Shown in pieces: positions 1-32,102 of a stretch of DNA of 32,102 nt. The notes beneath the pieces are model-generated. The model did no database searches. It was not told the DNA's origin and was given only the letters and a program-made list of their open reading frames with translations. The stretch's first letter is position 1. Each line of letters starts with the position of its first letter. Position numbers and translations under genes: made by a program. Source of the DNA: Thiomonas sp. (lineage in GTDB: Bacteria > Pseudomonadota > Gammaproteobacteria > Burkholderiales > Burkholderiaceae_C); contig DAIDHU010000505.1 of assembly GCA_027451915.1 (NCBI GenBank), positions 1-32,102 on the forward strand. The letters are read 5' to 3'.

Positions 1-1096
1 GTTCTTCCTCGTCGGTTGAATTAGCGTGGGCGGACGCATGTTCACGCTGTACTTGCATGGCCGAGACCTCCGTGAGAGCCGCTTCAACCGCGGCATGTTT
101 GGCCAGACTTTCAGGCGCAAGGATCGAGACCAGCCTGCGCCCTTCGTCGAGCCTGCAGATCTGGGAGATTTCCGCGAGGTCGTCATGACGAGCGAGCATG
201 GCAGGCAGGTCGTCAACCATGTCCTTGCGCACACGCAGCACCTCCGAGACGCTATCGGTCACCAGTCCGACCGCGGTCGCCCCCAGGGTGACGACGACGA
301 TCCGGCTGCGCTCGTCGATATTCCGAGCCGGCAGGTTGAACAGGCGCCGCAGCGACAACAGGGGGAGCAGCCTTTCACGCAGGGTCATCAGACCGATCAC
401 ATGCGCCTGCGCCTTCGGCACGTGGGCGATCGCCTCCGGAATCTGGACGATTTCCTGCACGCTCGCGATATCGATGGCGTATTCCTGGCCCTCCACGCTG
501 AAGCTGACGAGCTGCAATTCGTTGGAATCGACCTCCTGCTCGGGCGATGGCTGCGTACCCTGCAGGTCCTGCCGGACTTCGCTGCGCACCGCGGCAATGA
601 TCTGCGCGAACTCGCGCGCAATCAATCGCTCGAAATCCAGCACCATGACCATGGAAAAGCCGCCGACGTCCCGGAGAACGCCGCTGAGGAGATCGGAATC
701 GATCGTCGCGCGGATGCCGTCGACCTCCCCGATGCTGGCGGGCTCCACACTGATCACGCTGGCGATGCGGTCGACGACGAAGCCGAGCGCTTGTCCGATG
801 TCGATCACCAGGGCCCGTGTGGATTCATCATGAGCAGTCTCCTCGGCGCCGAAGATTCGACGAAGCGAGATGATGGGCAGTACGCGCCCACGCAGGTTCG
901 CGAGTCCGTGAAGCGAGCGTGGCGCCAGGGGTACCCGCACGATGTCGGGCATGCGAATGATTTCCTGCACCGGGTCCATCTGCACGCCGAACACCTCGTC
1001 GCCGACGATGAAGGTCACGAATTGTCGGGTCAAGGCACGCTGGTCCTCGGTCGCCGGGGGCCTGTCGCCTGCAGCCGACTGGATGTTTGTGCTCAT
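1..1096 (-). CDS. CheW-like chemotaxis adaptor with two CheW domains (C-terminus beyond window edge)
   Basis: Not in the supplied ORF track because it runs off the left edge. Reading the minus strand from ATG at 1096 gives MSTNIQSAAGDRPPATEDQRALTRQFVTFIVGDEVFGVQMDPVQEIIRMPDIVRVPLAPRSLHGLANLRGRVLPIISLRRIFG..., then a second copy ELQLVSFSVEGQEYAIDIASVQEIVQIPEAIAHVPKAQAHVIGLMTLRERLLPLLSLRRLF.... Both carry the CheW pattern. No stop before position 1. Confidence 0.93.
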   Translation of the reverse strand, partial: MSTNIQSAAGDRPPATEDQRALTRQFVTFIVGDEVFGVQMDPVQEIIRMPDIVRVPLAPRSLHGLANLRGRVLPIISLRRIFGAEETAHDESTRALVIDIGQALGFVVDRIASVISVEPASIGEVDGIRATIDSDLLSGVLRDVGGFSMVMVLDFERLIAREFAQIIAAVRSEVRQDLQGTQPSPEQEVDSNELQLVSFSVEGQEYAIDIASVQEIVQIPEAIAHVPKAQAHVIGLMTLRERLLPLLSLRRLFNLPARNIDERSRIVVVTLGATAVGLVTDSVSEVLRVRKDMVDDLPAMLARHDDLAEISQICRLDEGRRLVSILAPESLAKHAAVEAALTEVSAMQVQREHASAHANSTDEEE

Positions 1097-1110
1097 CGCA
1101 CCCTCCTGCG

Positions 1111-3024
1111 TCAAGCGCTTTGAAGTTCATCGGCTAGTGCCGCGATTTCCTCGATGGCCGAAGACAACTCCTCCGATCCGCGGGCCTGCTGTTCGGCGGC
1201 ACTCGCCGCCTCGCCGGACGCCTTTTCCGCCTCCTGCGTCGCTCCGGAGATCTGCTCGACACCCTCCTTGACCTTGGCAATTGCGGCGCTGACGATCTCG
1301 GCGCCCTTGACGATTTCTTCAGCCGCGCTGCGCACACCGTCGACTTCCACCTCGGAGGTTGCGATGTGCTTGAGAATGCCCTTGGCCTTTTCCGTCTCAG
1401 CTGCTGCTGCGCCGATGATTTCGCGCAAGTCGGAGCCAACCAGCACGATCTGATCCTGGATCGACTTGATCATGTCGCGGATGCGGTCGGCGTTCTGCGC
1501 CGAATCGTGCGAAAGGTTCCGGATGTCTGTCGATACAACGATGAAGCCCTTGCCGAACTCGCCAGCACGCGCTGCCTCGATGGCCCCGTTGACCGCCAAC
1601 ATGTTGGTCTGCACCGAAACCATGGCGATCGATTCGACGATCTTGTCGATGTCCCGTGCAACGTTCTGCAGGTCGCCGACCTGACGGGCACAACCCTGGG
1701 TGATCTCGATGGCCTTCATGGTTCCAGCCAGCATGGCCTCGATGGTGGTCTTGATTTCGTTGATCGCGTGCTTGCCGAACTCCGCCTTCTCCAAGCCGAG
1801 ATTGCCGCCCTTCATCGACTCCTGAACGTTGAACTCGACCTGCCGAATGGCTTCGTTGGCGTCATTGGCGGCGTCCGTCTGGTCCTTGGCGCCGCGCCGG
1901 ATCTCGCCGATGGCCGACATGATCTCGGTGGACGCGCGGGTTATTTCCTTGACCGCGTTGGACAGTTCCTCGGCCGACGACGCAACGTCCTCTGCGCTCT
2001 TGGAAATGTCGGTGGAGTTCTTCAGATCCTCCGCTGTCTCGCTCAGGCCGCGTGCCGTCTGCTCGCAGTCACCGAGGGCTTTGGCCTGCTCGGCAATGAT
2101 CTTGTTGGACTCCTCTGCAGCGGCCGATTGCTGCGCCGAGGCCGCAGCGATGGTCTCCGACACCTTGGCCATCTTCTGGGTTGCGGTGGTTGCCTCCTTG
2201 GCGACTCCCACCACCAGTCTCGAAGCCTGGACCACCTCCGTGGACGCCTGTCCGATACGTCCCAGGGAGTCATTGACCGCGTCGCCCTTGTCCGCCTCGG
2301 CCTGCACCGTGCTGGTCGATTCGTTGACGCCCGCGGCCACCGATTTCACGTCCGTCTGGATCTTGGCGATCAGGTCCGAGATCTGCTTGGCACTCTTTTC
2401 CGAAGTCTCCGCCAGGGAACGCACCTCGTCGGCAACGACCGCGAACCCCTTTCCGTGCTGGCCCGCGCGCGCGGCCTCGATGGCGGCATTGAGCGCGAGC
2501 AGATTGGTCTGGTCGGCAATACGCCCAACCGCCTTGACGATGTCCCCAATGTCAGCCGCCTGCTTCTCCAGTCCGGTGACCATCTTCACCGATTCCACCT
2601 GGCGCTTGGCAGCCTGAATGACGTTGTTGACCATCTGGGAGACCTCTTCCATCACCCGTTGCGCGGCGGCTACGAGAGTCTCGCCCTTTTGCAGCGTGAT
2701 GTTGGCGTTCTGGTCCACCTGGTCCACGCCCACGACCATTTCCTTGATACGCACCGCCGAGTCCTGCGCCGCGCTGGATGCCTGCTCGGAGCCGGCTGCA
2801 ATCTGCTCGGCGGCGCGCTTGAGCTCCTCGGCAGCGGACGCAGCCTCGTTGATACCCGCGGCCAGCTGCCCGGTAGCGGCGGCGATGCGCTCGGCTGCCT
2901 GCTGCTGCTTGGCCAGGGTCCGGGCTCGACGGCGTTGCGCCTCCGCTTCCTTGGATACCACGTTGGGCGCCCGGCTCGGGCCAGCAACCGCACCCGATGG
3001 CGTGGACTTTTTCACCAGACTCAT
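1111..3024 (-). CDS. Soluble methyl-accepting chemotaxis protein with two signalling-tip regions
   Basis: ORF 1111..3063; preferred start [11 protein letters not shown] at 3024, preceded by GGAG-type RBS. Tip 1 [38 protein letters not shown]; tip 2 [37 protein letters not shown]. No hydrophobic TM segment seen. Confidence 0.93.
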
Positions 3025-3439
3025 GACCAGACTCCTTGGAGGGACTACGGGTTGTCTTTGCACGGACCGTGCGGCTTATGCATCATCCGCGTCCGATGAA
3101 TTTTCTCGATAGCTCCGCAGATGCAGGAACGGATTGTTAGGGCGCATAGCAATGATGTTTTTGCCTTCGATCATGGAATTCCATGTTTTCACCTTTTCAC
3201 GCAGTCCCGGAAATCGCAGAAAAATACTAAGAGCGAAAACGGTGCAATTGAAACCCTGCCCATGTCTTACGCGCACCTCGGAAAAGGGCGGCACATCGAA
3301 GTGAGAATTGAAAATATATCGAGCAAGGCCAGGAATCGCGATATCGGCATACGATGATTCGTGGGGATGCAAGAGGTTGAATTAACAAGTTCCACGCCCA
3401 GGCACTTTTCGGCGAAATTCGACAGCCATCCAGGATCGG

Positions 3440-3453
3440 TTGACGTAGATCAC
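3440..3453. promoter_or_regulatory. Candidate Fnr/Crp-type box TTGAC-GTAG-ATCAC
   Basis: 8/10 match to TTGAT-N4-ATCAA; a GACAAT -10-like hexamer lies at 3475..3480. Confidence 0.35.
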
Positions 3454-3656
3454 CGAGGCAACCACAAAACGATTGACAATCGCTCGTCCGAAAGCCTGGC
3501 GCTACGACCCCATGGCGTCGCAACCATGTCAGGAAATACTGGCTGACCGTGACCGAACCAGCTGTCGCGCAACCGATTGCCCGGCCCCATTCACCGGCAA
3601 CGCGTTTAGCAAAGCCGAATGTCCATGATTAACCCACAGCTGAACGGAGATCCGCC

Positions 3657-6600
3657 GTGACACCAGCCACGCGGCAGTTGCAGTGGAATTCCATACTCGA
3701 TACGGGTATTTCTGTCGTGGACAAACAGCATCGGCGCCTGGTGGAAATCTTCAATCAGGCCGCGACCGCTCAAAACGAGGGTGCAACCACGGAGCAGACC
3801 CTGGGCCTGCTCGATGCCTTGTTCGACTACACCCGCCAACACTTTCGCGAAGAGGCGCAACTCATGCGCAAGTGGAAGGTGCATGCGTCGCACCGCGGGC
3901 CCCATCTGCAGGCGCACAGGCGCTTCGTCACCTTCCTGGTGCGCATGCGCGTGCAAGCCTCGACCCATCCGGCCGAGCTCGCAGCCGACCTGATGAACTT
4001 CCTTGCGCAATGGCTACTGCACCACATCATGGGGCTGGACGCCGCCATGGCCCGAGCGATCCGCGCCGCCAAGGGTGAGCCGGCGCCAGCGCTCGAAGCG
4101 GCCCCGCAGGACCTGACGGCCAGGCAATATCTGCTCGACGTCATGGGCCAGCTCACCGATGCCCTCGGCAGGCGCACTCTGGACCTGCTCGATCAGCGCC
4201 AGACTCTGCTCGCGCAGCGCCGTAATCTGCTGGAACTGCAGGATCTGTACCGCGCCCTGCTTCGTTCGGCCGCCATCCTCATCGATAGCGGAAGCGAAGC
4301 CGAGATGCTGGAGAGTCTGTGTGAGACGCTCACGCGCGACACCCCCTTCCAGGCGGCGTGGATCGGCCGGCCCGGGGCTTCGCGGGCCTTCGAGATCCTG
4401 GCACTGCGGGGTTTCGCCGCGGGACAAGACAAAGAGCCCGGGCTGCAGGCTCGCGCGGTGGCCTGCATGGCCGATCGTGCCTGGAAGACGCGGCAGGTGG
4501 TGGTTTGCAACGATACCCAGTTCGAGGAATGTCTTCAACCCTGGCACGCGCAGCTGCGCTCGCAGGGTTGGACCAGCCTGCTGGTGGCGCCCGTGGAGCG
4601 CGGGCAGGACATCTGGGGGCTGCTCATGCTGGTGTCGGCGCGTCGTGAAGCCTTTGACGAAGGCACCATTGCGCTGTGCACGCGCATTGCCGGCCTGCTG
4701 GGTCACGGATTGGGCGAGTTCGACCGCAAGGAGCGGCTGCGCCACATGCAGCGGCACGAAGCGCTAGCCGCCCGCACCGATGTGCTCACCCAGTTGCCCA
4801 ACAGATTCGCGCTGGAGCAGCATCTGCCCCACACGATCCGGCGTGCGCGTCGCCAAGGCACGACCCTGGCGGTGGGTGTACTAGATCTGGATGATTTCAA
4901 GCCCGTTAACGACCGCTTCGGCCACGCAACCGGTGACGAGCTGTTGCAGCAGCTCGTACAACGACTTCGGACCACGCTGCGGGGAACCGACTACATGGCC
5001 CGACTTGGCGGGGACGAATTCGTACTGGTGTTCGAAGACCTCGACCCGGCGCACGCCGAGAGGCAACTGGCGGTGGTGTTGCATCGTCTGATGCAAGCGA
5101 TCCGAAATCCGTTCGATCTAGGGCCGCAACGTCAGGCGCGGGTGGGCATGACCCTAGGCCTGGCACTGTTTCCCGGCGATGGCGAGGACGCCGACACGCT
5201 GCTTCGCAACGCCGATGCTGCGATGTACCAAGCCAAGGCGCGCAAAAGCACCCGCACGCAGTGGTGGAGGCTGTGGGGCGAAGGAACCCTGGTCGAGTCC
5301 ACCGTGGAGACGCCAGTCGATCTTTTCGGCGAAGAAGTCCGGCAACTGCTTCAAGCCCTGGTTCCCATCGTGCAGGAGGTCGCGCCCGAGTTTGCCGCGC
5401 AGTTCTACGCCGAACTCATGTGCGATGCGCAGCAGGCGGCCATTCTGGACTCGCTGTTGCCGCAGGAGCTTGCGCATCTGCAGGACAAGCAGGCGCAGCA
5501 TCTGCAATTCCTGCTGCACCCGGACACAACGGCCGAACAAATCAATGAGCGCGCACAGCTCATCGGGCAGGTACACGCGCTCGTGGGCTTATCGCCCGCT
5601 GCGCTGCTGCAGGCGACGGCCCTGTACGAGTCGCTTCTGCGCTCTCGACTCGAGAACTCAGCCCTCATGGCCAAGACGCGCTACCGACTGGTGCGCATCA
5701 TCCAGGCGCGCATGGCCCATCACCTGCGAGGAGAGATCAATGCCCAGCAGGCGCTGCTGTCCACCTACCACGCACTGCTGGCTGACCCGCTGCCGTCGTT
5801 TGGGCGCTGGATCGACCTGGCGCGCTCCGAGCTGGACCGGATCGCGGCCTTGCCCGGCATCCGCGCCGTGTTCATCTTCAGGGTGAATGACTCCGGGCAG
5901 CTTCGCATTGAACTCGGCGCAGGGCCCGTGGCGGAGCAGATCCAGACCGGGATCAACGGCGCCGGACTTCACCCGACCATCCACCTTGGCCCCAACGAGC
6001 AACGCGGCGTGATGGGGCAGGCCTGGGCCAGCGCGACTCCGCAGATCGTGGACAGCTACCTGCTGGATGCGCGCCTGCGCCCCTGGCAGGCCATGATGCT
6101 GCCTCTGGGAGTGCGCAGCGCGGCCGCGATCCCCATACTGCGCGCAACAGCTGCCGAGGCCGTGTTGTTCATTCTCGGCGCGTATCCGCGCCAGTTCTCT
6201 AATCCCCTGTTGCAGACCTGGATCAGCGCCCAGAAAAATCGCTGGGAGCAGCTTCAAAATGCGGCCTGTGCAGCCCCACCACCGTCCGATGCCCTGCACG
6301 CCACAAAATGGCGCAGCCTGCTCTACCAGGGAGCCTTGCGCATGGTGGTGCAGCCGATCGTGGATCTGCGTGGCGGCACGGTCACCAAGGTGGAGTCGCT
6401 AGCCCGGCTGCAGGCGCGCGACGGGACCCTGGTGTCGCCTGGAATGTTCCTGCCAGCCATGGGACAGGACGACCTGCGCATTCTGTTTCGCCAGGGACTT
6501 GAGCAAAGCCTGAGCGCCTTGCGCCAGTGGCGCAAGGCCGGCACGGCCATCACCCTCTCACTCAACCTCGATCCGATCACACTGCTCGACCCCGATTGCC

Positions 6601-7313
6601 CGCTGTGGGTCGAGCGTGCGCTGTGCCATGCCGACCTGCCGCCCGACGCGCTCACGCTGGAACTGCTGGAGACGCGCGACATCGACCCCCGCCTCGCGGA
6701 TGCGTCGATCGCGCGCCTGCGCGCCACCGGCGTGGGCCTGACCATGGATGACCTAGGCTCTGGCTACAGCAGCATGAAGCGGCTCATGAACCTGCATTTT
6801 GACGTCATCAAAATTGACCAAGCCGTGGTCAAGGACGTGTTTGTCCATCCGCTGCAGGGCATCGCGCTCATGCGCACGGTACTGCAGTTGGGCCTGGACA
6901 TGGGCTGCGCGGTGGTCGCCGAGGGCCTGGAGGACAATGCGCTGGTCGAGGTTGCAATGCTGCTGGGTTGCGCACAGGGGCAGGGCTACGCACTCGCGAT
7001 GCCGATGGGCACAGCGGCCTTCGCCGAGTGGCTGGGCGCACACACGCCCATACCACTTCCCGGTGGGGGTGAGCTTCACTCCTGGTTAGGCGCGACGGCC
7101 TATGCGTGGGGCAAGGAGGGTGACATCCGGGTCGAACCCATGCGCCTGGATATGTGTCCGCTGACTCGGTTCTTGCACCGGCAGGGGGTGCGCGATGGCG
7201 ATGCGCTGCGCTGGCATGCGTTGATGCATGACAGCGCGTTCGAGCAGGAACGAACCCGTGCAAGACAGTCGCTGCTGCAGTGGCTGCAACAACAGGCACT
7301 TACCCAGCATTGA
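3657..7313 (+). CDS. Multi-sensor c-di-GMP protein: hemerythrin - GAF - GGDEF - globin-like - GAF - EAL
   Basis: GTG start with CGGAG upstream. Hemerythrin motifs (ISVVDKQHRRLVEIFN, RQHFREEAQLM, HRGPHLQAHRRF, WLLHHIMGLD); GGDEF at 5007..5021 with RGTD I-site five residues upstream; globin-sensor-like LIGQVHALVGLSP with His codon at 5574..5576; EAL domain with ESL variant (6393..6401), DDLGSGYSS, KIDQ, VAEGLED. Confidence 0.93.
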   Translation: MTPATRQLQWNSILDTGISVVDKQHRRLVEIFNQAATAQNEGATTEQTLGLLDALFDYTRQHFREEAQLMRKWKVHASHRGPHLQAHRRFVTFLVRMRVQASTHPAELAADLMNFLAQWLLHHIMGLDAAMARAIRAAKGEPAPALEAAPQDLTARQYLLDVMGQLTDALGRRTLDLLDQRQTLLAQRRNLLELQDLYRALLRSAAILIDSGSEAEMLESLCETLTRDTPFQAAWIGRPGASRAFEILALRGFAAGQDKEPGLQARAVACMADRAWKTRQVVVCNDTQFEECLQPWHAQLRSQGWTSLLVAPVERGQDIWGLLMLVSARREAFDEGTIALCTRIAGLLGHGLGEFDRKERLRHMQRHEALAARTDVLTQLPNRFALEQHLPHTIRRARRQGTTLAVGVLDLDDFKPVNDRFGHATGDELLQQLVQRLRTTLRGTDYMARLGGDEFVLVFEDLDPAHAERQLAVVLHRLMQAIRNPFDLGPQRQARVGMTLGLALFPGDGEDADTLLRNADAAMYQAKARKSTRTQWWRLWGEGTLVESTVETPVDLFGEEVRQLLQALVPIVQEVAPEFAAQFYAELMCDAQQAAILDSLLPQELAHLQDKQAQHLQFLLHPDTTAEQINERAQLIGQVHALVGLSPAALLQATALYESLLRSRLENSALMAKTRYRLVRIIQARMAHHLRGEINAQQALLSTYHALLADPLPSFGRWIDLARSELDRIAALPGIRAVFIFRVNDSGQLRIELGAGPVAEQIQTGINGAGLHPTIHLGPNEQRGVMGQAWASATPQIVDSYLLDARLRPWQAMMLPLGVRSAAAIPILRATAAEAVLFILGAYPRQFSNPLLQTWISAQKNRWEQLQNAACAAPPPSDALHATKWRSLLYQGALRMVVQPIVDLRGGTVTKVESLARLQARDGTLVSPGMFLPAMGQDDLRILFRQGLEQSLSALRQWRKAGTAITLSLNLDPITLLDPDCPLWVERALCHADLPPDALTLELLETRDIDPRLADASIARLRATGVGLTMDDLGSGYSSMKRLMNLHFDVIKIDQAVVKDVFVHPLQGIALMRTVLQLGLDMGCAVVAEGLEDNALVEVAMLLGCAQGQGYALAMPMGTAAFAEWLGAHTPIPLPGGGELHSWLGATAYAWGKEGDIRVEPMRLDMCPLTRFLHRQGVRDGDALRWHALMHDSAFEQERTRARQSLLQWLQQQALTQH

Positions 7314-7500
7314 CGCAGCACCCTCATGCATCGTGCGCAGCGCCCCGGACAAGAGCAAGCAGCACGAACCACAGCGGCGTGGACAATGGGAATACGTCGA
7401 ACAGGACAACGCCCTGGCACGCGCAGGCGCGCGCGGCAGGGGGCCGCCATCGGTCCGGCGCATCGCAGCTTGGCAGCGCGCACACGCGTCGGCCTGAGCC

Positions 7501-7930
7501 TCAGCGCACGCGCGACAATCGCGATCCAGCCGGGAAGGCGGCTCGACGCGCCGCTGGGCTACCGGGCAAAAGCCGTTCGTATTCCTGCCGGACGACCTGG
7601 TGGAACTCGCAGGTCCTGCGCTCCAGGCCGGGGCGGTCGAGCACGTGGATATGCCCGCGCGTGTAGCGAATGAGCCCATCGCGCTGCAGGCTCAAGGCGG
7701 CCTCGGTCACGCCCTCTCGCCGCACACCCACCATGTGGGCGATGAGTTCCTCGGTGACGATGATTTTCTACCCCGAAAGTCGATCCAGGTTCAACAGCAG
7801 CCAACGGGCACGCACTGCCGCCTGCGCGGCTCGCATCGCCTGATAAACCGCGCCGCGCAGGTCGACCCTCTCGGGTGCGCGGGTGAGCGGGCCCGGGCGC
7901 GCCTCCCGGCAACCATGCCGCCAGGCGCAC
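7501..7930 (-). pseudogene. Crp/Fnr-family regulator remnant (C-terminal HTH region, in-frame amber stop)
   Basis: Minus frame reads ...VYQAMRAAQAAVRARWLLLNLDRLSG*KIIVTEELIAHMVGVRREGVTEAALSLQRDGLIRYTRGHIHVLDRPGLERRTCEFHQVVRQEYERLLP. TAG lies at 7768..7770. No effector-binding domain recognised upstream. Left boundary is the stop; right boundary approximate. Confidence 0.65.
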
Positions 7931-8008
7931 GGGGCCTGTGGATCGCGCAGTCCTTCGGCGATGCCTGCCAGCCGGGCCCCATGCCGGGGCTGCGCCTGCG
8001 GCAGCGCT

Positions 8009-8479
8009 TCACTGAGCTCGCGGGGGTCCAGATCCCAGGGCCGCTGCGGCAGCGAACAAAGTGCCCTGGACGCGCTGTTCAGAAGCCAGCCGGTCGAAAC
8101 GCACTTGCGTGCGCCCCTCGGTGAACACGTAGCCCTGCACGACGCCCTGCGGGTTGAAGCGAATCACCAGGCGCCTGAGCGCGTCAGGGGCCTGGGCTCG
8201 GATCATCGAGACCGTGGGAACAAAGTCGATGAGCCGGCGCGTCGTGCGGCGCGAGGTGTAGATCCACTCTTCCTGCCCCCGGTCGAACGCCACGTTCTGT
8301 GGACTGCCCAGCGCGTTCGCCACCTGCGCCTTGGTGGTCGAGCCCACGCGCATCGGTCCCTGCATGCAGGCCCGGGCCGGCTGGCCGGGGGAAGCACAGC
8401 CCAGGCTGCCGCAGCCGGCCAGCGGCGCCGCGGCCCCGGTCAGGCCCGCAAGCATCATGCTTCGCAAACGGCGCTTCAT
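8009..8479 (-). CDS. BamE/SmpA-OmlA-like outer-membrane lipoprotein
   Basis: Internal ATG at 8479 gives MKRRLRSMMLAGLTGAAAPLAGCGS (signal peptide and lipobox LAGC), then VGSTTKAQVANALGSPQNVAFDRGQEEWIYTS... Confidence 0.8.
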   Translation of the reverse strand: MKRRLRSMMLAGLTGAAAPLAGCGSLGCASPGQPARACMQGPMRVGSTTKAQVANALGSPQNVAFDRGQEEWIYTSRRTTRRLIDFVPTVSMIRAQAPDALRRLVIRFNPQGVVQGYVFTEGRTQVRFDRLASEQRVQGTLFAAAAALGSGPPRAQ

Positions 8480-8622
8480 CGTGGATGCTGGTCCGTGCCT
8501 GGGTCCGGAGAAGGTAGCCCAGGACCGGAGAAACTCCCGGCAAGGCCTTGTTAGCTGCCCATTCGCGCAGGCCCGCTCTCCCGGGGGGAAGGCCAGGCAC
8601 GCCGCAGGCATGGGGCCGCGGC

Positions 8623-8651
8623 TTGCGAGGTCCCGAACGCCGGGGGACAAT
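8623..8651 (+). promoter_or_regulatory. Candidate sigma70 promoter for the carbinolamine dehydratase
   Basis: TTGCGA (8623-8628), 17-nt spacer, GACAAT (8646-8651), 65 nt upstream of ATG 8716. Confidence 0.4.
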
Positions 8652-8715
8652 TCCCGCACGGTCCGGTACCGGCGGCATGTCCCGCGGTCGGCCGGCCATC
8701 CCATGGGAGGAGACG

Positions 8716-9129
8716 ATGCCGCAGCGTCGCGCAAACGCCCCCGGCGAGCGGGTCCACAGCTCGCAAGCCGTCGACGCGCATCTTCGCGCGCATTTGCCGC
8801 GCTGGTCGCGCGACGGCGACTGCATCCAGCGCCGCTATCGCACGGCGGGCTGGAAGGCCAGCGTGCTGGCCGTGGGCGCGGTGGCCCACCTGGCGGAAGC
8901 GGCCTGGCATCATCCGGAACTCATCGTGGGCTACGACCATGTGGTGGTGCGCCTGAGCACCCACAGCGCTGGCGGTGTGACCGACAAGGACTACGAACTC
9001 GCCGAGCGCATCGAGCAGCTTCTGACCTGGAATCCCGCGGGCCAGCCCGGCAGCGCGCTCGACGGCACCCCGGCCGACCCTCGCCACGCCTACCTGCCGG
9101 GCGACGACCCGCGGGCCGGCGCGACCTGA
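8716..9129 (+). CDS. Pterin-4a-carbinolamine dehydratase (PCD/DCoH family)
   Basis: ATG at 8716 with GGAGGAG RBS; AEAAWHHPELIVGYDHVVVRLSTHSAGGVTDKDYELAERIEQL matches the PCD signature. Confidence 0.88.
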   Translation: MPQRRANAPGERVHSSQAVDAHLRAHLPRWSRDGDCIQRRYRTAGWKASVLAVGAVAHLAEAAWHHPELIVGYDHVVVRLSTHSAGGVTDKDYELAERIEQLLTWNPAGQPGSALDGTPADPRHAYLPGDDPRAGAT

Positions 9130-9193
9130 GTCCGCCCCCGGGGCACGGCTCTGCGCGTACGATGCAATGCTTTCCCCGCCACACCAGCATCCC

Positions 9194-10540
9194 ATGCCGC
9201 CAGAATCCCAGGACAGACCACTCGACGCCGTCGTCGCCTCGGTGCAATTGCCCGAGGTCAGCGACGGGGACTTCGAGTCCTCGCTGACCGAACTGCGCGA
9301 ACTGGCCAAGACCCTCGGCTACCGGGTGGTGCAGACCTTCACCCAGAAGCGCTCCAGCTTCGACACCACGGCCTACCTGGGCACGGGCAAGCGCGAGGAA
9401 GTTCGCGCCTACATCGAAAGCCAGGGTGGCAGCGGCCAGGACGAACGGTCGGGACATGCGACCACGCCCGAGCATGAGGGCATCCAGGTCCTGTTGATCG
9501 ACCACGAGATCTCGCCGTCCCAGGCACGCAACCTGGAAAAGGCCGTGGGATGCGAGGTGATGGATCGCACCATGGTGATCCTGGAGATCTTCCACCGCCA
9601 TGCGCGTTCGCGCGCCGCGCGCGCCCAGGTGGAGATCGCTCGCCTGGGCTACATGGCGCCGCGCCTGCGCGAAGCGGCCAAGCTGGCTGGCCCCCAGGGT
9701 CGCCAGCGCAGCGGCACCGGGGGCCGCGGGGCCGGCGAGTCGCACACCGAGCTGGACCGGCGCAAGATCCGCGATCGCATCGCCGAACTGCAGGCCGACA
9801 TCGAGGCCATGGGCACGGAGCGCCAGACCCAGCGCGCGCGCCGGCAGCAAGGCCAGGGCGTGGCCAGCGTGGCCCTGGTGGGCTACACGAACGCGGGCAA
9901 GTCCACGCTGATGCGCTCGCTCACCGGCAGCGAGGTGCTGGTGGCCAACAAGCTGTTCGCCACGCTGGACACCACCGTGCGCGTGCTGCATCCCGACAGC
10001 GTGCCGCGCGTGCTGGTCAGCGATACCGTGGGTTTCATCAAGAACCTTCCCCACGGCCTGGTGGAATCCTTCAAGTCCACGCTGGAGGAGGCGCTGGACG
10101 CTTCGCTGTTGTTGCACGTGATCGATGCCAGCGACCCCGGATTCGAGCGCCAGCGCCAGGTGACCGACGACGTGCTGGCCGAAATCGGCGCGCAGGACGT
10201 GCCGCGCATCCGGGTGTTCAACAAGATCGACCAGGTCGGCGATGCCCACAGGCGCCAGGAACTGGAGGCCGATCTGCGTTTGCGCTACCCCGGATGCATC
10301 GTGATGAGCGCTCGGCGCGCCGAGGACGTGGCTGCGTTGCGCTTGGTCATCCTGGACTTTTTCCGCAAGGACCTGGTCGAGTCCGAGCTGCGGGTGCCAT
10401 GGTCCGCGCAGCAGTTGCGTCGCGACATCTATGCGAACTGCGAGGTGCTGGCCGAGCAGTCCGACGAGGCGGGTGCGGTGTTCCGCGTGCGCGGCGAGGC
10501 CGCCACCATCGACGCGCTGCGCGAGCGCGCGGCCGGCTGA
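9194..10540 (+). CDS. hflX: HflX-family ribosome-associated GTPase
   Basis: ORF 9167..10540; likely start MPPESQ at 9194. VALVGYTNAGKSTLMRSL (G1), DTVGFIKNLPHGLVESFKSTLEEA (G3), NKID (G4), YLGTGKREEV and the VEIARLGYMAPRL linker are HflX hallmarks. Confidence 0.92.
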   Translation: MPPESQDRPLDAVVASVQLPEVSDGDFESSLTELRELAKTLGYRVVQTFTQKRSSFDTTAYLGTGKREEVRAYIESQGGSGQDERSGHATTPEHEGIQVLLIDHEISPSQARNLEKAVGCEVMDRTMVILEIFHRHARSRAARAQVEIARLGYMAPRLREAAKLAGPQGRQRSGTGGRGAGESHTELDRRKIRDRIAELQADIEAMGTERQTQRARRQQGQGVASVALVGYTNAGKSTLMRSLTGSEVLVANKLFATLDTTVRVLHPDSVPRVLVSDTVGFIKNLPHGLVESFKSTLEEALDASLLLHVIDASDPGFERQRQVTDDVLAEIGAQDVPRIRVFNKIDQVGDAHRRQELEADLRLRYPGCIVMSARRAEDVAALRLVILDFFRKDLVESELRVPWSAQQLRRDIYANCEVLAEQSDEAGAVFRVRGEAATIDALRERAAG

Positions 10541-10567
10541 ACCGGGCCGCCCGCCCGGGCAGCCCGT

Positions 10568-11380
10568 TCAGAGCCGCGCGCGCAGCGCCTCGACATGCGC
10601 GGCGAATGCCGCTTCGTCCAGCGTGCGCCGCTGCACCGCGGCCTGATGGTTGGCCGCGCCCAGCGGGCCCTCGGCCCAGTGCTGACGCGAGGCCGAGTCA
10701 TGGTGCAGGTGGAACAGGCGCGTACCCGCCACCGACCACCAGCGCACCCCCAGGCGCACGGCACGCCCCAGCAACTCGTCATCCTCCCCGCCCCACCCCT
10801 GGAAGGACGGGTCGAAGCCCCCGACGCGCAGGAAGGTCTCCCTGCGCATCAGGGTGATGCCCCCGGCGGCGCTCGCATACAGCATGTCCATGTCGGGCGC
10901 GAGGGGGTCCTGGACCCCGGCATAGGGCTGCAGGCAGGCGAAGTCCGCGGATTCGGCCAGGCGCTGGCGCAAGGCGCCGCCGACGTTCACCACCTGCTGG
11001 TACGGCGCCCACGCATCGGAGCGCTGCTCGTCCAGCAGATCGTCCACGCACAGCTTGAATACCTGCGGGTTGGCCACGACATCCGCATCGTGCAGGCACA
11101 GCACCGGCCCGCGGGCGGCGCGCACCCCGACATTGCTCGTGGCGCCTCGGGAAAAGCGCTGGGTATCGCACAGGAAAATGTGGCGCACCTTCGGATCGGC
11201 GAGCTCGGTCCACGCGAATACCGGGGCCCGGTCCGCCTCCACCAGCCACACCGTGTAGTCGCGATAGGTGCGGTCGAGATGACGCAGCACGGTGCGCAGG
11301 TTGCCGAGCCGCTCGGCGCTGGCGCCTCGGAAACTGATGATGATCTCGAGACCCCGAAGGTCGATGCGCGCCGTGCTCAT
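10568..11380 (-). CDS. Family-2-type glycosyltransferase with galactosyltransferase-like C-terminal motif
   Basis: Start MSTARIDLRGLEIIISFRG at 11380; RFSRGATSNVGVRAARGPVLCLHDADVV (DxD-like) and GGFDPSFQGWGGEDDELLGRAVRLG. Confidence 0.85.
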   Translation of the reverse strand: MSTARIDLRGLEIIISFRGASAERLGNLRTVLRHLDRTYRDYTVWLVEADRAPVFAWTELADPKVRHIFLCDTQRFSRGATSNVGVRAARGPVLCLHDADVVANPQVFKLCVDDLLDEQRSDAWAPYQQVVNVGGALRQRLAESADFACLQPYAGVQDPLAPDMDMLYASAAGGITLMRRETFLRVGGFDPSFQGWGGEDDELLGRAVRLGVRWWSVAGTRLFHLHHDSASRQHWAEGPLGAANHQAAVQRRTLDEAAFAAHVEALRARL

Positions 11381-11853
11381 GGCGCCTCCTGGCAAGGGCT
11401 CACGGACGCCCGCACAGGCTCCGGGGCGCAGCCCTGATGGCCGCGGGCCGGATGCCGCGGCCCTGCTGCCCGATTCAGGCCGCGCTCACGGCTGGCTGCT
11501 CGATGGATCACGACGATTCCCGGGCCTCGCGGGTCCAGGCCGGCCTGGCTCATTCCCGGCCCCCGTGGTCTGCCCGGCGCGCGAAGCGCGGCCTGCGCAG
11601 GCCGGCTTCCGGCCCGCGGCGAGGATCTTGCATGATCATGGTCCAGCTCCGTCGATTCCGCGCGCCGCGCACCGCCCTGGCGACGCCGCGCGCCAGCAAG
11701 CCGCCACATGACGCCGCCTGGCGTCACTCCGCCCCGCCTCGGACCCGCGGGTCTCATCGAGGGGTTGCGATCCAGCCTACCTGGGTCCGGGCGCTGCGCA
11801 AACCGCGCCGAAGCCGGTGCGCATCGCGGGGCGCGCCGTCTCGCGTACAGGCT

Positions 11854-12747
11854 TCAGGCGCCGGGAAACTCCAGCACCTGGTAGTGCGCCCCCAGCACAT
11901 GCTCGGCGCCGGGCGGCAGGGTGAGTCCGTCGCGTTCGACGTTTCCCGCCTCCACGCACAGCATGCGATCCCAGCTGGCCTCGCGCATGTCGGAGAGGGC
12001 CGCCGCGCCCTCGCGCCAGGGATTCCACACCACGGTACTGCGGGAGCCCTCCTTGCTCACGCGGATGCGCCGTCGCAACGCGGGGTCGTCCACGACACAG
12101 GCCGATTCGGTACCCACGAACATGCGGTCGATGGGACCATCGAAGGCCAGGGCTCCACGCTGCACCGAGTTGCGCATGGCGTCGAGCTTGTCCACGCAGG
12201 TGGCCCCGTCCAGCCCCGTCAGGCGCAGCCGGCGCACGTCGCCCACGCGCAGGTAGGCATGCAAGGCCTGGGTCATGCGCAGCGGGTGGGGTCCGCGGTT
12301 GCGCGTGTGCAGGCGCAGGCGCAGCGAATCGCCGACCTCCACCCCCAGCTCCAGCTCGGCGTGCCGCTCCGCCTCGCCAGCGTCCTGTGGTGCGACCAGG
12401 CGCAGTGTCAGGGCGATGGCGTCGCCAAGGCGCCGCGCCTCCTGCAGGATCCAGGGGCTGATGCGCGCGTAACCATGCGCGGGCGCGCCGGTCTGCTCCG
12501 GGTGCGGGCCGAACCAGGGCCAGCAGATGGGAATGCCTCCGCGCAACGCATGTCCCCGGCGATGGATCGCCGACTCCGACACCCACAGCAGCGGCTCGGG
12601 GCTCGAGGCACTGCGGTATTCCAGCAGCTGCGCGCCCTGCAGGCACAACACCGCGCTGCCCGCCGCGGCACGCACGTGCACGTAATCGAGATCCCCGGCT
12701 CCGCGCCGCGTATGGACCCCCTCGACGATCGGCGATTCGCTATGCAT
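11854..12747 (-). CDS. D-hexose-6-phosphate mutarotase / aldose 1-epimerase family (YeaD-like)
   Basis: RGGIPICWPWFGPHP, HGYARISPW, LHAYLRVGDVRRLRLTGLDGATCVDKLD, VVWNPW, MLCVEAGNV. Confidence 0.88.
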   Translation of the reverse strand: MHSESPIVEGVHTRRGAGDLDYVHVRAAAGSAVLCLQGAQLLEYRSASSPEPLLWVSESAIHRRGHALRGGIPICWPWFGPHPEQTGAPAHGYARISPWILQEARRLGDAIALTLRLVAPQDAGEAERHAELELGVEVGDSLRLRLHTRNRGPHPLRMTQALHAYLRVGDVRRLRLTGLDGATCVDKLDAMRNSVQRGALAFDGPIDRMFVGTESACVVDDPALRRRIRVSKEGSRSTVVWNPWREGAAALSDMREASWDRMLCVEAGNVERDGLTLPPGAEHVLGAHYQVLEFPGA

Positions 12748-12827
12748 GCCCGGCCCTCGACGAACGGAAACGCCGATTCTCGCAGCACCGCCCTGGCGGC
12801 GCTTGGCGCGCCCCGACTGGGCATCGC

Positions 12828-12841
12828 TTGACCCCGGTCAA
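12828..12841. promoter_or_regulatory. Fnr/Anr/Dnr-type box TTGAC-CCCG-GTCAA upstream of ubiU
   Basis: Perfect palindromic arms TTGAC/GTCAA with 4-bp spacer, in the mutarotase/ubiU divergent intergenic region; GACAAT at 12865..12870 is placed for a class II activated promoter. Confidence 0.7.
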
Positions 12842-12934
12842 GACCTGTGCCGAGGATCCCGGCTGACAATTCCCGCATGGTCGGGCGCGAGACCGTGCAT
12901 GGCTGTTGCCCGCCGCCCACCGATACCCTGTCCG

Positions 12935-13999
12935 ATGCCTGATTCTTCGTCTGACTTCGCCGGCGCGCCTTCCTCGCCGGCCTCCGATGCGGTCGCGCCG
13001 AAGGCGCCCGAGCTGGTCTGCCCGGCCGGCTCGCTGCGCGCCTTGCAACTCGCGGTGGACGCCGGCGCCGACGCCGTGTACCTGGGACTGCGCGATGCCA
13101 CCAACGCGCGCAATTTCGCCGGGCTGAATTTCGACGACAGCCAGGTCCGCGCCGGCGTGGACCACGCGCACGCGCGGGGCGTCAAAGTGCTCATGGCCCT
13201 GAACACCTTCGCCGACGCGGGCGACACGGGCCCCTGGCTGCGCGCCGTGGATCGCGCCGCCGAACTGGGTGCCGACGCGCTGATCGTGGCCGACACCGCG
13301 GTGCTGGCCCATGCCCGCCGGCATCACCCCGGCATGCGGCTGCATCTGTCGGTGCAGGCCTCGGCGACCAGCCACGCCGCCATCGAGTTCTACCGTCGGC
13401 ACTACGGCATCCAGCGCGCCGTGCTGCCGCGGGTGCTGACCCTGTCCCAGGTGGCGCATGTGATCCGCAACACCTCGGTGGACATCGAGGTGTTCGGTTT
13501 CGGCAGCCTGTGCGTGATGGTCGAGGGTCGCTGCCTGTTGTCGTCCTACGCCACGGGCTGTTCGCCGAACAATGCCGGAGTGTGCTCGCCGCCGGCAGCG
13601 GTGCGCTGGACCGAGCGCGACGGCACGGTGGACGCACGGCTCAACGACGTGCTGATCGATCGCTACGCGCCCTCGGAGCCGCGGGGCTATCCGACCTTGT
13701 GCAAGGGCCGCTTCCTGGTCGAGGGCCGGCGCGACTACGCGCTGGAGGAGCCCACCAGTCTGAACACCCTGGACATTCTTCCCCAACTGATCGAGGCCGG
13801 CGTGAAGGCCATCAAGATCGAGGGACGACAGCGCAGCCCCGCCTATGTCGCCGAGGTCACGCGGGTCTGGCGCGCCGCCATCGACCTGGCCGCATCGCGG
13901 GAGCGCTATGCGCCCCACGCGGACTGGACGGCCCGGCTGTCGCGCTGGGCCGAGGGCCAGCAGCACACGCTGGGGGCCTACGACAGGCCCTGGCGCTGA
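12935..13999 (+). CDS. ubiU: UbiU, peptidase-U32-like protein of O2-independent ubiquinone hydroxylation
   Basis: ELVCPAGSLRALQLAVDAGADAVYLGLRDATNARNFAGLNF, GSLCVMVEGRCLLSSYATGCSPNNAGVCSPP, YPTLCKGRF, IKIEGRQRSPAYVAEVTRVWR; ubiV and ubiT follow. Confidence 0.92.
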   Translation: MPDSSSDFAGAPSSPASDAVAPKAPELVCPAGSLRALQLAVDAGADAVYLGLRDATNARNFAGLNFDDSQVRAGVDHAHARGVKVLMALNTFADAGDTGPWLRAVDRAAELGADALIVADTAVLAHARRHHPGMRLHLSVQASATSHAAIEFYRRHYGIQRAVLPRVLTLSQVAHVIRNTSVDIEVFGFGSLCVMVEGRCLLSSYATGCSPNNAGVCSPPAAVRWTERDGTVDARLNDVLIDRYAPSEPRGYPTLCKGRFLVEGRRDYALEEPTSLNTLDILPQLIEAGVKAIKIEGRQRSPAYVAEVTRVWRAAIDLAASRERYAPHADWTARLSRWAEGQQHTLGAYDRPWR

Positions 14000-14033
14000 T
14001 GGTCCGGCGAGAACCCCACACACCTTGACATCC

Positions 14034-14999
14034 ATGCTCATCGATTCCGGCGCGCAGGCGCGCCGCGCCGAATTCAGCATCGGCGCGCTTTCGTATTGGT
14101 GGCCTCGCGCCGCCACACTGGCCTTCTACGCCGAGGTCGCCGACAGCAGCGCCAGCTGCGTGTTGCTGGGCGAGACCGTGTGCTCGCGCCGCACCGAGAT
14201 GAAGCCGGGCGACTGGCTGGCGCTCGCGCGCGAACTGCGCCAGGCCGGCAAGGAGGTGGTGCTGGCCACGCTGCCCCTGCTGAGCAGCGAGGCGGAATGG
14301 CGCGCGGTGCGCGACCTGGCGGGGCAGGAGGAGTTCATGGTCGAGGCTGGCGATGCTTCGGCGCTGCACGCGCTGGAGCAGGCCGCGCAGCAGCGCGGCG
14401 GCGCCTGCCGCTTCGTGCTCGGCCCGCACCTGAACGTCTACAACACGCAGGCGCTGCGCGAGCACGCCGCGCTGGGCGCCGTGCGCTGGGTGGCTCCGGT
14501 CGAACTCGCGGCCGAGGCCATCGGAAACGTGAATCCTCCGCGGGCGCGGGTGGTCGGTCCGCATGGAGAGATCGCCACCGAGGCCTGGGGATTCGGACGA
14601 CTCCCGCTGGCGATGTCGGCACGCTGCTTTACCGCGCGACACCACCGCCTGCGCAAGGACGCCTGTGATTTCCGCTGCCGCGACGACTCCGACGGCCTGC
14701 GCCTGGACAGCGGCGAGGGCCAGGCCTTCCTGTGCATCAACGGCACCCAGATCCAGTCCGCCGGCCTGCATGCCGTGCTGGGCGAATGGCCCGCGCTGCG
14801 CGCGGCCGGGGTCGGGCGCCTGCGCCTTTCGCCTTGCAGCCGCGGCTTCGCCGAGGTGCTGCGGACCTTCGATGCCGTGTGCAACGATGGCGCCGACCCG
14901 GCGGATGCGCTGGAACACCTGCGTGCCATGGACCTGCCGGGTCCCTTGGTGGACGGCTATGCCCGCGGCGCGCCGGGCATGTCGGCGGCACGCGCATGA
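14034..14999 (+). CDS. ubiV: UbiV, peptidase-U32-like partner of UbiU
   Basis: ATG 14034; FSIGALSYWWPRAATLAFYAEVADSSASCVLLGETVCSRR; Cys cluster SARCFTARHHRLRKDACDFRC; follows ubiU. Confidence 0.91.
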   Translation: MLIDSGAQARRAEFSIGALSYWWPRAATLAFYAEVADSSASCVLLGETVCSRRTEMKPGDWLALARELRQAGKEVVLATLPLLSSEAEWRAVRDLAGQEEFMVEAGDASALHALEQAAQQRGGACRFVLGPHLNVYNTQALREHAALGAVRWVAPVELAAEAIGNVNPPRARVVGPHGEIATEAWGFGRLPLAMSARCFTARHHRLRKDACDFRCRDDSDGLRLDSGEGQAFLCINGTQIQSAGLHAVLGEWPALRAAGVGRLRLSPCSRGFAEVLRTFDAVCNDGADPADALEHLRAMDLPGPLVDGYARGAPGMSAARA

Positions 15000-15018
15000 A
15001 CCCCTGGGAAGCGACACC

Positions 15019-15513
15019 ATGACCAGCAGAACCTGGCCTGACCCAGCCCCGGCGCAAGGCGCGCACGGCTGGCTGGACACCGTGGTCCTGGGCTGCGCGC
15101 GGCTTGCGCGCGGCGCCCCGCCCGGCCTGCGTGGCCTGGTGCGCGCGCTGCCGGTGCGGCCTCCGTCCTTCGCCCTCGCCCGCGTGCTCGACCGCTGGCT
15201 GCTGCCACGCCTGGACGCGGCGACCCGGCAGGCGCTGCGCGGCCCGACGGTCGAATTGGAGCTGCAGGACCTGGGGATCCGGGCCAGGCTGCGCCTGGGC
15301 GCGCGGGGCTTCGAGCCCGGCGACCAGTTGCCGGCCGTGACCATTCGCGGCGCGGCCGAGGCGCTGTGGCGCCTGGTGCGCGGCTGGGACGATGCCGACC
15401 GGTTGTTCTTCGAGCGCGAGCTGGTCATGGAAGGCGACACCGAGTTCGGCCTGCTGCTGAAGAACACGCTCGATGCCCTCGGCCCCCTGGGCGACGCAAG
15501 GCCGCGGCCATGA
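15019..15513 (+). CDS. ubiT: UbiT, SCP2 lipid-binding accessory factor
   Basis: ATG 15019; SCP2-like [77 protein letters not shown]; downstream of ubiUV. Confidence 0.88.
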
Positions 15514-16394
15514 AGGGCACGACCAGCCTGTGCGCCGCGGACCTGTGGCAGGACCTGTGCGCGGTACGCGAAACCCAGCCCCTGGTGCACAACGTGACCA
15601 ATCTGGTGGTCATGCAGTTCAGCGCCAACATGCTGCTGGCCCTGGGCGCATCGCCCGTCATGGCCCATGCCGAGGAGGAGGTCGAGGACATGGCGGCGCT
15701 GGCGGGTGCGCTGGTGCTGAACATCGGCACGCTGTCCGCCCCCTGGCTGCGCGCGATGCACCTGGCGGCGCGCAGCGCGCGCGCGCACGGCAAGCCGGTG
15801 GTGCTGGATCCGGTGGGCGCCGGGGCCACCCGCTACCGGGATCGCGCGCTGCGCGAACTCCTCGACGACGGCTTCCCGGATGTGGTGCGCGGCAACGCCT
15901 CGGAGATCATGAGCGTGGCAGGGCTGACGCCGGGCACGCGCGGGGTCGACAGCCTGGCGGGCGCGGACGAGGCCGTGCCGGCCGCCCGCCGCCTGGCCGC
16001 GCGCACGGGGGGCGTGGTGTGCATTTCCGGGGCAAGTGACCATGTCGTGGATGCCCAGGGTCGCCATGCGGTGCTGTCCAACGGTCATCCCTGGATGACC
16101 CGGGTGACCGGCGTGGGATGTTCGGCCAGTGCGCTGGTGGCTGCGCTGGCCGCCGTGCAGCCGGACCGCTGGCGCGCCACCGTGGCCGCCATGGCCTACC
16201 TGGGCGTCGCGGGGCAATGGGCGGCCGAGCGCGTTCTCGCCCAAGACGCCGCAAGCGGCCCCGGCTCGAGTCTCGCAGGCAGGGCGGGCCCTCCGTCGGG
16301 CCTGGGCGGCTTTCAGGTCGCCCTGCTCGACGCCGTGCACCAGCTGGACGCGCGAACCTTCGAGCAAGGCCTGCGCCTGAGCCTGCCCGCATGA
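15510..16394 (+). CDS. thiM: Hydroxyethylthiazole kinase
   Basis: ATG 15510 overlaps the ubiT stop (ATGA). [80 protein letters not shown]. Confidence 0.92.
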
Positions 16395-16396
16395 GC

Positions 16397-16416
16397 CCCG
16401 GCGCCTGCGCGCCGGG
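16397..16416. terminator. GC-rich stem-loop between convergent thiM and LysR gene
   Basis: CCCGGCGC-CTGC-GCGCCGGG, perfect 8-bp stem, 4-nt loop, immediately after the thiM stop; no T-tract. Confidence 0.4.
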
Positions 16417-16443
16417 CCGCGACGCGCGGCGCCCTCGCCGGCC

Positions 16444-17355
16444 TCAGGCCTGCGGCCCCGCGGTGGCGGCCTGGTGCAGCGCGAGCTCCCCGAGCAGGCG
16501 CGAGAGTGCGGGGTTGTCGTTGTCGCGCTTGACCACGATGCCCAGCTCCACCGGGTTATCGGGGCGCAGATCCGCGAGTTCCCGGAACACCACGCCTTCA
16601 TAGTGGAAGACGGTGGTGCCGGCGGGCACCAGCGAAAGCCCGAGTCCGGCGCGCACCAGGGCCAGGATGGTGTGGATCTGGCTGACGTACTGCACATGGC
16701 GCGGGCGCACGCCGGCGCGCCGCAGGATGTCGGAGACGAGGTCGTAGAAATAGCGCGCCTCGTCGGGGGAGTACATGACGAAGTCGACCCCGTCCAGCGC
16801 ATCCAGCGCGATGCACGGGCGCTCGGCGTAGGGGTGGCCCTGCGGCAGCACCGCGAGCAGGCGCTCGCGCCGCAGGGGGCGCCATTGCAAGGCCGGCTGC
16901 ACCACCGGCGGGCGCACCAGCGCGAGGTCGATGCGCCCGGCCAGCAGCGCTTCCAGCTGGGCCTGCGACACCATTTCACGCAACTTGAGGTTCACGTCGG
17001 GGAGCAGGGCGCGACACCGTGCCACCAGCTCGGGCACGTCGCGGTAGCTCGAACCGGCGGTGAACCCGATGGCGATCTCGCCGGCATGGCCCTGCGCGAC
17101 CCGGCGCGCGTCCAGCACGGCGGTCTCGGCGCTGCGCAGCAGCCCGCGCGCCTCATGCAGGAAGCGCCGGCCGGCCGGCGTGAGCTCGACCACGCGGGTG
17201 CTGCGAAACAGCAGCGGCGTGCCCACCGCGTGTTCGAGCAGCTGAATCTGCCGGCTCAGCGGCGGCTGGGTCATGTTGAGCCGCGCGGCCGCCTTGCCGA
17301 AGTGCAGTTCCTCGGCGACGGCGACGAAACAACGAATCTGGCTGAGCTCGAACAC
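16444..17355 (-). CDS. LysR-family transcriptional regulator, probable regulator of the uronate operon
   Basis: N-terminal HTH MFELSQIRCFVAVAEELHFGKAAARLNMTQPPLSRQIQLLEHAVGTPLLFRSTRVVELTPAG; divergent from kdgD. Confidence 0.92.
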   Translation of the reverse strand: MFELSQIRCFVAVAEELHFGKAAARLNMTQPPLSRQIQLLEHAVGTPLLFRSTRVVELTPAGRRFLHEARGLLRSAETAVLDARRVAQGHAGEIAIGFTAGSSYRDVPELVARCRALLPDVNLKLREMVSQAQLEALLAGRIDLALVRPPVVQPALQWRPLRRERLLAVLPQGHPYAERPCIALDALDGVDFVMYSPDEARYFYDLVSDILRRAGVRPRHVQYVSQIHTILALVRAGLGLSLVPAGTTVFHYEGVVFRELADLRPDNPVELGIVVKRDNDNPALSRLLGELALHQAATAGPQA

Positions 17356-17370
17356 TGATCCAATCCCCGC

Positions 17371-17422
17371 ATGAATTCATTCAGTATATGGCTTGGACAG
17401 GAAAGAACCCCCCTCCTACGAT
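17371..17422 (+). promoter_or_regulatory. Candidate LysR operator and kdgD promoter
   Basis: Palindrome ATGAATTCAT (17371-17380), then TTGGAC (17393-17398), 18-nt spacer, TACGAT (17417-17422), in the divergent intergenic region. Confidence 0.3.
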
Positions 17423-17458
17423 GCCCTGCAGCCATTCCCCACCGACCCGGAATTTCCC

Positions 17459-18382
17459 ATGCGGCACCCCTCTCCCATGACCCCCGAGGAACTCAAGGTC
17501 GCCATCGGCGGCGGCCTGCTGTCCTTTCCCGTGACGGCCTTCGACGCCCGGCTGGAACTGGACGAAGCGCGCTACGCCCGCAATTTCGAGATCGTGCTCG
17601 AGCACGCCCCGGCGGGCATTTTCGTCGCCGGTGGCACCGGGGAGTTCTTTTCCCTGACGCCGCAGGAAGTGCAATGCCTGGTGCGTCGCAGCGCGGACAT
17701 GGCGCAGGGGCGCGTTCCCGTGATCGCTCCCGTGGGCATGGGCACGCGCCTGGCCTGCGAGCTCGCGCGCCAGGCCGAACAAAGCGGCGCGGATGGACTG
17801 TTGCTGTTTCCTCCCTACCTGACCGAGTCGGACCCCGCGGGCCTGGCGCTTCACATCGAGCAGGTGTGCGCCGCCACCCGACTGGGCGTGATCGTCTACA
17901 GCCGCGGCAACGCACGTGTGGGCGCGGAATGCCTGCCCGCCCTGGCCGAGCGCTGCCCCAACCTCATCGGCTACAAGGACGGCATCGGCGACATCGAGCT
18001 CATGACCCGCGTGTACACGACCATGGGCGATCGCCTCACCTACGTGGGCGGCCTGCCGACGGCCGAAACCTTCGCACTTCCCTATCTGGAAATGGGCGTC
18101 ACCACCTACTCCTCGGCGATATTCAACTTCCTGCCCAAGTGGGCCAAGGATTTCCACGCCGCGGTGCTGCGGCGAGACCACGCGCACGTGTATCGGGAAA
18201 TGCGCGAATTCGTCATGCCCTACACCGCGCTGCGCAACCGTCGCCGCGGCTACGCGGTGTCCATCGTCAAGGCGGGCATGCGCGTGGTGGGGCGCGACGC
18301 CGGCGGTGTGCGCCCCCCGCTCACCGACCTGGAAGACGCCGAGGTCGAGCAACTGCGCGCCCTGGTCGCCACGCGGAGCTGA
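17459..18382 (+). CDS. kdgD: 5-dehydro-4-deoxyglucarate dehydratase
   Basis: DapA-like fold: [29 protein letters not shown], Schiff-base region [34 protein letters not shown]. Start at 17459 or 17477. Confidence 0.9.
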
Positions 18383-18384
18383 GC

Positions 18385-19953
18385 ATGGGGCTTCGAGGCG
18401 AAAACCTGCTGGGGCTGCGCGCGGTGCGCGGCACGCGCGCCGCGCTGCAGGGCGTGGATCCGGTCAGCGGCCAGTCGCTGCTTCCCGCGTATGGCGGGGC
18501 CTCGCGCGAACAGCTCGACCAGGCCTGCGATCTGGCCTGGCGGGCCTGGGCTCCCTATCGCGAACTCGGAGCCGCCGCCCACGCCCGGCTGCTCGACGCC
18601 ATCGCCGCGCATATCGAGGACCTGGGCGAGGAGCTGATCGACCGCGCCGCGCTGGAGACCGCGCTCGACGCCGCGCGCCTGCGCGGCGAGCGCGCGCGCA
18701 CCACCGCCCAGCTGCGCCTGTTCGCGCAGCTGGCGCGCGAAGGGCGTCACGTCGAGCCGCGCCACGATCCGGCCCTGCCGGGCCGCGCGCCCCAACCCCG
18801 CCCGGATCTGCGCATGGGCCATATGGGCATCGGACCGGTGGCCGTGTTCGGTGCCAGCAATTTCCCCCTGGCCTTCTCGGTGGCCGGGGGAGACACCGCG
18901 TCGGCGCTGGCCGCCGGATGCCCCGTGGTGGTCAAGGCGCACAACGCCCATCCCGGGACGTCCGAACTGGTGGGCCGCGCGGTGCAGGCGGCGGCGCGCG
19001 AAACGGGCATGCCCGACGGCGTGTTCAGCCTGCTGTACGGGGCCGACGAGCAGATCGGCGCCTGGCTGGTGGCGCACCCGCGCATCCAGGCGGTGGGGTT
19101 CACCGGTTCGCGCGGCGGGGGCGACGCGCTGGCGCGCATCGCAGGCTCCCGGGCCCGGCCGATCCCCGTGTTCGCGGAGATGAGCAGCGTGAACCCGGTG
19201 TTCGTGTTCCCGGGCGCGCTGCGCGAGCGTGCCGGGGCCATCGCATCGGGCTTCGTGCAGTCGATGACCCTGGGCAGCGGGCAGTTCTGCACCAAACCGG
19301 GACTGGTGTTCCTGCTGGGCGACGAGGGGGCGCAGGAGTTTGTCGACACCCTGGAGCGGCAGTTGCGGGCCACCCGCACCGCGCCGCTGCTCAGCGCCGG
19401 CATCGCCGCGCGCTACCGGCAGGCCACGCAGCAGGCCGGCGCGCGCGCGTCATCGCCAAGCCTGAGCGCCGCCACCGCCTCCGACGGCACCCGGGCCCAG
19501 GTCTTCGTGCTGGGCCTGCGCGAATTCGCGGACGACCCGGCCTGGGGCGAGGAGATGTTCGGGCCGGCCGCGGTGGTGGTGCGCTGCGCGAACGCAGGGG
19601 AACTTGCTCCCCTGCTGGATGGCCTGGCCGGGCAGCTCACCGCGACCGTGGTGGTCGAAGCCGGCGACCACGCCGCCGCCAGGCCCCTGATGCGCGTGCT
19701 CGAGACTCTCGCCGGGCGCCTGCTCATGAACGGCTGGCCCACCGGCGTGGAGGTCTGCGAGGCCATGGTGCACGGCGGCCCCTACCCCGCCTGCAGCGAT
19801 CCCCGGTTCAGCAGCGTGGGCACGCTGGCGATCCGCCGTTTCCTGCGGCCCGTGTGCTACCAGAACATGGCCGCGGATCTGCTGCCGGGCTGGCTGCACG
19901 AACAAAAGCCGCGGGCACAGGCCCCAGCCGACAACGAGGGAGCGCTCGCATGA
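18385..19953 (+). CDS. 2,5-dioxovalerate (alpha-ketoglutarate semialdehyde) dehydrogenase
   Basis: Start MGLRGENLLGLRAV at 18385 inside ORF 17371..19953. ALDH motifs VFGASNFPLAFSVAGGDTASALAAGCPVVVKAHNAHPGTSE, FAEMSSVNPVFV, GQFCTKPGLV; neighbour of kdgD. Confidence 0.9.
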   Translation: MGLRGENLLGLRAVRGTRAALQGVDPVSGQSLLPAYGGASREQLDQACDLAWRAWAPYRELGAAAHARLLDAIAAHIEDLGEELIDRAALETALDAARLRGERARTTAQLRLFAQLAREGRHVEPRHDPALPGRAPQPRPDLRMGHMGIGPVAVFGASNFPLAFSVAGGDTASALAAGCPVVVKAHNAHPGTSELVGRAVQAAARETGMPDGVFSLLYGADEQIGAWLVAHPRIQAVGFTGSRGGGDALARIAGSRARPIPVFAEMSSVNPVFVFPGALRERAGAIASGFVQSMTLGSGQFCTKPGLVFLLGDEGAQEFVDTLERQLRATRTAPLLSAGIAARYRQATQQAGARASSPSLSAATASDGTRAQVFVLGLREFADDPAWGEEMFGPAAVVVRCANAGELAPLLDGLAGQLTATVVVEAGDHAAARPLMRVLETLAGRLLMNGWPTGVEVCEAMVHGGPYPACSDPRFSSVGTLAIRRFLRPVCYQNMAADLLPGWLHEQKPRAQAPADNEGALA

Positions 19954-20756
19954 GTTTCGAATTCCACGCACGCCTGGCCGTCACCGGAGCCGCCGGGGCG
20001 CTGGGCACGGTATTGCGCGCCGAGCTGGCCCGCGTGGGGGTCCGCACCCTCAGCCTGGACCTGCGCGAGCCCTCGCGGGTGCACGACAACGAGACCTTCG
20101 TGCGCTGCGATCTCGCCGACGCCGAGGCCACGATGCGCGCGCTGCAGGCAGCCGATGCGGTGGTGCATCTGGGAGGCATCTCCACGACGGCGCCCTTCGA
20201 CTCGATCCTCTCGGCCAATATCTGCGGCAGCTTCCACGTGTTCGAAGCCGCGCGCCGTCACGGCATGCGCCGCGTCGTGTACGCCAGCTCCAACCACGTG
20301 ACCGGCTATTACCCCTCCAGCGAGCGCGTGCGGCCGGACATGCCACACCGCCCCGACTCCTTCTATGGGCTGTCCAAGGCCTTCGGCGAGGACCTGGCCC
20401 AGTTGTACTGGGACAAGTACGGCCTCGAATCGGTGGGCCTGCGCATCGGCTCGTGCTTCGAGAGGCCCCGTGATCGCCGCATGCTCAAGACCTGGCTGAG
20501 CCACCGGGACTTCCTGCGCCTGGTCGAGCGTGCGCTGCTGGCACCCAAGGTAGGGCACACCGTGGTCTACGGCGTCTCGAACAACCCCCGGGTCTACTGG
20601 GATGCCGATCCGGCCGGCGCACTCGGCTTCACCCCGCTCGACTCCTCCGCGGCCTTCGCCGGCTCGCTGCCCGGCGACGAGCCCGAACCCGAGCGACAGG
20701 GCGGCGGTTTCATCGAGGTCGATGAAACCGCGCTCGGCCCTGCGGAGCAAGCGTGA
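19950..20756 (+). CDS. udh: Uronate dehydrogenase (NAD-dependent epimerase/dehydratase fold)
   Basis: ATG 19950 overlaps KGSADH stop. LAVTGAAGALGTVLRAEL, VVHLGGISTTAPFDSILSANICGSFHVFEAAR, YASSNHVTGYYPSSERVRPDMPHRPDSFYGLSKAFGEDLAQLYWDKYGLESVGLRIGSCFERPRDRRMLKTWLS. Confidence 0.88.
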   Translation: MSFEFHARLAVTGAAGALGTVLRAELARVGVRTLSLDLREPSRVHDNETFVRCDLADAEATMRALQAADAVVHLGGISTTAPFDSILSANICGSFHVFEAARRHGMRRVVYASSNHVTGYYPSSERVRPDMPHRPDSFYGLSKAFGEDLAQLYWDKYGLESVGLRIGSCFERPRDRRMLKTWLSHRDFLRLVERALLAPKVGHTVVYGVSNNPRVYWDADPAGALGFTPLDSSAAFAGSLPGDEPEPERQGGGFIEVDETALGPAEQA

Positions 20757-20818
20757 GCGGAAGGGCAGGTCCGCGTTCACCTGCCACAACAAAGCCTAAC
20801 CACGAAGAGGAGACCACC

Positions 20819-21988
20819 GTGTTCCAACGCATCGCATCGCCGCTGGCGAGAGGGCTCGTCGGCTCGCTGATCGCAGCCGGCGCCTTGTCCTGGGGCCAGG
20901 CTGCCCAGGCGGCGCCCATGAGCATCAACATCGTCGACGTCGCGGGCAACCTGGCACTGACCCAGAAGGCCTTCGAGCAGTTCGAGAAGACCCATCCCGG
21001 CCTGGTGCACTTCACCTACTCCACGTCGCCGGCGCCGCAGTTGTTGCCGCGCATCCGCGCCATGGAACACGCCGGTCGCTCCGACATCAACATGGTGCTG
21101 ACCGGCACCGACGATCTGGCCTTCGGCATCCAGCAGGGGCTGTGGCAACAACTGCTCCCGGGCTACGCCGGGCAGCTGCCCGGCATTCCGCGGGACTACA
21201 GCCCCGGAGCCGCGCGCATGCAGGACCTGGCCAAGGGCTACGGCGTCGAGGTCGTGTACTCACCGGCGGGCCCGCTGCTCGAGTACAACCCGCAGACCGT
21301 CAAGCACCCGCCGCGCACGCCGCAGCAACTGCTGAGCTGGTGCCAGGCGCACCCGGGCAAGTTCATCTACGCCCGCCCGAACAACTCCGGCCCCGGCCGC
21401 GCGTGGCTGATGGCCCTTCCCTATCTGCTGCACGACTCCAATCCGCGCGATCCGGTGCATGGATGGACCAAGACCTGGGCCTACCTCAAGCAACTCAATG
21501 CCTGCATCGCCTACTACCCCAGCGGAACGGGTGACGTGATGAAGGAACTCGGCCAGCAGACCCGCTGGATGACCCCCACCATCACCGGCTGGGACATCAA
21601 CCCGCGCAAGCTGGGCATCGTGCCCAAGGACTTCCAGGTCCAGAAGCTCGATCACATGGTCTGGCTGAACGACGCGCAGTACATGGTGATCCCCAAGGGG
21701 CAGTCGCCCGCGCAGGTGGCTATGCTCCTGCGGGTCATGCGCTACATGATGAAGCCCGAGCAACAGGCGATGACCTACGACGACGGCTACTTCTATCCGG
21801 GCCCGGCGATCGCGGGGGTCAGCCTGGGCATGGCCCCGGCCAGCAGCCAGCAGGTGATCCGCGAATACGGCCGCAAGGACTATGACGCCTGGATCGCCAA
21901 GTATCCGAACAAGACGCCGCTGAACGCATCCGCGATGGTCAAGGCCTTCGAGATGTGGAATCAGCAGATCGGTGCCCTGAAGCATTGA
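20819..21988 (+). CDS. ABC transporter periplasmic solute-binding protein
   Basis: GTG start with GAAGAGGAG RBS; signal peptide ...GSLIAAGALSWGQAAQAAP; SBP fold MSINIVDVAGNLALTQKAFEQFEKTHPGLVHFTYS; ATPase and permeases follow. Confidence 0.86.
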   Translation: MFQRIASPLARGLVGSLIAAGALSWGQAAQAAPMSINIVDVAGNLALTQKAFEQFEKTHPGLVHFTYSTSPAPQLLPRIRAMEHAGRSDINMVLTGTDDLAFGIQQGLWQQLLPGYAGQLPGIPRDYSPGAARMQDLAKGYGVEVVYSPAGPLLEYNPQTVKHPPRTPQQLLSWCQAHPGKFIYARPNNSGPGRAWLMALPYLLHDSNPRDPVHGWTKTWAYLKQLNACIAYYPSGTGDVMKELGQQTRWMTPTITGWDINPRKLGIVPKDFQVQKLDHMVWLNDAQYMVIPKGQSPAQVAMLLRVMRYMMKPEQQAMTYDDGYFYPGPAIAGVSLGMAPASSQQVIREYGRKDYDAWIAKYPNKTPLNASAMVKAFEMWNQQIGALKH

Positions 21989-22010
21989 AGCCTGGGGCGC
22001 CTGGAATGAC

Positions 22011-22043
22011 GCACCGGCGACCCGCGTGGCGCGGCGCCGGTGC
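22011..22043. repeat. Inverted repeat/stem-loop between solute-binding protein and ATPase genes
   Basis: GCACCGGCG (22011-22019) and CGCCGGTGC (22035-22043), perfect 9-bp arms, 15-nt loop. Confidence 0.6.
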
Positions 22044-22070
22044 GATCGACCTGCGGTGGGAGACGAGTTG

Positions 22071-23153
22071 ATGAGCGGGACCGAAGATCTCGTGCTGGAA
22101 GACGTGACCAGGCACTACGACATGCAGGGCGGCGGGGTCCACTGCGCCCTGTCCAGGCTGAACCTGCGGGTTTCGCCGGGAGAGTTCGTGGCCCTGCTCG
22201 GGCCTTCGGGCTGCGGCAAGACCACCGCGCTGAACTGTATCGCCGGGCTGACCGAGATCAGCTCGGGCAGCATCCACGTGGCGGGCCGGCGCATCGACCA
22301 GCTCACGCCGGACAAGCGCAACGTGGGCGTGGTGTTCCAGAACTACGCCTTGTTCCCCCACATGACCATTCTGGACAACGTGGCCTTCGGACTGCGCATG
22401 CGCGGCATGCCCCGGGCGCAACGCCATGCCAAGGCCATGGACGCGATCCGCATGGTGCAACTCGAGCAGCATGCCCACAAGCACCCGGCCCAGCTCTCGG
22501 GAGGGCAGCAGCAGCGCGTGGCGATCGCGCGCGCCATCGTCGTGGAGCCGGACATCGTGCTGATGGACGAGCCCCTGTCCAACCTGGATGCCAAGTTGCG
22601 CATCGAGATGCGCTCGGAGATCCGGCGCCTGCACGAGCGCGTGCGGCGCATCACCATCTACGTCACCCATGACCAGGACGAGGCGCTTTCCATGGCCGAC
22701 AAGATCGTCGTACTCCAGGACGGGGTGGCGCACCAGGTGGGCACGCCGCAGGAACTGTTCAGCCTTCCCCGCGACCTCGACGTGGCCCGGTTCATGGGCT
22801 ATCGCACCTTGCTGCGCGGCGCGTGCCGAGCGGGCGGCGGCGAGACGCGGGTACAGGTCGAGGTCGGCCCGGGCTGCACGCTGCAAGGCCTGCGCATCGA
22901 TCCGCACCTGGGCGAACGCGCGGTGGCGGCCATCCGCCCGGACGAATTCCGCATCGCCGACGACCAAGCCGCCAACCTGATCGGCGGCGAGGTCCGCTCG
23001 GCCGAGTATTACGGTCGCGAGAGCCTGGTCGTGCTCGACAGCGCCGCGGGCACCCTCTATGCCAAGCTGCCGGGAAGCTTCGCCATCGGCTCGCGCCTGC
23101 GGCTTCACGTTCCGGCCGATCGCGTCCTGTGCTACGCGGAGAGCGCATCGTGA
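22071..23153 (+). CDS. ABC transporter ATP-binding protein
   Basis: Walker [20 protein letters not shown], signature [15 protein letters not shown], Walker [18 protein letters not shown]-terminal TOBE-like region. Confidence 0.95.
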
Positions 23154-23995
23154 ACCCGCGCAACCGCGCCTGGCTGCTGGTGCTGCCGGCCACCCTGTTC
23201 CTGCTGGGATTCTTCGCCTACCCCATGCTGGCCGGCCTGGGAAGCTCGCTGCGCCCGACGAGCCACGGCTACTCCCTGCACAACTACCTGCGATTCTTCG
23301 CCACGCCCGAGTTGCGCGATACCGTGTGGACCACCTTGCGCCTGGCCATTCCCGCCACCGTGCTGAGCCTTGCGCTGGCGCTGCCCTGCGCGTATTTCCT
23401 GCGCAGGCCCTCGCGGGCGCAGCGCTTGAGCACCATCGTGTTCCTGCTGCCCATCACCTTCGGCTCCGTGCTGGTCGCCGACGGCATGCTGAGCTATTTC
23501 TCGAACAATGGCTGGTTCTGGCAGCTGGCCTCGCTGCTGGGAATCCATGCGCGGGTGGCGCTGATCCACAGCTTCACCAGCGTGCTGATCAGCCTGGTCA
23601 TCGGGGGCTTTCCCTTCGCCTTCCTGTTCCTGCTGTCCTTCATCTCGGGCATCGACCCGAATCTGGAGCGCGCCGCGGCGACTCTGGGCGCGGGGCCGTG
23701 GCGCCAGTTCCGCCACGTGGTGGCGCCCCTGCTGGTGCCGGGCTTGCGCATGACCGCGATCCTGGTCTTCGTCCAGTGCTTCACCGTGTTCCCCTCCGCC
23801 GTGCTGCTGGGCATCCCCGCGGGCGCGACCCGCGTGATGTCCATCGCGGCCGCGCACGCCGCCTTCGAGGACTACGACTACTCCATGGGCAACGCCATCT
23901 CGGTGCTGATGGGCTTGATCCAGTTCGCCGCCGTGGGCCTGCTGCTGCTGGCCACGCGCAAGGCCTTCCGCGGCTCCTCGGCCGGGTTCAAGTAA
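23150..23995 (+). CDS. ABC transporter permease
   Basis: GTG 23150 overlaps ATPase stop; hydrophobic [30 protein letters not shown]...; EAA-like loop ERAAATLGAGPWRQFRHVVAPLLVPGL. Confidence 0.9.
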   Translation: MNPRNRAWLLVLPATLFLLGFFAYPMLAGLGSSLRPTSHGYSLHNYLRFFATPELRDTVWTTLRLAIPATVLSLALALPCAYFLRRPSRAQRLSTIVFLLPITFGSVLVADGMLSYFSNNGWFWQLASLLGIHARVALIHSFTSVLISLVIGGFPFAFLFLLSFISGIDPNLERAAATLGAGPWRQFRHVVAPLLVPGLRMTAILVFVQCFTVFPSAVLLGIPAGATRVMSIAAAHAAFEDYDYSMGNAISVLMGLIQFAAVGLLLLATRKAFRGSSAGFK

Positions 23996-24023
23996 TGGCG
24001 GCCCCAGCGGCGCGGAGACCATC

Positions 24024-24833
24024 ATGCAAAGGTTCCTGAAATGGCTGGTGTGGGCGGTGGTCGGACTGTTCATGCTCAACATCCTGGGCATCCTGGCGAC
24101 GGTGCTGGTGGATTCCTTCGCCACCCGCTGGTTCGCCACCGTGCTGCCCGAGGGATTCACGCCGTCCTGGTACGCGCAGGCCTGGAGCCAGTTCCAGCTC
24201 GGCGACGTGCTGTGGTTCACCGCGCGTATCGTCGCTCTGGTCACGCTGGGCGCGCTGGCGCTTGGCGTTCCCTGTGCCTATGCGCTGGCGCGCAGCGAGT
24301 TTCCCGGCAAGCGCGCGGTCAGCCTGCTGATCATGCTGCCCATCATCATTCCCCCGGTGACCTACGGCATTCCCCTGTCCAGCGTGATGTATCGCTTCGG
24401 CCTCGTGGGCACCTTCACCGGCGTCTGGCTGGCCAACCTGGTGCCGGCGCTGCCTTTCGTGATCCTGGTGCTGGTGCCCTTCATCGAGCAGATCGATCCG
24501 CGCCTGGAGGCGGCGGCGCGGGTGTTCGGCGCCAACCTTCCGCGCTATTTCCTGCATGTGCTGCTGCCGCTGCTGGCCCCGGGCATCCTGGCCGCCGGAT
24601 TGCTGCTGCTGATCAAGACCATCGGGCTGTTCGAGCTGACCTACTTCACCTCGGGCCCCGGCACCCCGACCCTGGTGGTGGCGCTGTACTACGCGGTATT
24701 CGGCGCCGGCGTGCGCGCCCCCCAGGCCATCGACGCCATGGCCATTGTCTACATGCTGGTCAGCCTGGCCGTGGTGGTCGTCGCGCTGCAGTTCGTCAGC
24801 CCGACCCAGATGGTCAGTCGCGCGCGGCGATGA
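24024..24833 (+). CDS. ABC transporter permease
   Basis: MQRFLKWLVWAVVGLFMLNILGILATVLVDSFA...; EAA-like loop EAAARVFGANLPRYFLHVLLPLLAPGIL. Confidence 0.91.
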   Translation: MQRFLKWLVWAVVGLFMLNILGILATVLVDSFATRWFATVLPEGFTPSWYAQAWSQFQLGDVLWFTARIVALVTLGALALGVPCAYALARSEFPGKRAVSLLIMLPIIIPPVTYGIPLSSVMYRFGLVGTFTGVWLANLVPALPFVILVLVPFIEQIDPRLEAAARVFGANLPRYFLHVLLPLLAPGILAAGLLLLIKTIGLFELTYFTSGPGTPTLVVALYYAVFGAGVRAPQAIDAMAIVYMLVSLAVVVVALQFVSPTQMVSRARR

Positions 24834-25846
24834 AGGGCGAAGCGATGCTCGAATTCGTCGTCGCCTGCGCGGGCGACGGCGTGGTGCAGCGCTGGGCGCT
24901 GCATGGCGCGAGCGGGCGCCTGGAATGCCTGCAGCAACTCGACTGCGCCGGACCCGTGGCTGCGCTGGCCTGGGACCCCGACCGCCGCGGCCTGTACGCC
25001 GCGCTGCGCGGCGAGCCCTATGCCCTGCTGCGCATGGACCTGCGAACCGACGGCAGCCTGGCCCATGCGCAGCGCCGCGAGCTGCCCGCCGACATGGCCT
25101 GCATCGCGCTGGACGGCAGCGGCGAAGGGATGCTGTGCGCCTCCTACACCATGGGGTGCATCGCCTGGGCGCGCGGCTCCGGGGTCGAAAGTCTGGCGAC
25201 CGATGGCCCCTCCCATGCCTGCGTGGCATTGGGCGGCGGGCGCCTGGTGCTGGCCACCCAGACCGTCGAGGGCAGCCTGTTGTGCCTGAGCTCCGACGAC
25301 CCCGCGCTGCCACTGGCGCGGCGGCGCGTGCGGCGCCTGCGCCTGCACGCGCAGGCCAGCCCACGCCACGTCGCCGTCGCCGGGGACCTGGTGTTCATCG
25401 ACCATGAGGAACACAGCGTGGTCGACGTGTGCCGCTACGACCCCCTGGCCAATGCGCTGCGGCCCCTGTTCAGCACCGAGCTGGGCCACGCCATCGAGGG
25501 CCGCCCCTGGTATGCCGACATCCGCTGCGACGCCGAAGGCACCTGGCTGTGGCTGAGCGAGCGCAGACAAGGCATGGTGCACGGCCTGCGCGTGGACCTT
25601 CCGGGTGCCAGGCTGGTGCCGACGACCAGCCTGCCGGTGCCGGCCACCCCGCGCTCCATCGCCGCCCACGGCGACTGGCTGGTGTGCTGCGGGGAAACGG
25701 CCGACGCGCTCAGCCTGCATGCGCGCGGCGCCGACGGACATTGGCGTGAGCGCGCCCGCATGCGCTGCGGGGCGCGCCCGATGTGGGTTGAATTCCTGCT
25801 CCCGCCGACGCGCGCCGCGGCGGGGGCCTTCCTCGAGGACTCCTGA
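24830..25846 (+). CDS. Beta-propeller lactonase-like protein, candidate aldarolactone hydrolase
   Basis: ATG 24830 overlaps permease stop. Repeated blades ([105 protein letters not shown]) resemble the 6-phosphogluconolactonase/lactonase family. Confidence 0.7.
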
Positions 25847-25848
25847 TC

Positions 25849-27423
25849 ATGGAACAACGAGCCCGGCTCGTGCGCATGCACGACACGGACAACGTGGCGG
25901 TGGTCGCCACGCGCTCCGGCTTGCCGGCGGGCGAGCGCGTCGACGACGGCCTGGTGCTGCGCGAGGCCGTGCCCCAGGGGCACAAGGTCGCGCTGCGGCG
26001 CATCGAGGCCGGCGAGGCGGTGCGGCGCTACGGCGTGGCCATCGGCTACGCGGTGTCGGTCATCGAGGCCGGCTCGTGGGTGCACGAGGCCCTGCTGCGC
26101 ATGCCCGAGGCGCGCGCGCTGGAACACTTGCCCGTGGCCACCGATCTGCGCAGCGCGGCGCCGCTTCCAGGCCAGTCCTTCCTGGGATACCGCAACGCCG
26201 ACGGCAGCTTCGGCACGCGCAACCTGTTCGCCATCACCACCACCGTGCAATGCGTGGCCGGAGTGGTGGCGCAGGCGGCCGAGCGCATTCGCCGCGAGTT
26301 GTTGCCGCGCTTTCCCAACGTGGACGGCGTGGTCGCGATCGACCACGCCTACGGCTGCGGCGTGGCCATCGATGCCCCCGACGCGCAGGTGCCGATCCGT
26401 ATCCTGCGCAACCTGGCCCGCAACCCCAATTTCGGGGACGAGGTGATGGTGGTCAGCCTGGGCTGCGAAAAACTGCAGCCCGAACGCCTGCTTCCGCCCG
26501 GCAGCATCGCGCTGCGCGACGAACGCGACGCGCAGGCGGCCGGCGCGACTTCCGGCCTGCACGTGCTGCGCCTGCAGGACCCCGCGCACGGCGGCTTCTC
26601 GGGCATGCTCGATGCCATCGTCGGCGCCGCCGAGCCGCACCTGCGGCGCCTGGACGCGCGCAGGCGCGAGACCACGCCGCTGGCCGGCCTGGTGGTGGGG
26701 GTGCAGTGCGGAGGCAGCGACGCGCTGTCCGGCGTGACCGCCAACCCCGCCCTCGGCCATGCCGTGGACATGCTGGTGCGCGCCGGCGCGACGGTCCTGT
26801 TCTCCGAGGTCACCGAGGTGCGTGACGGCGTGGCGTTGCTCAGCTCCCGGGCGCGCGACGCCGAGGTCGCGCGGCGCCTGGTGGCCGAGCTGGACTGGTA
26901 CGACGCCTACCTGCGCCGCGGGGGAGCCGACCGCAGTGCCAACACGACCCCGGGCAACAAGGCGGGCGGCCTGTCCAACATTGTCGAAAAGGCGATGGGC
27001 TCCATCGTCAAATCGGGCACCCTGCCCATCGACTTCGTGCTCGGCCCCGGCGAGAAACTGGGCGCGGGACAACGCGGCCTGGGCTTCGCCGCCACGCCGG
27101 CCAGCGATTTCGTGTGCGGCACCCTGCAGGCGGCCGCGGGCATGAACGTGCACGTGTTCACCACCGGCCGCGGCACACCCTACGGCCTGGCCGCGGTGCC
27201 GGTGATCAAGGTGTCCACGCGCAGCGAACTCGCCGAGCAATGGCCCGACCTGATCGACCTGGACGCGGGGCCCATCGCCCGCGCCGAGCGCAGCATCGCC
27301 GAGGTCGGCGAGCAGATCTTCGCCTGCATCGTCGAGGTAGCCAGCGGGAAGCGCCGCACCTGGGCCGAGCGCTGGAATCTGCACAACGCGCTGACCCTGT
27401 TCAATCCCGCGCCGATCACTTGA
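25849..27423 (+). CDS. garD: UxaA-family dehydratase, probable galactarate dehydratase
   Basis: [129 protein letters not shown]. Confidence 0.9.
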
Positions 27424-27432
27424 ACCGGCGCC

Positions 27433-28041
27433 TCAGCCTGCGTAGCCGTGGCCTCGCCGCGCCGGCGGCCGGGGCCCCACGTACTTGCGGTAGGCCGCGA
27501 TCCAGTCGTGGCTGATGTCGTATTGCGCCTGGGCCAGGGACAGACGCCCGCGGCATACCAGGCGGTGCAGGCGGTTTTCCAGCCGGTCCTTGGCGTAGCT
27601 GCCCCAGCCGCCGATCACATGATGGGGCTCGGGCCAGAGGTTGCGCGGCGAATCCGGGGAGCCTCCCAGCTCCAGGCTGATCAGGTGGTCCTCCTCGTAG
27701 TCGCGCAGGCGACGATCGGCGTAGCCGTAGGCGCGAACGCCCTCGCGCTTGAGTCCCTCGGTGTATCGCTCGGGCGGGCGAATGCCGCGCGTGTACCCCG
27801 GCACGCAGATGGTCGAGCGTATGTTGGCCTGCGTGACCTGCGGATTCAGAGCTCCCGGCGTGATCGCGGGCTTCGGCTCGGCGCTGCTCGCTGGAAACAC
27901 GACGCCGTAGCGTCCCTGCGCGCCCTCCACGCCGCCGGCGTCGAACGCGCGCTCTCGCGCCTGCGCGGGCTGCGCGGCAAGGGTCGCGAACAGCAGCACG
28001 CAGGCCGTGGCGAACCAGGGAGCGGGGATTCGACGGGCCAT
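27433..28041 (-). CDS. Secreted HNH-like protein
   Basis: Internal start MARRIPAPWFATACVLLFATLAAQPAQARE (signal peptide) at 28041; HNH-like YEEDHLISLELGGSPDSPRNLWPEPHH and KDRLENRLHRLVCRGRLSLAQAQYDISHDWIAAYRKYV. Confidence 0.72.
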   Translation of the reverse strand: MARRIPAPWFATACVLLFATLAAQPAQARERAFDAGGVEGAQGRYGVVFPASSAEPKPAITPGALNPQVTQANIRSTICVPGYTRGIRPPERYTEGLKREGVRAYGYADRRLRDYEEDHLISLELGGSPDSPRNLWPEPHHVIGGWGSYAKDRLENRLHRLVCRGRLSLAQAQYDISHDWIAAYRKYVGPRPPARRGHGYAG

Positions 28042-28121
28042 GGGGGAGGAATTCCGGTTCAAGTTCGGGCTCGGGTGGGACTTCGGGCCTCGCATGCTAT
28101 CGGCAGGCGCGGCCCGAGGCC

Positions 28122-29036
28122 TCACCAGCGGCGGGTCTTGATGAAATCGACCAGGGCCCGCAATGCCGGCGGCAGTTGGCGCTGGCCGGGATAGTAGAGA
28201 AAGGGGCCGGTGAAACTCGGCCACCAGGGCTCCAGTACCGGTTCGAGCTGCGCGCGCGCGAAATACGGTGCCAGCCAGTCCTCGAACAGGTACACGATGC
28301 CCACGCCCGAACAGGCGGCGTCCACGGCGAGGTCGGTGGCGCCCCCGATGCCCACCAGCAGCGGCCCCTGGGGGTCGAGGCGCAAGACCTCGCCATCCCG
28401 CGCGAACTCCCAGGCCGGCATGGCGCCGCTGGAGAACCGCCCCCGCAGGCAGGCGTGGCGCATCAGGTCGCGCGGATGCAGGGGCCGGCCCGCGCGCCGC
28501 AGGTAGTCGGGCGACGCGGCGGCCGCGAAGCGCTGCCGGGCCGGACCGCTGGGCACCGCCACCATGTCCTGCTCCAGGCGCTCGTCGTAGCGTATGCCGG
28601 CGTCGCAGCCTTCGGCCAGGATGTCCACGAAACGGTCCTCGGCGCGGATTTCCAGGCGAATGCGGGGGTAGGCAGCCAGGAACTCGGGCAGGATGCGCGG
28701 CAGCACCAGGCGCGAGGCCGCCACGGGAACATTCAGGCGCAGGGTGCCGGCGGCTTGGTCCGCCGAGGCATGGGCCTGTTCCAGCGCGCTGCCGATCTGC
28801 TCCAGCGCAGGGGCCAGGCGGCGCAGCAATTGCTGGCCTGCCTCGGTGGGCGCCACGCTGCGCGTGGTGCGATGCAGGAGCCGCACGCCCAGGCGGGCCT
28901 CGAGCCGGCGCACGGCCTCGCTGAGACTGGACGCACTGGTTGCGCGCGCCCGCGCGGCGTCACGAAAGCCCCCGGCGCGAGCGACCGCGGCGAAGGCGCT
29001 GAGGTCATCGAGCCTGGGCTCGAGTCGGGGATCCAT
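28122..29036 (-). CDS. LysR-family transcriptional regulator
   Basis: Internal ATG at 29036: MDPRLEPRLDDLSAFAAVARAGGFRDAARARATSASSLSEAVRRLEARLGVRLLHRTTRSVAPTEAGQQLL; LysR substrate domain follows. Confidence 0.9.
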   Translation of the reverse strand: MDPRLEPRLDDLSAFAAVARAGGFRDAARARATSASSLSEAVRRLEARLGVRLLHRTTRSVAPTEAGQQLLRRLAPALEQIGSALEQAHASADQAAGTLRLNVPVAASRLVLPRILPEFLAAYPRIRLEIRAEDRFVDILAEGCDAGIRYDERLEQDMVAVPSGPARQRFAAAASPDYLRRAGRPLHPRDLMRHACLRGRFSSGAMPAWEFARDGEVLRLDPQGPLLVGIGGATDLAVDAACSGVGIVYLFEDWLAPYFARAQLEPVLEPWWPSFTGPFLYYPGQRQLPPALRALVDFIKTRRW

Positions 29037-29138
29037 TGTTCGCTTTTCCGTACAGGCGGTGAATCCTAGTACGGCTGATCGAACACCGCCAGGGCTTCCA
29101 GCGTTTGTGCATGACCCTGGAGAAAGCCCCCATGAACC

Positions 29139-29282
29139 CACCGACCGCACATTCTGATCCCGGGCACGGCGCCCAGCGCGCACCTGCGCCACAGGCTCGC
29201 GGCCGCCGCGCTGCGCCTGGACGCCGGCAGCCCGCGACGGCTGGACGCCATCGCGGGCCCCGGGAGTACTCAGAAACTGTAG
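29139..29282 (+). pseudogene. Aldo/keto reductase C-terminal remnant
   Basis: Plus frame reads HILIPGTAPSAHLRHRLAAAALRLDAGSPRRLDAIAGPGSTQKL*, like the AKR C-terminus (LLIPGTSSxxHLxENLAAAxLxLxxExLxxLDAI). A stop precedes it and no catalytic domain is present. Confidence 0.55.
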
Positions 29283-30046
29283 CCCACCGCCAGGGTGTAG
29301 ATCACCGGGTGGAAGTTGATGTCCGTGCTGGACTGCGAGGTCACGATGCGCGGGCTCACCGGCGCGGGCGAGTAGGAGGTCACCGTCAGGGTGCTCTTGA
29401 CGTCCGCGATGGCCACCGTGCCCACCACCGACCAGTGCTGGTCGAGGTGGTAGGTCAGGCCCACGTGGGCCGCCGGCCCCCAGGAGTCCGACAGGCTGAG
29501 CTCGGTCGGGCCCAGGGCGTTGGTCAGCGGGGTGAGGGCCTTGGTGTTGGCGAAGCGCGTGTAGTTCAGGCCGAGGCCGACGAAGGGGTCCCAGCGCGAG
29601 CGCGTGGTCAGCGGGTGCCAGTTGAAGAACACGGTCGGCGACAACACGTCCACGTCGGCGATGCGCGTTCCCGGGGAAATGCCCAGCAGCGCCCAGTTCG
29701 CCCCCTTCGCCGCGGTGTGCACGGTGGGCGGCGCGCCCAGCGCCAGCTCGACACTCCAGCGATCGGTGATGTTGTGCACGAAACCCAGGCCCAGCGTGGT
29801 GGCGTTGCCGATGTCCAGGTTCAGCCCGGGCGGGGTGTTCAGGCCGTGCAGGTCGCCCAGCGAGGCGTGGTTCTGCAAGTCGGCCACGCCGGCGTAGATG
29901 GTGTTCTCGCCGGCCCCTCCGAGGGTATCGGCATGGGCGCAGGCGCCCGCGAAGGCCGCGCCGGCGGCCAGCAGCGAGGCCGCGGCGACACGCAGGCCGC
30001 GGGACGAAGCAGGCGCGCCTGCGCGTTCGGACAGTTGGCGGATCAT
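29270..30046 (-). CDS. OmpW-family outer membrane protein
   Basis: Signal sequence; GLNLDIGNATTLGLGFVHNITDRWSVELALGAPPTV, SPTVFFNWHPLTTRSRWDPFVGLGLNYTRF, INFHPVIYTLAVGYSF (terminal Phe). Confidence 0.88.
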   Translation of the reverse strand: MIRQLSERAGAPASSRGLRVAAASLLAAGAAFAGACAHADTLGGAGENTIYAGVADLQNHASLGDLHGLNTPPGLNLDIGNATTLGLGFVHNITDRWSVELALGAPPTVHTAAKGANWALLGISPGTRIADVDVLSPTVFFNWHPLTTRSRWDPFVGLGLNYTRFANTKALTPLTNALGPTELSLSDSWGPAAHVGLTYHLDQHWSVVGTVAIADVKSTLTVTSYSPAPVSPRIVTSQSSTDINFHPVIYTLAVGYSF

Positions 30047-30092
30047 GCGGGGAGTCTCCTGGAAAATGGCACCGGGAAGCCTGCGGCCTGGC

Positions 30093-31319
30093 TCAGGACA
30101 CCCAGCCGAAGCTGCGCAGCTCGGCCAGGGTGGCGTTGGCGATCACCTGATAGCCGGCCGGCGTAGGGTGCACGCCATCGGCGAACAGCCAGGTGCCCAG
30201 GTTGGAGGCGCTCGCACCATAGGCCGTCGCAGGGGTGTTCACATTGCACAACAACGAGGTGTTGTTCACGGCGGCCAGGTTGCACCACGGCGTGGTGACG
30301 TTGGTGAAGCCGAAGCTCGCCGGGCTGGCGATCTCCTGATTGAGCAGCGCGAAGCCGTCGATCATCTTCACCGGCTGGCCCTGCAGGTCGTTGAGCAGGC
30401 GCTGGTTGAACACCTGCACCAGGTTGGACAACAGGTAGCAGGCGGTCTGCGGGTTCTGGTTGTTGCAGGTGGTGCCGCCCGTGAGGCTCTGGCCGAAGGG
30501 AGTCAGCGAGGAATCGGGCAAGGTGTAGACCACGACGTAGCGCCCGCCGTTGCTCACGATGCTGTGCACCACGGCGGCCAGCTCGTCGGCGGCCACGCCC
30601 ACGCTGGCCTGGGCCTGCGCGACCGCGGTGGCCTGCGCCACCCCCTGGCCCACGGCGGTCTGCACGGCGCTCAGCGCGGAGAAGATGTCGTTGTTGCCGG
30701 CCAGCACGGAAATCAGCTGCGAGCCGTTGAACGAGCCGAACTGCGTGAGGTAGTTCTGCAGCTGCTGGGTGACCGGCAGGGTCAGCGCGCCGGTGCTGTG
30801 GCCGATGCCGTCGGGGTTGGCCACCATGGAGCCACCCTGGGCGAAGTCCGTGCAGTCCTGCGGGCTTCCGGCAGGCGCGGTATTGAAGGGGCAGAAGGTC
30901 TCGGTGGCGCTGAGGCCGCCGGCGGTCAGGTAGGTCGTCGCGGTGCCCGAGCTGTAGCCGATCAGGTTGGGCGTGAGGCCCAGCCCCAGGCTCTGGGCCA
31001 GCACCTGGGTCCAGTTGCCGGTGGCGGCGCCGTTGACCGTGAACTGCCCGCCGGCCGCGTAGGGCAGCCCGGTGAACGACACGGACGTGCCGTACACGCT
31101 CAGCGCGGCCACCGTGTAGGCGCCGTCGTCGGAGAGGCTGTCTCCGAACACGACAAAATTCTTGAACCCCCCGCTGGGCGCGGCGCTCGGGGCGGTGCTT
31201 GCCGCGTTGACGCTGGCCACCGTGGACAGCGACGGTGCGCTCGGGTTGCCGCCACCGCCGCAACCGGCCATCAGCAGCGCGGCGCCTGCGGCGACCGCGA
31301 AGGTAATTCCCCTGTTCAT
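30093..31319 (-). CDS. SGNH/GDSL-family hydrolase lipoprotein
   Basis: Start MNRGITFAVAAGAALLMAGCGGGG (lipobox MAGC) at 31319 (alternative 31325); block I VVFGDSLSDDGAY, block III AGNNDIF, block V FADGVHPTPAGYQ. Confidence 0.9.
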   Translation of the reverse strand: MNRGITFAVAAGAALLMAGCGGGGNPSAPSLSTVASVNAASTAPSAAPSGGFKNFVVFGDSLSDDGAYTVAALSVYGTSVSFTGLPYAAGGQFTVNGAATGNWTQVLAQSLGLGLTPNLIGYSSGTATTYLTAGGLSATETFCPFNTAPAGSPQDCTDFAQGGSMVANPDGIGHSTGALTLPVTQQLQNYLTQFGSFNGSQLISVLAGNNDIFSALSAVQTAVGQGVAQATAVAQAQASVGVAADELAAVVHSIVSNGGRYVVVYTLPDSSLTPFGQSLTGGTTCNNQNPQTACYLLSNLVQVFNQRLLNDLQGQPVKMIDGFALLNQEIASPASFGFTNVTTPWCNLAAVNNTSLLCNVNTPATAYGASASNLGTWLFADGVHPTPAGYQVIANATLAELRSFGWVS

Positions 31320-31352
31320 TGACATTTCTCCATGGGAGAAGCAGAAGCACCG

Positions 31353-31377
31353 GAAAAAAGGAACGACCGTTCGTTCC
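31353..31377 (-). terminator. Inverted repeat plus T-tract, intrinsic-terminator-like, just upstream of the SGNH gene
   Basis: Minus strand GGAACGA-ACGG-TCGTTCC followed by TTTTTT; arms at 31360-31366 and 31371-31377. Confidence 0.5.
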
Positions 31378-31577
31378 AATCCTGATTCGGTTGCGACTCT
31401 ACGCTCGGGGACCTCGTTGCCATAAGTCGGGTTTTCCCGCGTACCGGGACAAACACCTGCCCGGCGATGCTGCAAGCTTTTCAGGCGCAGGGTATCAGCG
31501 CGGGGGCGTGGCTTGCCTGGCCCCAGGGTTGATCCCTACATGCGCGCCGGGGTACCCGGCAAGCCTCGCGCGGGCTC

Positions 31578-31868
31578 TCAGACGCCCTCGACGATCACCA
31601 CGGTTCTCCGGGCCGAGCGCCTGCTGATGCCCAGGGCCTGCTGGTACCCGGGGGACTCGTAGAAGGCCCGGGCCTTCTCGACCGAGGGGAAGCGCACCAC
31701 CACCAGACGCGACGGACTCCACAGCTCCGACTCCTTGAGGATCATGTCGCCTCCGCGCACCACGTACTCGCCTCCATGCTGCTCGGCCAGGGGCCTGGCC
31801 TTGCGCTTGTACTCCTCGTAGGCCTCGGGGTCGGTGAGCTGGGTGTCGGCGATCAGGTAGGCGGCCAT
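31578..31868 (-). CDS. DUF1330 family protein
   Basis: MAAYLIADTQLTDPEAYEEYKRKARPLAEQHGGEYVVRGG...LVVVRFPSVEKARAFYESPGYQQAL is typical of DUF1330. Confidence 0.9.
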   Translation of the reverse strand: MAAYLIADTQLTDPEAYEEYKRKARPLAEQHGGEYVVRGGDMILKESELWSPSRLVVVRFPSVEKARAFYESPGYQQALGISRRSARRTVVIVEGV

Positions 31869-31947
31869 GGCGGTTGTCGTGCTGGGGAAGGGTCGAGGCG
31901 GCGCCCTGCGCGCCGCCCCCGCGCCGACTATAGGCGTCTTGCGCCCC

Positions 31948-32102
31948 TCACAGTCCGGTGAATCCCCGGACCACGCGGAAATACAGGCGATCAGGCAGCA
32001 GGCGCAGCAGGCGCAGCCACAGGGTGAAGCGCCGCGGGAAGTGAATGTCGAAACGCCCGCGCGCCCAGCCCTCCAGCATGCGCGAGGCGGCCTGCTCGGG
32101 AC
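31948..32102 (-). CDS. C-terminal fragment of a probable short-chain dehydrogenase (N-terminus beyond window edge)
   Basis: Minus frame ends PEQAASRMLEGWARGRFDIHFPRRFTLWLRLLRLLPDRLYFRVVRGFTGL*, resembling the C-terminal tail of some SDR proteins. Confidence 0.5.
   Translation of the reverse strand, partial: PEQAASRMLEGWARGRFDIHFPRRFTLWLRLLRLLPDRLYFRVVRGFTGL

Follow-up and report, generated by a model that had tools for sequence, protein, structure and literature searches.

Globin-coupled sensors such as DosC, BpeGReg, AfGcHK, and HemAT have an N-terminal globin and a single output. The protein described here, encoded in a window of 32,102 nucleotides from Thiomonas sp. (the whole stretch of DNA that was analyzed), shares with them the globin fold, the proximal His, and a B10 Tyr that is usually present in them. 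However, it departs from the usual layout of an N-terminal globin and one C-terminal output, as its globin is internal, between the two output domains GGDEF and EAL. DcpG from Paenibacillus dendritiformis likewise combines a sensor globin, GGDEF, and EAL on one chain under ligand-dependent opposite control: its phosphodiesterase is active in the Fe(II)-O2 form and the NO form switches on GGDEF, showing that a single globin is able to control both enzymes (PMC10882959). Unlike the window protein, DcpG has no reported hemerythrin, and the window protein differs further in the position of its globin between GGDEF and EAL, its two GAF domains, and an extra C-terminal domain.

The hemerythrin sensor Bhr-DGC from Vibrio cholerae, which is 10 times more active in the diferrous than in the diferric state (PMC9388753), resembles the window protein in having an N-terminal hemerythrin before GGDEF, and the di-iron ligand set is full in the window protein. 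Bhr-DGC contains neither a globin nor an EAL domain, whereas the window protein has both, as well as a GAF domain between hemerythrin and GGDEF. Control of a c-di-GMP phosphodiesterase by a hemerythrin or a globin, as proposed here, is known from Ferrovum Bhr-HD-GYP and Vibrio fluvialis GCS-HD-GYP, the latter showing phosphodiesterase activity in its Fe(II)-O2 form but none in the Fe(II) form (PMC10882959). In contrast to the window protein, each of these has one sensor, HD-GYP rather than EAL, and no cyclase.

Each part of the window protein is already known, and the protein is a variation on the multi-sensor c-di-GMP enzymes described so far. In a census from 2008, a single protein combining hemerythrin, GGDEF, and EAL was counted (PMC2556348), and the open-access papers that we searched contained no account of hemerythrin plus globin in one c-di-GMP enzyme. 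According to a 2022 review, a hemerythrin phosphodiesterase of the EAL type had yet to be discovered (PMC9388753), and the window protein would supply a hemerythrin-containing EAL protein. Studies of hemerythrin and globin c-di-GMP enzymes have so far dealt with one sensor each. If our reading is true, a single construct would allow one to ask for what reason cells maintain both iron chemistries for O2, and whether the two differ in threshold (fast autoxidation vs reversible binding) or in ligand (O2 or NO).

Domain architecture of the window protein

The gene is an uninterrupted open reading frame (0 internal stops) whose start codon agrees with the starts of its relatives (e.g., MTPSVRPLQW vs VTPATRQLQW). 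The domain order is hemerythrin, GAF, GGDEF, sensor globin, GAF, EAL, and an orphan C-terminal domain of ∼80 residues, with the following coordinates.

3657 to 7313, forward strand: Hr-GAF-GGDEF-globin-GAF-EAL-CT protein, 1218 aa, GTG start as in relatives
3681 to 4058, forward strand: bacteriohemerythrin domain, residues 9 to 134 (Pfam, NCBIfam; ligands H25, H62, E66, H83, H87, H123, D128)
4293 to 4703, forward strand: GAF domain 1, residues 213 to 349 (Pfam GAF_2)
4773 to 5249, forward strand: GGDEF diguanylate cyclase domain, residues 373 to 531 (Pfam; I-site RGTD 442 to 445, GGDEF 451 to 455)
5325 to 5702, forward strand: globin-coupled-sensor-type globin, residues 557 to 682 (Pfam Protoglobin, phmmer to 8h17, AlphaFold pLDDT 89.5, Foldseek; B10 Tyr584, proximal His640)
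5808 to 6281, forward strand: GAF domain 2, residues ∼718 to 875 (second GAF_2 stretch; family profile and alignment)
6312 to 7004, forward strand: EAL phosphodiesterase domain, residues 886 to 1116 (Pfam; ESL signature, catalytic residues conserved)
7062 to 7298, forward strand: orphan C-terminal helical domain, residues 1136 to 1214 (alignment, model, and profile; no Pfam match; C1167, H1187xxxH1191, and W1209 invariant)

All Pfam domain matches given here are above the curated cut-offs. The Hemerythrin family matched residues 16 to 129 with 43.1 bits (cut-off 25.3, 7e-11), and the NCBIfam bacteriohemerythrin model scored 89.8 bits (cut-off 84). All seven predicted di-iron ligands (five His, one Glu, and one Asp) are present, in agreement with the N-terminal ligand motifs reported in a preliminary description that was made from the sequence alone. 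The ligand set is complete in 34/35 hemerythrin domains, although these sequences are related and the counts are not independent events. The same description had also listed a GGDEF domain with an intact RxxD I-site, a second GAF-like segment, and an EAL domain with an ESL variant, and all three were recovered. The GAF_2 family matched two stretches, residues 213 to 349 (1e-18) and the one assigned to GAF domain 2. The GGDEF match (6e-43) contains a canonical cyclase signature (G451 to F455) and I-site (R442xxD445), and the EAL match (1e-44) has the signature E913-S-L together with the complete set of metal and catalytic residues (E913, N970, E1002, D1031, D1032, K1052, E1089, and Q1109).

The Protoglobin family matched residues 557 to 682 with 36.6 bits (cut-off 25, 5.9e-9). 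The motif LIGQVHALVGL, around which a globin-sensor-like segment had been described, contains the predicted proximal heme ligand His640, and the predicted distal Tyr584 is present as well. An AlphaFold model of the globin, built from a 29-sequence alignment, is all-helical and confident. Its top matches among solved structures in Foldseek are DosC, a Thermosynechococcus globin, a Geobacter GCS, AfGcHK, BpeGReg, and HemAT (probability 1.00, query TM-score 0.63–0.70), and the modeled globin is of the sensor type. The proximal His is retained in 26/26 distinct fused hemerythrin and globin proteins and the B10 Tyr in 23/26, being absent from three; among globin bodies without a hemerythrin, the proximal His is found in 44/49 and lost in 5/49. 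It should be noted that these sequences are related rather than independent and that the difference between the two sets is small. In the window's genome, three paralogous globins (L055, L056, and L057) have the proximal His replaced by Q, Q, and L, respectively, and are probably heme-free because of this loss.

Profiles built without the window protein recovered its hemerythrin (2e-53), globin (4e-47), and C-terminal domain (8e-22), as compared to an E-value of 2 or worse for the best of 200 shuffled copies, so these matches are not due to chance. Taken together, the presence of hemerythrin, globin, GGDEF, and EAL on one chain is confirmed at the level of sequence as a real combination, conserved in a few related bacteria. 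The preliminary description had proposed that one polypeptide may read O2 through two chemistries and gate opposing cyclase and phosphodiesterase activities. Among the observations that would count against this proposal, it had named a lack of a globin match, of the proximal His, or of di-iron ligands; Pfam, alignment, and AlphaFold/Foldseek analysis of the globin showed that none of these is missing. Together with the sensor-type globin model, these results support two O2 chemistries on one chain, while the opposing gating is plausible and is made more specific by the free-standing halves described below.

Distribution and history of the combination

When genome contigs were searched with the hemerythrin-GAF part, 31 loci were obtained, most of which encode the complete Hr-GAF-GGDEF-globin-GAF-EAL-CT order in one frame. 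There are 26 distinct proteins with both hemerythrin and globin, two of them from another family of the order and some cut by contig ends. Within the genus, at least one fused protein is present in 6/28 genomes (G000, G007, G009, G010, G012, and G020), some of which carry two or three, and G025 has one fused gene that is cut short in the globin. In the family sample (251 genomes, 141 genera) only the window's genus was found among the matches listed, and in the order sample (300 genomes) the window's genome and two genomes of family f20 were found. The class (369 genomes) and phylum (399 genomes) samples contained the fused protein in no other genome. Only the best candidates per genome were scored in these samples, so rare cases may be missed. 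As judged from these samples, the hemerythrin and globin c-di-GMP enzyme is rare and confined to one order among the genomes sampled. In one single-contig genome (L171, G509:C1), the fused gene stops within EAL after 1018 aa, through either truncation or frameshift. No relatives were found in viral contigs.

The modules of the protein are also found separately. The GGDEF-globin-GAF-EAL body, often with the same C-terminal domain, has a wider spread and carries GAF, GAF-GAF, or other heads, and the window's genome encodes several such paralogues. Free-standing Hr-GAF-GGDEF proteins of 537 to 578 aa (L093, L103, L107, and L112) and free-standing globin-GAF-EAL proteins (L058, L059, and L164) were identified, and in two cases, L093 and L103, the Hr-GAF-GGDEF gene is next to one for a GGDEF-globin-GAF-EAL protein, both being on one strand. 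Two proteins from two other families of the class, outside the order, have Hr-GAF-GGDEF-EAL without a globin (L154 in G705 and L160 in G794) and are candidate hemerythrin EAL phosphodiesterases.

In a tree of the globin-to-EAL region, the hemerythrin label needs three changes, at least two of which are forced by well supported branches. Based on these two to three changes, the hemerythrin head appears to have been acquired on several occasions, or acquired and later lost, so that heads were exchanged or lost. The Hr-GAF half of the window protein is sister to L083 (support 90/95, 61–65% identity), while the part from GGDEF to the C terminus has only 39–59% identity to L083. A grouping of the globin-EAL half with L083-L086 was rejected (p-AU 6e-7), although the branch concerned is long. 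Since only the Hr-GAF half is sister to L083, and since the long branch on which the window protein sits allows both, the data point to either a head exchange near residue 360 or a strong acceleration of the body.

Proposed sensor-enzyme pairing and its alternatives

Our preferred reading, to which we assign somewhat less than an even chance, is a push-pull O2/redox switch, with the cyclase under the control of the di-iron site and the phosphodiesterase under that of the heme globin. The protein would be a soluble two-cofactor c-di-GMP enzyme in which each of two opposing enzymes has its own O2/redox sensor. The N-terminal hemerythrin (non-heme di-iron) would signal to the GGDEF cyclase via GAF1, and the internal heme globin to the EAL phosphodiesterase via GAF2. 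At low O2 or under reducing conditions, the di-iron site would be diferrous with the cyclase on and the heme would be in the deoxy state with the phosphodiesterase off, raising c-di-GMP and favoring a sessile state. At high O2, the di-iron site would oxidize and cyclase activity fall, the oxy-heme would turn on the phosphodiesterase, and lower c-di-GMP would favor motility. Cofactor loading, sensor-enzyme pairing, sign, and physiology are what we infer in this scheme. A fuller version, which we consider tentative and rather doubtful, holds that the non-heme di-iron sensor driving synthesis and the heme sensor driving breakdown form a two-threshold O2/redox push-pull or an O2-and-NO gate that arose in a small bacterial group when parts were fused or heads were exchanged.

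The existence of Hr-GAF-GGDEF and globin-GAF-EAL halves on their own suggests that the cyclase is the partner of the hemerythrin and the phosphodiesterase that of the globin. If the sign of Bhr-DGC and that of O2-heme phosphodiesterases both hold here, O2 would lower synthesis and raise breakdown; Azorhizobium Chp1 is also listed as a protoglobin phosphodiesterase with O2(+) (PMC8846402). The wiring is nevertheless put conditionally because other globin cyclases have either sign, with the DgcO, BpeGReg, and DosD globins activating with O2 and PccGCS being inhibited (PMC10882959, PMC8846402), and because the globin of DcpG serves both enzymes. Also counting against our preferred reading are the many different N-terminal sensors with which the GGDEF-globin-GAF-EAL body is combined, the location of the globin between the two enzymes, the three fused proteins that have no B10 Tyr, and the long branch of the window protein.

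Some proteins with GGDEF and EAL in tandem use one of the two enzymes only for regulation. By analogy with this known behavior, the window protein could be a net phosphodiesterase in which GGDEF is now an allosteric GTP site and both sensors, in series, tune EAL. Almost all complete EAL domains in the family have kept the EAL residues and GGDEF signatures vary more among relatives (e.g., GGDEL and DGDEF), as would suit such a protein, but we regard it as unlikely because GGDEF and the I-site are canonical in the window protein and the Hr-GAF-GGDEF half is presumably active alone, given related proteins that end after GGDEF. It is also rather unlikely that the globin alone sets both activities, O2 turning on the phosphodiesterase and NO the cyclase, while the hemerythrin reports redox, peroxide, or iron supply. 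The precedent is DcpG, itself a globin-GGDEF-EAL protein, and the globin of the window protein may act on either enzyme since it is located between them. Furthermore, the hemerythrin sensors characterized so far sense redox state, not ligand binding, and autoxidize quickly (PMC9388753). On the other hand, the free halves suggest that each sensor can serve its own enzyme.

A pairing of hemerythrin and globin without selection, produced by a large paralogous family that swaps heads and leaving one sensor dispensable, would agree with the many paralogues of the same body with other heads in the window's genome, with the label changes in the C-half tree, and with the different sister relationships of the two halves of the window protein. 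We consider this improbable, as the fused proteins keep the proximal His throughout and the full di-iron set, whereas a few of the hemerythrin-less bodies have lost the proximal His, even though that difference is small and the sequences are related.

C-terminal domain and genome context

The C-terminal domain was overlooked in the preliminary description. It is common to most cassette paralogues and is conserved; C1167 and H1187xxxH1191 do not vary among the hemerythrin-fronted proteins and represent a possible metal site. Its AlphaFold model (pLDDT 84.6) had no match among solved structures in Foldseek (best E 1.9), and no Pfam family matched the sequence. A CZB zinc-binding domain was considered on the basis of the C..L..F and HxxxH patterns and of the paralogue L053 (C532), whose C terminus hits CZB. 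This assignment was rejected, as there was no Pfam hit, the hhalign probability was 1.6%, and CZB was absent from the fold hits. In the hhalign alignment the C and HxxxH nonetheless line up. Of the four zinc ligands of CZB (three His and one Cys), C1167, H1187, and H1191 are conserved, and at the position of H1141, the candidate for the first His, relatives have H, Q, R, or K. L053 (G000:C532) is itself a c-di-GMP enzyme paralogue with a globin and a CZB, the CZB match being below the cut-off in this protein and above it in its G015 and G009 relatives.

Upstream of the gene, the window encodes two further proteins.

1111 to 3063, reverse strand: soluble chemoreceptor-like protein containing two MCPsignal stretches, its gene diverging from that of the hemerythrin protein
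1 to 1123, reverse strand: CheW-domain protein with two CheW stretches, after the MCP-like gene

A search for the MCP-like protein near the loci of relatives gave only short matches of 48 to 69 aa, and the BamE-like, pterin dehydratase, and HflX genes of the window had no matches near those loci. Long antisense open reading frames in the window (69% GC) were set aside, and a promoter and terminator scan gave nothing exceeding shuffles. The window's genome (G000) is a draft of 3.19 Mb in 603 contigs, 84% complete, and carries a large predicted c-di-GMP and O2-sensor set. A total of 75 places match the GGDEF, EAL, or cassette regions of the window protein, and 11 protoglobin and six hemerythrin matches were found. 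The same genome contains a P-type metal ATPase-like frame (L064, G000:C266) with a C-terminal stretch that matches hemerythrin.
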